64,000 nucleotides of DNA. Origin: Methanococcoides orientis. Its GTDB lineage: Archaea; Halobacteriota; Methanosarcinia; Methanosarcinales; Methanosarcinaceae. Each line of letters opens with the position of its first letter. Position 1 is the stretch's first letter. The position numbers and the translations under genes are program-made. Under the pieces are notes generated by a model that was not told the origin of the DNA, ran no database searches, and worked only from the letters and a program-made list of their open reading frames with translations. Shown here piece after piece: positions 1-64,000 of this stretch. The stretch is from contig NZ_CP073710.1 of the NCBI RefSeq assembly GCF_021184045.1, positions 372,001 to 436,000 of the forward strand, in the 5' to 3' direction.

Positions 1-248
1 GAAGATCAGGTGATATGGATCATCTGGCGGCTGCTATTGAAATGATCGAACGTGAATCTCATATATCCGGTTTGACGGATAAAGTGGGCAGGTTCCTGAG
101 AAATGAACCGGAAACGGTTGCGGAGTCGGATGCGGATGAGCTGATAGAGGAAGAAAGGTCAACTCTGCCCGCAAAAGAAGACAACGTTACAGAAGAAACC
201 TGTCGTAAGGTCGATGCCCTTCTTGATGATGAAGTGGATGAGGCATGA
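1..248 (+). CDS. rrp4: Exosome RNA-binding subunit Rrp4, C-terminal part (5' end outside window)
   Basis: The reading frame is open from the left edge (first full codon at base 3), so this is the end of a longer gene. The visible residues contain the end of a KH domain (IERESHISGLTD, then VGRFL), which is typical of archaeal Rrp4, followed by an acidic tail of about 45 residues. Rrp4 forms part of the RNA-binding cap of the archaeal exosome. The position directly before rrp41 and rrp42 matches the conserved archaeal exosome operon. The identification rests on a short fragment plus this context. Confidence 0.85.
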   Translation, partial: RSGDMDHLAAAIEMIERESHISGLTDKVGRFLRNEPETVAESDADELIEEERSTLPAKEDNVTEETCRKVDALLDDEVDEA

Positions 249-298
249 AAAAGACCTGCTGAACTATGGGAGAAAAGAGATGAAATTGGAGATTGAAT

Positions 299-1327
299 AT
301 GAGTGATAAACCGGAAAAATTTATTGATGAAAACGGGATTCGCCTTGACGGTAGGCGTGTTGATGAGATCCGCCCTATGACTGTTGAGATGGGCGTACTC
401 TCAAGGGCAGATGGTTCATGTTATCTTGAATGGGGTAATAACAAGGTTCTTGCTGCAGTTTATGGCCCGAGGGAACTTCACCCACGAAGGCTTCAGCGTC
501 CAGGTGAGGCGCTTGTAAGATACAGGTACAATATGGCAGCATTCTCTGTTGAGGACCGCATACGTCCTGGTCCAAGCAGGAGGAGCACCGAGATATCCAA
601 AGTAAGTGGAGAGGCATTCGAACCTGTTGTTATGAAACAGTTTTATCCATCAGCTGTTATTGATGTGTTCGCAGAGGTCCTTCAGGCTGATGCCGGAACA
701 AGAACAGCTGCGATCAATGCTGCAACACTTGCATTGGTGGATGCCGGTATTCCTATGAAGGGTCTGGTGGCTGCCTGTGCTGTCGGTAAGGTGGATGGTC
801 AGCTTGTGATCGATCTTAACAAACCTGAGGACAACTATGGTGACGCTGATCTGCCTATTGCAATGACCGAAGATGGTGAGATAACTCTCTTGCAGATGGA
901 CGGAAACCTGACCGTTGAGGAGATCAACAAGGGTGTCGAGATGGTCAAGGCAGGCTGTGAGCAGATATTTGCAATACAGAAAGCTGCTCTTCTTGAAAAG
1001 TTCGGAACTGTTGATGAGGAAGAGGTCCTTGAAGACGCTGAGCTTCAGGCTGAGCTATCCTCCGAGGAAGATGTCTCTGAAGCTGTTGAAGAAGTAGAAG
1101 AGCTTGTAGAAGAGGCTGCTGCAGAGGAAACCGAAGCCCAGGAAGAGGAAGAGGTCGAAGAAGCTGAAACCATGTTCGAAGAAGACGTCGCTGAATTTGA
1201 AGAGGACGAGGAAGAGAACGGGGAAGAGCTCGAAGTAGTAGTGGCAGAAGTAAGTGAAGAAGAAATCACTTCAGAGTCAGAGGACATTGAGTCCAATGAG
1301 GAAGAGGGTGACAAATATGAGCAATGA
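299..1327 (+). CDS. rrp41: Exosome complex exonuclease subunit Rrp41
   Basis: Catalytic RNase PH-fold subunit of the archaeal exosome, giving phosphate-dependent 3'-5' RNA decay and tailing. Visible family signatures are GIRLDGRR near the N-terminus, the RPGPSRRS segment that contacts RNA and phosphate, and the acidic active-site stretch GDADLPIAM. ATG at 299 is preferred over the in-frame TTG at 293 because GGAGA at 288-292 lies 6 bases upstream; the product is then 342 residues. The core ends near residue 240. About 100 further residues are extremely rich in Glu, as is known for some Methanosarcina Rrp41 proteins. The gene overlaps rrp42 by 11 bases, which suggests coupled translation. Confidence 0.95.
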   Translation: MSDKPEKFIDENGIRLDGRRVDEIRPMTVEMGVLSRADGSCYLEWGNNKVLAAVYGPRELHPRRLQRPGEALVRYRYNMAAFSVEDRIRPGPSRRSTEISKVSGEAFEPVVMKQFYPSAVIDVFAEVLQADAGTRTAAINAATLALVDAGIPMKGLVAACAVGKVDGQLVIDLNKPEDNYGDADLPIAMTEDGEITLLQMDGNLTVEEINKGVEMVKAGCEQIFAIQKAALLEKFGTVDEEEVLEDAELQAELSSEEDVSEAVEEVEELVEEAAAEETEAQEEEEVEEAETMFEEDVAEFEEDEEENGEELEVVVAEVSEEEITSESEDIESNEEEGDKYEQ

Positions 1328-2099
1328 AGCTGTATCAAGGCTGAAAAAAGATTTTATATTCAATCTGGCTCTCAAGGGTCAGCGTGAGGACGATCGTGCA
1401 TTCGATGAGATGCGTGACATCAAACTTGAGACCAATGTTATAGACAAGGCAGAAGGTTCTGCAAAGGTCTGCTACGGCGATACTCAGGTTATTGTGGGTG
1501 TAAAGCTTCAGGTCGGTACACCTTTCCCGGATTCTGCTGATAAAGGTGTCATAATCACCAGTATGGAATTGAACCCGATCGCTTCACCAGACTTCGAGGC
1601 AGGCCCCCCAAGGCCCAAAGCTATTGAAATGGCACGCGTGGTCGACCGTGGTATCCGTGAATCAGGCGCAATTGATTTAAACAAGTTGTGTATTACGGAA
1701 GGAGAAGAGGTCTGGATGGTCTTTATAGACGTCCATGTCTTAAACGACTGCGGAAACCTGCTGGATGCAGCATCACTTGGTGCAATTGCAGCTCTCATGA
1801 CAGCAACGATCCCGGCAGAACGCGAAGGCCGTGGAGAGGATACGAAGATGCCTATTCGTGAGATGCCTGTATCACTTACCTTCGTTAATGTTGGTGGTGA
1901 ATATTTCATCGATGCAAGCAACAACGAGGAGTCGATCTGTGATACAAAGGTCACTATCGTTTCCAACCAGGATGGTTCGATCTGTGCAATGCAGAAGAGC
2001 GGCGCAGGCTCACTTTCAGAGGCAAAGTTCCTGGAAGCTGTTGAAAAATCACGCGAAATAGGCGCTAAGATAAGGGAGGAATACCTCCTTAACATATGA
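1317..2099 (+). CDS. rrp42: Exosome complex subunit Rrp42
   Basis: Second RNase PH-fold subunit of the archaeal exosome ring, non-catalytic but needed to build the active site with Rrp41. At 260 residues it has normal family length, with LQVGTPFPD and LNPIASPDFEAGPP as recognisable segments. ATG at 1317 lies inside the end of rrp41; the frame extends further upstream but there it overlaps the acidic tail of rrp41 and is not family-like. Part of the exosome superoperon; L37Ae follows after 93 bases. Confidence 0.95.
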   Translation: MSNEAVSRLKKDFIFNLALKGQREDDRAFDEMRDIKLETNVIDKAEGSAKVCYGDTQVIVGVKLQVGTPFPDSADKGVIITSMELNPIASPDFEAGPPRPKAIEMARVVDRGIRESGAIDLNKLCITEGEEVWMVFIDVHVLNDCGNLLDAASLGAIAALMTATIPAEREGRGEDTKMPIREMPVSLTFVNVGGEYFIDASNNEESICDTKVTIVSNQDGSICAMQKSGAGSLSEAKFLEAVEKSREIGAKIREEYLLNI

Positions 2100-2192
2100 G
2101 TTTGATCGATGCTCATCGTAGCAGTTCATGACGATTTATCCGATCATTATAAGCTCTATTATTAAGGAATCCATATCAAGGAGACGATTATA

Positions 2193-2480
2193 ATGGCAAA
2201 AAAATACTCAAGGAAAGGACGTGTGTCCCGATCTGCAGGAAGATTCGGCACACGCTATGGAAGAAGAGACCGTAAGTTGGTTGCGGATCTTGAAGAAAAG
2301 ATGCACATGCCACACAAGTGTGCAAACTGTGCACGCCTGACTGTAAAGAGAGTTGGGACCGGCATCTGGAAATGTAAAAAGTGTGGATATACCTTTGCAG
2401 GTGGCACATACCTTCCAACTACTACAGTAGGTAGTACTGTAATGAGGTCTGTTAAGAAAGCCACTGAACAGGTTGAGTAA
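2193..2480 (+). CDS. rpl37ae: Ribosomal protein L37Ae (eL43)
   Basis: A 95-residue basic protein of the large ribosomal subunit with a C4 zinc ribbon: CANC near residue 43 and CKKC near residue 61. The N-terminal segment rich in Lys, Arg and Gly is typical of the family. AAGGAGA lies about 9 bases before the ATG. It occupies its usual position between the exosome genes and rpoP. Confidence 0.96.
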
Positions 2481-2484
2481 TCAT

Positions 2485-2625
2485 ATGGACTACAAGTGCA
2501 CTCGATGCAAGCGCCCGGTCGAGATCGACTACGAGTATACAGGCATCCGCTGTCCTTATTGTGGACACAGGATCCTTGTAAAGGAAAGGCCGCAGGCATC
2601 GATCAAAACAGTCAAAGCCGAGTAA
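2485..2625 (+). CDS. rpoP: RNA polymerase subunit P (Rpb12 homologue)
   Basis: A 46-residue zinc-ribbon protein starting [12 protein letters not shown], with the second Cys pair in CPYCGHRI and a basic C-terminus. It is the smallest subunit of archaeal RNA polymerase, equivalent to eukaryotic Rpb12. ATG is 4 bases after the L37Ae stop, so the two are probably translated together. Confidence 0.95.
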
Positions 2626-2631
2626 GAAGTC

Positions 2632-3099
2632 ATGTTGATAACTTCTTCTCGCAAACCTTCTGCCAATACTCGCACTTTGTGTAAGTATTTGGCATCATTT
2701 TTTAATTGTGCATATTTGACCCGGGGGAAAATGGGTCTTGCTGATGTTATATCATGTTCCGACGATAGTAATGTATTAGTCGTTGGTGATTATCATGGAA
2801 GTCCCGGAAGCCTCATGTTCTACGATGAAGATGGAGTAGAGCTTTTATCCATTCGTTTGAGCATTTTCTATCCCGATGGATACAAATTTTCTAATCTAAA
2901 ATCCATGGAACCTGTTCTAATGGGGGATAGTGAACTTGGAAATATGCTGTCATTTTACTTTGACATTCCTCAGTATGAATGTGATGGAATGGCCAAATGC
3001 ATCCGTGTGGAAGAAGACAGGATGGAGTTTTTTTATTCAGGCAGTTTACTATTCAGACTCAACGTAAAGAGCTACAGGGTACCGGAGGTAGCTGATTGA
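2632..3099 (+). CDS. Brix-domain ribosome biogenesis protein (Imp4-like)
   Basis: A 155-residue protein beginning MLITSSRKPSANTRTLCKYL, which is the typical start of the archaeal Brix family (single-domain relatives of eukaryotic Imp4 and Rpf proteins). These are thought to act in pre-rRNA processing or ribosome assembly. ATG is 6 bases after rpoP, and its stop overlaps the TTG of the next gene, so it belongs to the same operon. The C-terminal half is more divergent. Confidence 0.85.
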   Translation: MLITSSRKPSANTRTLCKYLASFFNCAYLTRGKMGLADVISCSDDSNVLVVGDYHGSPGSLMFYDEDGVELLSIRLSIFYPDGYKFSNLKSMEPVLMGDSELGNMLSFYFDIPQYECDGMAKCIRVEEDRMEFFYSGSLLFRLNVKSYRVPEVAD

Positions 3100-3350
3100 A
3101 GCTATTTTCGGAATCTGTTATAATGATGGATGATGCCGAAGCTGTCTACAGGTCTATTCTGCCTGAGCTTGAGACCACTGTAACTGACAGGTCTTCTGTC
3201 AATGTAGAGGTCAGGAATTCTTCTCTTGTGATGCACGTAAGTGCTGATGATATAATTTCCATGCGTTCCACATTGAATACATGGCTCCGTCTTGTACAGA
3301 TCGCACATGATGTCTGTGTGGTCGGCAAGAATGCCTGTAAAGGTATATGA
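3096..3350 (+). CDS. pcc1: KEOPS complex subunit Pcc1
   Basis: An 84-residue protein of the Pcc1 family, the dimerising subunit of the KEOPS complex that makes the t6A modification at tRNA position 37. Visible features are an alternating beta pattern in the middle (VNVEVRNSSLVMHVSADD) and the helix RSTLNTWLRLVQIAHDV. The start is TTG at 3096, overlapping the Brix stop codon (TTGA), with a strong GGAGGT at 3084-3089 six bases before it. Confidence 0.85.
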   Translation: MKLFSESVIMMDDAEAVYRSILPELETTVTDRSSVNVEVRNSSLVMHVSADDIISMRSTLNTWLRLVQIAHDVCVVGKNACKGI

Positions 3351-3434
3351 GATGCCTGCTTTTTGTTTTACCTTGTTTCATGATAGAAACATTAAAATCA
3401 TTTCAGGTTTATTGACTGGTCAGGTGAAACCAAA

Positions 3435-3788
3435 ATGAGTTCAGAAATACCCCCACAAGTACAGAACCAGCTTGCACAATTGCAGCAGGTTCAGCAGCAG
3501 GCGCAGTCTCTTGCAATGCAGAAGAACCAGATGGCTTCTATGCAGAAAGAGTCCGAAATGGCGCTTGAGGAGCTTGAAAAGCTTTCAGATGATGCTGTTG
3601 TTTACAGGGCTGTAGGAGACCTTCAGATCCAGTCCACCAAGGAAGAGACTGTAACAAAGCTCAAAGAGAGACTTGATACACTTTCATTGAGACTTCAGTC
3701 ACTATCCCGTCAGGAAGAGCGCATCTCAAAGCGTTTTACCCAGCTCCAGGAACAACTTCAGCAGGCAATGGGTACGCAGGGACAGTAA
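3435..3788 (+). CDS. pfdB: Prefoldin beta subunit
   Basis: A 117-residue protein made of two long coiled coils separated by a short beta hairpin (DDAVVYRAVGDLQIQSTKEE), the architecture of prefoldin beta. It forms a hexameric co-chaperone with prefoldin alpha and passes unfolded proteins to the thermosome. The Gln-rich N-terminal helix is typical. The 84-base gap before it carries a weak SD, TCAGGTGAAA, so it may also have its own promoter. Confidence 0.93.
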   Translation: MSSEIPPQVQNQLAQLQQVQQQAQSLAMQKNQMASMQKESEMALEELEKLSDDAVVYRAVGDLQIQSTKEETVTKLKERLDTLSLRLQSLSRQEERISKRFTQLQEQLQQAMGTQGQ

Positions 3789-3853
3789 TCCTTGTAACCC
3801 ACCGATTATCTTTTCAAAGAATCGATGTTCTTTGGGAAAGATGAGAGGTAGAA

Positions 3854-4819
3854 ATGCAGGTTGATGAAGTTGGCTTTTACAATCGACTTCTGGATTATCA
3901 CAACATCTTATATCTATGCCATCGCAATGCCGATCCCGATGCTATAAGTAGTGCATTTGCACTCTCTGAAGCAATAGGGGGGACCGTAGGTCTGGTAGAT
4001 GGTAGCAACAGAGTTGCATCCCTTCTTGTTGATAAGCTGGATATCGATGTAGTAGAAAGTCCAAATCCAGAAGATTATGATCTGGTAGTGGTAGTAGATA
4101 CATCTACCAGCGCACAGCTTAATGATATCAAACTTTCTAATTACTGCGTGATAGATCATCATGCAACTACTGCACTTACAGAAAATGCTGCTTTTTACCT
4201 TCACCGCAATGCAACATCTGTGGCGGAGATCGTCTACGATGTACTAAACTGCATGGGTGCTCCCATCATGCATCGACTGGCATTGGGCCTGATGGCAGGG
4301 ATCGTTACGGATACCGGTCATTTCAAGCATGCTACAAGCAAGACCTTCAAGACATTTGGTGAGATAATCGAGTCAAGTGGTGTGGAGTATGCGGAAGTGC
4401 TTGACCTTATGGCTTCAACTCCTCAGGATGTCTCAATGAGGATCGCAATGCTCAAGTCTGCTTCACGTGCAAGTATAGAACGTATCAATGACTGGCTTGT
4501 GGTGACGTCCAATGTGAGTTCCTTTGGCGGCTCTGCATCATCCATGCTGATCAACATTGGCGGAGATGTTGCTTTTGTTGGCACTGCCCGTGGCGATAGC
4601 ATCAGGGTTAGCGGTCGTGCAAAACGTGATGCTGTAAATGCAGGGGTAAATCTTGGAAAGATCATGGAAGAGATCAGCGGTCACTATGAAGGTACCGGTG
4701 GAGGCCATGCAGGTGCAGCAGGCATCGATGTCATTGCCGATATGGACACTGTTCTTTTCGAATGTGTCGAGTCGGTTAGAGAAATTTTGAAGGATAAGAA
4801 AAACCCGTTGAGTTTATAA
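3854..4819 (+). CDS. DHH/DHHA1 family phosphoesterase
   Basis: A 321-residue metal-dependent phosphoesterase of the RecJ/NrnA superfamily. Motifs in order are CHRNADPDAISSA (motif I), VVDTS (II), VIDHHAT (III, the DHH signature), GIVTDTGHF (IV), and the C-terminal DHHA1 glycine motif GTGGGHAGAAG. Such proteins degrade oligoribonucleotides, short DNA or nucleotide phosphates; which one cannot be read from sequence. It ends the exosome-prefoldin superoperon, which makes a role in RNA turnover plausible. Confidence 0.9.
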   Translation: MQVDEVGFYNRLLDYHNILYLCHRNADPDAISSAFALSEAIGGTVGLVDGSNRVASLLVDKLDIDVVESPNPEDYDLVVVVDTSTSAQLNDIKLSNYCVIDHHATTALTENAAFYLHRNATSVAEIVYDVLNCMGAPIMHRLALGLMAGIVTDTGHFKHATSKTFKTFGEIIESSGVEYAEVLDLMASTPQDVSMRIAMLKSASRASIERINDWLVVTSNVSSFGGSASSMLINIGGDVAFVGTARGDSIRVSGRAKRDAVNAGVNLGKIMEEISGHYEGTGGGHAGAAGIDVIADMDTVLFECVESVREILKDKKNPLSL

Positions 4820-4869
4820 GTGGTTATGACGAATCCTCATCAATATTAATCAACAATAGCGTGATAAAT

Positions 4870-6174
4870 ATGATAGAATACTGGAATCCACAGATCGAGA
4901 GAATGCCTGTCGATGAGTTAAAAAAAGTACAGGAACAGAAGTTGTGCCAGCTCGTAAAATATGTTTATGAGCATTCTCCTTTTTACAAAAAGAGATTCGA
5001 TGATGCGGGTGTAAAACCTGAGGACATAAAGACACTGGATGATGTTACAAAGCTACCATTCACATTCAAGAAAGACCTGAGGGATACCTATCCGACAGGT
5101 ATGTTCTGCGTTCCTAACAACAAGCTTGTACGTTTCCATGTTTCATCAGGAACCACCGGTAAGCCTACTGTGGTCGGTTACACTGATAATGACATTAAAG
5201 CATGGTCAACTTCCCTTGCACGTGCCTTGACATCCATTGGCGTAGGAAGGGATGATGTCATGCAGATCGGTTATGGCTATGGTCTTTTCACAGGTGGCCT
5301 TGGTATGCACTATGGTGCAGAGGAAGCCGGATGTACTGTTCTTCCGACAAGCTCCGGAAATACTGACAGGCAGATCGAACTTATGCAGGATCTTGGGTCC
5401 ACTGTCATTGCATGCACTCCTTCATACCTTTTGTTCATGATCGAAGCTGCAAGGGATGCCGGCATCAGCTTCCAGGATGATACAAAGCTTCGTGTGGGTG
5501 TACTGGGTGCTGAGCCATGGTCTGAAGAGATGCGCAAGAGGATCGAGGATTCCACAGGCATCAAGGCCTATGATATATTCGGAACATCCGAACTTAGTGG
5601 TCCTCTTTTCACTGAATGTCAGTCTCAGAATGGTATCCACATATGGGCAGACCAGTTCCTTGTCGAGGTCATAAACCCTGATACCGGTGAACCTGTGGCA
5701 AATGGTGAACGCGGTGAGCTTGTGATCACAACACTTGTGAAGGAAGCATTGCCCCTTATCAGGTACAGGATAGGTGACATAACCGTTCTGAACTGGGATG
5801 AATGTGAATGTGGTCGTACACATCCACGTATCATGCGTGTACTGGGTCGTGCTGACGACATGCTTATCGTTCGTGGCATCAATGTCTTCCCGGGACAGGT
5901 TGAATCTGTTCTGATGGACATCCCTGAGGTTGGCGAACACTTCATGATCATCGTTGACCGGGTCAATGAGCTGGATATCATGAAAGTGCAGATCGAAATG
6001 AATGACGCTGCTTTCAGCGATAAGGTCACTGATATCATAGACCTTGAAAAGAAGGTAGGTGCAGCTCTTAAGGGCGTGCTGAACCTTGCTGTCAAAGTGG
6101 AACTTGTCGAGCATGGGTCATTGCCACGTTCAATGGGCAAGGCAAAGAAAGTTATCGATAACAGAAAGATATAA
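4870..6174 (+). CDS. Phenylacetate-CoA ligase family enzyme (PaaK/F390 synthetase-like)
   Basis: A 434-residue adenylate-forming enzyme with the ATP loop SSGTTGKPT, IFGTSELSGP, YRIGDITV and RGINVFPGQVE. These motifs are diagnostic for the PaaK branch rather than general acyl-CoA synthetases. The family makes aryl-CoA thioesters; methanogen relatives were also called coenzyme F390 synthetases. GTGATAAAT lies immediately upstream, so the ATG at 4870 is preferred over the GTG at 4861. It pairs with an ACT protein, as in many archaea, which suggests regulation by an amino or aryl acid. The substrate is unknown. Confidence 0.9.
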   Translation: MIEYWNPQIERMPVDELKKVQEQKLCQLVKYVYEHSPFYKKRFDDAGVKPEDIKTLDDVTKLPFTFKKDLRDTYPTGMFCVPNNKLVRFHVSSGTTGKPTVVGYTDNDIKAWSTSLARALTSIGVGRDDVMQIGYGYGLFTGGLGMHYGAEEAGCTVLPTSSGNTDRQIELMQDLGSTVIACTPSYLLFMIEAARDAGISFQDDTKLRVGVLGAEPWSEEMRKRIEDSTGIKAYDIFGTSELSGPLFTECQSQNGIHIWADQFLVEVINPDTGEPVANGERGELVITTLVKEALPLIRYRIGDITVLNWDECECGRTHPRIMRVLGRADDMLIVRGINVFPGQVESVLMDIPEVGEHFMIIVDRVNELDIMKVQIEMNDAAFSDKVTDIIDLEKKVGAALKGVLNLAVKVELVEHGSLPRSMGKAKKVIDNRKI

Positions 6175-6219
6175 AAGTTTAGAAGGAGTCATTCTAATAT
6201 AACTTAAGGGGTTGATCTC

Positions 6220-6657
6220 ATGGAAGAGAAAATGATCAAACAGATCTCATTATTTGCAGAGAACAAGCCGGGAAGGCTTGCAAACATTGCTGAGAAGTTT
6301 AAGGAATCCGGCATTAATATTCGCGCTTTTACTATTGCCGAAGCCGGGGACTTTGGGATAATCAGGATGGTTGTAGATAATCCCGATTCAGCTCATAAAG
6401 TGCTCCATGATGCAGGATTCACTGTATCCGAGACAAATGTTCTTGGTGTTGAGATGGAGGATGTACCCGGGCAGCTCGCCATGATCGCAGATGTTCTCAG
6501 TGAAAAGGACATCAACATCGATTATGCTTATGCCTTTGTCACAAAGACCGAAAAAGCATTCCTTATCATACGCGTAAATGATATCAGGGGTGCTGTCAAG
6601 GCTCTTGATGACGCAAACGTCCGTCTGCTCGATATGAGCGACGTGCATGATATTTAA
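6220..6657 (+). CDS. Tandem ACT-domain protein
   Basis: 145 residues made of two ACT domains (about 5-72 and 73-142), each with the beta-alpha-beta pattern and the glycine turn NKPGRLANIAEKF or DVPGQLAMIADVL. ACT domains bind amino acids and related acids. It has no catalytic domain. It lies 45 bases after the PaaK-type ligase gene and probably regulates it or senses its substrate. A strong hairpin terminator follows. Confidence 0.88.
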   Translation: MEEKMIKQISLFAENKPGRLANIAEKFKESGINIRAFTIAEAGDFGIIRMVVDNPDSAHKVLHDAGFTVSETNVLGVEMEDVPGQLAMIADVLSEKDINIDYAYAFVTKTEKAFLIIRVNDIRGAVKALDDANVRLLDMSDVHDI

Positions 6658-6667
6658 CTGGATTAAG

Positions 6668-6713
6668 GCACCGATCGGTGCATATCCCTTTTTTTTCTTT
6701 TTTTCTTTCAGTT
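6668..6713 (+). terminator. Hairpin and T-rich terminator after the ligase-ACT operon
   Basis: A perfect 14-base palindrome at 6668-6681 (GCACCGATCGGTGC; five-base stem around GATC) is followed within ten bases by a long T/C run. It closes the operon of the PaaK-type ligase and the ACT protein. Confidence 0.7.
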
Positions 6714-6750
6714 CACTTTAATTTACTTTTTTCCATCTATTTCTTTTTGA

Positions 6751-6780
6751 TTTATATATGTCAGTAATGTTTTTATATCA
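6751..6780 (+). promoter_or_regulatory. Two TATA-like boxes before the DUF2103-like gene
   Basis: TTTATATATG at 6751-6760 and TTTTTATATC near 6770-6779 lie 39 and 20 bases before the ATG at 6799. Use of the downstream box would give a nearly leaderless transcript; no SD is seen before the ATG. Confidence 0.5.
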
Positions 6781-6798
6781 GCTTTTCAAATTTCGTGC

Positions 6799-7146
6799 AT
6801 GGAAGATAATTCGATTAAAAATTGGGAAGCATCGTTAAAAGGGAAACTTCATGGTGCTCATTCCACCGTTATAGGTGAACGCCAGGGAAAAAAGATCCTC
6901 GGTATCATAAGCCAGCACGAAGAGGTAAAAAGCATCATTCCATCCGTTATAACTGTTAAAGGAAAGAGCTCACCTGGGGGGAATCTTGCTGCAAAGGTCC
7001 TGCGTCCTGATGAAAGGGGTAACCTGCGCATGCTTTTGTCTCACGGTACTTCCTCACAGGAAATTAGGATCGTTACGACAGTTGCTACTCACGATGAAGG
7101 TGAGCGTGTGATGGAAGAGCTTAACGCCCTGCTTTTTGATATCTAA
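6799..7146 (+). CDS. Conserved archaeal protein, DUF2103-like
   Basis: A 115-residue protein resembling archaeal DUF2103 proteins, which are described as putative metal binders, in segments such as HGAHSTVIGE, SIIPSVITVKGKSSPGG and RPDERGNLRMLLSHG. Conserved His residues could bind metal, but no classic zinc motif is present. It lies 18 bases before the marker-12 gene and is probably co-transcribed with it. The family name is from memory and not checked by search. Confidence 0.65.
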   Translation: MEDNSIKNWEASLKGKLHGAHSTVIGERQGKKILGIISQHEEVKSIIPSVITVKGKSSPGGNLAAKVLRPDERGNLRMLLSHGTSSQEIRIVTTVATHDEGERVMEELNALLFDI

Positions 7147-7164
7147 TATTTCAAGGTGTTACTC

Positions 7165-8142
7165 ATGTTCATCGGGGTTGATCACGGTACGAATGCAATG
7201 CGTTTTGCCGGGGTCGTTAAAGGCGATATAAAAACTTTTGAACTCCCGCGTTCAGAAGTAGCAAGTATGTCCGGATCGGAGATCCTTGATTCGTTCACTT
7301 CCAATCTGGGTGTTGATATTTCGGATATTGAACTTGCTGCTGTTACCTATTCTATGGGTGATGGCATCGCTGCCATTGAAGACCTTAATGATGTATCATC
7401 CCGTGGAGTGATCAGTATTGAGGGTGTCGGCAAAAAGACCGGTGCAGGTACTCGTGTTTTTGATGCTATCAAAGAGTCCGTCATACCTGCAGTGTTGATC
7501 CCTGGTATCCATTCTAAAAGCAACACTGACCCCCGTATGAACGTTTTTTCACACTCAACGAGCCCGGAAAAGATCGGGATCGCATACAATGCCTACTGTA
7601 CAGGCGTGGATGATTTTGTAGTTTCTGATATCAGTTCCAATACTGTGACCGTAGGTGTCTGCGGAGGAAAGCTTGTTGGTGCGATCGATGCCTGCATATT
7701 TGCTCCGGGAACTCAGCATGGTCCTCTTGACCTTGAAGCTATCAGGGATGTCGATGCAGGCAAATGCAGTGCAAATGATGCTTTCATGAATGCCGGCGTA
7801 TTGAGCCGTAGCCCCTATTCAAGTGTTAATGAGCTTCTAGAGGCTCTGAAGGGCAAAGAGGATGAGGCTGTACTTGCAATGGACCGTATTTCACTTTTTG
7901 CAGCCATGGAGATCGCTGCAATGCAGGTCCTGATGGAGGACCATGGGGCAAGAGGTAATGTTTTCCTTGCTGGTTCCATGGGTGAAGAGGATCATGTTGT
8001 AGGCCGTATAGGAAGGCATATAGGCGTTACACCTGCTGTACTTGGCAAATGGAGTGCTTCCATTGGCTGTGCAGAGATCGCCCGTGACATTGCCGGTGGT
8101 GCAGATCGCATACTTGGACTTGATGTCAATTTTAGCTTATAA
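7165..8142 (+). CDS. Methanogenesis marker protein 12 (ASKHA-fold kinase-like)
   Basis: A 325-residue protein beginning MFIGVDHGTNAMRFAG, an ASKHA-type phosphate-1 loop, with a second glycine loop near residue 170 (VGVCGGKLVGAID) and an adenosine-type motif NVFLAGSMGEE. It resembles methanogenesis marker 12, a protein restricted to methanogens and of unknown function. ATG at 7165 is chosen because AGGTG at 7154-7158 lies six bases before it; the GTG at 7156 is part of that SD. A sugar- or acid-kinase reaction is plausible but not shown. Confidence 0.8.
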   Translation: MFIGVDHGTNAMRFAGVVKGDIKTFELPRSEVASMSGSEILDSFTSNLGVDISDIELAAVTYSMGDGIAAIEDLNDVSSRGVISIEGVGKKTGAGTRVFDAIKESVIPAVLIPGIHSKSNTDPRMNVFSHSTSPEKIGIAYNAYCTGVDDFVVSDISSNTVTVGVCGGKLVGAIDACIFAPGTQHGPLDLEAIRDVDAGKCSANDAFMNAGVLSRSPYSSVNELLEALKGKEDEAVLAMDRISLFAAMEIAAMQVLMEDHGARGNVFLAGSMGEEDHVVGRIGRHIGVTPAVLGKWSASIGCAEIARDIAGGADRILGLDVNFSL

Positions 8143-8151
8143 TTTCGATCT

Positions 8152-9030
8152 TTAGTAAAGTTCAGGTCTCCGGTCATCAAAGACCGGTATTGCTTTTCTT
8201 GTATCTTTCATCATTTCAGGATCGATCTCTTGAATGATGAAGCATTCTTTATCTTTTGCATCTGCCAGAACGTTTCCAAGGGGGTCAAGGATCATGCTGG
8301 CTCCAAAGAACGTAGAGCTGGGGTCTGCACCAGTTCTGTTGCAGGCAATATGGTATATCTGGTTCTCAACAGAACGTGCCGTAGCAAGTGACCTCCACTG
8401 GTATTCTCTTGGGTTTGGGAATTCTGCAATGGTTACAAGTATATCAGAACCTTCGATCGCTAACTTTCGTGCAATTTCCGGAAAACGCATCTCATAGCAA
8501 ATTTCCAGTCCGATGGTAAGGTCATGGCTTTTAAGGTGGATCGGTTCGATCTGGTCGCCGGGTGTGAAATAGCCTTTTTCCTTTCCGAATGGATGTGTTT
8601 TGGTGTATGTTCCTGCAAGATCACCGTTCTCGATACAGAAACCCATATTCGTAAAGTTGTTTTTTCCCTGTTCTTCTCCCCTTTTTCCTTTTAATTCAAT
8701 GTCAATGTCTACTTCTACTCCTTCTCTTTCCCTTTTTTCATTTTTTTGTACTTCTTCATTGTTGTGTTTCTGTATTATGGATCCGATCATAACACATGAG
8801 TTCTGCTTTGAGAAATCTCTCAGCTGTTCGATGGTAGGGAAGGGTTCTGATTCTCCTGAATTTTCAAGTTCTTCATAGCAGAATCCGGTAGAGAACACTT
8901 CAGGAAGAACTATGAGCTCTGCACCATGTGAAATTGCATCTTCGGACAGCATGAGTGCTTTGTTGATGTTGTCCTGTTTTTTGCAATGGGAAATATCCAT
9001 CTGGATGGCCGCGGCTTTTATAGGTTTCAC
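8152..9030 (-). CDS. Carbon-nitrogen hydrolase (nitrilase superfamily)
   Basis: A 292-residue amidase/nitrilase with the complete triad: Glu44 (VLPEVF), Lys144 (TKTHPF) and Cys178 (EICYEMRFPE). It resembles the omega-amidase and YafV-like branch. Residues of about 88-124 form a low-complexity charged insertion (NEKREREGVEVDIDIELKG) between core strands, which is unusual for the family. It lies convergent to marker 12 with 9 bases between, and divergent to marker 9. The substrate is unknown. Confidence 0.88.
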   Translation of the reverse strand: MKPIKAAAIQMDISHCKKQDNINKALMLSEDAISHGAELIVLPEVFSTGFCYEELENSGESEPFPTIEQLRDFSKQNSCVMIGSIIQKHNNEEVQKNEKREREGVEVDIDIELKGKRGEEQGKNNFTNMGFCIENGDLAGTYTKTHPFGKEKGYFTPGDQIEPIHLKSHDLTIGLEICYEMRFPEIARKLAIEGSDILVTIAEFPNPREYQWRSLATARSVENQIYHIACNRTGADPSSTFFGASMILDPLGNVLADAKDKECFIIQEIDPEMMKDTRKAIPVFDDRRPELY

Positions 9031-9168
9031 TTGATATCCTCTCTTACTTTTAGATTGACTCTCTTGCTCTCTGTATATATCAATTTGTTCTGTAACGTTA
9101 CATTAATATGGAACTACTTTCTTTTACAGCCCAAATTAAGCTAAATAAATTCTAATGAGGCTATTATT

Positions 9169-10308
9169 GTGAGTGATGAACTTTTTGATCTGCAGATTGG
9201 TTATGTTAAATTCAGCAACCCTATAGCTCTTGCACCAATGGCAGGTGTTACTAACAGTGAATTTGCAAACAATTATGCAAAGAATGCCGGTCTTGCTGTG
9301 ATCGGCGGCTATAATCTGGATGGGGACACTAATATAGCGGCTAAGGCGCTTGTTGAGAACGGTCGGGATGAGTTCATAACCGATACTCCACTGGAATTTT
9401 TGGAAAATGAAGCTAAAGCTATCAATATTGGCAGTGCTGTAGCCTTCAATGTAAGAAGTACGACCCTTGAGCCGTTGCTCAAAGCTGCCGAGATCATAAA
9501 AAATGCCGGTGGGATCCTTGAGCTGGATGCCCATTGCAGGCAGGATGAAATGGTATCCATCGGTGTTGGTGAAGCATTGATGAAGGACATGCCAAGGCTT
9601 GCAGACTGGATCTCTAAGATCAAGGAAACGGGTGTTGTCCTTTCTGTAAAGGTAAGGGCAAATGTGGTCGACGATATTGCTCTTGCAAGGACCATTGAAA
9701 ATGCTGGTGCCGATATTCTTCATCTGGATGCTATGATGGAAGGCGCAGGTGCGGACCTTGGTGCTATACTGCGTGTACGTGATTCTACAAGGATGTTCCT
9801 CATAGGAAACAATTCCATTCTTGATTTTAATGATGCTAAAGAGATGTTCTCGAAAGGTGCTGATATGGTCTCTGTCTCAAGAGGCGTGCTTCAGGATGCG
9901 CATCTTATTGATCATCTCGTTGAGGAAGTTACCCTGCTTCAGGAGCAGATGGGCTGGTACAATTCACCCAAACATGTCTGCCGTGGCGAAGGGGATCTTC
10001 GGGGACTTGCATTCTGTTGTTTGCCTGTTAAGCCGTGTGCTGTTCATAACAAGGCAGGACAGCTTGGCTACAGTCCTAAGGAATTTGCCAATGTCAAGAT
10101 GGAGTTTGCAAAAGGCACTCCTCTTGAATTCGGGGATAGTACCTGTTTTGGTAGTCTTGTTTGGTGTTGTAAGATCTCAAAACCCTGTTATTTAAGGGAT
10201 GGAGTTCTTGATCTGCTTGATCTTTCTGCAGCAGATTACATGAAACTGAAGAAAGACCTTGCAACTTATATATTAGATAATGCTAAAAAACCTGTGAATG
10301 AATCTTAA
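9169..10308 (+). CDS. Methanogenesis marker 9 domain protein (Dus/DHOD-like TIM barrel)
   Basis: A 379-residue protein with an FMN-type TIM barrel in the first 260 residues (FSNPIALAPMAGVTNSEFA, VLSVKVRAN, ILHLDAMMEG), like tRNA-dihydrouridine synthase or dihydroorotate dehydrogenase. A C-terminal domain of about 110 residues carries nine Cys, including FCCLPVKPC and CFGSLVWCCKISKPC, which could hold an iron-sulfur cluster. This architecture matches methanogenesis marker 9. GTG start with GAGG eight bases upstream. Its last 11 bases overlap the next gene. Function is unknown. Confidence 0.8.
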   Translation: MSDELFDLQIGYVKFSNPIALAPMAGVTNSEFANNYAKNAGLAVIGGYNLDGDTNIAAKALVENGRDEFITDTPLEFLENEAKAINIGSAVAFNVRSTTLEPLLKAAEIIKNAGGILELDAHCRQDEMVSIGVGEALMKDMPRLADWISKIKETGVVLSVKVRANVVDDIALARTIENAGADILHLDAMMEGAGADLGAILRVRDSTRMFLIGNNSILDFNDAKEMFSKGADMVSVSRGVLQDAHLIDHLVEEVTLLQEQMGWYNSPKHVCRGEGDLRGLAFCCLPVKPCAVHNKAGQLGYSPKEFANVKMEFAKGTPLEFGDSTCFGSLVWCCKISKPCYLRDGVLDLLDLSAADYMKLKKDLATYILDNAKKPVNES

Positions 10309-11269
10309 TTATCAAGGTACAACATCCAAGGGACTGAGCTGCAGCGGGAAGTCTGCAGCATCATATATTGCACGTTGTGCCCAGCTTGCAATGATCCTGG
10401 AGGTCTCAGCTTCTCCCAAGCCGGGAAACATAGACCGTCATCATGATTACGATGACACCAGGTATGAGCACTTCCTTGCATCTGCTGTAAGCATCTCTCC
10501 TGTAATTGAAGATGCGGCCAGGGGATGCACAGGTATTGGTGAGAGCTTAAAGGCTGCTGTTAACCAGAGCAATTCCTGGCAGGCTGGCGGTAACACACAT
10601 TTTGGTGCATTTCTTCTACTTATCCCGCTTTCCATGGCTGCAGGGGAGCTTTTGGAAAAGGATGGTTCTTTCGATGTGGGTCAGCTTATCAGTCGCACCC
10701 ATGAGATCGTAATGTCAACGGGCACAGAGGATGCCCTGGATTTCTACAAATGTTTCAGTTCCGCAGGCGTGCGCGTGAATGATGTAGATGAGTTCGACCT
10801 TCAGGATGAAGGGTCCCTGGGCTCATTGGGGGAAAAAGGAGTTACATTATACGACCTGATGGTGATATCACAGGGGTATGACCAGATCGCCAATGAGTGG
10901 GTCAATGGATTTAAAACATGTGCATACTGTGCACAGACCATCACTCGCTTAATGACTGCTCAGGATGGTAAAAATTTAGTCCCTGACATAAATCAGGCCA
11001 TCGTTTACACATTCCTGAAGTTGCTTTCTGAAACTCCGGACACGTTCATCCAGACAAAGACTAATATAGAAACAGCGGAAAATGTTTCTATGCAAGCAAA
11101 GTCTATTATTTCAAAAATAGAGAATAACGATTACAAAATGTCTTTATTCTGGGGAGACATCGAAACTTTCGATGAGGATTTACTTGATCGCAGATTAAAT
11201 CCCGGGTCTACAGCAGATATCATAATAGCAGGCATTTTCATAACGTTGCTTGGGGGTTTGAGATTCTAA
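10298..11269 (+). CDS. CitG-like triphosphoribosyl-dephospho-CoA synthase family protein
   Basis: A 323-residue all-helical protein of the CitG/MdcB family, recognised by SPKPGNIDRHHDYDD, and by NTHFGAFLLLIPL. The bacterial enzymes attach ribose 5-phosphate to dephospho-CoA. In methanogens and in methylotrophs with tetrahydromethanopterin, homologues occur near cofactor genes, so a ribosyl-transfer step in methanopterin-type synthesis is a reasonable inference, not a fact. It overlaps the marker 9 gene by 11 bases and the DUF447 gene by one base (TAATG). Confidence 0.78.
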   Translation: MNLNYQGTTSKGLSCSGKSAASYIARCAQLAMILEVSASPKPGNIDRHHDYDDTRYEHFLASAVSISPVIEDAARGCTGIGESLKAAVNQSNSWQAGGNTHFGAFLLLIPLSMAAGELLEKDGSFDVGQLISRTHEIVMSTGTEDALDFYKCFSSAGVRVNDVDEFDLQDEGSLGSLGEKGVTLYDLMVISQGYDQIANEWVNGFKTCAYCAQTITRLMTAQDGKNLVPDINQAIVYTFLKLLSETPDTFIQTKTNIETAENVSMQAKSIISKIENNDYKMSLFWGDIETFDEDLLDRRLNPGSTADIIIAGIFITLLGGLRF

Positions 11270-11865
11270 TGGCAAAAATTGATCTTGATACTTTTGGTAT
11301 AAATGAAGGCATTAGTGAAATGATAGTGACCACCTATCAGGGTTGGTCTCCAAATGCTGCTCCAATGGGTATCATTCGTAAGGACGATGAGTTGCTTGTG
11401 CGACTTTTTAAAGGCTCTACTACATATAGCAATGTTCTGGCAGAGCACAGGCTCGTGGCAAATCTTGTCTATGATCCTCTGCTTTTTGTGCGTACAACTT
11501 TTGGTGATATCGATGCTTCTGAATTCGATGTTTTCACTCACGATGAACGAGGTTTTGCAGTACTCAAGGATGCAGTCTCCTGGGCTGTTTTTGAATGTGT
11601 TGACATAAAGGAAACGTCTGAAGCACTGGTGGCAAAATTAAAACCTCTCCATGCACGGATGAACAAACATGTTTTTAGATCGGTAAACCGCGGTTTCAAT
11701 CTCGTTATTGAATCTTGTGTTCATGCGACACGTTATGAGCTGACAAATGATGAAAAATATATGAGGCTCATCAAGGCTTATTCCTGCACTGTGAACAAAT
11801 GTGGCGGTAAAGCTGAAAAGGATGCAATGAAGTTTCTTCTAAATTACCTTGAGGGGAAAAAGTAA
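11269..11865 (+). CDS. DUF447 family protein, probable flavoprotein
   Basis: A 198-residue protein of the DUF447 type with a split-barrel flavin-binding look: APMGIIRKDDELLVRLFKGS, then NLVYDPLLF. Members are found in methanogens and in the tetrahydromethanopterin gene clusters of methylotrophic bacteria, which supports a role in C1 cofactor synthesis. It is translationally coupled to the CitG-like gene. The exact reaction is unknown. Confidence 0.78.
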   Translation: MAKIDLDTFGINEGISEMIVTTYQGWSPNAAPMGIIRKDDELLVRLFKGSTTYSNVLAEHRLVANLVYDPLLFVRTTFGDIDASEFDVFTHDERGFAVLKDAVSWAVFECVDIKETSEALVAKLKPLHARMNKHVFRSVNRGFNLVIESCVHATRYELTNDEKYMRLIKAYSCTVNKCGGKAEKDAMKFLLNYLEGKK

Positions 11866-11868
11866 CTT

Positions 11869-12336
11869 ATGTCTGATAACTTCATGGAAATTGCTGTGGA
11901 GGAAGCACGCAAAGGCATGCAAAATAATGAAGGTGGTCCTTTCGGGGCTGTTATTGTAAAGGATGGAAAGGTTCTTTCAAAGGCACACAACAGAGTGCTT
12001 GGTACCAATGACCCTTCTGCACACGCTGAAATAGTTGCGATACGGAAAGCTTCTTCAATTCTTGAGAACTTCGACCTTTCAGGTTGTGAGTTATATGCTA
12101 CCACCATGCCATGTCCAATGTGCCTTTCAGCTATATGTTGGGCACGCATCAGGAAAGTATATTATGGGACCAGCACCGATGAAGTTGCTTCCATAGGTTT
12201 TGATGATGGCATGATCTATGACATATTAAAAAAAGGTGCTTCCCCATCCGTATTGGAAAAGACCAATGTCGAATGTGAAAGCTGCCGTAAATTGCTGGAT
12301 GAATGGGAGGAAAAACCGGATAAGATGATGTATTGA
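11869..12336 (+). CDS. Nucleoside/guanine deaminase (CDA fold)
   Basis: A 155-residue zinc deaminase with His52-Ala-Glu54 and Cys82-Pro-Met-Cys85, the catalytic and zinc-binding residues of the cytidine deaminase superfamily. EGGPFGAVIV near the N-terminus and CESCRKLLDEWEEKPD near the C-terminus resemble bacterial guanine deaminase (GuaD) more than tRNA adenosine deaminase. It starts 3 bases after DUF447, and its stop abuts the stop of the convergent TPR gene with no spacer. The preferred base cannot be set from sequence. Confidence 0.85.
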   Translation: MSDNFMEIAVEEARKGMQNNEGGPFGAVIVKDGKVLSKAHNRVLGTNDPSAHAEIVAIRKASSILENFDLSGCELYATTMPCPMCLSAICWARIRKVYYGTSTDEVASIGFDDGMIYDILKKGASPSVLEKTNVECESCRKLLDEWEEKPDKMMY

Positions 12337-13242
12337 TCACCTATCGGTTTTCGGCTCATGTTCAAGCGTTTCTTTTGCTTCTTCCGCCCTTCCAAGTTTT
12401 AAGAGTATCTCTGCTTTGTTCTCACGTGCAGCGTTGAAATCCGGTTCAATATGAAGTGCATTAGTAAAAGCCGTTAATGCATCCTCATCCCTTCCTACCT
12501 CTGCAAGACAGTTGCCAAGACAATACCATGCATCCGGGAATGCTTTTTTTATTTCAAGTGCGCTTCTGTATGCTTCGATAGCTTCTTCCTGCCTTCCCAG
12601 CTTATCAAGGGTGTTTGCTTTAGCATACCATACTCCTGCAGCATTTGTCTTTAATGTGGGGTCGGGATCGATGTTCAACAGGGAATAACGTGGGAATTCA
12701 AAATTCATTATGCCTGCATATTCGATAGCCTTGTCATATGCTTCAAGTGCATCTTCAAAACGTTCTATCTGATAGAGAGCATTCGCCTTGCAGTACCATG
12801 CATCAGGTAATTCCGGCTGCATCTCAATAGTTTTATCAAGTACTTCAAGTGCCTCTTCATATCGGCTTATGCTGAACAGGACAAATCCTCTGCTGAATAT
12901 TATCTTTGGGTCTTCGGGAGTTTCAATTAGTGTCTCATCGATTATCTCAAGTGCATCTTCATATCGCTGAAGTTTGAAAAGGATAAAACATTTGTTGAAC
13001 CGGGCATCTCTTGCTTTTTTTTCGATCCTCTTTGCTTCTTCTTCCATATCGCTTTCCAGCAGCACTTGATGTGTCTCTTCCAACATAGATGCAGCTTTAT
13101 CATAATTCTCCAGTGCTTCTTCGTAGCGTCCCATTTCAAAAAGAACGTAACCTTTTCCAAATACGCTGTCTGCTGCTTTTTCCATCTGCTTTAGTTTTCG
13201 TTTGTCAGATGTTTGACTAAAGATATCCTTGAAAATTCCCAT
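12337..13242 (-). CDS. Tetratricopeptide repeat protein
   Basis: A 301-residue soluble protein with about seven TPR units of the pattern AWY.KGNALY.LGRYEEALEAYDKA, and no signal peptide or membrane segment. TPR arrays form protein-binding superhelices. The partner is unknown. A divergent sensor gene lies 355 bases upstream across a region with GTTAAC repeats. Confidence 0.9.
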   Translation of the reverse strand: MGIFKDIFSQTSDKRKLKQMEKAADSVFGKGYVLFEMGRYEEALENYDKAASMLEETHQVLLESDMEEEAKRIEKKARDARFNKCFILFKLQRYEDALEIIDETLIETPEDPKIIFSRGFVLFSISRYEEALEVLDKTIEMQPELPDAWYCKANALYQIERFEDALEAYDKAIEYAGIMNFEFPRYSLLNIDPDPTLKTNAAGVWYAKANTLDKLGRQEEAIEAYRSALEIKKAFPDAWYCLGNCLAEVGRDEDALTAFTNALHIEPDFNAARENKAEILLKLGRAEEAKETLEHEPKTDR

Positions 13243-13337
13243 ACATTAAATTAGAATATGGCTGTTGATATAGTTTTTGCAGAATGATGTCAGTTTTATG
13301 TCTTGTTAAAACTGGTTGCTGTGCTAGTCGTGATTTT

Positions 13338-13378
13338 GTGTTAACCTTGGTTGTGTTAACTGTGGTTATTGTGTTAAC
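13338..13378. repeat. Three GTGTTAAC repeats in the divergent intergenic region
   Basis: GTGTTAAC occurs at 13338-13345, 13353-13360 and 13371-13378, at 15- and 18-base spacing, each containing the palindrome GTTAAC. The 355-base region 13243-13597 lies between a leftward TPR gene and a rightward sensor gene and has no gene of its own. The repeats could be a binding site for a dimeric regulator, or simply a decayed tandem repeat. Confidence 0.5.
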
Positions 13379-13508
13379 CTTAGTTGTTGTTTCAACTGTG
13401 TCTGCCGTGTCTAATCTTGTTTTTTAACCGTTTAAGGCAAATTCTTTTCTAAAATGTAACATACTTATAAAAAATAAAATGATTTTTTGTATGTTCTTTG
13501 TATTAATG

Positions 13509-13516
13509 TATAAATA
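13509..13516 (+). promoter_or_regulatory. TATA box for the PAS/GAF sensor gene
   Basis: TATAAATA in an A/T-rich setting, 82 bases before the ATG at 13598. This predicts a transcript start near 13540 and a leader of about 55 bases. Confidence 0.5.
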
Positions 13517-13597
13517 GGTTCACTATCTAATAGATATTCACAAACCCTTGGTGTTGATCATATTACTGCCGGAAAAACGAATGTAAATAAGGCAAAA

Positions 13598-16141
13598 ATG
13601 CCTTTTCTTGATTCAGAATCTATGGAAGAGGTCTTCTCATCCGTGGTCAACTCAAGTCCTGCAGTTGTCTTTATCTGGAGGGAAGATGACGGCTGGCCTG
13701 TGGATTTTGTTTCAGAGAACATTTCTCAGTTCGGTTACGATCCGGATGAGTTTACTTCCGGTAAGCTTCGATATGTTGATATTTTACATCCTGATGATGC
13801 AGGCATGGTCATGTCCGAAGCATCCCGGCATGTTAGCAAGGAAGATACAAGCTTTGATCTAAGGTATCGTATTCTAACCAGATCAGGGGATGTCAGGTGG
13901 GTAGATGAAAGGACCTCTGTCCATTATGATGATTCTGGTAAGCTCAAGTTCTATCACGGGATTGTTGTTGATATAACTGAACAGAGGATGGATGATATTG
14001 CACTGCTTGATGGTGCACTGGAAATGAAGAACACATTGGAATCTGTCATAAATTCCAGTCCTGTGGTTGTTTTTTTATGGCGTGCTGAAGAAGACTGGCC
14101 TGTTGAGTTCGTCTCGAAGAACATTGATATGTTCGGGTATTCGGTGGAAGAGTTCACCTCGGGAGAGCTTGTTTATGCTGACATTGTACACCCTGAAGAC
14201 ATCGGTCGGGTACGTGCAGGGGTTTCGAAATCGACTGAAGGCGGTTACTCTGATTTCTTCCAGGAATATAGGATATTGACAAGATCGGGTGAAGTCCGAT
14301 GGGTGGATGAGAGGACACATCTTCATCACAATTCAAAAGGCGAGGTTACATATCTCCAAGGTATTATCGTTGATATCACCGGACGTAAGAAGATCGAAAA
14401 TGTGCTGCACACCGAGGAGATGCGTATCGAGGCAGTGTTGAACCTTTATCAGATGACAGATTCATCCGTGCAGGAGATCATGGATTTTTCGCTGGAAGAA
14501 GCAGTAAAGCTGACCGGAAGCCATGTTGGATATCTTGCTTTTGTGGATGTGGATGAAGCTACAGTTACGATAGACTCATGGTCTGGAGAAGTGATGAAGG
14601 AATGCTCTCTCAAAGATAGGAAGTCAGGGTCTCATTTTGATCATGCAGGTCTCTGGACTGAATCTCTAAAGCAGAAACTGCCTATTATTATCAATGATTA
14701 TTCTGCAGAAAATCCTTCAAAAAGTGGCTATCCTGAAGGACATATGAATATCACAAGGTTCCTGAGTATTCCAATATTTGAAAGGGATCATGTTGTTGCT
14801 CTTGTTGGTCTTGTCAATAAAGCCGAGGATTATGACCTCTCGGATGTGAGGCAGGTATCACTTCTAATGAATGGGATGTGGAATATCCTGTTACACAAAA
14901 AGGCTGATGCGGAACTTCGTCGCTCTCTTGACATTCAGAAGATACTGGGTGATGTTATCAAAAGCAGTCCTGCAGTTGTGTTCCTGTGGCGTGCTGAGGA
15001 GAACTGGCCTGTTGAGTTCGTGTCCGAGAATGTTGCCCAGTTTGGTTATTCTGTTGATGATTTTATTTCGGGGAAGCTTGTATATGGTGACATAGTCCAT
15101 CCATATGACCTGGAGCGTGTGCAAAAAGAGCTTGCCAAGAGAGTGGATGCAGGCTTCATGGATTTTAACCAGGAGTATCGTATATTTACTAAGTTCGGGG
15201 ACGTACGCTGGGTTGATGAAAGGACTTTCATAAAACATGATGAGGCGGGAAATGTAAGGTACTTACAGGGTATTATTGTGGATGTAACTGACCGGAAACA
15301 TTCCGATGATTTCATGCATGTGCAGCTTGACCTTGATACGGTTCTTAGTTCTGCAAACACAATTGAGGAAACATTTGAGCAGATGCTGAGCTTCAGCCTG
15401 AAGGTTGATCCGGTGGATTCCGGCAGATTCTATCTTCTGGACGATGTAACGGGTGACCTGAAGCTTGTTGCACATGAAGGCTTGTCGGAGCGTTTTGTAA
15501 AAGATACTTCTGTTTTTCCACGGAACTCTGTCCAGAACCGTCTGGTCATGACCGGGCAGCCTGTTTACAAACATCATTCCGAGTTGAATGCTATTGGTAC
15601 CGGGGAGAAACTCCGCTACGAAGGTCTTCATGGTACTGCCATCATTCCTGTGAAGCATGAAGGTAAGGTGATAGCAGCGCTTTGTCTTTCATCACACAGT
15701 GAATATGAGATCCCTGATAATTCGCGCAGTTCCCTTGAAACGATAGCTAACCAGATAGGTATTGCCATCTCTAAAATGCGATCTTCATCCGGCATTGCTC
15801 AGAAATATAAAGATCTTCGATCCCTCGTTGATATGATGGATGAGTTATTGGTAGTAATGGATATGGAAGGTTATGTCCTTTATGCCAACAGGGCAGTAGT
15901 GGACTACCTGGGATTTTTGGAAGATGATATTTCTGGTATGCATTATCTTGAACTACATCCTGATTCTGAATGGGATCAGGTGGATTCGATCTTGTCGAAA
16001 GTGAAGGTTGGGAAAACGATAGTTTTCGAGACATCTATGCTTGGTGCCAAAGGTCCTTTGCATAAAGTTGAGACAAGACTTATATGTGGTGAATGGTCAG
16101 GTCACCCTTGTGTGATGGCAACATCACGTTTTCTTGATTAA
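13598..16141 (+). CDS. PAS-PAS-GAF-PAS-GAF-PAS sensory protein without output domain
   Basis: An 847-residue cytoplasmic protein: PAS (about 1-130), PAS (140-267), GAF (275-440), PAS (443-568), GAF (570-722), PAS (733-845). The first three PAS domains are close copies of each other, sharing SPAVVF.WR, WPVEFVSEN, FGY, HP.D, RWVDERT and a C-terminal VDIT. It has no histidine-kinase, GGDEF or DNA-binding domain and no membrane segment. It probably passes signals by protein contact or is a remnant of a larger kinase; the stop codon is clean. Redox, light or small-molecule ligands are possible. Confidence 0.9.
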   Translation: MPFLDSESMEEVFSSVVNSSPAVVFIWREDDGWPVDFVSENISQFGYDPDEFTSGKLRYVDILHPDDAGMVMSEASRHVSKEDTSFDLRYRILTRSGDVRWVDERTSVHYDDSGKLKFYHGIVVDITEQRMDDIALLDGALEMKNTLESVINSSPVVVFLWRAEEDWPVEFVSKNIDMFGYSVEEFTSGELVYADIVHPEDIGRVRAGVSKSTEGGYSDFFQEYRILTRSGEVRWVDERTHLHHNSKGEVTYLQGIIVDITGRKKIENVLHTEEMRIEAVLNLYQMTDSSVQEIMDFSLEEAVKLTGSHVGYLAFVDVDEATVTIDSWSGEVMKECSLKDRKSGSHFDHAGLWTESLKQKLPIIINDYSAENPSKSGYPEGHMNITRFLSIPIFERDHVVALVGLVNKAEDYDLSDVRQVSLLMNGMWNILLHKKADAELRRSLDIQKILGDVIKSSPAVVFLWRAEENWPVEFVSENVAQFGYSVDDFISGKLVYGDIVHPYDLERVQKELAKRVDAGFMDFNQEYRIFTKFGDVRWVDERTFIKHDEAGNVRYLQGIIVDVTDRKHSDDFMHVQLDLDTVLSSANTIEETFEQMLSFSLKVDPVDSGRFYLLDDVTGDLKLVAHEGLSERFVKDTSVFPRNSVQNRLVMTGQPVYKHHSELNAIGTGEKLRYEGLHGTAIIPVKHEGKVIAALCLSSHSEYEIPDNSRSSLETIANQIGIAISKMRSSSGIAQKYKDLRSLVDMMDELLVVMDMEGYVLYANRAVVDYLGFLEDDISGMHYLELHPDSEWDQVDSILSKVKVGKTIVFETSMLGAKGPLHKVETRLICGEWSGHPCVMATSRFLD

Positions 16142-16208
16142 GTTATGAGCCATATCGCGATCGAATAAACTCCAATCTTGTTTTTTGTATTGGGACAAAA
16201 CAAAGAGC

Positions 16209-16218
16209 CTTATATATG
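16209..16218 (+). promoter_or_regulatory. TATA box for the secreted hypothetical protein
   Basis: CTTATATATG, 79 bases before the ATG at 16297; a good SD (TGGAGTG) lies just before that ATG. Confidence 0.45.
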
Positions 16219-16296
16219 AGTATGTAGATAGGATGTTCCAACTTTTAAAAAGTGCTTTTATTAAAGCACCTCTAATATTTATCCTGGAGTGTATAA

Positions 16297-17142
16297 ATGA
16301 ATCAGAAATATATAGCGATCTTTTTGGCGGTCATTATGGTGATGTCCATACTGCCTTTCTTTTTCACTGGAAATTCGAATCAGGCAAATGGGGATAGTTC
16401 ATCTACACAAGCATCCAGCTTTGATTCCATACCTGGCAAACACGTAGATTATGAATTGAACTCTATTACTGATGGTCTTGCAGTGACAGCTGAGGATGCT
16501 GTTGTTGTACAGTATTTTGATATAACCGCTATCAGGGGTACTCCTCTTGAGTTAATAATAGGGAACTCATCACAACTTGATGGCATCTATGGATCACAGG
16601 TCAATAAGATGTACACTGCAGAATATGTTGATGGAACCTGGTTCAATATGCATGAGATCTCTCCACAGGTCGTGGCATTCCAGTACTACCTGTCACCTGA
16701 TCTCTACAATGGGTATCAACTTCTGTCTCGTGGTAACGATGTATTCAATGTGGTCGGTGAACCAATGTTATTAGGCGAGAAAGCTCAGTTGGAGTCTGTT
16801 CTGGATGCAATTGAAGGTGAATCCACACCAAATACCGAGTTTGACCGGATACTTGAATTCGTAGAACCTGGGGCTGAAATGCAGCGTTTGCTTGTGGTAG
16901 AGGATGGCTTTGCGGATCAATACTATGTTGGAATTGAACTTGAGGACGATATGTCATACTCAAGGACCGCTGTGTACCTGAACCCAACAGAGGATACTAT
17001 TAACAACGTGACCTCTCTTGCAGCTAACAGCTCAGAACGCGCCCTCTTCTATGATGTCTATTCAGAGAATGATATCTTGAAAGTTACTGTAAGTTCCGAT
17101 GTTTCAAACTTCTATTCTTTGGCTATAGAGCCTGCATGGTGA
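16297..17142 (+). CDS. Secreted or membrane-anchored hypothetical protein
   Basis: A 281-residue protein with an N-terminal hydrophobic segment (residues 5-24) and a short Asn/Ser-rich linker, then a globular domain of about 240 residues with no Cys and an acidic composition. I do not recognise a family. Topology suggests a single anchor with the bulk outside the cell. Its stop codon lies inside the stem of a strong terminator. It has its own promoter and is not part of the ribosomal operon that follows. Confidence 0.8.
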   Translation: MNQKYIAIFLAVIMVMSILPFFFTGNSNQANGDSSSTQASSFDSIPGKHVDYELNSITDGLAVTAEDAVVVQYFDITAIRGTPLELIIGNSSQLDGIYGSQVNKMYTAEYVDGTWFNMHEISPQVVAFQYYLSPDLYNGYQLLSRGNDVFNVVGEPMLLGEKAQLESVLDAIEGESTPNTEFDRILEFVEPGAEMQRLLVVEDGFADQYYVGIELEDDMSYSRTAVYLNPTEDTINNVTSLAANSSERALFYDVYSENDILKVTVSSDVSNFYSLAIEPAW

Positions 17143-17165
17143 GATCCTTTCTCACCTTTTTTTCT
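17138..17165 (+). terminator. Hairpin terminator
   Basis: A seven-base perfect stem GGTGAGA/TCTCACC (17138-17144 and 17150-17156) with a five-base loop is followed by a T run. The stop codon of the upstream gene (17140-17142) is inside the stem. Confidence 0.75.
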
Positions 17166-17209
17166 TTATTGATATCTTTTCTACAATATGCGCTGGATTT
17201 TGGCGCAAG

Positions 17210-17218
17210 CTATATATG
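17210..17218 (+). promoter_or_regulatory. TATA box for the L7Ae ribosomal operon
   Basis: CTATATATG preceded by a G/A-containing stretch that may be the BRE. The transcript start would be near 17240, giving a leader of about 120 bases before the L7Ae ATG at 17360. Confidence 0.5.
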
Positions 17219-17359
17219 TGACTGTGGCGATTCATACCAAATACTTCGGCGTATGTAAGTGTTGTTCCATTTTGGAAAAATAGCTTGCTGCGTTTAAGTG
17301 AATTACAATGAATAATGACAAGCCGCGACATAAGGAGCGGTTTCGAAGGAGAATTTAAT

Positions 17360-17713
17360 ATGGCAAAATTTGACGTTCCTGACGAATTAGCAGATAAAGC
17401 ACTTGAAGCAATCGAACTCGCAAGAGACACCGGAAAGATCAAGAAAGGTACAAACGAAGCAACAAAAGCTATCGAGAGAGGCATCACAAAGCTCGCTGTC
17501 ATTGCAGATGACATTGAGCCAGCAGAAGTTGTTGCTCACATTCCTGCTCTTTGCGAGGAAAAGAACACACCATACATTTTTGTAAAACAGCAGAAAGAGC
17601 TTGGTGCAGCCTGTGGCATAGGTGTCGGCTGTGCAGCTGTTGTGATCACTGATGCAGGAAAGGGCGGCGAACTTGTAGAAGACGTTGCACAGAAGATCAG
17701 TGCACTCAAATAA
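17360..17713 (+). CDS. rpl7ae: Ribosomal protein L7Ae
   Basis: A 117-residue RNA-binding protein that recognises kink-turns in rRNA, box C/D and H/ACA guide RNAs and RNase P RNA. Visible signature: [31 protein letters not shown] and [13 protein letters not shown]. The open frame extends 15 codons upstream, but ATG at 17360 has AAGGAGA seven bases before it. First gene of the operon L7Ae-S28e-L24e-ndk. The leader of about 120 bases is worth checking for autoregulation, since L7Ae can bind its own mRNA in some archaea. Confidence 0.96.
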
Positions 17714-17735
17714 ACGGTAACCGGAGGCATCTCAA

Positions 17736-17951
17736 ATGGCAGATGATGATACAGGCTTTGCAGCCGAGGTTATCGATGTTATCGGCAACACCGGTATGCA
17801 TGGTGAAGCAAGCCAGATCCAGTGCAGGGTTCTTGAGGGTCGTGACAAAGGCAGGATCATTACAAGGAACTGTGTCGGTCCGGTAAGGATAGGCGATGTT
17901 TTCATGCTTATGGAGACATCAAGAGAGGCTAAGAAATTAACTACCAGGTGA
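17736..17951 (+). CDS. rps28e: Ribosomal protein S28e
   Basis: A 71-residue OB-fold small-subunit protein: [20 protein letters not shown] and [20 protein letters not shown] are conserved family segments. CGGAGGC lies just upstream of the ATG. Its stop TGA overlaps the SD of L24e. Confidence 0.96.
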
Positions 17952-17956
17952 TGATA

Positions 17957-18145
17957 ATGGAACAGAGAAAATGTTCATTCTGTGGTGAGCCACTTGAGCC
18001 GGGAACCGGCTTGCTCTTCGCAAAGAAAGACGGTTCTACCTATTATTTCTGTTCTTCAAAGTGCAAGGGCAACTTCGATCTCGGAAGACTTCCAAGACGT
18101 ACTGTCTGGACAGAACAGGGTAGGTTATACCTGAAGAAAGCATAA
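17957..18145 (+). CDS. rpl24e: Ribosomal protein L24e
   Basis: A 62-residue zinc-binding large-subunit protein with [13 protein letters not shown] and [14 protein letters not shown]. The ATG at 17957 is chosen because AGGTGAT at 17946-17952, which includes the S28e stop, is the SD; earlier GTG and ATG codons at 17948 and 17951 fall inside it. Normal length for the family. Confidence 0.95.
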
Positions 18146-18158
18146 GCGGGTGTTTCTG

Positions 18159-18608
18159 ATGGAAAGAACTTATGTTATGATCAAACCTGATGGCGTTCAG
18201 CGTGGTCTTGTCGGAGAGATCCTTTCAAGGATCGAGAAGAGAGGCCTTAAGCTCGCAGCTTTGAGGATGAACGTAATGGACGAGGCTACTGCAAAGGAGC
18301 ACTATAAAGAGCACTCTGAGAGACCATTCTTTGGTTCCCTCGTTTCATATGTGACCTCAGGGCCATCCGTTTCAATGGTTGTAGAAGGCAAGGATTCTAT
18401 CAAGATCATGCGTGCCGTCAACGGTGCGACAAATCCTGTAGAAGCAGTACCTGGCACCATCCGTGGTGACTTCGCGATCGAGACTGGAAGGAACGTTGTC
18501 CACGCATCAGATGCTCCTGAATCAGCAGAGCGTGAGATCGCTCTTCACTTTGAAGAGTTTGAGATCACCGGCTATTCCAGGATCGATGAAGGGCAGCTTT
18601 ACGAGTAA
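18159..18608 (+). CDS. ndk: Nucleoside diphosphate kinase
   Basis: A 149-residue enzyme that passes the gamma phosphate of ATP to other nucleoside diphosphates through a phospho-histidine, here His115 in [28 protein letters not shown] is the usual N-terminus, so ATG at 18159 is used rather than the GTG at 18150 that belongs to the SD. Its place between L24e and aIF5B is conserved in Methanosarcinaceae. Confidence 0.97.
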
Positions 18609-18771
18609 GCCTAAAAGGATCGAACCATCAACAACTGAATGATATTCTGAAGCGTCAGGTCGGACCAGCTCCGGCCTGTCGTGGATGTCATATTCAAAGG
18701 GTCATATTGGCCCTGGATATATTTTTTATCACTGATCTGATCAATAAGATAATTCCAAAGGGAGCTGCACT

Positions 18772-20547
18772 ATGGCTGTAAAGGATGACTTAAGAACCCC
18801 TATCGTATGTGTAATGGGGCATGTGGATCACGGAAAGACCTCACTGCTCGATAACATCCGCGGAAGTGCGGTTGTATCCGGAGAGGCTGGTGCTATCACC
18901 CAGCATATCGGTGCAACTGAGGTTCCTATAGGATCCATTGTGGAGAAATGTGGAAATCCCGGTTTACTGGATCAGTTCGTTGTTCCAGGTCTTTTGTTCA
19001 TTGATACTCCCGGGCATCATGCTTTTACGACCCTTAGGAGTCGTGGCGGAGCCCTTGCGGACCTTGCTGTTGTTATAGTGGATATTAATGAGGGTTTTAA
19101 GCCCCAGACCATTGAAAGCCTGCATATATTGAAGCAGCACAAAACTCCTTTTGTAGTGGTTGCCAACAAGATCGACAAGATACATGGCTGGAACCCGCAA
19201 AAAGATTCTCCTTTCATGGCATCCTACAACAAGCAAAGCGAGCATGTGAGGACCAGTCTGGACAATAAGTTCTATGAGGTTATCGGTGAGCTTTATAATC
19301 ATGGCTTCAGCTCGGACCGATACGATCGGGTGGCTGATTTCCAGCATAATATTGGTGTCATACCTATCAGTGCTATTACCGGGGAGGGAATACCTGACCT
19401 CTTGATGGTGCTTCTGGGACTGGCACAGAGATTCCTGGAATCCAATCTGCATTACGATGCAACTGGTCCGGGTGTCGGAACCGTGCTCGAAGTAAAGGAA
19501 GAACGTGGTCTTGGAACCACTGTTGATCTTATACTTTATGACGGAACACTGAAAAAAGGCGATACTATCGTAGTTGGAAGCCTGGATGAACCTATACAGA
19601 CAAAAGTGCGTGCGGTGCTGAAACCTCGTGTCCTTTCCGAGATCAATGTGGAGGACAAGTTTAAGCAGGTCAGCAAAGTAACAGCTGCTATAGGTGTAAA
19701 GATCTCAGCTCCGAATCTTGATGGAGCCCTTTCAGGCGGGTCTGTTAGAGTAGCAACTCCTGAGACTCTTGAGACGGTTGTTGAGGAAGTTCGCAGTGAG
19801 GTTGAGGACGTTCAGATCGATACTGACCAGAGCGGTATAGTCATCAAAGCTGATACTATCGGATCTCTTGAAGCTCTCGTAAATGAGTTGAAGAAAGAAG
19901 AGATTCCTATTCGTAAAGCAGACGTGGGTGATATCTCCAACAGGGATATTGTGGAAGTTTCAGCTATTGAAGACCCATTCCACTCTGTGATAGTTGGATT
20001 TAATGTTAATATTCTTCCTGATGCAAAGGAGAAGTTACAATCTACCAGTGTCAAACTGTTCATGAACGATGTCATCTATCGTCTTATTGACGATTATAAG
20101 GACTGGGTCAAAGAGCAGCGTGCACTTTCTGAGAAAACGATCTCCGAGACCATCATCAAGCCAGGAATGTTCACTATCATGCCTGATTGTACATTCAGGC
20201 AGAGCAAACCGGCTGTTGTAGGTGTAAGGATCATTGGCGGTGTTGTCAAGACCAAGGTAGATGTAACCAATGAAGATGGCATTGTTGTTGGTACTATAAA
20301 GGGCCTGCAATCCAGAGGGGAGAATGTTGGCGAAGCACGTATTGGAATGGAAGTTGCTATGAGTCTCGAAGGCCCGACAGTGGGGCGACAGATACACGAA
20401 GGCGACGTCCTGCATGCTAATATACCTGAAAGACATGCCAAGATCCTTGAGCATGAACTTTACGATTCACTTTCGGCGGACGAATTAGACGCAATGGATG
20501 CATTTCTTGAGATCAAAAGAAGGGGCAACCCCTTCTGGGCGAAATAA
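18772..20547 (+). CDS. infB: Translation initiation factor aIF5B (IF2-like)
   Basis: A 591-residue GTPase that promotes subunit joining in translation initiation. G1 is GHVDHGKTS, G3 is DTPGH, G4 is NKID; domains II-IV follow. No intein is present. A 163-base gap after ndk contains A/T-rich TATA-like sequence near 18714-18730, so it may be transcribed separately. The stop codon is closely followed by an inverted repeat. Confidence 0.96.
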   Translation: MAVKDDLRTPIVCVMGHVDHGKTSLLDNIRGSAVVSGEAGAITQHIGATEVPIGSIVEKCGNPGLLDQFVVPGLLFIDTPGHHAFTTLRSRGGALADLAVVIVDINEGFKPQTIESLHILKQHKTPFVVVANKIDKIHGWNPQKDSPFMASYNKQSEHVRTSLDNKFYEVIGELYNHGFSSDRYDRVADFQHNIGVIPISAITGEGIPDLLMVLLGLAQRFLESNLHYDATGPGVGTVLEVKEERGLGTTVDLILYDGTLKKGDTIVVGSLDEPIQTKVRAVLKPRVLSEINVEDKFKQVSKVTAAIGVKISAPNLDGALSGGSVRVATPETLETVVEEVRSEVEDVQIDTDQSGIVIKADTIGSLEALVNELKKEEIPIRKADVGDISNRDIVEVSAIEDPFHSVIVGFNVNILPDAKEKLQSTSVKLFMNDVIYRLIDDYKDWVKEQRALSEKTISETIIKPGMFTIMPDCTFRQSKPAVVGVRIIGGVVKTKVDVTNEDGIVVGTIKGLQSRGENVGEARIGMEVAMSLEGPTVGRQIHEGDVLHANIPERHAKILEHELYDSLSADELDAMDAFLEIKRRGNPFWAK

Positions 20548-20555
20548 ATATAATA

Positions 20556-20576
20556 TATATGTCTGTTAGACATATA
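20556..20576. promoter_or_regulatory. Nine-base inverted repeat in the S6e promoter region
   Basis: TATATGTCT and AGACATATA flank a three-base spacer. The repeat overlaps or follows the TATA-like run TAATATATAT (20551-20560) and starts 8 bases after the aIF5B stop. It may be an operator for the S6e promoter or a hairpin ending the aIF5B transcript. Confidence 0.5.
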
Positions 20577-20631
20577 CCAGATCAAATTAATTAAACAATA
20601 GATAAATATTACTAATATTTGGAGGCAAATC

Positions 20632-21039
20632 ATGGCAGATTTTAAAGTTGTAGTTTCAGATCCAAAAACCAAGACCTACCAGTTCGATATCACTGGTGCT
20701 GAATCAAACCAGTTCATCGGTAAGGCTATTGGCCAGACCGTAGATGGTTCAACAGTAGGTCTGGATGGATACACCCTGACAATCACAGGCGGTACCGATG
20801 ACAGTGGTTTCGTAATGAGCCCTGACCTTCCTGGTTCTAAGAGGCAGAAGATCCTCATTGCAAGAGGCGTTGGGTATTCACCAAAAGCAAGAGGTGTACG
20901 CCGCCGAAAGTTCCTTCGTGGAAGGGAAGTCGCAACCGATATTACCCAGATCAACACAAAGGTTACTGCATACGGTGACAAGACTATTGAGGACATCCTC
21001 GGTGGCGGTGCAGAAGCTGAAGCACCTGCAGAAGAGTGA
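20632..21039 (+). CDS. rps6e: Ribosomal protein S6e
   Basis: A 135-residue small-subunit protein with the family core [34 protein letters not shown] and [14 protein letters not shown]. Archaeal S6e lacks the phosphorylated C-terminal tail of the eukaryotic protein; here the tail is acidic instead. SD TTGGAGG lies before the ATG. A hairpin terminator overlaps the stop codon. Confidence 0.96.
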
Positions 21040-21066
21040 TTCTTTCACTCTTTCTATCTTTTTAAT
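21032..21066 (+). terminator. Hairpin terminator after S6e
   Basis: Eight-base stem AAGAGTGA/TCACTCTT (21032-21039 and 21045-21052) with a five-base loop, followed by T-rich sequence. The S6e stop codon is in the stem. Confidence 0.75.
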
Positions 21067-21254
21067 TTATTAATTATCTGTTTTTTTTTGTTTATTATTA
21101 ATTAGAAGATATTTTTCCAAAAAATCAACTTCACTAAATTAATTCCATTAAAAATCTATTGAATAATAGATATGTTCTATTTGTTAATTGGTTGATCGAT
21201 CTGTTGTTTAATTTTACCTGAACGTGCATTATTTTGATCTTGTATATTTTTGTA

Positions 21255-21769
21255 GATGAACCTTCCTGGAGGTCGGTGATTACTACCCTGGTCTCATCTG
21301 AGGATGATTCCAAAGACCTTGAGATTCCTGCAGAGAACCTGTTCTATATTGCTAAAAGGGTGCTCAAGGGCATGAACATGTACATGATCGAGTCGTAGAT
21401 CACGTCAACACCAAGTCTTTTACGGTGCTGTAAGGTTCTATGCTGAAGGTGTCAGCGGTCTGAAATATGCTTCCTTTGAAGTCGTAGGCAAACGCATATC
21501 ACGTTTTATACTGGGGGTATGGACTGAAAAAGAAGATGCACTTGTCGGTTTTTATCATAAGATATTGGAAGAGATCGAAAAGAGTACTGATCAAACTTTC
21601 GTTGATGGGGGTTCATGCAATACAATATAAGAACTACAAATATCACTGACAGCCTCATCCAACGGTCTAATATCGGTTCGGGGGCAGAGGTCAGAAAGTG
21701 CTCGAATTGTGGAAATGAAGTAAAGAACAATGCAAAGTCTGTGAAGAATGTGGGGAATGGCTGTACTGA
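21255..21769 (+). pseudogene. Decayed gene ending in a zinc ribbon
   Basis: Three coding-like segments in different frames can be joined. The first (from about 21255) reads EPSWRSVITTLVSSEDDSKD and ends at TAG 21396. The second (about 21430-21627) reads FYAEGVSGLKYASFEVVGKR and on. The third contains KCSNCGNEV and, after a further shift at about 21740, CEECGEWLY and a stop at 21767-21769. The rebuilt C-terminus is a CxxC-CxxC zinc ribbon. At least one stop and two or three frame changes make it a pseudogene unless the sequence has errors. The original family is not recognised. Confidence 0.65.
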
Positions 21770-21905
21770 TCATGTGAACAATTTCTGTTCTCCAAATATT
21801 CAGTCCTTATTTTTTTTCTTTTTTCACTGAAAAAACATATAACTTATGATTTGATTCTTAGATATTGTTTAGCTTATATTTTTTATAATTCAAAAAGGTG
21901 GTTTG

Positions 21906-23297
21906 GTGTTAGAACATTTAGAATTGGTCATAAAGAAAAAATGTGCCAAAAGAAAAACACTGCTTTTGCCAGTGTTAATTTTACTTTTATTAACATTATC
22001 AACGATTCCTGTAAGTGCATCTCCTGTAACTGAATGGGTGGCAAGCGGGAATGATATGCTTGAAGAAGGAGACTATGAAGGTGCATTGGACGCATTCGAT
22101 TATGCTATCAGTTTGCACCAGACACATCCGGCTGCATGGTTAGGTAAAGGGGATGCATACTATTCTCTCGGAAACTATGAGGAAGCAATCGCAGCTTACG
22201 ACAAAGTGCTCCTGTACAATCCGGGTTCCATGGATGCATATGCAGGTAAAGCAGATTCTCTCATAAGACTTGGAATGTATGATGAAGCATGGTTTATCTA
22301 TGATGAAGCAACGGCTATGGGTGATGACGATGCCCAGATCTGGTATAGAAAGGGTAGGATCCTTTATGAGTTTGGCCAGTATGGCGACTCCCTTGAAGCC
22401 TACGACATGTCCTTATCAATTGATCCGGGTTTCGTGTATTCATATTCAGGCAAGGGCTATTCACTTCTTGAAATGAACAGGTATTCGGAAGCTCTCGATA
22501 ACTTTGAATCGGCAATTGAGCTGAATGAGGATTATCTGGTTGCATGGGTAGGTAAGGGCGATGCTCTCTATGGTCTTGGACTTTATGAAGAATCTATAAA
22601 TGCTTATGACCATGTGATCTCAGCAGATGCTGGATATGTTTCTGCTTGGTCTGGAAAAGGCTATTGTCTTTATGAGATGGGAAAATATGAAGAATCAATA
22701 GATGCTTTTGATGGGGCAATATCTATTGAGCCAGGGTATGTGAATGCGTTAAGTGGAAAAGGGTTCTCCCTCTTTGCTCTTGGTGAATATGAACAGGCTA
22801 TCGAACTATTCGATGAAGCAATAGGGTCAGACCCAAACTATGCAAAAGCATGGGCCGGCAGGGGGGATTCTTACTCCGAACTCGGTTACCCTGAAGTGGC
22901 ACTGAGTTCCTATGAAAGGTCAGTTGAGATCTTTGCAGGAGATGTGGATGTTCTTTATAACCTGGGTCGTGTACTTTATGATTTTGGCAGATATGATGAA
23001 GCACTAGCTGCCTTTGAAGCAGCACTTGAGCTCGAGCCTGAACATTCCCTTGCACTTATCGGTCAGGGTTATACCTTGCATGAGCTTGGTGAGCATGAAG
23101 AGGCACTGGAATCATTCGATAAAGCACTGGTTGTTGATCCTGATCACGAAAGTGCCCTCGAAGGTAAGGCCATGGTCGAGTCTCAGGTAAAGATGGGCTG
23201 GCTGAGAAGTCCACTTTCTATCGCAGTGATCCTGATAGCTTTATCTTCAATTGTGATCTATTTCTATTACAGGAATAAGAAGCAGGGTATGGAATAA
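21906..23297 (+). CDS. Membrane-anchored TPR protein, exported
   Basis: A 463-residue protein with a basic N-terminus and hydrophobic signal (LLLPVLILLLLTLSTIPVSA), about eleven TPR units, then a C-terminal transmembrane helix (SIAVILIALSSIVIYFYY) and a short basic tail. The repeats should face outside. GTG at 21906 is preferred over TTG at 21903, since AGGTGG ends only two bases before the latter. This is a surface scaffold or adaptor by inference. It is unrelated in topology to the soluble TPR gene at 12.3-13.2 kb. Confidence 0.88.
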   Translation: MLEHLELVIKKKCAKRKTLLLPVLILLLLTLSTIPVSASPVTEWVASGNDMLEEGDYEGALDAFDYAISLHQTHPAAWLGKGDAYYSLGNYEEAIAAYDKVLLYNPGSMDAYAGKADSLIRLGMYDEAWFIYDEATAMGDDDAQIWYRKGRILYEFGQYGDSLEAYDMSLSIDPGFVYSYSGKGYSLLEMNRYSEALDNFESAIELNEDYLVAWVGKGDALYGLGLYEESINAYDHVISADAGYVSAWSGKGYCLYEMGKYEESIDAFDGAISIEPGYVNALSGKGFSLFALGEYEQAIELFDEAIGSDPNYAKAWAGRGDSYSELGYPEVALSSYERSVEIFAGDVDVLYNLGRVLYDFGRYDEALAAFEAALELEPEHSLALIGQGYTLHELGEHEEALESFDKALVVDPDHESALEGKAMVESQVKMGWLRSPLSIAVILIALSSIVIYFYYRNKKQGME

Positions 23298-23340
23298 TTA
23301 AACAGTTGAACAATCAAAAATGTCTGATCATTGTTGAATA

Positions 23341-23377
23341 ATGGAAATATCTCTGCTATTTCCATTTTACTTTTTTT
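23341..23377 (+). terminator. Hairpin terminator between convergent genes
   Basis: Nine-base stem ATGGAAATA/TATTTCCAT (23341-23349 and 23357-23365) with a seven-base loop and a T run at 23371-23377. It serves the TPR gene; the convergent MATE gene ends at 23415. Confidence 0.75.
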
Positions 23378-23414
23378 AATGATCGATTATTTTTACTTAT
23401 GCCATTTCCTGAAT

Positions 23415-24761
23415 TTAATGCTTCATCATAGCGATCTCTTTTTTTGTGATGAGAACTGCGACCACACAGGCAAGGAAATCCGAGATCGGGAATGAGATCC
23501 ATATCCCATTGAGGCCGAAGAACCATGGCAATATGATCACCAGTGGTGGAAGAAATATGATCTGCCTGGAGAGTGTCACGATAAGCGATTCCTTTGATTT
23601 TCCCAGTGATTGCAAGAGTGCAGTGGTGACCACCTGGTAGCCGATAAACGGCATCATTAGGAATGAGATCTTCAGGGCAGTGATGCCCATGTCGATGAGC
23701 TGCGGATCATTGCTGAAAACACGCATGATCTGCTCAGGTATCAGGAAAACGATTACGGTGCTTACTATGCACATTGCTGTAACAATATAATTTGATATGC
23801 TGATCGTCTTTTTAACCCTTGCAAACTCGTTAGCTCCATAGTTATATCCTACGATCGGCTGTATTCCCTGTTTTATTCCGATGATTGGCATTAGTGTCAG
23901 CATGAATACCTTGATGACGATACCAAAGACTGCGATCGCTACATCCTCTCCATATATCAGCAAACTCTGGTTGAAAAGAAGGAATAGTGCACTTTCCACC
24001 ACGTTGAACACGAATTCTGACATTCCGATGGAAATTGTCTCAGACATTATTCCGGTCTCCGGTCTCATGTAGGATACGATCAGGTCCACCCTGCTCATGC
24101 TGCTTGCATAATAATAGACGACCATGACACAGCCGACAACTTGTGAGATCACAGTGGCAATCGCTGCTCCCTTTACTCCCATTCCGAACTGGAAGATGAA
24201 CAGGGGGTCCAGAATGATGTTCGTAATGCTGGAAACCAGCATGATAGCCATTGCAAACTTTGTATTTCCTTCTGCACGGATAGCATTGCTCATGGCTGCA
24301 GAGAATGTGAAGAACGTCGTTCCAATGACAATATACTTCGTGTACTCGCTGGCAAAAGGAAGTACGATATCAGAAGCACCAAAGATCTTTAGCATGGGGT
24401 CCAGAAAGACCAGGCCAAGAACTGTAAAAGCTACACTGACTGTTACTACTAGTGTTACCATATTAGCAACGGTTCTTTCAGCTTTTATTATGTCTTTTTT
24501 TCCAAGTGCCCTTGAGATTATGGACGAACCTCCGATCCCAACTCCCAGAGCGATCGCCATCATGATAATCTGTACAGGGAAAGCCACGGATATGCCGGCG
24601 ATGGCCAGCATGCTTTGCTCTCCCAATCCCCTTCCGACAAAGATCGTGTCTACAAGGTTGTATAACGCCTGTACAAGCAATCCTACTATGGCGGGTGCAG
24701 ATAGTTTGACTATGAGGTTGCCGATGGATTCGTTACCTAGCATTACATCTTTAGTATGCAT
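23415..24761 (-). CDS. MATE family efflux transporter
   Basis: A 448-residue inner-membrane protein with about 12 hydrophobic helices in two homologous halves. QALYNLVDTIFVGRGLGEQ in the first half and GIKQGIQPIVGYNYGA in the second are typical of the MATE branch common in archaea and Firmicutes. Such proteins export cationic drugs or metabolites in exchange for Na+ or H+. No neighbouring gene hints at the substrate. Confidence 0.92.
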   Translation of the reverse strand: MHTKDVMLGNESIGNLIVKLSAPAIVGLLVQALYNLVDTIFVGRGLGEQSMLAIAGISVAFPVQIIMMAIALGVGIGGSSIISRALGKKDIIKAERTVANMVTLVVTVSVAFTVLGLVFLDPMLKIFGASDIVLPFASEYTKYIVIGTTFFTFSAAMSNAIRAEGNTKFAMAIMLVSSITNIILDPLFIFQFGMGVKGAAIATVISQVVGCVMVVYYYASSMSRVDLIVSYMRPETGIMSETISIGMSEFVFNVVESALFLLFNQSLLIYGEDVAIAVFGIVIKVFMLTLMPIIGIKQGIQPIVGYNYGANEFARVKKTISISNYIVTAMCIVSTVIVFLIPEQIMRVFSNDPQLIDMGITALKISFLMMPFIGYQVVTTALLQSLGKSKESLIVTLSRQIIFLPPLVIILPWFFGLNGIWISFPISDFLACVVAVLITKKEIAMMKH

Positions 24762-24967
24762 TTTTTTAGTTCTCTTTCAGGTCTATTTGAAGGAATAACC
24801 TGATAGAAGACTTCTTGTACTTATACTAGTTGGAACTGTGGGGGGAGTTGTTGAATCTGAAGAAGTTAGTTACATATATGAATACTATGGATATTATATT
24901 ATATTATTGAGTATTAAATGATCTAATGGTAGATCAATTAGTGGAGCTACAATCAGGAGGGTAAATT

Positions 24968-25015
24968 GTGGTGGCTACGTATGGGATGAATGGTATTAAA
25001 GGAATAATATCATGA
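24968..25015 (+). CDS. Possible 15-codon leader ORF coupled to the FGE-like gene
   Basis: GTG at 24968 has a near-perfect SD, AGGAGGG at 24956-24962, five bases upstream. The frame encodes MVATYGMNGIKGIIS and stops at TGA 25013-25015, which overlaps the ATG of the next gene (ATGA). The next gene itself has only a weak AAAGGA SD. The arrangement suggests translational coupling or a leader peptide. It could also be chance. Confidence 0.4.
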   Translation: MVATYGMNGIKGIIS

Positions 25016-27111
25016 AGAACGAACTTGGAATGGATGTCCCCCCTTCTGTATGCAAAAAAGCAGAAGAAAAGAGATGCCATCAGGGAGTTAAGTACGTTTA
25101 TTTGGATGGAAATTATGGTGGTGAGCTTCCAGTATCAAGTATTGGTGGCAAGAAGGCTACACGCTTTAATAAAATTGATATTGCAAATGCAAATAAAGTT
25201 CATCTGGGGGCTGGCTGGGTTGCATTTACATCCCCCTTAGATGCTGATCTAAATATTCCTCTGGATGGAATCAGCAAACAGGTCATAAAACCTGATACGA
25301 GTTCTCAATCTACTTCTTCGCTTTCCCCTTTTAATAACACTGAATTGCATTCTATGGTACCTCTGGGCTTGAAAGCTACAGATTTTGAAATCAAACTGCA
25401 TGAAGCAACAAGGATGTGGAGGGAAAAAGAAGAGAAAAAGAGAAAACAAAATGGGGGGAATGAATTCTGGGGAGAGCTGGGCGGGGCAGAAATACCGAGT
25501 CTTGAAGATGAATTGCTGAATGAGTTGGATGGGGCAGAAATACCGAGTCTTGAAGATGAATTGCTGAATGAGTTGGATGGGGCAGAAATACCGAGTCTTG
25601 AAGACGAATTGCTGAATGAGTTGGATGGAGCAGAAATACCGAGTCTTGAAGACGAATTGCTGAATGAGTTGGATGGAGCAGAAATACCGAGTCTTGAAGA
25701 CGAATTGCTGAATGAGTTGGATGGAGCAGAAATACCGAGTCTTGAAGACGAATTGCTGAATGAGTTGGATGGAGCAGAAATACCGAGTCTTGAAGACGAA
25801 TTGCTGAATGAGTTGGATGGAGCAGAAATACCGAGTCTTGAAGACGAATTGCTGAATGAGTTGGATGGAGCAGAAATACCGGGTCTTGAAGACGAATTGC
25901 TGAATGAGTTGGATGGGGCAGAAGTACCGGGTCTTGAAGATGAATTGCTTAATGAGTTGGATGGGACAGAAAGAAAGCAGCTTAAAGAAGGAAATTTCCA
26001 TAAAGAGAAGGCTAAAACTTCAAAAAAAGAGCCTGAATTCGATAAATTGAGCAAAGTTCATGTTAATTCCACAAAGAGTCAGTTTTCAGACTCCCAATTC
26101 CATAAAGAGCAGGGGGAAACATCAAAAAAGCGGCCTTCCGATGGTCGGTTACGGAAGAAACAGGAAAATACAAAGAGAAAGCATAAGGATGTTGTGACCC
26201 CTCATAAATCGATGAAAGTTACTCTGGTTAAATGGTTATCTATCATAATAGCAGCCTGGCTGGTTGTTAGTTTCGTTGTCATTCCTCTAATTGATGATTC
26301 GGAAGCAGTTCCCTCTCAATATCTGGAAGCCTTAGGCAAGAATTCAATTGTTATTGCATCTGAAAATCGTAATGATGATCTTGTCAAAGATGAAGAAGTC
26401 ATGAGTTCGCAGGAAATTCCTGAGAACTATATCAATTCCATTGGTATGAAGTTTGTACTTATTCATGATGGTGAGTTCATGATGGGTTCTCCTGATGATG
26501 AAGAAGGCAGGTACTACTATAGGGAGGGGCCTGTCCATGAAGTAATGATCGGAAATGATTACTATCTTGGCAAATACGAAGTTACCCAAAAGCAATGGGC
26601 TATGGTTATGGGCAATAATCCTTCTTATGTTGTAGGAAATAATCGGCCTGTTGAAGGAATTTCGTGGGATGATGCACAGGAATTTGTAAAAAAACTGAAT
26701 TCACTGGAAGGCACGGATAAATATCGTCTTCCATCCGAAGCAGAGTGGGAATATGCCTGCAGGGCAGGCACAAACACCAAATATTACTTTGGGGACGATG
26801 AAGCCGATTTGCATAAGTATGCATGGTATAGCGGAGATATTTATTCAGTAGGGCATCTGAATCCCAATAGCTGGGGCTTGTATGATATGCATGGCAATGT
26901 CTATGAATTTGTTCAGGATGAATGGCATTCTGGCTATGAAGGTGCTCCTGAGGTTGGAACTGCCTGGGATGAGGGTATTTCTGATATCCGAACCCTGAGA
27001 AGTGGCAGTGTGAATGCAGATCCAAGTACCTGTCGTTCTGCCAGTCGTACATCTATCGAACCTGATATTCGTTTAAACAATGTAGGATTCCGCCTTGTTA
27101 TGGATGTGTGA
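25012..27111 (+). CDS. Membrane protein with ten 16-residue repeats and an FGE-sulfatase (SUMF1-like) domain
   Basis: A 699-residue protein. Residues 1-157: an N-terminal region I do not recognise. Residues 158-317: ten near-identical acidic repeats GAEIPSLEDELLNELD. Residues 318-400: a very Lys-rich linker. Residues 404-426: one transmembrane helix. Residues 475-699: a formylglycine-generating-enzyme-type domain (GMKFVLIHDGEFMMGSP, YLGKYEVTQKQW, YRLPSEAEWEYACRAGT, GLYDMHGNVYEFVQDEW, NVGFRLVMDV). The region that holds the two catalytic Cys in true FGE reads SGSVNADPSTCRSASR with one Cys, so sulfatase activation is unlikely. Basic linker before the helix places the repeats inside and the FGE domain outside. 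Confidence 0.88.
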   Translation: MKNELGMDVPPSVCKKAEEKRCHQGVKYVYLDGNYGGELPVSSIGGKKATRFNKIDIANANKVHLGAGWVAFTSPLDADLNIPLDGISKQVIKPDTSSQSTSSLSPFNNTELHSMVPLGLKATDFEIKLHEATRMWREKEEKKRKQNGGNEFWGELGGAEIPSLEDELLNELDGAEIPSLEDELLNELDGAEIPSLEDELLNELDGAEIPSLEDELLNELDGAEIPSLEDELLNELDGAEIPSLEDELLNELDGAEIPSLEDELLNELDGAEIPSLEDELLNELDGAEIPGLEDELLNELDGAEVPGLEDELLNELDGTERKQLKEGNFHKEKAKTSKKEPEFDKLSKVHVNSTKSQFSDSQFHKEQGETSKKRPSDGRLRKKQENTKRKHKDVVTPHKSMKVTLVKWLSIIIAAWLVVSFVVIPLIDDSEAVPSQYLEALGKNSIVIASENRNDDLVKDEEVMSSQEIPENYINSIGMKFVLIHDGEFMMGSPDDEEGRYYYREGPVHEVMIGNDYYLGKYEVTQKQWAMVMGNNPSYVVGNNRPVEGISWDDAQEFVKKLNSLEGTDKYRLPSEAEWEYACRAGTNTKYYFGDDEADLHKYAWYSGDIYSVGHLNPNSWGLYDMHGNVYEFVQDEWHSGYEGAPEVGTAWDEGISDIRTLRSGSVNADPSTCRSASRTSIEPDIRLNNVGFRLVMDV
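25483..25962 (+). repeat. Ten tandem copies of a 48-base coding repeat
   Basis: Ten in-frame 48-base units, mostly identical at DNA level; the first two use GAT and the later ones GAC at one codon, and the last two have glycine for serine. Near-identity shows recent expansion or ongoing homogenisation. Copy number probably varies between strains. Confidence 0.95.
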
Positions 27112-27209
27112 TGTTTATACAGTAGATTTCAGATCTAATTATTTTATAATTACCTTTTTTGTACACGAATTATTTATTTCATCACTGCCATTAATTATTC
27201 GGGGATACT

Positions 27210-27602
27210 ATGCAAGATGAACTTATTGCAGAAGCAACTGATAATAATTGGGAAAAAATAGTTGAAAAAGAACCATTGCCAGTAGTGGTAATGTTCTATC
27301 TTACTACATGTCCACATTGCAAGGCAATAGAACCTTATTTTCAGGAATATGCCAGCGAGTTCAGTAAATCCTGCAAATTTGTCAGGGTCGATGCAGAACA
27401 GAGTCCCTGGACTGCGGAAAGATATGGGGTAGAAGGGACGCCCACGTTCATATTTCTTTGCGGGGGCACTTTTTTACAGGGTCTTGCAGGAATATCTCAT
27501 CCTTCAGTACTTAAAAGCAATATAGAGGATTTCATTAAACATGGGGCCACATGTGCTTCTAACATCACTAAATTGAAGTACGACATCTCTTTGTATGAAT
27601 GA
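27210..27602 (+). CDS. Thioredoxin-family protein
   Basis: A 130-residue cytoplasmic protein with a thioredoxin fold: the active site Cys34-Pro-His-Cys37 (FYLTTCPHCKAI) and the cis-proline loop EGTPTFIF. CPHC is more typical of DsbA-like oxidants than CGPC, so redox potential may be higher than in standard thioredoxin. It has no signal peptide. Its own TATA-rich region lies upstream. Partner proteins are not evident from context. Confidence 0.88.
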   Translation: MQDELIAEATDNNWEKIVEKEPLPVVVMFYLTTCPHCKAIEPYFQEYASEFSKSCKFVRVDAEQSPWTAERYGVEGTPTFIFLCGGTFLQGLAGISHPSVLKSNIEDFIKHGATCASNITKLKYDISLYE

Positions 27603-27704
27603 AGGTATGGAACTGCGATGGATGCCAGGAAATCTTTGTACTATGGGGATTGATACAGAGATTTTAAAATATAATGGTTGGAACAAAACTGTTAAAAAGA
27701 ATGC

Positions 27705-27729
27705 TAAAGGGTCATTTGAAGACCCTTTA
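27705..27729. terminator. Hairpin between convergent genes
   Basis: Nine-base perfect stem TAAAGGGTC/GACCCTTTA with a seven-base loop, placed between the stops of the thioredoxin gene and the leftward acyl-CoA synthetase gene. A long T run is absent, so it may act by structure or in both directions. Confidence 0.55.
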
Positions 27730-27743
27730 ATAGATGTCTGCGC

Positions 27744-29387
27744 TTACTTATCCTTGTTTGCCAGTAGTTCCACTGCCATGTCCCGCAGCTTGAACTTCTG
27801 AACTTTACCGCTGGCTGTTAGTGGATATTCCTCAACTATGAAGATGTGTTTTGGAACCTTGTAGCGTGCGATCTTTGTCAGGCTGTGATCCCGTATATCC
27901 TCGGGGGTAAGATTTGAATCATCGTTAAGGATCACGAATGCACCTACTATCTCTCCGTATTTTTCATCAGGGATACCGACTACCTGTGCATCCTTAATAC
28001 CATCAATTGTATAGAGGAATTCTTCGATCTCCCTTGGGTAGATATTCTCTCCACCGCGGATGATCATGTCCTTTATCCTTCCGGTAATGCGGTAGTAGCC
28101 ATCCTCGTCCACTGTTGCCAGGTCTCCGCTGTGCAGCCAGCCGTCTTTATCAATGGCCTTTTCGGTCATTTCAGGCATCTTATAGTAGCCTTTCATAACA
28201 TTGTAGCCGCGGCAGCATATCTCGCCCTGCTCGTTAGGCTTGACGATCTCTCCGGTCTCAGGGTCTACTATCTTGACTTCTATGTGTTCCATTGAAGTAC
28301 CTACTGTACTCACACGACGGTCAATAGCATCATCGGTACTTGTCTGGGTGAACACAGGTGATGCTTCTGTCAGGCCGTAAGCGATGGTAATGTCCTTACA
28401 GTTCATGTCATCGATGACCTTCTTCATGGCCTCGATCGGACATGGGGAACCTGCCATAATACCGGTCCTCAGGGAGGACATATCGAACATTTCGAACATT
28501 GGGTGTGAGAACTCTGCGATGAACATTGTCGGAACGCCGTAGAGTGCAGTACATTTCTCTTTCTGTACCGCAGCCAGTACAAGAAGCGGATCGAACAGTT
28601 CTATCATTACAAGAGTTCCGCCATGTGTGAGGGTTGCGAGAACACCTAGAACGATGCCGAAACAGTGGAAAAGTGGTACCGGTAGGCAAAGCCTGTCCTC
28701 CTGTGTGAACTTCTGCCTTTCACCGATGTAGTATCCATTGTTAAGGATATTTTTGTGTGTGAGCATGACACCCTTAGGGAAACCGGTGGTTCCTGAAGTG
28801 TACTGCATGTTGATGACATCTTCACAATCAAGGGTAGTTTTGATGCGGTCCAGTTCATCTCTGCTGGTGTGCTTTCCAAGAAGCAGCATTTCAGCGGTGT
28901 TGTACATGCCCCTGTGTTTTTCCTGCCCTATGAAAATGACACTTTCAAGTTTTGGGTATTCCTCACTCTTGAGGTTTCCTCTCTTGCAGGTCTTCAGTTC
29001 AGGCACCAGTTCGTAGACGGTCTCAACGTAATCAACGTCCCTGAAATGGTCAACAATTGCAAGTGCCTTCATGTCAGACTGCTTCATTACATAGGCAAGC
29101 TCATGGCTTTTGTATGCCGTATTAACTGTTACAAGTACGGCTCCTATCTTTGCGGTTGCAAACATGAATGTAAGCCAGTCAGGCACATTACGTGCCCATA
29201 TGCCGACATGGTCACCTTTTGTGATCCCTATGGACAAGAGTCCTTTTGCAAGGTCATCGACCCTGTCGTTGAACTCATGGTACGAAAAGCGCAGGTTTCG
29301 GTCAGGATAGACAATAAAGTCCCTGTCCGGTTCCTTTCTAACCTGTTCCTCAAAGAACTCACCAATAGTAGATTCAGTAAATAGCAT
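27744..29387 (-). CDS. Acyl-CoA synthetase (AMP-forming), fatty-acid ligase type
   Basis: A 547-residue adenylate-forming enzyme: P-loop [62 protein letters not shown] and the catalytic lysine motif [13 protein letters not shown]. It is closest to medium/long-chain or branched acyl-CoA ligases. On the minus strand it is the last gene of an operon after an XRE-cupin regulator and a hotdog thioesterase, so making and cleaving an acyl-CoA are encoded together. The acid used is unknown. Confidence 0.92.
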
Positions 29388-29423
29388 GATATCAGGTCCT
29401 TTATGTTCTGTTATTCGTTCTTA

Positions 29424-29825
29424 TCAATCTGCGACGAGGTGTTCACTTAATGATTCTCTGATGTCGTCCGGTAAAGGAACTGACTTCTTGTTGATGAAAT
29501 CATAATGTACTATAACGGCAGTTCCCCTGGTCTTTAGCTCTCCTTTCTGCCAGGCCTCATGTAGCAATGTGAAAGAACTGTTGCCTATTCTCTGGACATA
29601 TGTCCTTATTTCAACATCTCCGTCAAAGAACATTTCTCCGAGGAAATCAAAGTCTATCCTTGCCATAATAAGGTTCCACTTTTCATGGTTCAGGTCAAGG
29701 TTTGGGCTGAACATCCTGAATAAGGGATTTCTTGCCAGTTCGAACCATTCCGGAAGTACGGTGTTGTTTACGTGGCCAAGGCCATCGATATCGCCAAATC
29801 GCGGTGTCACAGTTGTAACGAACAT
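29424..29825 (-). CDS. Hotdog-fold acyl-CoA thioesterase (4HBT family)
   Basis: A 133-residue thioesterase with the family motif FGDIDGLGHVNNTVLPEWFE, where the Asp of DIDGLGH is the usual catalytic or oriented residue. It lies between the regulator (10-base gap) and the acyl-CoA synthetase (36-base gap) and is probably co-transcribed. It would hydrolyse an acyl-CoA, either as product release or as a safety valve for free CoA. Confidence 0.88.
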   Translation of the reverse strand: MFVTTVTPRFGDIDGLGHVNNTVLPEWFELARNPLFRMFSPNLDLNHEKWNLIMARIDFDFLGEMFFDGDVEIRTYVQRIGNSSFTLLHEAWQKGELKTRGTAVIVHYDFINKKSVPLPDDIRESLSEHLVAD

Positions 29826-29835
29826 TTTTCATCCC

Positions 29836-30414
29836 TTAGATAGGTGTGTAAACTACTGCCAGTATCCTTGCTTCACTTTCTGTTGCATGTAGGTCATGTG
29901 GCACAACGGAGTCATAATAGATGCTGTCACCTGCGGATAATGTATAATTTTCCTTTCCATAGGTCACTTCTATATTGCCGTTAAGCACATAGATGAACTC
30001 CTCTCCTTCATGGGATGACAGTTCGTGCTCTTCTTCGGTCTTGAATGGGTGGACATCAATGATGAAAGGCTCCATGTTCCTGTCCTGCTTGTCTGCTGCA
30101 AGTGAATGGAAATCGAGTGCGCTTTCTTCAGAGCTTTTGGATTTTCCGGAAAAGCGAACCACGTTGGATGAAGCTCCGTTTCTTACTACGACAGGGCCGG
30201 TCTGTGGCATGTCATCAAGGAATGTGCCCAGGCGTACTCCCAGTGCACGTGCGATCTTCAAAAGAGGTGTCAATGATGGAATCAAATCGCCTGCTTCAAG
30301 TTTTTCTATAAGTTCCACACTGCTCTGACTTTCTTTGGCCAGCTCTTCCACGGTCATCTCATGATTCTCACGGAACTGGCGTATCTTCTCTCCGACGCTG
30401 TTTTTTTCTGTCAA
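29836..30414 (-). CDS. XRE-family regulator with C-terminal cupin domain
   Basis: A 192-residue protein: HTH_3 DNA-binding domain (about 5-65, [19 protein letters not shown]) and a cupin barrel (about 105-190; [27 protein letters not shown]-like region near [10 protein letters not shown]). TTG at 30414 is preferred as start because GAGGTGA is five bases before it; an in-frame ATG at 30462 lies upstream with no SD. Such regulators usually sense a small ligand in the cupin and control the adjacent operon, here thioesterase and acyl-CoA synthetase. Confidence 0.88.
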
Positions 30415-30550
30415 TGTATTCACCTCTTTTGCGCAGATCAACGCAAATAAATGGTATTTCAAATTAGAATCGTAACTTAAATAGGTATCTGTTATGGTTT
30501 ACAGGCAACGTTTATAATATATTGAACACCAAATATCATTGTGAATTCAC

Positions 30551-30997
30551 ATGAAAAGTAAAATGCTGATATTGATATTGGTGCTATCATCTTTATTGAT
30601 GGCAGGGTGTATCGGGGATAATGGGGATGAAGTTCCTGTCGATAATGAAACTCCTGTAGATGTTCCTGATGAGAACATCTCAGAAGATGACGATGTTCCT
30701 GTTGATGAGAACGGCGAGGTCATCGAACCGCAAGACTACGTAATAAGGCTTGGAAGGTTGGATAGGTATACTGCCATTCCAAATAATCTAGAGGTCAACA
30801 GGGGCGATACTGTCCTCTGGAGAAACGAGATGAAGGAAAGGAAGCTTATATTCCCAGTCATTAGTGAAGATGGCCTCTGGGAAGAGCAGAGGATTGCTCC
30901 AGGAATGCAATTCAACTACACCTTTACAGAGTCAGGAACCTATGATTTTACAGTTCCTCCATGGAATGCTATGAACCATACCGTTATTGTTAAATGA
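30551..30997 (+). CDS. Lipoprotein with cupredoxin-like domain
   Basis: A 148-residue protein with a signal peptide and lipobox LLMAGC (Cys20), an acidic linker of about 40 residues, and a beta-rich domain of about 85 residues resembling cupredoxin (NRGDTVLWRNEM, FNYTFTESGTYDFTVPPWNAMNHTVIV). The copper-binding Cys is missing, so it probably does not bind type 1 copper. It is likely anchored outside the membrane. Related domains are common in Methanosarcinaceae surface proteins. Confidence 0.75.
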   Translation: MKSKMLILILVLSSLLMAGCIGDNGDEVPVDNETPVDVPDENISEDDDVPVDENGEVIEPQDYVIRLGRLDRYTAIPNNLEVNRGDTVLWRNEMKERKLIFPVISEDGLWEEQRIAPGMQFNYTFTESGTYDFTVPPWNAMNHTVIVK

Positions 30998-31020
30998 TGG
31001 CGGACTGTACATCGTGAAAT

Positions 31021-32187
31021 ATGCAGATGAAGAGCACAAAGGTAACCGAAGGTAATACTACGGTCCTTGTACCGGTACCTCCTGAAGGCGTTCCATTCCC
31101 GCCATCAGAAGCACCGGTATTCTACAATCCTCATATGGAACTGAATCGCGATATCTCCGTAGCGGCGACCTTAGCATATGCAAGGAGACTGGCATCCCAG
31201 AAGGAGATCGAGATCTCGGATATACGGTATGTTGATACAATGTCCGCATCAGGTATCAGGGGACTTAGGATCGCCAATGAGGTTGGTGTTTCAACAACAT
31301 TGAATGATTGGAGCGATGAGGCTTTTGAACTTATTCTTGAGAATATTGAATTGACCGGTCTATCGGGGACTGCAGAAGCCACATGCAAGAACGCAAATGT
31401 TCTGATGCATGAGAGGCGCTTTAATATTGTGGACCTTGATCCTTTTGGAAGTCCTGCACCTTATCTGGATGCTGCGACAAGGTCAGTTGTTCACCTTCTT
31501 GAGGTCACTGCAACTGATACTGCTCCACTTTGCGGTGCACATTTTAATTCAGGGATGCGAAAATACGCTGCTGTGCCTTTGAACAATGAGTTTCATAGCG
31601 AGATGGGCGTGCGTATCCTTCTTGGTAAAGTTGCAAGGGAGCTTGCAAAGCATGACAAAGGCATGACTCCACTGCTTTCACATGCTACAAGACACTATGT
31701 TCGTGCCTATCTTCAGGTTAAAAAAGGTGCTAAACAGGCCGACAGGTCCCTCAGGGAACTTGGATTCCTGACCCATTGTGAGAAATGCGGTCAAAGGAGA
31801 TTTTTCCATGGTCTGGCTGTTTCGATCGATGATACATGTCCTTCATGTGAAAACAAAATGCAGATCGCGGGTCCTCTGTGGTTGGGACAACTGCATGAAA
31901 AGGAGTTCTGTGATGAGGTTCTGGCAGAGATGGAATCTCTGGATCTTGGTAAGAAAGAGCAGGCAAAGAAGATCATTATTGCCTGTAGGGATGAATTTAA
32001 CATACCTTTCTTCTATGATCAGCATCTGATATGCAAAAGGATCGGTATTTCGGCACCTGCGATGGAAGGCTTCATTGAAGCGCTCAGGTCAACTGGCGCA
32101 AGTGTTTCAAGAACACATTTTAGCGGCACCTCTTTTAAGACCGATGCAGAGCTTGATAGCATAAATGAGGTCCTTAGATCAATGTGA
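31021..32187 (+). CDS. trm1: tRNA (guanine-26 N2)-dimethyltransferase Trm1
   Basis: A 388-residue methyltransferase that makes m2,2G at tRNA position 26. Recognised by the archaeal Trm1 pattern [31 protein letters not shown] (SAM motif I), [27 protein letters not shown] in part, and a zinc-binding CEKCGQ and CPSCENK pair near residue 260. Normal length for archaeal Trm1. The ATG at 31021 and the one at 31027 are equally possible. Confidence 0.92.
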
Positions 32188-32321
32188 TCTAATAGGGCTA
32201 CATTATCATAGATTCTCATATACGATCGATGTACTATAGAAAGTAATATATATCAAATTAGATAATGATTGTTTAATTCGAAAAATATTGAATTATTTAT
32301 ATATATTCAGAGGAGATTAGA

Positions 32322-32900
32322 TTGGCAAAGGAAAATCCGGAATATTTGTTCTTGCAGGAGAAGCCAACACTTGCTTTATTGGCTATTTGGTTCTATGGAA
32401 GAACATATGCCTCTGTTATTACAAAAGAGATCAATTCCACATTCGCACACACAACAAAGATACTGTCAAGAATGGAAGAGGATGGTCTTGTAGTTTTTTC
32501 TGTTGAAGGGCGTATCAAGTATGTTGAGTTGACCGAAAAAGGTCACAATGTTGTTTCTCTCCTCAAGGAACTTGTTGTTTCTCTGGGTGGGGAGCTTCCG
32601 GATGAATATGATCTTGAGGGCAGGCATGAAGTTAGTGAGGCTGAACTTGATCCTATTTCTGCTGAGATCCTGGATCGGATCAAAAAATTGCGTATCAAGG
32701 TTGAGAACATTTACAAGGAACTTGTGGACTCTGATGCCGATGTCGAGACTTCTAAAAGAAAGCTTGGGCCATTTAGCCGTGAATTGGCGATGATAGGTGA
32801 TGTGATCGATTCTTCTGAAACGCCCGTTAATGACGAGGTTATCAGTGCTTTTGATGCTACAAGAGAAGTATTCCTATCCCTTCTGAACAAAAACGGTTAA
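32322..32900 (+). CDS. Winged-helix transcriptional regulator with coiled-coil C-terminus
   Basis: A 192-residue protein; residues about 5-85 form a winged helix of MarR-like type (TKEINSTFAHTTKILSRMEE as recognition region, then VFSVEGRIKYVELTEKG as wing). The C-terminal half is helical and acidic. TTG start with AGGAG upstream. It lies 24 bases before the DUF2110 gene and may be co-transcribed. The target is unknown. Confidence 0.82.
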   Translation: MAKENPEYLFLQEKPTLALLAIWFYGRTYASVITKEINSTFAHTTKILSRMEEDGLVVFSVEGRIKYVELTEKGHNVVSLLKELVVSLGGELPDEYDLEGRHEVSEAELDPISAEILDRIKKLRIKVENIYKELVDSDADVETSKRKLGPFSRELAMIGDVIDSSETPVNDEVISAFDATREVFLSLLNKNG

Positions 32901-32924
32901 ATGCTTGCTGTTCAATGAGTAGCC

Positions 32925-33614
32925 ATGGAAACAGCAATCTTAACTATCAAACTATATGCTAATTTAGAACGTGCATTAAGCTCTGCAGCGTTCATGCTGG
33001 AAAACGAGCTTAAGGATATTGATGCTACTGTCGAAGTTTCCGTAAATTCAGAAGGCTGGCTTCAGGCAAATGTTTCAGGTGAGGATGAAGTATTTGCAGC
33101 CAATTTCCTGATAGATAAATACGGAACTCCTGTTACCAAAGTGGAAGATACTGTTGCCTACAAAGGCTCTATTTCTTCAATTGATGATGATGGAATAACT
33201 GTTGATATCGGTACTACTGTAAAGCTCCTGCCGGAGGCTCTAAAAGCCCTTGGTGTGGGTACAGTTTCACAGATCGCATCCCGCTTTGGCTTGATCCCGC
33301 ATCTTCCTGTTTCTGTCAGGATCGAAGGGCAGGATGATATGATCACAGGCCGTTTTACTAAAGACCAGCTCGATCTTTTCTGGGGATGGAAAAAAGCTGC
33401 TACAGACAGGTTGATCGTGAACTCTGTGACACGATCTGAACTGAAAAGTGCCATCAAGAAAAAGGGTCATGGAAGGGATATCTACGGCATCGAGAGGATC
33501 GGCCTGCTGGAAAGTATAGTTGTTTGCCGTGAGAAAACTGATGGTCCGGGAATTGTGGCGGAAATAGGTCCTCTTTTAAATGCAGAGATCGGTGTGGTAA
33601 GAGGTACTCGTTGA
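32925..33614 (+). CDS. Archaeal DUF2110-like protein
   Basis: A 229-residue cytoplasmic protein conserved in Euryarchaeota, which I associate with DUF2110. The middle part resembles an OB or S1-like strand pattern (VAYKGSISSIDDDGITVDIG), suggesting nucleic acid binding, and the C-terminus is basic with helix-rich content. Function is unknown. It follows the winged-helix gene and is convergent with the next regulator with only two bases between their stops. Confidence 0.65.
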   Translation: METAILTIKLYANLERALSSAAFMLENELKDIDATVEVSVNSEGWLQANVSGEDEVFAANFLIDKYGTPVTKVEDTVAYKGSISSIDDDGITVDIGTTVKLLPEALKALGVGTVSQIASRFGLIPHLPVSVRIEGQDDMITGRFTKDQLDLFWGWKKAATDRLIVNSVTRSELKSAIKKKGHGRDIYGIERIGLLESIVVCREKTDGPGIVAEIGPLLNAEIGVVRGTR

Positions 33615-33616
33615 GT

Positions 33617-34351
33617 TTATTGCATTACAAAAAGGCAGTGGCCATCGCCATTGCCATGACATTCTATCTCCACAAGATTACACTGCATGTTAAGTTTCTG
33701 GTATATTATTCCCTGAAGAAGTCCTTCACTAAAAGAGCAGAGTTTTTGTCCGATGTCAGGTGCGCCTTTGCACACAAAGCAATCATCGATCTGTATTGCA
33801 AGGGGGTCATAGGATGGAACAGAAAGGTAGCCGAGCTTGTGCGTTTCCCAATAATCTGCGACTTCTTCAAAAAGCCCCTCAAGATTTGTGGATGTAAAAT
33901 TTTCAGCGACCCGTATGCCGACATCCTGTCCGATGGTTTCCATTATTGGCCTGTGGTTAATGCCCTGAGCCTCAAAGCCGCTTTGCACTGCATGAAGAAT
34001 AGATGTTAAAAGTTCTCTTTCACTATCGAATGTGGTCGTGAATTTTTTCAGTGCTGCATGGTAGTGCTCCACGATCGGCTTCTGTGAACATGCTGTATAC
34101 TGGGAACACATCACATAGGTTTTCTTGCGTTTGTCCTTTGGATCGATCCTTTCTTCAAGAAGGTTATTTTGCTTAAGGTCACTCAGGTGCACGGAGATCG
34201 TGGATTTTGCTTTCCCTGTATATTTTACGATCTCATCGAACGATCTTGAACTATCTTTCAACAGCTCCATTATCTGGAGCTTTACCGGACCCTCAATGGC
34301 AATAATGCCATCCCTGTTTGAAAATAGTGCAGTGTGACCTTCGCTTTTCAT
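33617..34351 (-). CDS. ArsR-type regulator with V4R (4-vinyl reductase) sensor domain
   Basis: A 244-residue protein: winged-helix domain (about 15-85; AKSTISVHLSDLKQNNLLEER), linker helices, then a V4R domain (about 125-244) ending in the Cys-rich run CFVCKGAP, LCSFSEGLLQGI, CNLVEIECHGNGDGHC. V4R domains bind small hydrophobic ligands or metal clusters. Methanogens use several such HTH-V4R proteins to control methanogenesis genes. Placed divergent from taw2 (148-base spacer), which may be its own target. Confidence 0.85.
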   Translation of the reverse strand: MKSEGHTALFSNRDGIIAIEGPVKLQIMELLKDSSRSFDEIVKYTGKAKSTISVHLSDLKQNNLLEERIDPKDKRKKTYVMCSQYTACSQKPIVEHYHAALKKFTTTFDSERELLTSILHAVQSGFEAQGINHRPIMETIGQDVGIRVAENFTSTNLEGLFEEVADYWETHKLGYLSVPSYDPLAIQIDDCFVCKGAPDIGQKLCSFSEGLLQGIIYQKLNMQCNLVEIECHGNGDGHCLFVMQ

Positions 34352-34499
34352 ATCTAGTAATTACTTAATGGATATATAAAAGTTCGGTAGTATCCGAATG
34401 AACCTCTGTTTCTCTCCATATTCTGCTTGTTCCAGGCACACATATCCACCTGTCTGACCGTTAGTTTATTTTCCTCCTACGATAGATTCAGGCAGGTCT

Positions 34500-35543
34500 A
34501 TGAAAGCAGTAATAGTTCCTGTCAGGGATGTGGAAAAAGTAAAGACTGAACTTATTTCCATGGGTGTTTTGGATAAAGATAGAAAGATAAGGATAGTTGA
34601 ACATCCGGATGGCAAATTTGCTGAGATCCCGGTAATTTCTGGTATGGATCTATCTGATATTGATGGATCAAATATTAGTGAATTTGATATTGTTGAGCAG
34701 GATGAACCAGATTTCTACCGTTCTACTATGTCCTTAAAAGAGCATCTAAGTGGAACAGTCCCTGAAGAACTGATCGAACGTATTCCATCAGGATGGCAGG
34801 TACTCGGTGATATTGTGATCGTGAGCATTCCTGAGGAGCTGAAAAGCTACAGGGAGGACATCGCAAGGAAACTCCTTGTGATCAATCCAAGGTGCAGGTG
34901 TGTATTGCAGGACTTTGGTATCAAAGGCACTTTCAGGGAACCTGAACGTGAGGTCATCATCGGCGAAGATACAGAGACTATACAGAAGGAGCATGGTTGT
35001 TCTTTCAAGCTGGATGCTACGAAGATCATGTACTCAAAAGGCAATCTTGCTGAAAGAAAGCGCATGAGCAAGCTTGGTAAGGATGAGGTTGTAGTGGATA
35101 TGTTTGCAGGCATCGGTTACTTCTCGATCCCTCTTGCAGTCCATGGTAAGCCCAAAAAGGTCTATTCAATAGAGCTGAATCCGGTATCCTACCATTATCT
35201 GCTTGAGAATATACAGCTGAACTACCTTGAAGGGATCGTTCGGGCAATTAATGGTGATTGTGGTGAGGTCACACCACAGGGGGTTGCTGACAGGGTGATC
35301 ATGGGTTATGTGGGGATCACTCATCACTATCTGGACAAGGGCATCGGAGCTATTCGAAAGGAAGGTGGTATGCTCCATTATCATGAAACCACTCCAGAGG
35401 TCCTTGTGTTCGAGCGTCCTATTCAGAGGATAAAAGATGCTGCTTCTGCTCTTGGCAGGAGTGCCGAGATACGTGCATGTCACCGCATCAAGAAGTATTC
35501 TCCTGGCGTCTGGCATGTTGTGGTGGATGCTTTCATTAAATAA
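34500..35543 (+). CDS. taw2: Wyosine-pathway aminocarboxypropyltransferase Taw2 (Trm5 relative)
   Basis: A 347-residue SAM enzyme with a Rossmann core: VVDMFAGIGYFSIPLAVHG (motif I), VYSIELNPVSYHYLLENI and the motif DRVIMGYVGITHHYL. In Trm5 methyltransferases the last motif contains NLP or NPP; MGY with TH points instead to Taw2/TYW2, which transfers the 3-amino-3-carboxypropyl group of SAM to 4-demethylwyosine at position 37 of tRNA-Phe. The N-terminal D1-like region is present. The assignment against Trm5 rests on this motif. Confidence 0.8.
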   Translation: MKAVIVPVRDVEKVKTELISMGVLDKDRKIRIVEHPDGKFAEIPVISGMDLSDIDGSNISEFDIVEQDEPDFYRSTMSLKEHLSGTVPEELIERIPSGWQVLGDIVIVSIPEELKSYREDIARKLLVINPRCRCVLQDFGIKGTFREPEREVIIGEDTETIQKEHGCSFKLDATKIMYSKGNLAERKRMSKLGKDEVVVDMFAGIGYFSIPLAVHGKPKKVYSIELNPVSYHYLLENIQLNYLEGIVRAINGDCGEVTPQGVADRVIMGYVGITHHYLDKGIGAIRKEGGMLHYHETTPEVLVFERPIQRIKDAASALGRSAEIRACHRIKKYSPGVWHVVVDAFIK

Positions 35544-35650
35544 TGGCTGATGCCGTGATACGTCATAAAATGATGATCGCATAATTGTAGTGATCATTGC
35601 CATTGGTAGCCAAAATACTAAAAATAAGAAAGGTAAGTTGTGTCCTTAGT

Positions 35651-36124
35651 TCACAACTTGATCGTACTTGCGGAAAGGTCGGAATCGATAATATAGTCGA
35701 AGTTGATCGGTCCGATCCAGCACTGAGTATCGAACATTGACTGGAAACATATGCCGATCACATTTGTGTTCTCAGCACCTTCGAGAATGTCATCCAGATT
35801 TTGTTTTATTGTTTCAACATCGATCTTCATCTTTGGCATTGCAAGGCCGCCAAGCAGGACGACAGTATCTGCATGATAGTCGATGTCATCGCCAATCTGC
35901 ATGCCACTGGGCGTGGATATTATTGCTTTTGCTTCATGGTGCCTGATGTCAGGAATGAAACCGACTTCAATTGATGCATCCCTTATCACATATGCCATGA
36001 GTTCTGCAAAAGGTGTGCAAAAACCGGTTGTTCCGATGAACATCACTTTCTTAGAATCCTTGACCAGCTCTCGGAAGGATGTCAGCAGTCCACCGATTCC
36101 ACTAGCGTTATTGATTACTTCCAT
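35651..36124 (-). CDS. DUF2124-like methanogen protein next to mch
   Basis: A 157-residue Rossmann-like protein (KKVMFIGTTGFCTPFAELM, YHADTVVLLGGLAMPKMKI) that I recall as DUF2124, found mainly in methanogens. ATG at 36124 is preserved by GGAGTGATC directly upstream; the in-frame ATG at 36172 lies within the gap to mch and lacks support. It is 63 bases downstream of mch on the same strand and probably co-transcribed. Function is unknown. Confidence 0.72.
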   Translation of the reverse strand: MEVINNASGIGGLLTSFRELVKDSKKVMFIGTTGFCTPFAELMAYVIRDASIEVGFIPDIRHHEAKAIISTPSGMQIGDDIDYHADTVVLLGGLAMPKMKIDVETIKQNLDDILEGAENTNVIGICFQSMFDTQCWIGPINFDYIIDSDLSASTIKL

Positions 36125-36187
36125 GATCACTCCAATAAAAAAAGAAGTTATGCAGCCGTAAAAAGGCTGCATGTCGAATTATTAAAT

Positions 36188-37150
36188 TTATACGTTCTTG
36201 ATGCCGAAGGATTCGAGCAGAATGCCAGGGTTGGTGCGTCCGCTTGTGAATGACTTCTTGGTTGCAACATCGTTGATGGTGATCTTTGCAGGGGCGAACA
36301 TACCAGCATCGACCTTGAAGAAGTCGAAGCCTGCTTCCTTGAAGGTTGTGTAGAATGGCTTACCAAAGTCCCTGGAGGTGTTGGATGGTGCCTTCTTCAC
36401 GAAGTCCTCGAGCTTCTCTGCGTCTCCGAAGTCAACGGTGTAGTAGGTCTCACCACAGTAGATGATACAGTCATTGGTTGAACCCATGCACTTTGTGTCA
36501 TCTCCGACGATAGGTGCGATAGGTGCGACACCGAAACCGCTCTTGATGGTGTTGATGTCAAATCCGATGGACTCGAGCTTGTGGATACCTGTCTCAACGA
36601 CCCTTGCGGATATCTGTACTGAACCTGCGATGGATGAGGTTGGTGCAACTGCGATGTAAACGTTCTGTGGGTCGACACTGCAGTGCTTTGCGATGTACTC
36701 AACGATCTCTTCGGTTGGGAGCTTGTCGGATTCCATTACGAGAACTGCTGCATCTGCATCGTCCTTGTAGCCGATCTCTTCGTAGAGCTCTTTTGGCTTA
36801 AGACCAAGGCCTCTTGCAGGACCGGAGCCCATGCCGAAGTAGTCCCCGACTGCAATTCTCCAGCCTGCGTACTGGGATGCCATACATGCGATGGTAGGGT
36901 GGTCTGTAGCAACCTGAATAGCTGGTACTGGAAGACCATCGAGATCGACCTTTGTGTATGAGATCTCTGCAAGGTCTGCAAGGCAGAGGCGTGAGAGGTA
37001 CATACCTGCATCGTATCCACCTTCTACATTGACACCACAGTCAATGATGGTAGCGCCGTTTTCAAGTTCCTTTGATTCGACTTTGATCTCTTCTTCCCAG
37101 TCTAACATCTCATCAATAATTGCTAATCCCTTTTCGTTGACACTTATCAT
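36188..37150 (-). CDS. mch: Methenyltetrahydromethanopterin cyclohydrolase
   Basis: A 320-residue enzyme that interconverts 5-formyl- and 5,10-methenyl-tetrahydro(sarcino)methanopterin, an essential C1 step in methanogenesis and methyl oxidation. Family segments: [53 protein letters not shown] and [17 protein letters not shown] at 37150 fits the GAGTGATT SD better than GTG at 37159. The high frequency of preferred codons suggests strong expression. Confidence 0.97.
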
Positions 37151-37159
37151 ATTAATCAC

Positions 37160-37558
37160 TCTACACGGTTTGGTGTCAATGATTGGGTTGGTTAGAATAT
37201 GAATTTATCGGTGTTTGGAAAGTTGGTGGGAGGGTGGTTTTTGGTGATGGTGTAAATAGTTTCCGGGTAAACAAAACAAGAACATTTCTTAGAGGATCCA
37301 TTTTATTATTTGTTTTGTTTGCAGTGCTACATTTGTATGGTCTCCTATATATTATAGGATATTTTATATTATTTTACAGAATCTTCTTATAATACAAAAT
37401 GCAATGTTTATACTATGGGTATGTTTGGCTGTGGGGATTGGAAAGTAGCATTGCCTTTATTGTATCTGAAGTTTTTTGGCACTACTGTTTTTTTGATATC
37501 AATCTCTCCAGATGTAGATGATTTTTGAAATCTTTGTATTAATAAGGTAGTGGATGAA
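37160..37558. other. Divergent intergenic region without genes (mch / surface protein)
   Basis: About 400 bases, A/T-rich, holding the promoters of mch (leftward) and the beta-helix surface protein (rightward). Several TATA-like runs are seen at 37347-37400. I find no RNA gene or repeat. SD-like AAGGTAGTGG precedes the rightward start. Confidence 0.5.
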
Positions 37559-40432
37559 ATGAGTTTGAAACAAAGTATACTGATTTGTTTTGGAATAACT
37601 TTAGTATTGATGGCTGCAGGTATTGCTGCTGCAGCGACCCTCAATGTGACCAGCACTGTGGGTCCACAGAATTATACAACTATCCAGCAAGCGGTAAATA
37701 ACTCTGCGGCTGGCGATACTATTTTGGTGTATCCGGGTACGTATAATGAAAACGTGAACGTGGATAAACAACTGAACATTACGTCAACAGGCGGTGCTGC
37801 CGTCACGAATGTCACTGCTTTATTATCTAACGACCATGTTTTCGAGGTTACTGCAGATAATGTTACTATCCGTGGGTTCAATGTGAGTGGTGCTACCGTT
37901 GAGGGTAATGCGGGTATCTTTCTATCTTCTTCCAACAACAGCACGCTGACCGACAACACGGTGATGGGTGACTATGAAGGCATCTATCTTGTAGGCTCAA
38001 ACTACAACATGGTGACAAACAACATGCTGAAGTACTGCGGCAGTGACGGCATCGATATGGATCACTCTAACTACAACTCGTTGATCGATAACACGGCGTC
38101 GTACAATGACGACGATGGTATCGAGCTGAGTGACTTTAGCAACTACAACACGGTGACCGACAATACGGCGGAGTACAACAGCAATGACGGCATCTATCTG
38201 AATGTATCAAGTAACAACAATCTGATTAGCAACACAGTGTCGAACAACTCTATCGCTGGTATTAAGTTAAAATTGTCTAGCAACAATACGCTGATCGACA
38301 ACACGGCGTCGAGCGATGATTCCTTGAACAATTACGTCGAGCTTATTCATCTGTTAAATTCTTCCTACAACACGCTGACCGGCAACACGGCTTTTGGTGG
38401 CTGGCACGGTATCTATCTGTATATATCCAGTAACAATGACTTAACCAACAACAATGCATCGAACAATGGTAATGACGGTATTGAGCTGGAATGGTCTGGC
38501 AACAACACGCTGACCAGTAACACGGTGTCGTACGCTGCCGAAGATGGTATTGAGGTGGACTGGTCTGGTAACAATGACCTGATCAACAACAAGGTCTCAA
38601 ACAACCATTATGAGGGCATCCGGATAGTTAATTCCAGCTACAACACGCTGACCGGCAACACGGCGGAGTACAACACCAATGACGGCATCGATCTCAAAAA
38701 CTCCAGCTACAACACGCTGACCGACAACACGGCGGAGTACAACGGCAATGACGGCTTCGATATCAAAGAGTCCAGCAACAACAACATGCTGAGCAACAAC
38801 ACGGCGGAGTACAACGGCAATGATGGCATCTATTTGGGTTATTCCAGCAACAACACCCTGATTGGCAACATGTTGTCGCATAATACTAGGGATGGCATCG
38901 ATATGGATTACTGCAGCATCAGCAATCTAACCGACAACAAGGTGTCGTACAGCGGCGAGGAAGGCATCGATGTGGATAGCTCCAGCAACAATCGCATCTA
39001 CAACAACTACTTCAACAACACGATTAATGTTGGATTTATTGGCATCAATGTTGGAAACATATGGAATATCACAAAAACCGCTGGTACAAACGTCGTGGGA
39101 GGTCCCTATATTGGAGGTAACTACTGGTCAGATTATAGCGGTGTTGATAATGATGGAGATGGAATCGGCGACTCCCAGATTGATCTTAATGCCAGTAACA
39201 CAGACTATCTGCCACTGTTGCTGGATACCACGGCTCCTGTGATCGCAGTGGAACTTCCGCAGAACAATGCAGACTATTCCACAAGAACAGTTCCGCTCAA
39301 CGTTACCGGTGACGGGACCGTGAATAAGTGGTGGTACAGCCTCAATGGCGGAGCCAATGTCACATTCACACCCAACATAACATTGCCTGAACTGCCTGAC
39401 GATGATTATTTCATCATGGTCTATGCCAATGACACTGTAGGTAATGAGGTTGCATCAGCCCTGATCAATTTCAGTATCGATACCGTACCTCCTGCAAATA
39501 TTACGAATCTCACGGTTGCATCAAGAACAAGAAGTTCCATCACCCTTTCATGGGACGTTTCTCACGATGCTGATCATGTGGAACTGTGGAGGAACAATGT
39601 CTACATTACCGATGTGTTTGGTGTCAGCCATGAAAATACAGGATTGGCTTCTGCAACATCCTACAATTATGGTCTGCGCCCGGTTGATACTGCTGGAAAT
39701 GTGGGCAACTGGTCAAATATCACGGCATCGACCCAAACCAGTAGCACTTCAGGTAGTACAAAATCCTCTAGTAGTGGGGGTGGTAGTGGATCAAGTGGTG
39801 AAGCCTTTGAGAACATCGCCTTCAAGGACGTGAAGACAGAGAACATCATAAGTGGACTTGAAATCAGTTATGTCTTCGATGAAGAACAGAATGCAATTCA
39901 GTACATCAACTTCTCTGCATTGAGAAACTACGGAAGGGTTTCAACAACTATCGAAGTGCTTAAGGGCAGATCTACACTGGTTGATGAAAGTGCTCCGGGA
40001 ATTGTTTATAGCAACCTTAACATCTGGGTTGGTATCTCAGGATTTGCTACAGAAGATAACATTGCTAATCCGGTAATAGGTTTCCGTGTAGCAAAAGAAT
40101 GGTTGACAGAAAATGGACTTGATGAGAAATCAATTGTATTATATCGTCACAGTGAAGGCAAATGGAATGCTCTTGATACAAAGAAAGTTGGAGAAGATGA
40201 TAAATTCTTGTACTTCGAGGCAAAAGCAACAGGTTTCTCATCATTTGCAATTTGCGCTTTGAAGATGGATACTACTCCGATTATAGCCCCATTCCCATCT
40301 GATGACGATGTAATTACTGAAGTGCCTGAGTTAGAAAATGAGGCAGTGTCTACTGGTCTGCCAGGTTTCAGTTCACTTCTCGCGATTGGAGTTCTCGGTA
40401 TGGTTTATACCTTATTCAGAAGAAGAACTTAA
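37559..40432 (+). CDS. Large surface protein: NosD-like beta-helix, FN3-like, PGF-pre-PGF and PGF-CTERM
   Basis: A 957-residue exported protein (from ATG 37559). It has a signal peptide (ICFGITLVLMAAGIAAA), then about 20 right-handed beta-helix coils built on YNTLTDNTAEYNGNDGI-like repeats, then an FN3-like segment (about 650-720), a Ser/Gly linker, a PGF-pre-PGF domain and a C-terminal PGF-CTERM (LPGFSSLLAIGVLGMVY, RRR), the signal cleaved by archaeosortase and replaced by a lipid anchor. It is probably part of the S-layer or cell-contact surface. The tandem DNA repeats make copy-number change likely. Confidence 0.9.
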   Translation: MSLKQSILICFGITLVLMAAGIAAAATLNVTSTVGPQNYTTIQQAVNNSAAGDTILVYPGTYNENVNVDKQLNITSTGGAAVTNVTALLSNDHVFEVTADNVTIRGFNVSGATVEGNAGIFLSSSNNSTLTDNTVMGDYEGIYLVGSNYNMVTNNMLKYCGSDGIDMDHSNYNSLIDNTASYNDDDGIELSDFSNYNTVTDNTAEYNSNDGIYLNVSSNNNLISNTVSNNSIAGIKLKLSSNNTLIDNTASSDDSLNNYVELIHLLNSSYNTLTGNTAFGGWHGIYLYISSNNDLTNNNASNNGNDGIELEWSGNNTLTSNTVSYAAEDGIEVDWSGNNDLINNKVSNNHYEGIRIVNSSYNTLTGNTAEYNTNDGIDLKNSSYNTLTDNTAEYNGNDGFDIKESSNNNMLSNNTAEYNGNDGIYLGYSSNNTLIGNMLSHNTRDGIDMDYCSISNLTDNKVSYSGEEGIDVDSSSNNRIYNNYFNNTINVGFIGINVGNIWNITKTAGTNVVGGPYIGGNYWSDYSGVDNDGDGIGDSQIDLNASNTDYLPLLLDTTAPVIAVELPQNNADYSTRTVPLNVTGDGTVNKWWYSLNGGANVTFTPNITLPELPDDDYFIMVYANDTVGNEVASALINFSIDTVPPANITNLTVASRTRSSITLSWDVSHDADHVELWRNNVYITDVFGVSHENTGLASATSYNYGLRPVDTAGNVGNWSNITASTQTSSTSGSTKSSSSGGGSGSSGEAFENIAFKDVKTENIISGLEISYVFDEEQNAIQYINFSALRNYGRVSTTIEVLKGRSTLVDESAPGIVYSNLNIWVGISGFATEDNIANPVIGFRVAKEWLTENGLDEKSIVLYRHSEGKWNALDTKKVGEDDKFLYFEAKATGFSSFAICALKMDTTPIIAPFPSDDDVITEVPELENEAVSTGLPGFSSLLAIGVLGMVYTLFRRRT

Positions 40433-40468
40433 GTGCAGTGATTAATTCTGCACTTCTTTTTTATTTTT
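40431..40468 (+). terminator. Hairpin terminator after the beta-helix surface gene
   Basis: Eight-base stem AAGTGCAG/CTGCACTT (40431-40438 and 40448-40455) with a nine-base loop, followed by a T run. The stop codon overlaps the stem. Confidence 0.8.
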
Positions 40469-40588
40469 AAAACACTGGCTATTTTATTATTAATTTATAT
40501 TTATGTTCTTGAGGTTCTTCTGAGGCACGACACTCCTCACAGAAAGTGTAAAGTTCTCATGATCGGAGTTGAAGCATTCTTTTAGATT

Positions 40589-40945
40589 TCACATTCCTAC
40601 TACAGCAGATGGTAAATAGCCATCAACCGCATCTAAAACATTCCAAAAGGCCTTTGCATCCTCGAAATTATCAAAGAAAAAAATCTTATCATGGTAAGAG
40701 GTTATAAAGAATGTTACACCAAAAGTTATCTCTTGATCGTAGGGTATGGGAGCTTCTCCGCCAAGATGGCAATACTCGATATATTCCGTAACTGGCTCCA
40801 CAAAAAGTTTTCCTTCGGGGGAATACTTTCCACCATGGCAGGAAACACCTTCTTCACTTTGAAATTTTTGATAAGCCTCTACCGCTTCTTCAAACTTTTC
40901 ATTGTCAATTCCAAAGTTCACAATCTCTATTTTCTGTTCTCTCAT
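40589..40945 (-). CDS. Small hypothetical protein
   Basis: A 118-residue acidic cytoplasmic protein from ATG 40945 (an in-frame ATG at 40987 lies upstream with no SD). No family recognised. Aromatic residues are frequent (FFITSYHDKIFFFDNFEDAKAF), and two Cys are present (VSCHGG, EYCHLGG). Its low G+C and isolated position in the 40-43 kb patch suggest accessory status. Confidence 0.6.
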   Translation of the reverse strand: MREQKIEIVNFGIDNEKFEEAVEAYQKFQSEEGVSCHGGKYSPEGKLFVEPVTEYIEYCHLGGEAPIPYDQEITFGVTFFITSYHDKIFFFDNFEDAKAFWNVLDAVDGYLPSAVVGM

Positions 40946-41063
40946 AAATTTCCATCCCTTTCTGAGAACATGTAGGTTTATGTGCATATATATTTATTTG
41001 AGTATTCGAATAATTATATACTAATTCGTTTTATTCTATTTATTTTAAAATAGTCTGGAACTT

Positions 41064-41100
41064 AAGCTTTCATAAAGTGCAAATGGTGCCTATCTCACCA
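41064..41100. repeat. Dispersed repeat, copy 1 (diverged)
   Basis: Aligned with copies at 41564, 42450 and 53346: AAGCTTTCATAAAGTGCAAA followed by TGGTGCCTATCTCACC. It overlaps the end of the small gene at 41095-41343. Confidence 0.4.
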
Positions 41101-41343
41101 ATAACGAATCCCTTTATCCCTTCTTGCCTCGATGTCTTCAATATCTTTGATTGTTTGGGATATTTGTATGCTGCTTTTTAAGTATGATCTAATAAACGCA
41201 GAGTCACCAAAAAGTTCCTTTGCTGCTTCCGGATTATCATCAATTGCTTTAAGATGTTTTGACAGACCCTCAATGGTTTTGTCAATTTCACCCTTATCCG
41301 AAATCCCTAATAATTCACGTATCCAATCTAACATCGTATTCAT
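41095..41343 (-). CDS. Small hypothetical protein
   Basis: An 82-residue helical, charged protein (LDWIRELLGISDKGEIDKTI near the N-terminus). No family is recognised and no membrane segment is present. ATG at 41334 may be the true start because AGGAATG lies a few bases before it. The end of the gene overlaps a dispersed repeat. Codon content is plausible but coding status is not certain. Confidence 0.5.
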   Translation of the reverse strand: MNTMLDWIRELLGISDKGEIDKTIEGLSKHLKAIDDNPEAAKELFGDSAFIRSYLKSSIQISQTIKDIEDIEARRDKGIRYW

Positions 41344-41689
41344 TCCTGTAATTCAACTGTTTTATTCACATCACTATCTTAACTTCATTGTATTTTTTTC
41401 GGTTTTTTACTGATAGCAATAGAACCATCTGTATATTTTCGATTCTTGTGCACAAAAATAGCAATTCTACATTTAAAGCTTTTGAAGAATACTCCTGTTG
41501 TGTTTCTTTTTTGAAATATCTATCTCCTTGGAAGATTATATGGCGAGGAATATATTCGAACCTCAAGCTTCCGGGAAATACAGATGCTACCTATTCGGAT
41601 GTTACATGTCTAGTTCAATCTTCATATTTCGAATAGATTAGCAATAAAAAACATTACTTTTAAATACTTTTGTACAGTTCGGGAGTTTG
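41344..41689. other. Intergenic region with promoter of the ion channel
   Basis: 346 bases, A/T-rich. It contains dispersed-repeat copy 2 (41564-41634) and a TATA-like TTTTAAATACTTT (41658-41670) for the ion channel gene. A 66-codon minus-strand frame crosses part of it but looks non-coding. Confidence 0.5.
41564..41634. repeat. Dispersed repeat, copy 2
   Basis: The first 44 bases (41564-41607) match 42450-42493 with two mismatches: CAAGCTTCC, two variable bases, then GAAATACAGATGCTACCTAT and TCGGATGTTACAT. Weaker similarity continues for about 27 bases. Copies 2 and 3 flank the ion channel gene in the same orientation. Confidence 0.85.
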
Positions 41690-42445
41690 ATGGCTTTAAA
41701 AAATGATACATTGGCAAACAAGATTGAAAGCAAGTTAGAAACTCCAATGATCATCATTGCTATTTTTGTATTGCCTCTTGTTCTTATAGAGTTAGAAATC
41801 GTACGGACAACTCCTCAAATAGTTCTGACAGCACAATTGTTAGATGATGCAATATGGTTTATTTTTCTTGCAGAATTTGTATTGTTATTTAGCCTTCACT
41901 CAATGAAGGTGGAGTATGCAAAAAGTAATTGGTTCATGCTGTTGTTGTTAATACTTACTCCACCAATTGTTGTACCAGAAGGTTTCTCTTCACTTAGATC
42001 TTTGAGATCATTGCGTATTTTTCGAGCTTTAAGGAGTTTTAGAGTCATTATCGCAATAAAGAGAGGGATAAGTCCAATATATCAAATATTTCAAAAAAAT
42101 TCTATGCAGTATGTCACAGCTTATTCTTTAGTTTTAATTGTTTTGTCTGGAACACTTTTTAGTCGCATCGAAAATCTGAAGTTTTCAGAAGGTGTATGGT
42201 GGTCACTTACAACTGTAACAACCGTAGGTTATGGTGATTTATATCCCGAAACTTTAGCTGGTAAGTTTTTAGCATTTTTTGTTATGATTGTTGGGATTGG
42301 ATTTGTTTCAGTACTGACAGCAAATGTAGCTGCATATTTTGTAGAAAATGATCTTGAGAATGAAAGTAATGGCATGCTTATGGAAAAAATAAATGAGTTG
42401 TCTGATAAAATAGATGAACTTGATAGGAAAATATCAGATAAATAA
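41690..42445 (+). CDS. Voltage-gated-type potassium channel
   Basis: A 251-residue membrane protein with six predicted segments. S4-like segment SLRSLRSLRIFRALRSFRV has Arg every third residue. Selectivity filter Thr178-Val-Gly-Tyr-Gly-Asp183 (TTVGYGD) follows a pore helix (VWWSLTTVT). The C-terminus is a short coiled coil, with no RCK/TrkA domain. ATG at 41690 follows GGGAG. It is a Kv-like channel for K+; flanking direct repeats suggest the segment may have been inserted or lost as a unit. Confidence 0.92.
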   Translation: MALKNDTLANKIESKLETPMIIIAIFVLPLVLIELEIVRTTPQIVLTAQLLDDAIWFIFLAEFVLLFSLHSMKVEYAKSNWFMLLLLILTPPIVVPEGFSSLRSLRSLRIFRALRSFRVIIAIKRGISPIYQIFQKNSMQYVTAYSLVLIVLSGTLFSRIENLKFSEGVWWSLTTVTTVGYGDLYPETLAGKFLAFFVMIVGIGFVSVLTANVAAYFVENDLENESNGMLMEKINELSDKIDELDRKISDK

Positions 42446-42449
42446 TTTT

Positions 42450-42520
42450 CAAGCTTCCACGAAATACAGATGCTACCTATTCGGATGTTACATATACAAC
42501 TCTATCTTCATCTTCTGAAT
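42450..42520. repeat. Dispersed repeat, copy 3
   Basis: Starts 5 bases after the channel stop codon. 42450-42493 equals copy 2 at 42 of 44 positions. It is followed by a fragment shared with 53393-53450. Confidence 0.85.
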
Positions 42521-42616
42521 CCGATCACAATAATACCTCGCAGCAACTCCAAGATGCTTCTTTGGTAACTTACCGAACTTATCAATCGTAATCTCATCAT
42601 ACATGTAACTGGTCAT
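42488..42616 (-). pseudogene. Fragment of a repeated gene (C-terminal tail)
   Basis: A 42-codon minus-strand frame ending in LPKKHLGVAARYYCDRIQKM plus a short tail. A second fragment at 53343-53450 ends in LLKKHFGVAANYCCDLLQKK. The similarity at protein level suggests both are remnants of one gene family that carries the dispersed repeat at its 3' end. No full copy is in the window. Confidence 0.5.
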
Positions 42617-42658
42617 CTTGTGAAAGGTACAAATCACATTTTTCCAAAAAAATAATAC

Positions 42659-42714
42659 AAAAAAATCATAGCAAAAAAATCATAGCAAAAAAATCATAGC
42701 AAAAAAATCATAGC
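42659..42714. repeat. Four tandem copies of a 14-base unit
   Basis: The unit AAAAAAATCATAGC occurs four times without mismatch, followed by another seven A. The run lies in the region 42446-42991, about 545 bases between the ion channel and the next gene, which otherwise holds dispersed-repeat copy 3, a gene fragment and A/T-rich promoter sequence. Confidence 0.95.
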
Positions 42715-42991
42715 AAAAAAAGAAGGATGCATTACCTCCTCTTTTCATAAATCTCTTCTTCATGGTTTCCTTTGGTGTTATGTAACTCCTATAAATGAAA
42801 ATCCACTTTTGCAAAATATTTGATAATGCCCACTGTTTTGACAAATCTGATCTGCAATCAATATCTTCCAATAACCTCCTAGTTTGAAGCGCAAAAAATA
42901 TATCTTGTAAAATTATAATTTATATGTTGTGGAAAATAGTCATCAATGTTTGATGGATTATTTAATAAGAAATCATAGGTGAGGGTAAATT

Positions 42992-43399
42992 ATGCAGAGC
43001 ATTGCTATTGAATCAGGTCCTGTTAGAGTAATATCATCCGGTACGGTTATTTCTTTTGACAAGAATCCGATCGAGATAACGATGGGAGGTTCGGGCAGAT
43101 GCAAGGTTATCATGATCTTTCATGATGAAGATGGAGAAGGCAAATCATTTGTCAGGCCAAGAGTTATAGGTTCCAGGACCATTGAATTAACATTTGTTAA
43201 CTTCAAGGATCCTCTGGGTTCCGGGAACGTAAAGCCGATCCATTTTGCAACTATTGGTGGGCGTACTATATTTATGAATTACAGGATATATTCTTATTTG
43301 GATAGCGATAAAACAGTTCACTATACATTCTATTGTTCACAGGAAGACTCCCTGGACAAAGTGCATACAGAAGGCTTCAATGAATGGATAGTTGAGTGA
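42992..43399 (+). CDS. Small beta-rich protein, DUF6864-like
   Basis: A 135-residue protein, predicted all-beta, with ISSGTVISFDKNPIEITM, VNFKDPLGSGNVKPIHFATI and MNYRIYSY. This pattern recalls the DUF6864 family of small prokaryotic proteins with no known function; the name is from memory. It has no signal or membrane segment. A TATA-like stretch lies near 42910-42925. The neighbours give no functional hint. Confidence 0.6.
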   Translation: MQSIAIESGPVRVISSGTVISFDKNPIEITMGGSGRCKVIMIFHDEDGEGKSFVRPRVIGSRTIELTFVNFKDPLGSGNVKPIHFATIGGRTIFMNYRIYSYLDSDKTVHYTFYCSQEDSLDKVHTEGFNEWIVE

Positions 43400-43455
43400 T
43401 AAAATGAATTGGTCGGTGGACAAATTTACTCTGAATTTATGAGTTAATATGCAAT

Positions 43456-43484
43456 TGCAGGGGATGGCAGGAGCATCCCTTGCA
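43456..43484. other. Strong hairpin between convergent genes
   Basis: TGCAGGGGATG and CATCCCTTGCA form an 11-base stem with one G-T pair and a seven-base loop. No T run follows on either strand. It lies 57 bases after the DUF6864-like gene and may end transcription or stabilise the mRNA end. Confidence 0.5.
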
Positions 43485-43567
43485 AGCCGCAGCTATTTGT
43501 GTGACATGTGGGCATATATTCATATGCTGTTTCTGTGATACTCAAGCATTGATCTCAGTAACTTCTG

Positions 43568-44677
43568 TTATATGTCCTCTGATCGATCTTCTATGGCTGT
43601 ATCCTCTTCTTCTTTTTCTTCTCTTGCTTCTTTCTCATCGATCTGCTCCACATCAAACACAGGTATCTCCATTTCAGGATACCATTGTTGCAGGAACGTT
43701 ATCATGTGATACTTCATGAATACCCTTCCAGGCAGAGCGATAAATGCAAGCAGAAATATGAGGGAGACCAGCTCGATCAGGATTATCGGTGCGAGGAAAA
43801 TCCATATGGCGAGATCTGATCCGGGCAGGACTGTTGAAAGGATAAAGTATAACAACAGATCTGCAAGCAGAAGGAAGAGACCAACTGCGATCATCACTAT
43901 CAGCATAAGTATGCCTATTATGATCGCAACGGCAATTCCGAGAATAATTCTTCCAAACCAATAGCCGATTATTTGCTTCCAGTCTTTCCTGAACTGTCCA
44001 AAGACGTTGACAAATGCGCGGAAGATGCCGGTCTCGGTGTAAATGGCAACAGGGATTGAGAGATTAACAAATGAACTGATGATGCCTCCGATTATTGCTA
44101 CCACCAGAATTATGCCGATCAGCAGGAAGATTGCGGAAATAATGGCAACTATTATGGTCTCTTCTAAGTTCTGGCCTGAAGAGGCTATCAATGGCAGTAC
44201 AATTGGAAGGGCCATGGCCACAATGATGGCAAGCAGAAGAATGCCTGCCAATAGCCTGAATGCGAATAGTCCCAGGCCTTTTCTCAGGTACTTGCGGGAG
44301 TATTCCCAGAATTTTACTTCGTTGCTCACAAGGGAGTCAACGAATACGAATTCCATCACGCTTGAGACGTATGAGAAGAACAGGATCAGGGCAAATATGA
44401 GTAGTATTATTGCGATTATCAATCCCAGTTCCGGGGCACTGGTGGGGATCTGGTCGCTCAGTCCTCCGAACGAGTCGGCGAATCCTTCGAACGGACCTGA
44501 ATCCTGAAGGTTGTAATTATTGGATGAGTAGCTATTACTGCCACCACCTCCGCTTCCGCCGATAAGCATAATGATGATCGCAAGTTTCATCCATTTCCAG
44601 AAATCAAAGGGTTCAAACAGGCATTTCTTTGTTCTGGATACTGCTTTATCCACAGCTTCGACTACAAACCAGTCCAT
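43568..44677 (-). CDS. Multi-pass membrane protein of unknown function
   Basis: A 369-residue protein with six or seven hydrophobic segments, a Gly/Ser/Asn-rich loop after the first one (GGSGGGGSNSYSSNNYN), and an acidic cytoplasmic C-terminal tail (DEKEAREEKEEEDTAIED). The N-terminal part DAVSRTKKCLFEPFDFWKWMKLA recalls a family of archaeal and bacterial membrane proteins (DUF7544-like). It diverges from the regulator-ABC operon across a 129-base spacer. Confidence 0.8.
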   Translation of the reverse strand: MDWFVVEAVDKAVSRTKKCLFEPFDFWKWMKLAIIIMLIGGSGGGGSNSYSSNNYNLQDSGPFEGFADSFGGLSDQIPTSAPELGLIIAIILLIFALILFFSYVSSVMEFVFVDSLVSNEVKFWEYSRKYLRKGLGLFAFRLLAGILLLAIIVAMALPIVLPLIASSGQNLEETIIVAIISAIFLLIGIILVVAIIGGIISSFVNLSIPVAIYTETGIFRAFVNVFGQFRKDWKQIIGYWFGRIILGIAVAIIIGILMLIVMIAVGLFLLLADLLLYFILSTVLPGSDLAIWIFLAPIILIELVSLIFLLAFIALPGRVFMKYHMITFLQQWYPEMEIPVFDVEQIDEKEAREEKEEEDTAIEDRSEDI

Positions 44678-44806
44678 ATGGCTATATATCGCAAGATGGC
44701 ATAAGTAGTTTATGATGTAATGTCTAATCTTTTATTATCGTAACATATATATCCCACATTCACAATATCTATTAATTACTGGAAATAGCAAAAATAAGGT
44801 ATTGAA

Positions 44807-45298
44807 ATGGAAACTGCAAAGAAAGAATTTCAGAATCTTGTATACCAGAGCATGAAGTCCTATGGACTTGATGAGCTATCTTCTAAGTTACTTGCAGCAC
44901 TTTATTCCGCACCGGAGCCACTTACTCTTGATGACCTTTCTAAAAATTCCGGGTATAGTTTTTCAGCGGTTAGCGCGGCAATGAAACTGCTTACCGGAGT
45001 AAAATTGGTGGAGAAGTCAAAGCGTTCCGGTTCCAAGAAACTGTATTTCTCGATCCAGCGGGATATGCTGACACTGAGCATCAATGCGATTCGGTCCAAG
45101 AATGAATGCATGGTGGTTCCTGCGCTCCAGACTCTCCCTTCAATGATAGAAAGGTGCAGGGATAGTGAAGCTGAGGACTCTGAAGAGATGCTCAACATCA
45201 TCGAGAACTATTACCAGCAGATGGTTGCACTGGAATTGATCTTCAAGAAATTGATCGAATATACAGAAATTATCAGGGCTGAGGTGAATAAAAGATGA
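44807..45298 (+). CDS. MarR/GbsR-like winged-helix regulator
   Basis: A 163-residue regulator; residues about 20-90 form the winged helix (LDDLSKNSGYSFSAVSAAMK as recognition helices, SKRSGSKKLYFSI as wing), followed by a long helical dimerisation region. The GbsR-type length and layout fit. Its stop overlaps the ATG of the surface protein gene (ATGA). It heads an operon with that protein and an ABC transporter, which it probably controls. Confidence 0.85.
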   Translation: METAKKEFQNLVYQSMKSYGLDELSSKLLAALYSAPEPLTLDDLSKNSGYSFSAVSAAMKLLTGVKLVEKSKRSGSKKLYFSIQRDMLTLSINAIRSKNECMVVPALQTLPSMIERCRDSEAEDSEEMLNIIENYYQQMVALELIFKKLIEYTEIIRAEVNKR

Positions 45299-46527
45299 AT
45301 CCGAAAGTAAGACCTTTATGTTTGTTCCTGTTCGTTCTTGCTATTGTTTTAACAGGAGTGGCTGCAGCTGAATTTACCGGCGGGGAGATATGCGTAAACG
45401 CAGAGATAAAGGAATTAATTCCCAGTTCGGTAGGCATTGATGAAGAATTCACCCTTGCTATTGATCTTGAGAGCTGTGGTTCCAAAGCCCCTGAAGACAT
45501 TACCTTTGAAATCATCAGTATTCCTCCGGATATCATCGTCACAGAATCTCTGGTCACCAGAATTGCTGAATTCTCATATCCTACAAGTGAAAGGCACCTG
45601 GTATACCACATGAGGACAACTCCTGGTGCAAATCCCGGCCCTCACATTATCAAGATGAAACTGACATATGCAAATAAAGAACTTGAAACCACAAAATATT
45701 ATGAAGTTGATGTCAGAGTGACAGGTGAGGATGCAGAACCAAGGATCTCATCGATCACTACTAATCCTGAATATATCTATGAAGGGGAGACTGTCGATCT
45801 GACACTGGGTATCGAGAACTTCGGAGAAGCTATTGCAAAATCCGTCTCCGTTAGCGTTGATCATGGTTTTAAAGGGATCAAGAACTCTACGATCGGAACC
45901 CTTGACCTGAATGGCAGTCAAACTGCATTGTTCAAGTTCAAGGCAGACCGTGCCGGGGAATTTAACATCCCTGTAATCATTAAATATGAGGATGATTTCG
46001 GAAAGCAAAGCGATGAATATGACATTACAATAACCATACTTGACAAAAAAGGAAGCCTTAACCTTGCATCTGTAAAGGTCGATCCTGTTATACCTTATGT
46101 TGATGACACTGTCGAGCTGACTATGAGGATCGAGAATTCCGGTGACCGGAAAATAAATTCGATAAGGGTCTATGCCGACCATCCATTCATGGGTTTAAAA
46201 GAATCCTTTATCGGAACCCTTGATCCTAATGAGGATGGCCCTGCAGTTATCACTTTCATAGCTGATGAGGCAGGGGAATACGAGATCCCTGTTACCATAA
46301 CCTATATCGATGATTTTGGTGAAGAGCAGGTTGAAACGAAGATCAGCATCATCGTAATGGAAAGCAATAGCGGGATAGGGTCAGCTGTGCTCGTTCTGCT
46401 CGTTCTGGCAGTTATTGGAGGATTGGTCTACTATAATTACAGGACAAAAAGGTCAAAGGATGAGATTATCAAGCAGTTAATGGAAGGTAGTAATAATTCT
46501 GCTGGCAAAAAAGAAGATGAAGAATAA
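45295..46527 (+). CDS. Exported COG1361-like surface protein
   Basis: A 410-residue protein with a signal peptide, three Ig/CARDB-like beta domains (each with a EYIYEGETVDLTLGIENFGE-like start: about 35-140, 145-245, 250-350), a C-terminal transmembrane helix (AVLVLLVLAVIGGLVYY) and a basic/acidic tail inside. This layout is common in the COG1361 S-layer-like family. In archaea these often pair with an FtsX-type ABC permease and ATPase, as here, and may be the extracytoplasmic partner of that transporter. Confidence 0.85.
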   Translation: MNPKVRPLCLFLFVLAIVLTGVAAAEFTGGEICVNAEIKELIPSSVGIDEEFTLAIDLESCGSKAPEDITFEIISIPPDIIVTESLVTRIAEFSYPTSERHLVYHMRTTPGANPGPHIIKMKLTYANKELETTKYYEVDVRVTGEDAEPRISSITTNPEYIYEGETVDLTLGIENFGEAIAKSVSVSVDHGFKGIKNSTIGTLDLNGSQTALFKFKADRAGEFNIPVIIKYEDDFGKQSDEYDITITILDKKGSLNLASVKVDPVIPYVDDTVELTMRIENSGDRKINSIRVYADHPFMGLKESFIGTLDPNEDGPAVITFIADEAGEYEIPVTITYIDDFGEEQVETKISIIVMESNSGIGSAVLVLLVLAVIGGLVYYNYRTKRSKDEIIKQLMEGSNNSAGKKEDEE

Positions 46528-46539
46528 GAGGTCTTCAAT

Positions 46540-47751
46540 ATGATGGACGATATAAGGGTGGGAGCTCTCATTGCAGCAAGTACTGTAAAAAGAGGGAACA
46601 AAAAAACACTTATGTTCATAGTTTTTGTTCTCTCGCTCATTTTTATGAACTTAGTGTTCCTCCCATCAATGATAGGGGGAATGATGGTTCTATTTACTGG
46701 TATAATGCAGGACTATCCTTACGGGGACATTGTAATTGAACCATCGGGCGACAATGCATACATTAATGATGCAGATAGCGTTTTGCAGAAGGCGCGGGCT
46801 GTGGAAGGAGTAAGGGCTGCAACAAAAAGACTGGATGTTGGAGCATCCATTGAGCATAAACAAAACGTTGTGGGGGTGACGATAACGGGTTTAGTTCCCA
46901 CAGAGGAGTATGAGATATCACAATACCCCTATAGTATCATTGAAGGAGATTTTCTGGGGGAGCTTTCCCAGGGTGAGATCATCATTGGTGCTGCAATCGC
47001 AGGCACAAGTACAATCTTTGGAGATATATATGATGATCTGGGTGAAGCCAGAGTTGGATCACTTGTTGAAGTAACATACAGTAACGGTGTGAAAAGGACC
47101 TATAAGGTCAAGGGTATCATGGAAGGAACATTTGAACTTGTTGACCTTAATGCATTGGTCCATTACAAAGAGATCGAAGATGTATATGGTCTGGAAGGGG
47201 GAGAAGCTACCAGTGTGGTTGTAAGGGTTGATCAACCGGGGAGTGAAGATCAGGTGAAGTACAAGATAAGGGACGCCGGAGTGAACGAGCAGGTTTTCAC
47301 GTGGGCTGATAAATCCGAGACCATCATAAGACAAGCATTACAAAGTCTTGGTGCTCTGGACATAATGTCAAAGTTTGTGGGTTTGATCGTAGGGGCAGCA
47401 TTGATTCTGATCATAATCTACATCAACATACTTAACAGGAAAAAAGAGATCGGCATATTAAAAGCAATAGGCATTACTCCAAGATCGATAGTACTGTCTT
47501 ATGCTTTCCTTAGCATGTTCTATGTTTCTTTAGGGATACTAGCGGGATTGGTCCTATACCTCTCACTTATGCTTTACTTCCAGGCAAATCCTGTGTCATT
47601 CTATGAGACCATGGAAATAAGACCTGTGATAGATCCTATACTGGTGATCCGGAGCATGCTTTCCATGCTAATAATATCTGTGATAGCTGGCACACTTCCT
47701 GCATGGAGTGTATCAAAAGAGAGCATACTCAAAGCTATATGGGGTAGATGA
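46540..47751 (+). CDS. FtsX/MacB-type ABC transporter permease
   Basis: A 403-residue membrane protein with one N-terminal membrane helix (MFIVFVLSLIFMNLVFL), a large extracytoplasmic MacB-type domain of about 230 residues, and three C-terminal helices (FtsX domain; ILNRKKEIGILKAIGITPRSI is the typical coupling motif). This class does not move substrate through a channel but transmits ATP-driven movement to outside proteins. It lies 12 bases after the COG1361-like gene and one base before the ATPase gene. Confidence 0.92.
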   Translation: MMDDIRVGALIAASTVKRGNKKTLMFIVFVLSLIFMNLVFLPSMIGGMMVLFTGIMQDYPYGDIVIEPSGDNAYINDADSVLQKARAVEGVRAATKRLDVGASIEHKQNVVGVTITGLVPTEEYEISQYPYSIIEGDFLGELSQGEIIIGAAIAGTSTIFGDIYDDLGEARVGSLVEVTYSNGVKRTYKVKGIMEGTFELVDLNALVHYKEIEDVYGLEGGEATSVVVRVDQPGSEDQVKYKIRDAGVNEQVFTWADKSETIIRQALQSLGALDIMSKFVGLIVGAALILIIIYINILNRKKEIGILKAIGITPRSIVLSYAFLSMFYVSLGILAGLVLYLSLMLYFQANPVSFYETMEIRPVIDPILVIRSMLSMLIISVIAGTLPAWSVSKESILKAIWGR

Positions 47752-47752
47752 T

Positions 47753-48448
47753 ATGATCGTTGTGAAGGATCTCAAAAGGTACTATGGATCAGGGGTGACT
47801 ACTGTCAAGGCTCTGGATGGTGTTTCTTTCGAGATAAAGAAAGGTCAGTTCGTAGCGATAATGGGTGCCTCCGGTAGTGGAAAGACGACGGTCCTAAGGA
47901 TACTGGCACTACTGGATGATGCAACTGATGGTGAATATACCATCAGGGGATTGGAGGTTTCCAAGCTTCCTGAAGCAGAACGAAGTTATTACAGACTGAC
48001 GCAGGTAGGTTATGTGTTCCAGGACTATGCGCTCATCAATGAAATGACGGCTGCAGAGAATGTCTATGTTCTTTCTATGATGGAAGGTAAGTCCAAAAAG
48101 GAATCCTATGAAACTGCTCTTGAAGCACTGGACAAGGTCGGGCTGAAGGACAAACACGACAGGATCCCTGATGAACTGTCCGGCGGAGAAAAGCAAAGGG
48201 TGGCCATTGCAAGGGCCATTGCAAAGAAACCAGACATCATGTTTGCTGACGAGCCGTGTGCAAATCTGGACACAAGAAACTCAAAACAGGTTCTGGAAGT
48301 GTTCAAGGATCTGAATGATAATTATGGTCAGACAATTGTAATGGTAACACATGAGCCATGGCATGTTGAGTATGTTGACAGGGTTATCACTCTTGAAGAC
48401 GGGAAGCTGGTCAGTGACGAGCTGACTGAAGAAAGCGGTAGTGACTGA
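47753..48448 (+). CDS. ABC transporter ATP-binding protein (LolD/MacB type)
   Basis: A 231-residue ATPase: Walker A GASGSGKTT, Q-loop VFQDYALINEMTAAEN, signature LSGGEKQR, Walker B IMFADEPCANLD, and switch His in VMVTHEPWH. ATG at 47753 lies just after the permease stop; the open frame starts further upstream inside the permease gene. Partner of the FtsX-type permease. Confidence 0.94.
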   Translation: MIVVKDLKRYYGSGVTTVKALDGVSFEIKKGQFVAIMGASGSGKTTVLRILALLDDATDGEYTIRGLEVSKLPEAERSYYRLTQVGYVFQDYALINEMTAAENVYVLSMMEGKSKKESYETALEALDKVGLKDKHDRIPDELSGGEKQRVAIARAIAKKPDIMFADEPCANLDTRNSKQVLEVFKDLNDNYGQTIVMVTHEPWHVEYVDRVITLEDGKLVSDELTEESGSD

Positions 48449-48549
48449 AAATAACTTCAGACACCTGCCTTTAATTTCATAAAAGTTTAAGGATTCGATA
48501 GATGTATTTCTAACAAGCAAGCAAGATATGTGTACTCTGTACGAAAAGG

Positions 48550-48712
48550 CTTATATAACATCATTACTTGGTAAGAGTGCTTTTAGAGGCAAAAACTAAT
48601 TTAATAAATTATAGGTCTAGATGGTATTTCCTTAACTGTATTTACTATTTTTTCGTATGTTTACTAGAGTCTGTTTATTATCTTTTTAAGCACTTTAAAG
48701 GAAGTGAAATAT
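48550..48712 (+). promoter_or_regulatory. Promoter and long leader of the TRAM gene
   Basis: TATA box CTTATATAA at 48550-48558 predicts a start near 48583, and so a leader of about 130 bases before the TTG at 48713. The leader is A/T-rich with no gene. Long leaders are a feature of cold-responsive genes in this lineage; that is recalled knowledge, not visible here. Confidence 0.5.
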
Positions 48713-48916
48713 TTGTTCAACAACATGGAATCAACTGCTCCAGTAGAAGCTGGCGAAACATACGACGTAACAATTGAAGATACCGCAAGAGAAGGCGATG
48801 GAATCGCTAGAGTAAGCGGTTTTGTAATCTTTGTCCCAAGCACAAAAGTTGGCGATGAAGTAACAATCAAGGTTACCAAAGTAATGAGAAAATTCGCATT
48901 CGGCGAACTCGTTTAA
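48713..48916 (+). CDS. Single TRAM-domain protein
   Basis: A 67-residue protein consisting of one TRAM domain (VEAGETYDVTIEDTAREGDG, VIFVPSTKVGDEVTIKVTKV, FAFGELV). TTG at 48713 gives the family's MF start and has GGAAGTGA six bases upstream; an ATG at 48725 would be too far from it. TRAM proteins of Methanococcoides and relatives bind RNA and act as RNA chaperones, like bacterial Csp. An unusually strong hairpin follows. It lies next to the DEAD-box helicase, a natural partner. Confidence 0.9.
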   Translation: MFNNMESTAPVEAGETYDVTIEDTAREGDGIARVSGFVIFVPSTKVGDEVTIKVTKVMRKFAFGELV

Positions 48917-48940
48917 TTACTTTAATTAATTAAACATGTT

Positions 48941-48976
48941 TGGAAGATCAAGTTTTTGATCTTCCATTCTTATTTT
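48941..48976 (+). terminator. Strong hairpin terminator after the TRAM gene
   Basis: An 11-base perfect stem TGGAAGATCAA/TTGATCTTCCA (48941-48951 and 48956-48966) with a GTTT loop, then T-rich sequence. Confidence 0.85.
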
Positions 48977-49308
48977 TCTTACATTTTTATTATTTTTATC
49001 TGGGCATCTTGTCCTGTTAAACATTTACTTATCAGAATCAACAAGCAAAAAGTGATCGATCATTTACTCATGAGGGAGATATAAGTATACATATGGTAAC
49101 TTTTAATGATCGGACCTATAGGATCTGCTTTGTGATTCCTGTTAGATATTATTAAAAGTGTTCAATAATATTATCATTAAATTCATAGGCCTTTACTGTG
49201 CGCAATTAACTGTGAGGGTTTACCCATAAATCAGCATGATCTTTTCTTATCATATAAGATGAGTCAGATCAATTTCCAACGAGTTTTAACTTTAACCCGA
49301 GGTATAAC
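48977..49308 (+). promoter_or_regulatory. Upstream region and probable long leader of the DEAD-box helicase
   Basis: About 330 bases without a gene. A TATA-like run (TATTATTAAAAGTG near 49147) would place the start about 130 bases before the GTG at 49309. I recall a published leader of roughly 110 bases for the cold-induced deaD of Methanococcoides burtonii; exact elements cannot be defined by eye. Confidence 0.45.
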
Positions 49309-50721
49309 GTGTCATTTGATAATCTAAATTTAATATTCCCGCTTCAGCGGGCATTGTCCGAGGAAGGATATACTACACCTACTCCTATACAGAAACTATC
49401 CATACCCCATCTGTTGAATGGCAGGGATATGATAGGTATTGCTCAGACAGGTACGGGCAAGACAGCTGCATTCATATTACCAATTCTTCACAATATGTCT
49501 GCATCCTACAAGGCACCACGTCCGAGATTCCCTCGAGTGCTTGTGCTTGCACCTACCAGGGAGCTTGCAGCACAGATAGGGGATAGCTTTGCCACTTATG
49601 GCAAATTCACCCGCTTCAAACATACTGTGATATTCGGAGGTGTTGGTCAGACACCACAGGTAAGAGCTCTCTCAAAGGGTGTGGATTCCCTTGTGGCAAC
49701 TCCTGGCAGACTCCTGGACCTGGTACAGCAGGGTCATGTCAACCTTGCTAATGTGGAATATTTTGTACTTGATGAAGCGGACAGGATGCTTGACATGGGC
49801 TTTCTCAATGATGTATACAAAGTTGTTGGAATGTTGCCACAAAAGCGTCAGTCGCTTTTCTTTTCAGCTACCATGTCCCCGGAGATATCCACGCTTGCCA
49901 GAAAACTACTAACGAATCCTGCACATGTAGAGGTCACCCCTCAGGCAACAACTGTTGAACGCATAGACCAGTTCATCTTTTTCGTGGATTCTGAGGACAA
50001 GAACGAATTACTGCTACAATTACTAAGAGGCAAGCATCTGGAGTGTGTTCTCATATTCACACGTACAAAGCATCGTGCTAACAAGGTCACTGAGATGCTC
50101 AACAAGAACAATGTCCCTGCAGGTGCTATTCACGGCAACAAGTCCCAGACCCACCGTACAAAAACACTTCAGAGCTTCAAGTCCGGACAACTGCGTGTAC
50201 TGGTTGCAACAGACATAGCTGCTCGTGGGATCGATATCGAGGACATATCACATGTAATAAACTATGACCTGCCGAATATCCCTGAGAGCTACGTGCACCG
50301 CATAGGACGTACAGCAAGAGCAGGAGCTGATGGAACAGCATACTCTTTCTGTGCAGCTGATGAGCGAGACTTCTTGCGTGATATCGAAAAACTCACTAAT
50401 ATGGATATCGAGGTCGCTGAACACAATTATCATTCAGAAAAGGCGAAAAATGCCACAGGTGATGCAGCAAAGCCAGCTCCAAAACAACAGAGGGGGCGAA
50501 AGGGAAGCACCGGAACTAAAGGCAGAGGCAGGGGTAAAAAGGGAGAAGGCAAAGCTAAAGCTAAAAAGGGAGATAGCAAGCCTAAAAAAGTAGAAGGTAA
50601 AAATGGGCGATCAGAAAATACCAATAGGGGCCAGGGTAGGAATCAGACAAAGAAAAAGTCTGGTCAAAACCCAAATAAGGGCTCTGGTCGAAACTCCGGT
50701 AAGCCCAGAAACCAGAAGTAA
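49309..50721 (+). CDS. deaD: DEAD-box ATP-dependent RNA helicase
   Basis: A 470-residue helicase with Q motif (TPTPIQ), AQTGTGKTAA, PTRELA, TPGR, DEAD, SAT, RGIDIEDISHVINYDLP and HRIGRTARAG. The last 95 residues are a basic, Gly/Lys/Asn-rich tail (GRGKKGEGKAKAKKGDSKPK and further), which probably binds RNA and is of low complexity. GTG start with CGAGGT upstream. In M. burtonii a very similar gene is cold-induced and removes RNA secondary structure at low temperature. Downstream hairpin at 50742-50765. Confidence 0.94.
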   Translation: MSFDNLNLIFPLQRALSEEGYTTPTPIQKLSIPHLLNGRDMIGIAQTGTGKTAAFILPILHNMSASYKAPRPRFPRVLVLAPTRELAAQIGDSFATYGKFTRFKHTVIFGGVGQTPQVRALSKGVDSLVATPGRLLDLVQQGHVNLANVEYFVLDEADRMLDMGFLNDVYKVVGMLPQKRQSLFFSATMSPEISTLARKLLTNPAHVEVTPQATTVERIDQFIFFVDSEDKNELLLQLLRGKHLECVLIFTRTKHRANKVTEMLNKNNVPAGAIHGNKSQTHRTKTLQSFKSGQLRVLVATDIAARGIDIEDISHVINYDLPNIPESYVHRIGRTARAGADGTAYSFCAADERDFLRDIEKLTNMDIEVAEHNYHSEKAKNATGDAAKPAPKQQRGRKGSTGTKGRGRGKKGEGKAKAKKGDSKPKKVEGKNGRSENTNRGQGRNQTKKKSGQNPNKGSGRNSGKPRNQK

Positions 50722-50741
50722 CTGAGCATTTTCTTTGATCA

Positions 50742-50765
50742 GGTCCATGAATCAATTCATGGACC
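50742..50765. terminator. Perfect hairpin after the DEAD-box gene
   Basis: Ten-base perfect stem GGTCCATGAA/TTCATGGACC with a TCAA loop. No long T run follows, so it may act in mRNA stability as much as in termination. Confidence 0.6.
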
Positions 50766-50846
50766 GATACTACTATTATCTACTACCTACTTTACACCCG
50801 CTTATACCAAAGGCTTCTCCTTACCTAATAAATAAAAGTGATCTTA

Positions 50847-51203
50847 ATGAAGCGTATCATTCAGTTCGCAATAATTCTTTCTATATGCTTTATGGGTGAT
50901 CTCATCCATGATTTCCTTAATCTTCCTATCCCCGGAAGTGTGTTGGGAATGTTGTTATTACTGGCTCTTTTACTATCTGGTGTCCTCAAACTATCTATGA
51001 TAGAAGATGTAAGCAACTTCCTGCTGAAGCATCTTTCATTTTTTTTCATACCAGCGGCTGTGGGATTGATAACGTGTTTCTCCATACTTGAAGGAAAATG
51101 GATTGCCCTGTTGTTCATATCCGTGGTCTCGACCATTATCATTGTAGTAGTGACCGGCATAACGGTACAGATATTAATGAAAAGGAGGCGATCATTTGAG
51201 TGA
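50847..51203 (+). CDS. lrgA: LrgA/CidA family membrane protein
   Basis: A 118-residue protein with four membrane helices and the family motif LPIPGSVLGMLLLLALL and FFFIPAAVGL. ATG at 50847 is preceded by GTGATC. In bacteria CidA/LrgA are holin-like proteins affecting murein hydrolases, or carriers of small organic acids such as pyruvate or glycolate. An archaeon without murein makes the carrier role more plausible. It overlaps lrgB by 8 bases. Confidence 0.9.
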   Translation: MKRIIQFAIILSICFMGDLIHDFLNLPIPGSVLGMLLLLALLLSGVLKLSMIEDVSNFLLKHLSFFFIPAAVGLITCFSILEGKWIALLFISVVSTIIIVVVTGITVQILMKRRRSFE

Positions 51204-51900
51204 AATAATTTCTTCTCTGGTTGGATCTCCGATCTTTGGTATCGGTATATCCCTCTTAACATTCTATGCAGGCAGTCTGCTCTATAAAAAGACAGGCTCT
51301 CCTTTGCTAAACCCACTTGTGCTGAGCATGCTGGTGATAATGGCCTTTCTACTAAGCTTCCATATCACCTTTGATGATTATAACAGGGGAGGGCAGTTCA
51401 TATCTTTCTTCCTTGGCCCTGCTACGGTCATCCTGGCTGTGCCTCTATATAAGAAAATCAGCATTTTTAAGGAGAATATCATTCCAATACTCGCAGGGAT
51501 CATTATAGGATCGACAGCAGGCATTGTGAGCATCATCGTCATGTGCAAGATGTTCGGACTTGATCATCTACTAAGCATCTCTATGATTCCTAAATCTGTC
51601 ACAACTCCAATTGGGATAGAGATATCGAATCAGCTTGGAGGTTTACCATCCATAACTGTTGCATGTATTATTTTCACAGGAATAGCAGGTATTCTGCTGG
51701 GTCCCATGATCTGCAAGTTATTCAGAATAGAAGACAAGGTAGCGATTGGAATTGCCATAGGAACTTCTTCCCATGCCCTCGGTACGACCAAGGCCGTTGA
51801 GATGGGAGAGGCCGAAGGTGCCATGAGTGGGCTTGCTATTGGCATTGCCGGATTGGTGACTGTGTTCCTTGCTCCGATACTGGCTAAGATCCTTCTGTAA
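51196..51900 (+). CDS. lrgB: LrgB/CidB family membrane protein
   Basis: A 234-residue protein with about seven membrane helices; LPSITVACIIFTGIAGILLG and SHALGTTKAVEMGEAEGAMSGL are the family's most conserved segments. TTG start at 51196 with GGAGG at 51184-51188. Always paired with LrgA; here the genes overlap. It likely forms a membrane complex with LrgA for export or exchange of organic acids. Confidence 0.92.
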   Translation: MSEIISSLVGSPIFGIGISLLTFYAGSLLYKKTGSPLLNPLVLSMLVIMAFLLSFHITFDDYNRGGQFISFFLGPATVILAVPLYKKISIFKENIIPILAGIIIGSTAGIVSIIVMCKMFGLDHLLSISMIPKSVTTPIGIEISNQLGGLPSITVACIIFTGIAGILLGPMICKLFRIEDKVAIGIAIGTSSHALGTTKAVEMGEAEGAMSGLAIGIAGLVTVFLAPILAKILL

Positions 51901-52120
51901 GGCAAATTAGTAATTTTCAAGTAAAATAATTGACGTTGCTTTCTTGGATTAATCTAGCTTATATGAACATAGTATGAACTCTGACTTCAGTATTGAATCG
52001 ATAATAATGGTTCGATTGTCTACGACATCATATGACTTATCTTAGGTATGATCATGGTAGCCACTAAAACTTTGTAACTGGTATTGCAGGTTTTTAGATC
52101 GAGGTAGAAAAAGAGAATGA

Positions 52121-53218
52121 TCAATTGGGTTTAATTTCTAAATTTGTTGGTATACTAAACCCGAAGGTACTTCCTTTTCCAACTTCACTATCTACCCAAA
52201 CATCACCACCATGCATCTCGACAAAATATTTTGTAAGAACGAGGCCAAGGCCTGTGCCACTGTATTCCTTTGAGAGTGATGAATCCACCTGGATAAATGG
52301 ATCGAAGAGTTTCTTTTGATCATTTTGTGAGATCCCTAATCCGTTGTCTTCTACAAAAATAGAGATTTGCTCATCAGATCTGTCTAATCCGATCGTCACA
52401 GATCCTCCCTTATTTGTGAATTTAATAGCGTTACTCACGAGGTTATAGATGATCTGCTTGAATTTCAATACATCTGCAACTATTATGGAATCTTCTATAT
52501 TGCTGCTGCACTTAAGATCAATCTCTTTCTTTTTTGCAAGAGGCATCATTGTTGTTTTTATTCCATTGATGGTATCAAGGACAACAAATTCTTCAGGAAA
52601 TAGCTCCATCTTGCCAGCTTCGATCTTTGATAGGTCCAGCATATCATTGATCAGTTCCAAAAGATGCTTACCACTTTTATTAACATTATATATGTAGTGT
52701 TTCTGAGTTTCATTTAAGGAACCAAAGCTCTCACTACAAAGTATATCTGAGAATCCGATGATCGAATTGAGGGGGGTTCTCAGTTCATGGCTCATATTTG
52801 TGAGAAATTCTGATTTAGCCTGGTTAGCAGCTTCCGCAGCAAGTTTGGAATTGAGCATTGCTTCTTCTGCTTTCTTGCGTTCGGTTATATTTCTGACAAC
52901 GGCTAAAATAGCGGGATTTCCTTTGTATTCAATTGGTCGAATACTGAATTCAATTGGTATCAATGAACCGTCTTTGCATTGTCCCATAGTTTCAATAATT
53001 CCACCACCTTGATTCATTTTTTCAAATATTTGTCCAATGAATTTTTCTCCAAGTTCTGGGGGTATTATGTCCATTCCCGTCATTTGCAACAATTCATCCT
53101 TTTGATATCCCAGATCATCACAAGTTATCTGGTTTACTTCCAAAAAATGTCCTTTAAGGTCGTAGATAAGAATTCCATCGTTTACGGAATTGAATATGGT
53201 TTCAAATAATTTCTCCAT
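52121..53218 (-). CDS. PAS-domain sensor histidine kinase
   Basis: A 365-residue soluble kinase: PAS (about 1-115; FNSVNDGILIYDLKGHFLEV), HisKA with phosphorylated His144 in FLTNMSHELRTPLNS, and HATPase (about 245-360; NLVSNAIKFTNKGG, DNGLGISQ, GTGLGLVLTKYF). No receiver or membrane segment. No response regulator is next to it. The signal is unknown; a single PAS suggests intracellular redox or ligand sensing. Confidence 0.92.
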   Translation of the reverse strand: MEKLFETIFNSVNDGILIYDLKGHFLEVNQITCDDLGYQKDELLQMTGMDIIPPELGEKFIGQIFEKMNQGGGIIETMGQCKDGSLIPIEFSIRPIEYKGNPAILAVVRNITERKKAEEAMLNSKLAAEAANQAKSEFLTNMSHELRTPLNSIIGFSDILCSESFGSLNETQKHYIYNVNKSGKHLLELINDMLDLSKIEAGKMELFPEEFVVLDTINGIKTTMMPLAKKKEIDLKCSSNIEDSIIVADVLKFKQIIYNLVSNAIKFTNKGGSVTIGLDRSDEQISIFVEDNGLGISQNDQKKLFDPFIQVDSSLSKEYSGTGLGLVLTKYFVEMHGGDVWVDSEVGKGSTFGFSIPTNLEIKPN

Positions 53219-53342
53219 TTATTCCACCAGCTCATAAAAAGAAAATAAATTTCTAGCAAAGTATCTCTGGCAGCAAATATATAGATTTCCTAACTTGGAC
53301 TCTATGGAAATCCTCTTTCCGAATCCCCAATTTTAAAATATT

Positions 53343-53450
53343 TCACACTTTTATAAAATACAAATGCTGTTTATCTGGACAATAAATCTCTTTTTTCTGA
53401 AGCAAATCACAACAATAGTTAGCAGCAACTCCAAAGTGCTTCTTTAGCAA
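53343..53450 (-). pseudogene. Second fragment of the repeated gene family
   Basis: Minus-strand frame reading LLKKHFGVAANYCCDLLQKK and a divergent tail, similar to the fragment at 42488-42616. A stop two codons upstream shows that it is not complete. Confidence 0.45.
53346..53380. repeat. Dispersed repeat, copy 4 (diverged)
   Basis: CACTTTTATAAAATACAAAT then GCTGTTTATCTGGAC aligns with copies 2 and 3 at about two-thirds of positions. Similarity is higher (53393-53450) in the adjoining fragment. Confidence 0.5.
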
Positions 53451-53476
53451 TCATGTGGTATAGAAAAATAATTAAC

Positions 53477-53507
53477 AAAAAAAGAAGGATGCCACACCAT
53501 CCTCCTT
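53477..53507 (-). terminator. Hairpin terminator for the small winged-helix gene
   Basis: On the minus strand AAGGAGGATG and CATCCTTCTT form a ten-base stem with one mismatch, followed by seven T. Located just after the stop codon of the gene at 53523-53840. Confidence 0.75.
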
Positions 53508-53522
53508 TCATCAACCGCTTTT

Positions 53523-53840
53523 TCAGGATTCTCTGTGGTGTTCGGTTGCTGCCAGCAGGTCAACGCCGGCATCAGTAAGCCTGTATATGTCTTCTTTTAT
53601 CGTAACGATATTGGCATTTTTCAGGAAATCCATGTGATACTTGAATGCATTGTCGTCAACGCCGACTTCGGCCTTGAGCTCTTCTTCCGGTTTCCCGAAA
53701 ACTCCTATGGCACCGACCATTTTCCTTCTTACGGGGTGGGATGCGGCTTTGTCAAGCATTTCGTGCTCTTTCTTTACTCTTTCTCCTTCTGAAGGTTTCT
53801 GCATTATAAAATCATCAAGTTCATCGTAATCGTCTTCCAT
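53523..53840 (-). CDS. Small winged-helix DNA-binding protein
   Basis: A 105-residue protein with an acidic N-terminus (MEDDYDELDD) and a winged helix (about 28-100; SHPVRRKMVGAIGVFGKPEE, then FKYHMDFLKNANIVTIKEDI). The layout is common in single-domain archaeal regulators. No neighbouring operon reveals its target. A hairpin terminator follows. Confidence 0.82.
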   Translation of the reverse strand: MEDDYDELDDFIMQKPSEGERVKKEHEMLDKAASHPVRRKMVGAIGVFGKPEEELKAEVGVDDNAFKYHMDFLKNANIVTIKEDIYRLTDAGVDLLAATEHHRES

Positions 53841-53956
53841 TTACTTTTCACCTCTTCAGTTCTTTAGTTGAGCGAAAATATCTATAATGATTAATCATTT
53901 ATAACACTATCGTTTTCGCTCTGTTTACATCTATTGCTTATGAGTTGCTTTTTTAG

Positions 53957-54577
53957 TTACTTATTTGGTTTGCTGACGAAAAGCCTGAATATGTCCGTAA
54001 TGGTCATATGCTTGTCCTCTATGACCGTTGTTCCGCCTTTTTCTATATTGGTCCTTGTGTCCCGGTTCATATTAAAGCCGAAAAATCCGTTGGTTATCGG
54101 ATTCATAAGGTCCTGCATAAAAGCTATCAGGCGGTTCCTGGTACGAACATGCTCCATGTTTATGATCTTTCCATCAGGTTTGCAAACTCTCACGAATTCT
54201 TCTACACCTTTTACCGGGTCAGGGATCGAGCAAAGGACAAAGGTCGTCACAACAGAATCGAACACGTTGTCCTTGAAAGCAAGATGCTGTGCATCCATTA
54301 ATATCATGTCCACATCAACTCCTGTTGTTCTCTTTTTTGATTTTGCTGCCATTCCCGGGGAGAGGTCGATGGCTACCATTTGCACATCTTTGTCTTTTGG
54401 ATAGTGGCTGAAGTTCTTGCCGGTTCCAAACCCGACCTCAAGACACCTTCCTTCAACCTTTGAAAATACTTCTGGTCTCCACTTTTTAAAGGCGATCTCT
54501 TCCATTATGATCTCAAAAATATCATAGACATGCGAGTAACGGTTATACCGATGAAGTACTTCTTTTGTTTCTGTCAC
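53957..54577 (-). CDS. Class I SAM-dependent methyltransferase (UbiE/COQ5-like)
   Basis: A 206-residue methyltransferase: motif I EVGFGTGKNFSHYP, acidic residue in VAIDLSPGM, DAQHLAFKDNVFDSVVTTFV and a VRVCKPDGKIINMEH post-motif. It is like the UbiE group; the substrate could be a lipid, quinone-like compound or arsenical. Neighbours give no clue. Confidence 0.85.
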   Translation of the reverse strand: MTETKEVLHRYNRYSHVYDIFEIIMEEIAFKKWRPEVFSKVEGRCLEVGFGTGKNFSHYPKDKDVQMVAIDLSPGMAAKSKKRTTGVDVDMILMDAQHLAFKDNVFDSVVTTFVLCSIPDPVKGVEEFVRVCKPDGKIINMEHVRTRNRLIAFMQDLMNPITNGFFGFNMNRDTRTNIEKGGTTVIEDKHMTITDIFRLFVSKPNK

Positions 54578-54695
54578 CCTGATTCCCCATGTAAATTTTG
54601 TTCGTATGGTATATTTAGTTTCTTAAAGCTTCTTCATACATCTCACAAAGATATTTTATTAATCAGAAACAATCCTATTTAGGGAGGGTTAGAAT

Positions 54696-55376
54696 ATGAA
54701 GTGGATATCGACTACAATTCTGGTAATTCTTGTATCTGTGATAATAAGTTCATCTGGCTGTGTTTCTTCAGATTCGGATACTGAAGGCGATGGAAGTGAT
54801 GGTATCTATGGGGATGAAGTGGAAACCCTTGAATATCAGGGAGTGGAGCTGACTCCTATTAATGAACAGAGGAACAACGCAATAAAAGGAACTCAGCGGA
54901 TAAATGAGGACACATACCTTCTAAGGATCGATGGTATGGTTGACACTCCTGAATCTTTTACCTATGGTCAGGTCACTTCATACCCGAACGTTTCGAAAGT
55001 AGTGATCCTTGATTGTGTCGAAGGCTGGGGTTTTACTGCAAAATGGACTGGTGTTCCAGTAAAGACACTTCTTGATGAAGTAGGTGTGCAGGAAGGGGCT
55101 AGCACTGTGATATTCTATTCAGAAGATGGCTATTCCACGGCTCATGATCTGGATTATCTTGTTGAAAACAACATCATACTTGGCTATAAACTCAATGATG
55201 TGACACTTCCGGAGGACCGGGGTTTCCCATTCCAGCTTGTGGCAGAAGGCAAGTACGGCTACAAATGGGGAAAATGGATAACCAGCATCGAGGTCACGGA
55301 TGAACCTTATGAAGGGTACTGGGAATCCAGGGGCTACAATAATAATGCTGATGTGGGAGGACCTCGGTTTGGCTGA
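54696..55376 (+). CDS. Lipoprotein with sulfite-oxidase-type molybdopterin domain
   Basis: A 226-residue exported protein: signal with lipobox SSSGC (Cys22), then an oxidoreductase molybdopterin-binding domain with Cys107 (ILDCVEGWG), the residue that coordinates Mo in sulfite oxidase and YedY/MsrP. FQLVAEGKYGYKWGKWITSI is the usual C-terminal motif. No haem domain. It probably acts as a surface reductase or oxidase for an unknown substrate, linked to the membrane electron chain. No MsrQ-like partner is adjacent. Confidence 0.88.
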   Translation: MKWISTTILVILVSVIISSSGCVSSDSDTEGDGSDGIYGDEVETLEYQGVELTPINEQRNNAIKGTQRINEDTYLLRIDGMVDTPESFTYGQVTSYPNVSKVVILDCVEGWGFTAKWTGVPVKTLLDEVGVQEGASTVIFYSEDGYSTAHDLDYLVENNIILGYKLNDVTLPEDRGFPFQLVAEGKYGYKWGKWITSIEVTDEPYEGYWESRGYNNNADVGGPRFG

Positions 55377-55398
55377 AACTCCTCTACGCTTTTTCCTT

Positions 55399-55596
55399 TT
55401 AGTCCTTTGAGTAGATCGTATATTCCACGATCAGCAAGAACAGTGGGAATAAAGCGCTTAACAGGATCTGAGTATCCGCTCCGATCACTTCGACCTCGCT
55501 GATCGTGTTCAGTGATCTGAAGATCAGGAAGATTATTGCTCCTAATGTCATGCTCTGCAAGATTCCAAAGATCCAGAAGATATTCCTGTTTTCCAT
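55399..55596 (-). CDS. Small two-helix membrane protein
   Basis: A 65-residue protein with two hydrophobic segments (FWIFGILQSMTLGAIIFLIF and ILLSALFPLFLLIVEYTIY) linked by a short acidic loop. No family recognised. On the minus strand it is convergent to the molybdopterin lipoprotein gene (22-base gap); an independent small gene by its SD GGGATTATAA region is plausible. Confidence 0.6.
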   Translation of the reverse strand: MENRNIFWIFGILQSMTLGAIIFLIFRSLNTISEVEVIGADTQILLSALFPLFLLIVEYTIYSKD

Positions 55597-55802
55597 TTAT
55601 AATCCCTCACACTTTCATTTTTGTTTTCCTGTATCTTAACATTTTCTGCACAGCACATTCTGATCAACTTGCTGGTTGTTTTGCTTTATGGCTGATCAGC
55701 TGAGTTTATGGATAATGAATGAAATGTGAATGAACCATAATTTTATATTATTTATAGTAATATTTTTAAATTGTTTCGAAGTTGATATGGGGTTCTTTTA
55801 AC

Positions 55803-56582
55803 ATGGCAAAGTTGGGGGCGCAGGAGAAATACCTGATAATTTTTGGAGTGCTGCTGGTATGTGTAATGATCTTGGCATCAGCAGGACTCGAGATCGCAAA
55901 ACAGAATGAGGCTAAAACTGGAACTGATCCTCTGGTCGAAGGGTCTGATGAGGTCCATGCTGAAAACATTGAAACAGTGTCTACAGTAGAGGCGTCAGGT
56001 GATGGTCCTCTTAATGTCAGCACTAGCACAGAGGTCGACCAAATCACTGGATCAGCAACAGAGCCAACGAGCGATAAGACAAGTGCTAACGGTGATAAAG
56101 TTACGCTTAGTGTCAGTGGTAGTCTCGAATACGTATCTCCTGAAGAGATGAGTAGTATGTCTGATGTTATTATTATTGGCACGGTAAAAGAGGTCCTGCC
56201 AAGCGAATGGAATACCGAGGATGGGGAGAGGCCGACCGATGATACCTATGAAATGGAGTGGTATGATATCTATACGGATGTGGTGATAACTGTGGACGAG
56301 TACCTCAAAAACCCACTAGCTGAAAAGGAGGTCATAATAAGGACACTTGGTGGTGAAAAAGATGTCATCTTTATTGATGTTGAAGATGAGCCTTCTTTTA
56401 CTCCTGGGGAAAAAGTATTCCTTTACCTGATAAATGACACATGGCCTCGTACTATGGATCATGGTCCTGAGCACTTTGTGGTCACTGGTGTTTCACAGGG
56501 GAAATTTACACTAACGGATGATGGCAGAGCTATCCATTTCGGTGAATCATTTACTCTGGATAAACTTCTGGAGACGATATGA
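55803..56582 (+). CDS. Membrane-anchored protein of unknown function, first gene of a five-gene operon
   Basis: A 259-residue protein from ATG 55803: one N-terminal membrane helix (YLIIFGVLLVCVMILASAG), a Thr/Ser/acid-rich linker (about 35-110), and a C-terminal beta-rich domain (about 118-259; SDVIIIGTVKEVLPSEW, VVITVDEYLKNPL, FTPGEKVFLYL) that resembles an OB-like fold. No Cys-based motif. It should sit outside the membrane. It heads a tight series of four more membrane protein genes. Confidence 0.75.
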   Translation: MAKLGAQEKYLIIFGVLLVCVMILASAGLEIAKQNEAKTGTDPLVEGSDEVHAENIETVSTVEASGDGPLNVSTSTEVDQITGSATEPTSDKTSANGDKVTLSVSGSLEYVSPEEMSSMSDVIIIGTVKEVLPSEWNTEDGERPTDDTYEMEWYDIYTDVVITVDEYLKNPLAEKEVIIRTLGGEKDVIFIDVEDEPSFTPGEKVFLYLINDTWPRTMDHGPEHFVVTGVSQGKFTLTDDGRAIHFGESFTLDKLLETI

Positions 56583-56609
56583 TTTAAGCAGTGTTTACCG
56601 GAGGATATA

Positions 56610-56774
56610 ATGACTTTTTCATATCTATATCCATTGTTCATGGGAATTATCATGTTCCTTTTTTGTCTCCCTGTCAACTATTTCATGTTCCACGAAATAA
56701 AGTGGAAGTACACATTGGTCATGGCGATCAGCATGGCCATTGGAACGTTCATAGGCATCTTATTGTTTGAGTGA
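56610..56774 (+). CDS. Small two-helix membrane protein (54 residues)
   Basis: ATG at 56610 is preceded by GGAGG at 56600-56604, an ideal SD. The product of 54 residues has two hydrophobic segments (YPLFMGIIMFLFCLPVNYF and VMAISMAIGTFIGILLF) with the loop HEIKWK between them. No family recognised. Second gene of the operon; gaps of 27 and 20 bases on either side. Confidence 0.75.
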   Translation: MTFSYLYPLFMGIIMFLFCLPVNYFMFHEIKWKYTLVMAISMAIGTFIGILLFE

Positions 56775-56794
56775 GATGGAGCTTAGGTGGAATT

Positions 56795-57205
56795 ATGCAA
56801 AGAAGAAATCCGGTAATTGTTGCAATTGTGATGATAGCGATCGTTGGACTCATCCTTCTTGCTTTTATGATTGCTGTCCCCAAAATACAGATCGATGATG
56901 CAGTGCTAAGCATTGAGAATGAAGATATTGAAGACCATGAAGTGCGAGTGGAGATAATTGATCCGCAGGATGTGCGGCTTTATGATGAGGTGTATGTGAT
57001 AGAAGCAGATACCCGGATAGGGATCAGAAAATCAGTTCCTGAATTGGGTATGTACACTTACAGGCTCACACTGGATAATGGTTTTATCATAACTCAAAAT
57101 GGCAGTGTTGAATATTCTACCAACGTAGGAAGTTCAGAAAATCTGGAATTTGTGATTCCTTCCGGAGGGGTATGCATCGTTTTTGATGGTGCTACGATTG
57201 CTTGA
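56795..57205 (+). CDS. Single-helix membrane protein with outer beta domain
   Basis: A 136-residue protein from ATG 56795 (AGGTGGA lies just before it). One N-terminal membrane helix (VIVAIVMIAIVGLILLAFMI) and a beta-rich extracytoplasmic domain of about 105 residues (DHEVRVEIIDPQDVRLYDEV, RIGIRKSVPELGMYTYRL). No family recognised; the domain looks like a small Ig or CARDB-type sandwich. Third gene of the operon. Confidence 0.72.
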   Translation: MQRRNPVIVAIVMIAIVGLILLAFMIAVPKIQIDDAVLSIENEDIEDHEVRVEIIDPQDVRLYDEVYVIEADTRIGIRKSVPELGMYTYRLTLDNGFIITQNGSVEYSTNVGSSENLEFVIPSGGVCIVFDGATIA

Positions 57206-57220
57206 TAAGGTTGGTGTAGT

Positions 57221-57514
57221 ATGCAGATCAAAAGTAAGGATATAAATGAAAATCTAATTGGTGGCTTTGTTGTTCTCGGAACGCTTGGGGTGTATCATTT
57301 GCTCTCCATTGAAACAAATATAATTCCCGGTTTGTTCCATTACCTGCCACGAATGTTAGTTCCTTCACTTTTTCTGTTATCTCCTGGTGTTGTTTGTGGG
57401 TGTGTATTTGCCATGTTCACAAGGAATATTGTCAAGATAGTACTTGCAGGGGTCATAACGATTATACTGTGGATCTTCTGGTTTTCCGCCATATTTCCGG
57501 CTTTAACGCTCTAA
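57221..57514 (+). CDS. Small membrane protein, three helices
   Basis: A 97-residue protein with three hydrophobic stretches (GGFVVLGTLGVYHLL, LVPSLFLLSPGVVCGCVFAM, IVLAGVITIILWIFWFSAIF). No family recognised. Fourth gene of the operon, 15 bases after the preceding one. Confidence 0.7.
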   Translation: MQIKSKDINENLIGGFVVLGTLGVYHLLSIETNIIPGLFHYLPRMLVPSLFLLSPGVVCGCVFAMFTRNIVKIVLAGVITIILWIFWFSAIFPALTL

Positions 57515-57595
57515 TGTGGTTAAAAAATCGGATTTCTAAAGGGCTATGTTGCCAGGCAACATTCTATAAAATAGATGATTTCAGGAAGTGTAGGA

Positions 57596-58273
57596 ATGAG
57601 AACTATAATTAAATCTAAAAAGTTTAAAAGCATATCTTCACAGTTGTTCTTCCACATTATTCCATTTGGTCTATTGTTTTTATTCTGGGAAATATTGGCA
57701 AGAACGGTTCTTACAATATATGAATTTCCACCATTCTCTGTTGTTGTAAAGGCCATCTCACTACCTTTGATCTATCATCTAGGGGTAACACTTGCTTTTT
57801 CCTTTTTGGAACTATTGATGATCTCGCTGGTAGGTTTGTCATTAGGGACTATCATAGATAACTCGAATAAGTTAAAATGGACTCTTGCTCCAGTATTCTG
57901 GTTCCTGATTTTCACAATTGGAGCTGCGATCGTGATAAAAGCACCCATTTTGATCTTATTTTTTGGTCTTTCAAAACTTTTGATCATCTTGCAATCGATC
58001 TTGGTTCCCATTTTACTGGTTGCATTAATTTCTGGCAGTGGTCACAAAATGCTTGCGATCAAAATGGGGTATTTATTGTGTTTGCTTTTTCAGATCATGA
58101 GCGAGATGACCTTTGGAGCAACGGATCGGGGAATTGGAGTAATGCTCTTCCAAAATTATCATTTGCACAATATGGTAGCGTTGTATGCAGCACTATTGTT
58201 GGTTGGATCTGCTGGAGTTTTTGTTGAAGAAGTTCTTCTCGGGTATGTGGGGAATAGATTGAAAATAGAATGA
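57596..58273 (+). CDS. Divergent ABC-permease-like membrane protein
   Basis: A 225-residue protein with about six helices. The order WEILARTVLT, EFPPFSVVVKAI, VTLAFSFLELLMISLVGLSL and ILILFFGLSK resembles a binding-protein-dependent transport permease of the SsuC/TauC class. The conserved EAA loop is weak, and no ATPase gene is adjacent. ATG at 57596 is preceded by AGGAAGTG. It may be a decayed or adapted permease in the same operon (82-base gap). Confidence 0.6.
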   Translation: MRTIIKSKKFKSISSQLFFHIIPFGLLFLFWEILARTVLTIYEFPPFSVVVKAISLPLIYHLGVTLAFSFLELLMISLVGLSLGTIIDNSNKLKWTLAPVFWFLIFTIGAAIVIKAPILILFFGLSKLLIILQSILVPILLVALISGSGHKMLAIKMGYLLCLLFQIMSEMTFGATDRGIGVMLFQNYHLHNMVALYAALLLVGSAGVFVEEVLLGYVGNRLKIE

Positions 58274-58418
58274 GAATGGATCACACCATATTGGATCTTT
58301 TGATATGCTCTTCCTCAAATTGAAGTAGTATTATGGCTCAAGCGACCAAAAAGTATAGCCTCGATCCAATAAACCAATTGAATTTGAGCTAAAAATGATA
58401 ACAAAAAAAGAATGTGGA

Positions 58419-58504
58419 CGCTGAGGAGGAGATTCGAACTCCTGCAGCGCGTTAGCACTACCGGTTTTCAAGACCGGCGCCGTAGTCCACTTGGCTACCT
58501 CAGC
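58419..58504 (-). tRNA. tRNA-Ser(UGA)
   Basis: 86 bases on the minus strand form a class II cloverleaf: acceptor GCTGAGG/CCTCAGC, D arm GCC/GGC, anticodon stem CCGGT with loop CTTGAAA and anticodon TGA, long variable arm as in tRNA-Ser, T arm GGAGTTCGAATCTCC. The discriminator is G, and CCA is not encoded. A T run (CTTTTTTTGTT) follows. A TATA-like GTATTATACC lies about 35 bases upstream on the same strand. Confidence 0.95.
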
Positions 58505-58594
58505 AATTGAATGGTTCCTAAATAGTGTTTTCAGGTATAATACTTTTGCTCCAAAAGGCTTAGATCAGCCTTCCTGAAAAGAATGTGAAGAGGT

Positions 58595-59317
58595 TTACTC
58601 TTCACTTTCTGTGATCTCTTCCTCAGCCTCTGCCTCTACAGCAGGTGCTGGGGTCTCAACTGGGTAGGATTCAATGTAGCTTACTTTGTCAAGGCCTACG
58701 TACTCTACAAGTTCGTTTGCAACTCTTCCCTTTGCCATGAGCCAGCGCTGGTTGAATGTAAGCATTGCAGGTACCTCAATAGCTGCTTTGTTATCATTTA
58801 CCTCTACTTCAAGGTCTGGGACTCCGGTGTAAAGTGCAAGAATGCCTTTTATCTTCTCAGTAACGTCTTCGATCTTCTCATCGATGGTGTACTCGTAGGT
58901 AACTTCCTTGCCTGCAAGTGGGTGGTTGAAGTCAACACGTACCCTGCGTCCGATGACCTTTGTGACGGTACCTCTCTTGTTGTCGATCTCGATGTTCATG
59001 CCAGGGTATGCTTTCTGGTCTTTGAACTTTGTAAGGGACATGTTCTCAACAAGTTTTGGGTCGTGGTCGCCAAATCCGCCTTCTGGTGGGATAATAACGT
59101 TTCCGCTGTATCCAACTTCCTTGCCTTCAAGATCAGCATCAAGACCTGCAATGGTGTGTCCTGCGCCCACGATAACTATGTCGCCACCGTACATGCCGCG
59201 TGGGTTGTAGATCTCGTTCTCTTTTGCAAGATCTTCATTGGTTGTATCAAAGATCTGGTCTCCGTTGAACTTTCCGGTGTATGACAGTTTAATAACGTCT
59301 CCTTTTTCTATTGCCAT
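58595..59317 (-). CDS. Long FKBP-type peptidyl-prolyl isomerase
   Basis: A 240-residue FKBP/SlyD-like isomerase: residues 1-85 and 135-160 form the FKBP fold interrupted by an IF insertion (YSGNVIIPPEGGFGDHDPKL), the long archaeal type. The C-terminus is an acidic, proline-rich extension. It refolds proteins by proline isomerisation; no signal peptide is present. ATG at 59317 is preferred over TTG at 59326. Confidence 0.92.
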   Translation of the reverse strand: MAIEKGDVIKLSYTGKFNGDQIFDTTNEDLAKENEIYNPRGMYGGDIVIVGAGHTIAGLDADLEGKEVGYSGNVIIPPEGGFGDHDPKLVENMSLTKFKDQKAYPGMNIEIDNKRGTVTKVIGRRVRVDFNHPLAGKEVTYEYTIDEKIEDVTEKIKGILALYTGVPDLEVEVNDNKAAIEVPAMLTFNQRWLMAKGRVANELVEYVGLDKVSYIESYPVETPAPAVEAEAEEEITESEE

Positions 59318-59326
59318 TATTATCAA

Positions 59327-59700
59327 CTCGATTAAATTTGTAAGTTTTAGCTAAATCTAAGTGTTTGATTGATCTAAAGAATTTCTTCTGGCTATACTCT
59401 TCTGCCTTTAATAAGTTTTTGGGATAACTTCCTAATAGTACTGTTCAATAATTGACTTCCAGTTTTGACTCTGGGGACTTATTTGGGAAATACAGGTTAG
59501 TTTTTGATCTCTTTTTTTCAACTATATGCTTTATAGCGACTCCCAATTATAATAATTATAATAATTATTCACGCGGATAACAATCGTTATTAAACTGGTA
59601 TATATCTGTTGTTATACAAATCGTAACATATACATACTTATATATGTTTATCACAATTGATTATATACAGTCTACAATCTGGCCAATGGGATGAGGTCGT
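59327..59700. other. Divergent intergenic region (FKBP / PAS-GAF kinase)
   Basis: 374 bases without a gene. It has a tandem ATAATTAT run (59548-59568) and a TATA-like CTTATATATG (59637-59646) about 55 bases before the kinase ATG. The 13-mer ATCGTAACATATA near 59620 is also found at 44737, upstream of the MarR-like operon. Confidence 0.5.
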
Positions 59701-61377
59701 ATGAATGAAGAACAAAATGTATCTATGGATATTCGGGGAAAGGTCGATCTGGAGTCGATATTAAAGCGATCACTTAAAGAAATAAAAGATTCAGCTGAGA
59801 CAAGGGTTCGCCTGGAGTCTATCATTAACAGGAGTCCTGCTGTCATTTTTTTCTGGTCTGCACAAGAAGGTCGTCCTGTAGAATTTGTGACCGAGAATGT
59901 TGAAAAGTTCGGATATGCGGAGGAAGACTTTGTATCTGGAACTTTGCTTTACCATAATATATTACATCCTGATGATCGGGACAATGTCCAGAAACTGATC
60001 GATGAAGCTGCTTCTAATGGAAAAGAACAGTTCAACTGTGAATACAGGCTTTTGACAGAGTCTAATGATGTCCGGTGGGTATATGAAGGCACTTTGATCG
60101 AAAGGAATGCTGATCAAAGCATCAGTCATTTTTATGGTATCATCTTTGACATAACAAGTCGCAAACTTGCTGAACTGGAGATCGCGGACAATGAACGTGA
60201 TATCTCTGTACTTTATTCTGCAGTCACACTTGCATCTGAGTCACTGGATATCGATGACCTGCTTTCGGAGATACTGATGGAGATCGGTGATCTTCTGGAT
60301 ATAGATGCAGGTGGCGTGTATATTATCGATCACGATAAACGGGAGGCTAATCTCAGGGCACATATTGGACCTGAAGATGATCTTGCATCCAACATTTCTT
60401 ATTCCAGAGAAGAGGACATGTTCAAGAATGTCGGTGACCTTCCAAAGCATGCTATTATCTCTGAAGAGGTTGTCCGGAAGGATTCTCGCTTTGTAACAAG
60501 AAGCAACCTTACATTCTATCTTTATTCAAGGGATAAAGTAGTTGGTTTTGTTCTTCTGCAGATCTCAGACAATGAGTCAATTAATGAGAAGAACATAAAA
60601 GTTCTTGAACATGTAGGAAAACATATTGGTATTGCTATCGAGAATGCCCAGTTGTTCGAGAAGACCCAGGGCGATTATGAGGATCTCAGATCCGTTGACA
60701 AAATGAAGAATGAGTTCTTTGCAAACCTCAGCCATGAACTAAAGACGCCTATGATATCGATCAAAGGTTTCAGTGAACTTCTGGGTGAGGGGAAATTCGG
60801 TCCACTTAGTATCGAACAGAAAAGAGCCAACGATGCTGTTGTAAGAAACGCTGAGAAACTCAGAAGTCTTATCGATTCCTTGCTTTACATGAGCATGGAA
60901 AAGGAAGGCAAATACAAATACAATTTCACGACTGTTTCAGTCAGGAGATTTATCGCCAATTCTATTGAAGTTGCACGTGGCCAGGTGGGTGCAAATAATA
61001 TTGTGTTCAAAGAAGACGTTCCTGATGGTATTCCAAACATCTGTGGTGATGAAGAACGCCTGACAACTGCATTGAACAATATTCTTGACAATGCAGTCAA
61101 GTTTATGTCTGAGGGGGAAGTGATAATTTCCGTTCAGGATGAAGCAGATCAGATCCATATCCGCGTGAAGGACAATGGTATTGGAATTCCCAGGGATAAG
61201 GTGGATAAGGTCTTTGAAAGTTTTTATCAGGTGGATGGATCTCTTACAAGGATCTATGGCGGCACAGGTTTGGGCTTGCATGTATCTAAGAGGATAGTTA
61301 ATGTTCACAATGGTAAGATCTGGTTGAAGAGTCTGGAAGGTTTTGGTACTACTGTACATATAACGTTGCCAAAATGA
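59701..61377 (+). CDS. PAS-GAF sensor histidine kinase
   Basis: A 558-residue soluble kinase: PAS (about 35-150), GAF (165-320), HisKA with His345 in FFANLSHELKTP, and HATPase (about 440-557; NNILDNAVKF, DNGIGIPRDK, GTGLGLHVSK). Its PAS domain (SPAVIFFW, RPVEFVTENVEKFGY, ILHPDD) is the same subtype as the three copies in the sensor at 13.6-16.1 kb. ATG at 59701 with GAGGTC upstream. No adjacent response regulator. Confidence 0.93.
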   Translation: MNEEQNVSMDIRGKVDLESILKRSLKEIKDSAETRVRLESIINRSPAVIFFWSAQEGRPVEFVTENVEKFGYAEEDFVSGTLLYHNILHPDDRDNVQKLIDEAASNGKEQFNCEYRLLTESNDVRWVYEGTLIERNADQSISHFYGIIFDITSRKLAELEIADNERDISVLYSAVTLASESLDIDDLLSEILMEIGDLLDIDAGGVYIIDHDKREANLRAHIGPEDDLASNISYSREEDMFKNVGDLPKHAIISEEVVRKDSRFVTRSNLTFYLYSRDKVVGFVLLQISDNESINEKNIKVLEHVGKHIGIAIENAQLFEKTQGDYEDLRSVDKMKNEFFANLSHELKTPMISIKGFSELLGEGKFGPLSIEQKRANDAVVRNAEKLRSLIDSLLYMSMEKEGKYKYNFTTVSVRRFIANSIEVARGQVGANNIVFKEDVPDGIPNICGDEERLTTALNNILDNAVKFMSEGEVIISVQDEADQIHIRVKDNGIGIPRDKVDKVFESFYQVDGSLTRIYGGTGLGLHVSKRIVNVHNGKIWLKSLEGFGTTVHITLPK

Positions 61378-61670
61378 TCTCCTTCTTTTCTTTTCTCTTT
61401 TAATTTTCAGGGTTTAACTATTATAATTTAATTTTTAAAGTTTAATTTTGAATTAATCTTTCCAGCTTACCAGTTGTACATTTCTTTTTTGATTTCTATT
61501 TCCATTTTTATTTTGATTTCCATTCTCTTTCTCATTTCATTTCATTTTCTTTTCCTTTTTCTTTTTCTTTTTCTTTTTTGAACTTGAAGTCAATTTATCC
61601 GAATTTTAAATTACCGGAAGTAATATATGCACTATTGATTATTACTCAATATAATGCAGAGGTAATCTAT
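61378..61670. other. Polypyrimidine-rich intergenic region
   Basis: About 290 bases, where 61480-61580 is almost pure T and C on the plus strand, including short repeats of CTTTTT. It lies before the homocysteine gene. It may act as a terminator for the kinase gene or be an A-rich/T-rich spacer with no function. AGGTAATCT at 61659-61667 is close to the next start. Confidence 0.6.
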
Positions 61671-63173
61671 ATGGTCAAAAAATCAATTCATGAGATCAAT
61701 GGCAGGATACGTGATGGCAGCGTTAACGTTGTAACTGCTGAGGAAATGGTGGATATTGTAGGCGAATTAGGGGCAGAAGGTGCTGCTAAAGAGGTAGATG
61801 TTGTTACTACAGGTACCTTCGGAGCCATGTGTTCATCTGGTGTATGGCTGAACTTTGGTCATTCTGAACCTCCTATCAGGATCGGCAAGCTATGGCTCAA
61901 TGATGTGGAAGCATATTCCGGTGTTGCTGCTGTGGATGCTTACATCGGTGCAACACAGCAGTCCCAGTCAAAGGGCATTGAATATGGCGGTGCGCATGTA
62001 ATTGAGGACCTGATCCGTGGTAATTCCATTGACCTGCACGGTACTTCTCCTGGAACGGACTGCTATCCAAGAAAGGTTATTGATACGACCATCAACATAT
62101 ATGACCTGAATCAGGCTATCATGCTAAATCCACGTAATTCTTATCAGAAGTACAATGCTGCGACCAACAGCACAAATCATACTCTGCACACTTATATGGG
62201 TTCACTGCTGCCTCATCATGGAAATGTTACATACTCCGGTGCAGGAGTACTTTCACCTATGCACAATGATCCGAACTATGAGACCATTGGTACTGGTACG
62301 CGTATTTTCCTGGGAGGTACTCAGGGTTATATTGTGGGCGAAGGTACGCAGCATTCCCCTGCAGCAGGTTTTGGCACACTGATGCTAAAAGGTGACCTTA
62401 AAAATATGAGTTCTGAATACATCCGCGCTGCAACATTCGAAGGCTATGGTACGTCACTTTATGTTGGAATGGGCATCCCGATCCCGATCCTCAATGAAGA
62501 CCTCGCAAAGGCCACTGCGATAACGGATGATGATATTGTCACTAATCTGCTTGACTATGGAATTCCCAGCAGGGACCGTCCGGTACTCAGGACCGTTACA
62601 TATGGTGAACTTCGTTCAGGCTCTATAGATATTAATGGAAAAGAAGTTCCTACATCTCCAATGTCAAGTTTCAAGAAATCACGCCAGATAGCCAATGAAT
62701 TAAAGGATTGGATCAAGGCCGGTGAATTCTTCGTTAGCATGCCTGTGGAACGTCTTCCTACGACCACACCCTGCAATGCAATGAAACAAAGCAATGTGGA
62801 TCTACTTGTGGTTGACATTATGTCCTCAGATGTTACAACTATCCATGAGGATGCAGGTTTCCATGATGCTGCTAAGATCATCATGGAAAAACAATTCAAC
62901 CATCTGCCTGTGGTCGATAGTGGAAATCACCTTGTGGGGATTGTCACTGCATGGGACATCTCAAAGGCTGTGGCAAAGGATGAACATGATCTTGTCAAGG
63001 ATATAATGACCCGAAAGGTTGTCACAACAAGTCCTGACGAAGCTGTCGATATTTCCGCTTTCAAACTGGATAGCAATAATGTTTCGGCACTTCCGGTGAT
63101 TGATTCTAATAAGCATGTTGTGGGCATAGTCACAAGTGATGATATCAGCAAATTGCTTGCAAGGAGGCACTAA
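61671..63173 (+). CDS. Homocysteine biosynthesis protein (DUF39) with CBS pair
   Basis: A 500-residue enzyme: DUF39/HcyBio domain (about 1-370; VTTGTFGAMCSSGVWLNFGH, GGTQGYIVGEG) plus two C-terminal CBS domains (about 385-500; DIMSSDVTTIHEDAGFHDAA, DIMTRKVVTTSPDEA). In Methanosarcina acetivorans the homologue (MA1821) and its ferredoxin partner insert sulfur into aspartate semialdehyde to form homocysteine directly. ATG at 61671 with AGGTAATCT upstream. CBS domains likely sense adenosyl compounds such as SAM. Confidence 0.9.
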   Translation: MVKKSIHEINGRIRDGSVNVVTAEEMVDIVGELGAEGAAKEVDVVTTGTFGAMCSSGVWLNFGHSEPPIRIGKLWLNDVEAYSGVAAVDAYIGATQQSQSKGIEYGGAHVIEDLIRGNSIDLHGTSPGTDCYPRKVIDTTINIYDLNQAIMLNPRNSYQKYNAATNSTNHTLHTYMGSLLPHHGNVTYSGAGVLSPMHNDPNYETIGTGTRIFLGGTQGYIVGEGTQHSPAAGFGTLMLKGDLKNMSSEYIRAATFEGYGTSLYVGMGIPIPILNEDLAKATAITDDDIVTNLLDYGIPSRDRPVLRTVTYGELRSGSIDINGKEVPTSPMSSFKKSRQIANELKDWIKAGEFFVSMPVERLPTTTPCNAMKQSNVDLLVVDIMSSDVTTIHEDAGFHDAAKIIMEKQFNHLPVVDSGNHLVGIVTAWDISKAVAKDEHDLVKDIMTRKVVTTSPDEAVDISAFKLDSNNVSALPVIDSNKHVVGIVTSDDISKLLARRH

Positions 63174-63175
63174 CA

Positions 63176-63562
63176 ATGATGATCAAAATAAATATGGCTG
63201 CGGATATCGTTACAACACCTATCCTTGCAGAAGCTATTATCGAAACAGGTTCACTACTGAACATATCCCAGGCACACTTCGATCCGATCCATGGCGAAGT
63301 TGTGGCTGAGATACCCTCCGATCAGCTTGTGAAGATCCGTGATGCCCTTGTTAGCAGGGGTGCTGAGGTCGTGGTCCTTAACACTCCGATACACCGGGAC
63401 GAGGAAGAGTGCGTGGAATGTGGTGCCTGTATCTCTGTCTGTCCTGTGAAGGTATTCTCATTCGCAGATGATTGGAGCATTGAGGCTGATTCTGATAAAT
63501 GTATCCAGTGTGGTACCTGCCTTAAAATGTGTCCGCATAACGCCCTGGCCCTTGGCCAGTGA
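63176..63562 (+). CDS. NIL-domain protein with two 4Fe-4S clusters (sulfur insertion partner)
   Basis: A 128-residue protein: NIL domain (about 1-75; TTPILAEAIIETGSLLNIS, EVVAEIPSDQLV) and a two-cluster ferredoxin (CVECGACISVCPVKVF, CIQCGTCLKMCPHNAL). It matches MA1822 of M. acetivorans, the partner of the DUF39 enzyme in homocysteine synthesis. GGAGG lies 8 bases before the ATG, and the gene is 2 bases from the preceding stop. Confidence 0.9.
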   Translation: MMIKINMAADIVTTPILAEAIIETGSLLNISQAHFDPIHGEVVAEIPSDQLVKIRDALVSRGAEVVVLNTPIHRDEEECVECGACISVCPVKVFSFADDWSIEADSDKCIQCGTCLKMCPHNALALGQ

Positions 63563-63571
63563 TCCGGGATC

Positions 63572-64000
63572 ATGAAAGAGCATTTTCAGCTCAAGGAGAC
63601 CATTGTCACCATCGTTGGTGACGATCAGTCTCATATTGATGCAGCAAAGCGTGCGATCGCTCTGCATAGGGCAGAACTGGAAGGGTATATCCTCCGGGAT
63701 CCTTTTTTTAAGATAACTCTGGAGCCCTATGAATGTAGTGAGGATGCACCGGAAGTCGTCAGGAGACTTGTAAAGGCAGGCAACACTATGGGCATTGGTC
63801 CCATGAGCGCCGTCGCCGGTACAATATCAGCGCTTGCCGTTGAAGCAATGGTGGATGCAGGAGCCTCTTACGCTATCGTTGATAATGGTGGGGATATTGC
63901 GATCGTTAATGAGCGGCAGGTTATCATTGGCATATATGCAGGAACTTCTTCAATTAAGGATATTGGACTTGTAATTGAACCTTCGTCGAAAATTCGCGGG
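63572..64000 (+). CDS. UPF0280 family protein (ApbE-like fold), N-terminal part
   Basis: 143 codons are visible from ATG 63572 before the window ends; the frame stays open. [20 protein letters not shown] and [14 protein letters not shown] are typical of UPF0280, a family related to FAD:protein FMN transferase ApbE. Its place right after the homocysteine pair is conserved in Methanosarcinaceae, which suggests a link to sulfur or thiol metabolism, but the function is unknown. Confidence 0.85.

Follow-up and report, generated by a model that had tools for sequence, protein, structure and literature searches.

A membrane protein of 699 amino acids, encoded at positions 25012..27111 of the 64,000-nucleotide window from Methanococcoides orientis that was analysed here, combines an N-terminal module common to proteins of methanogen ESCRT loci with ten acidic repeats, a Lys-rich linker, a single predicted transmembrane helix and an FGE-like domain, and its start codon overlaps the stop codon of a 15-codon leader ORF which reads straight through a predicted hairpin. 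It may well be that this protein is a single-pass receptor or cargo-adaptor, with its N-terminus inside and its C-terminus outside the cell, and that its translation is coupled to the leader ORF through the opening of the start-codon hairpin, a combined reading which is held here with about even confidence. All positions given below without a locus name are those of the window, the features of the gene, its leader and the upstream gene remnant lie on the forward strand, and the host genome (G000) consists of one archaeal chromosome of 2.49 Mb.

The start at 25012 is backed by homologues without a leader, which begin at the same methionine. From this start, the N-terminal module (residues 1-78; 25012..25245), the repeat array (residues 158-317; 25483..25962), a Lys-rich cytoplasmic linker with 25 K/R in 88 residues (residues 318-405; 25963..26226), a transmembrane helix predicted by hydropathy (residues 406-428; 26227..26295) and an FGE-like domain of the C-type-lectin fold (residues 480-696; 26449..27099) could be distinguished. 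The helix coincides with the single hydrophobic stretch of the protein (residues ~405-428), and its positive side is directed toward the N-terminus, as predicted for an N-in/C-out orientation. The parts listed in the earlier note, namely the repeats, Lys-rich linker, one helix, FGE-like domain and mini-ORF, are thus all in place, and its assignment of the repeats to the inner side and of the FGE domain to the outside is supported by the positive-inside orientation predicted for the helix. Both the FGE part and the N-terminal module are under purifying selection (dN/dS ~0.12-0.28).

The repeat array comprises ten acidic units of 48 bp or 16 amino acids (GAEIPSLEDELLNELD), among which units 4-8 are identical in DNA, and was recovered by Tandem Repeats Finder with a period of 48, 10.1 copies and 97% matches. 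It incorporates 60 acidic and 0 basic residues. The sister genome (G006) carries nine copies of the 16-residue unit, and the array as such is missing in three relatives; the repeat is therefore neither absent nor fixed in all relatives, the outcomes which had been named beforehand as speaking against the earlier interpretation. The window array looks recently homogenised, as judged from the DNA, since its copies differ from one another by a mean of 1.8 positions per 48 bp, as compared to 3.4 between the window and G006 and 4.3 within G006. The stalk of G004 is made up of 17-residue K/E-rich units, while those of G010 and G007 contain about two 17-residue units each, and the alignment of these units to the window repeat scores well beyond that of shuffled sequences (0/2000 shuffles). 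The repeats evidently derive from a charged stalk of 17-residue K/E units. A low-confidence AF2 model of the repeats, made with no alignment, shows one short helix per unit and no packing. The sequence DELLNEL was considered as a MIM1-like motif binding the Vps4 MIT domain, and is not claimed here on account of its poor fit to the pattern and the absence of Vps4 from G000. Elsewhere in the window, ~3 copies of a 69-bp tandem repeat occur in a possible surface-protein gene (38630-38870), and 5.6 copies of a 14-bp tandem repeat (CAAAAAAATCATAG; 96% matches) are found at 42645-42721.

The mini-ORF (MVATYGMNGIKGIIS; 24968..25015) is initiated by GTG, is preceded by a Shine-Dalgarno (SD) sequence AGGAGGG (24955..24961) ending 6 nt before the GTG, and terminates in a TGA which overlaps the main ATG as ATGA. 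The earlier note had described its SD as far better than that of the main gene and its stop as lying on the main start, and the sequence agrees with this, the main gene having only a weak SD, AGGA. This AGGA is located in the 6-nt loop of a predicted 9-bp hairpin (ATGGTATTA-AAGGAA-TAATATCAT; 24990..25013), the 3' arm of which covers the AT of the main ATG, with a predicted energy of -6.2 kcal/mol at 37 C and -8.7 at 25 C. The leader thus has an SD of its own upstream and a stop overlapping the downstream start, which itself lies inside a predicted structure. In 5/5 genus orthologues (window, G004, G006, G007 and G010) the mini-ORF has 15 codons in the same frame with no indel, an SD-like site occurs at the same place and the predicted hairpin is kept (97.8% of cells paired), including in the relocated copy of G004, where it has 8 bp. 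Covariation in the hairpin is weak, as most pairs are invariant and the five orthologues represent about three lineages only. Among the 11 genus genomes searched, the five that hold the gene each have a single copy of the leader and the others have none (0/6); it is likewise absent from related genes elsewhere, and no known RNA family was found at this position. Across lineages the leader DNA is 80-86% identical, which exceeds the 62-69% measured for third codon positions in the FGE part and the 53-74% of the DNA lying farther upstream. Leader substitutions are spread evenly over the codon positions, so that selection at the peptide level is unsupported, and it is, on the pattern of conservation, the hairpin rather than the peptide that explains the conserved 3' part of the leader. 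In control data from the same genome (464 kb, 336 genes), an uninterrupted stem of at least 9 bp over the start codon was observed for 3/336 genes, among them this one; coupled mini-ORFs that have an SD at the chosen start were similarly few (~3/336, ~1%). The proposal of leader control, put forward on the strength of the mini-ORF in this one sequence, is strengthened by the conservation of both mini-ORF and predicted hairpin in 5/5 orthologues. In several orthologues the SD of the mini-ORF is also predicted to pair over a long range with ~25040-25049 (main-gene codons ~10-14); shuffling of both helices together does not support this pairing (56/500 reach the observed score), and its covariation is not significant.

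The FGE-like domain matches the FGE-sulfatase family PF03781 over residues 480-696 (E 8.8e-44; 150.5 bits against a cut-off of 23.3; Pfam), and can be placed by this profile in the FGE/SUMF1-PvdO-EgtB-like family. The nearest solved relative by sequence is PvdO (5hha; 1.1e-31), with TvpA (2y3c) second-best, and the best NCBIfam match is likewise the PvdO model (dihydropyoverdine dehydrogenase; 1.3e-38), from which the domain is nevertheless far removed, at 132.7 bits against a family cut-off of 500. Aligned to PDB 6muj, the domain has Ala in place of the first active-site Cys, while one Cys occurs at or near the second position, beside a 3-residue gap; this Cys belongs to a CRxxxR motif which is shared by other FGE-like proteins of this analysis. 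The statement that the catalytic FGE cysteines are missing therefore holds for the copper-site pair, and does not hold strictly for both residues. Binding rather than oxidation is plausible and would be the likelier role of the domain. FGE-like domains are similarly found at the C-terminus of varied N-terminal modules in the FGS effectors of NTP-dependent conflict systems and diversity-generating retroelements (PMC7159879); this protein differs from them in that no vWA, MoxR or VMAP partner occurs in the neighbourhood read, no reverse transcriptase is present and the domain is not hypervariable.

The N-terminal module is conserved in 5/5 genus orthologues and, through its link to ESCRT, gives the protein its context. 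Over ~78 aa it shares 62% and 59% identity, respectively, with ESCRT-locus appendage proteins of G015 and G153, where it heads an appendage-plus-zinc-ribbon protein in ESCRT-like operons; a relative of this protein is found in G150 (Methanolobus psychrotolerans). G015 is very probably M. zhilinae, a representative in the published description of Meth_adaptin (PMC11188069; WP_013898571.1 and WP_013898578.1), since it belongs to the same genus as G028, Methanosalsum natronophilum, and for this reason the module most likely corresponds to the 'uncharacterized N-terminal domain' of that study. Furthermore, a module protein adjoins a Vps4-like gene in G395, and the module occurs in solo form in G143. 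It also starts nuclease-like proteins in G150, G160 and G028. For example, the protein at L056:6124-7344 (G160, L073, Methanolobus sp.), which joins the module to a nuclease-like domain, is encoded immediately after RAMP-like genes of type III CRISPR, as recognised by eye, and a protein similar to it (L074) gave a weak match to PADLOC PDC-S18. A 75-aa module is inserted in a PheS-like ORF (phenylalanyl-tRNA synthetase alpha) at L059:5683-7374 (G127; also L075, Candidatus Methanoperedens nitroreducens Mnv1), where it separates the winged-helix part from the catalytic core. No named family for the module was matched in Pfam, NCBIfam or PDB, and the module part of module-bearing proteins gave no match in PADLOC or PHROGs. 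A viral origin of the module was also considered; no viral contig was found. The AlphaFold model of the module is of low confidence (pLDDT 58).

In G006 and G010 an ESCRT operon, encoding wH, Vps4-like, Snf7-like, SPFH and appendage proteins between S6e and TPR genes, is located ~7 kb upstream of this gene. In the window, the junction at 21253/21254 (~4 kb upstream of the gene) marks the clean deletion of a 6.1-kb segment that is present in the sister genome, joining L101:10438 to L101:16544 of G006, with the loss of the wH, Vps4-like, Snf7-like and SPFH genes. The tail of the appendage/zinc-ribbon gene remains at 21254..21775, as delimited by comparison with G006, the right end being approximate. 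Genome searches of G000 gave no Snf7-like match and no Vps4 orthologue, both of which are present in G004, G006 and G010, and a search with the appendage region returned no adaptin appendage domain in G000. G007 likewise lacks the ESCRT operon, while G003 retains a Vps4 fragment. Among the 11 genus genomes, both the gene and the operon are found in three, the gene only in two and the operon only in two, which amounts to a loose co-occurrence, and in G004 the gene and its leader have a different location, with a CDC48-like gene downstream of them. As the operon is absent from G000 and G007, an ESCRT role is not obligatory here, and the gene, kept in G000 under purifying selection (dN/dS ~0.2) despite the deletion, does not need the operon.

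The putative link to ESCRT rests on the shared domain and on the neighbourhood in relatives. A parallel family, with an adaptin-appendage domain in place of the N-terminal module followed by a K/E/R-rich charged stalk, a transmembrane helix and an FGE domain, occurs in G153, G030, G004, G020 and G033 (members include L035:4130-6226, L106:12017-14365 and L054:11190-13226); those of G153 and G030 lie within or close to ESCRT loci. The G030 member carries a further N-terminal module. In the published Meth_adaptin ESCRT locus the domain linked to a transmembrane segment is GOLD (PMC11188069), so that the plan of adaptor, transmembrane linker and binding domain is the same as here. The protein is distinguished from Meth_adaptin by its lack of an adaptin appendage, an FGE-like rather than a GOLD domain, the acidic repeats and the deletion of the ESCRT operon from G000. 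A receptor-like role is suggested by this recurrence of the layout in proteins headed by the appendage domain, and by the membrane-linked GOLD domain of the published locus.

Several other explanations bear on parts of this reading. The inverted repeat at 24990-25013 could be a DNA operator for a transcription factor, with the mini-ORF an untranslated by-product of a conserved start region. This is unlikely: the repeat does form a perfect palindrome (GATATTA-N6-TAATATC) in three orthologues, G010, G007 and G004, the majority of its pairs are invariant, as would be expected of a protein-binding site, and the leader shows no codon-position bias, but the repeat covers the start codon and not the promoter, and an SD and GTG at fixed spacing, serving only the mini-ORF, are also conserved 44 nt upstream. 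Moreover, variation between G-U and A-U preserves the RNA pairing, whereas in G000 and G006 it leaves the DNA palindrome imperfect. More improbable still is an enzymatic role, in which the FGE-like domain, held outside the cell by its anchor, would be active as an oxidase or as another type of modifying enzyme, of the PvdO or EgtB kind. The absence of the Cys pair counts against an enzyme and yet does not by itself exclude catalysis, since PvdO, the nearest solved relative and best NCBIfam match, bears an enzyme name (NCBIfam); the score against the PvdO model, however, is far under its cut-off. A thioredoxin gene is found downstream (27210-27602), which would suit an enzyme, but the same thioredoxin adjacency occurs in G004 without this gene. 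The chance that a diversity-generating retroelement acts on the FGE domain is practically nil, even though FGE-like C-type-lectin domains are the usual scaffold of such elements and TvpA is the second-best solved relative: a PF00078 search of the genome returned no reverse transcriptase, and the FGE part at the C-terminus shows conservation (dN/dS ~0.12-0.22) and no hypervariability, so that this origin is refuted for G000.

A broader alternative is that the gene encodes an ordinary FGE-like surface protein with an acidic spacer of variable length and no ESCRT link, in which case the module would be a general protein or nucleic-acid binder. The retention of the gene where the operon is missing (G000 and G007), the modelling of the repeats, at low confidence, as separate short helices without packing, and the occurrence of the module in nuclease-like proteins, one of them beside type III CRISPR (G160), and in the PheS-like ORF (G127) are all in its favour. 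It is considered doubtful, given that the module also occurs in ESCRT-operon proteins of G015 and G153 and beside the Vps4-like gene of G395, and that the layout of FGE domain, transmembrane helix and stalk recurs with an appendage domain in the ESCRT loci of G153 and G030.

For a receptor-like protein under leader control, the main start codon and weak SD would be folded away in the hairpin, and a ribosome loaded at the strong leader SD would melt it while decoding the last leader codons, terminate at the ATGA and then reinitiate at the main ATG. ATGA termination-reinitiation is strict in tested archaeal gene pairs of Haloferax (PMC6728339), and structures controlled by upstream ORFs are known in Salmonella, for example mgtQ-mgtB (PMC8092293). 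The ATGA overlap, and an upstream ORF traversing a structure that hides a downstream start, are shared with these systems; here the leader has only 15 codons and no other apparent role, and the host is archaeal. Leader ORFs by themselves are no rarity in this order, since of the unannotated small ORFs that Ribo-seq revealed in M. mazei ~10% map to 5' UTRs. Within a limited literature search, no dedicated leader opening a start-codon hairpin was found described in archaea. Outside the cell, the FGE-like domain would be a probable ligand binder; inside, an adaptor module of the methanogen ESCRT 'Meth_adaptin' kind would be carried on a charged stalk, which in the window lineage may have grown into ten acidic docking helices. 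The protein would thereby act in the manner of a surface sensor or of a transmembrane receptor for cargo.

To our knowledge, there are little functional data on archaeal ESCRT outside Asgard and TACK. A tentative extension, for which the confidence is low, is that archaeal ESCRT uses a portable, undescribed adaptor domain to connect varied outputs, comprising a membrane receptor, a nuclease and a tRNA-synthetase fusion, to a single network for membrane sorting or surveillance, with a receptor that in this genus outlives the machinery and is synthesised under the gating of a leader hairpin. The change from stalk to repeat shows how a membrane protein has recently been expanded in frame, and the leader with its hairpin is a compact system in which possible regulated translational coupling in a methanogen could readily be tested. 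As a mark of ESCRT partners that occurs also on a surface receptor, on nuclease-like proteins and near type III CRISPR, the small domain may offer a handle on the cargo and outputs of this system.
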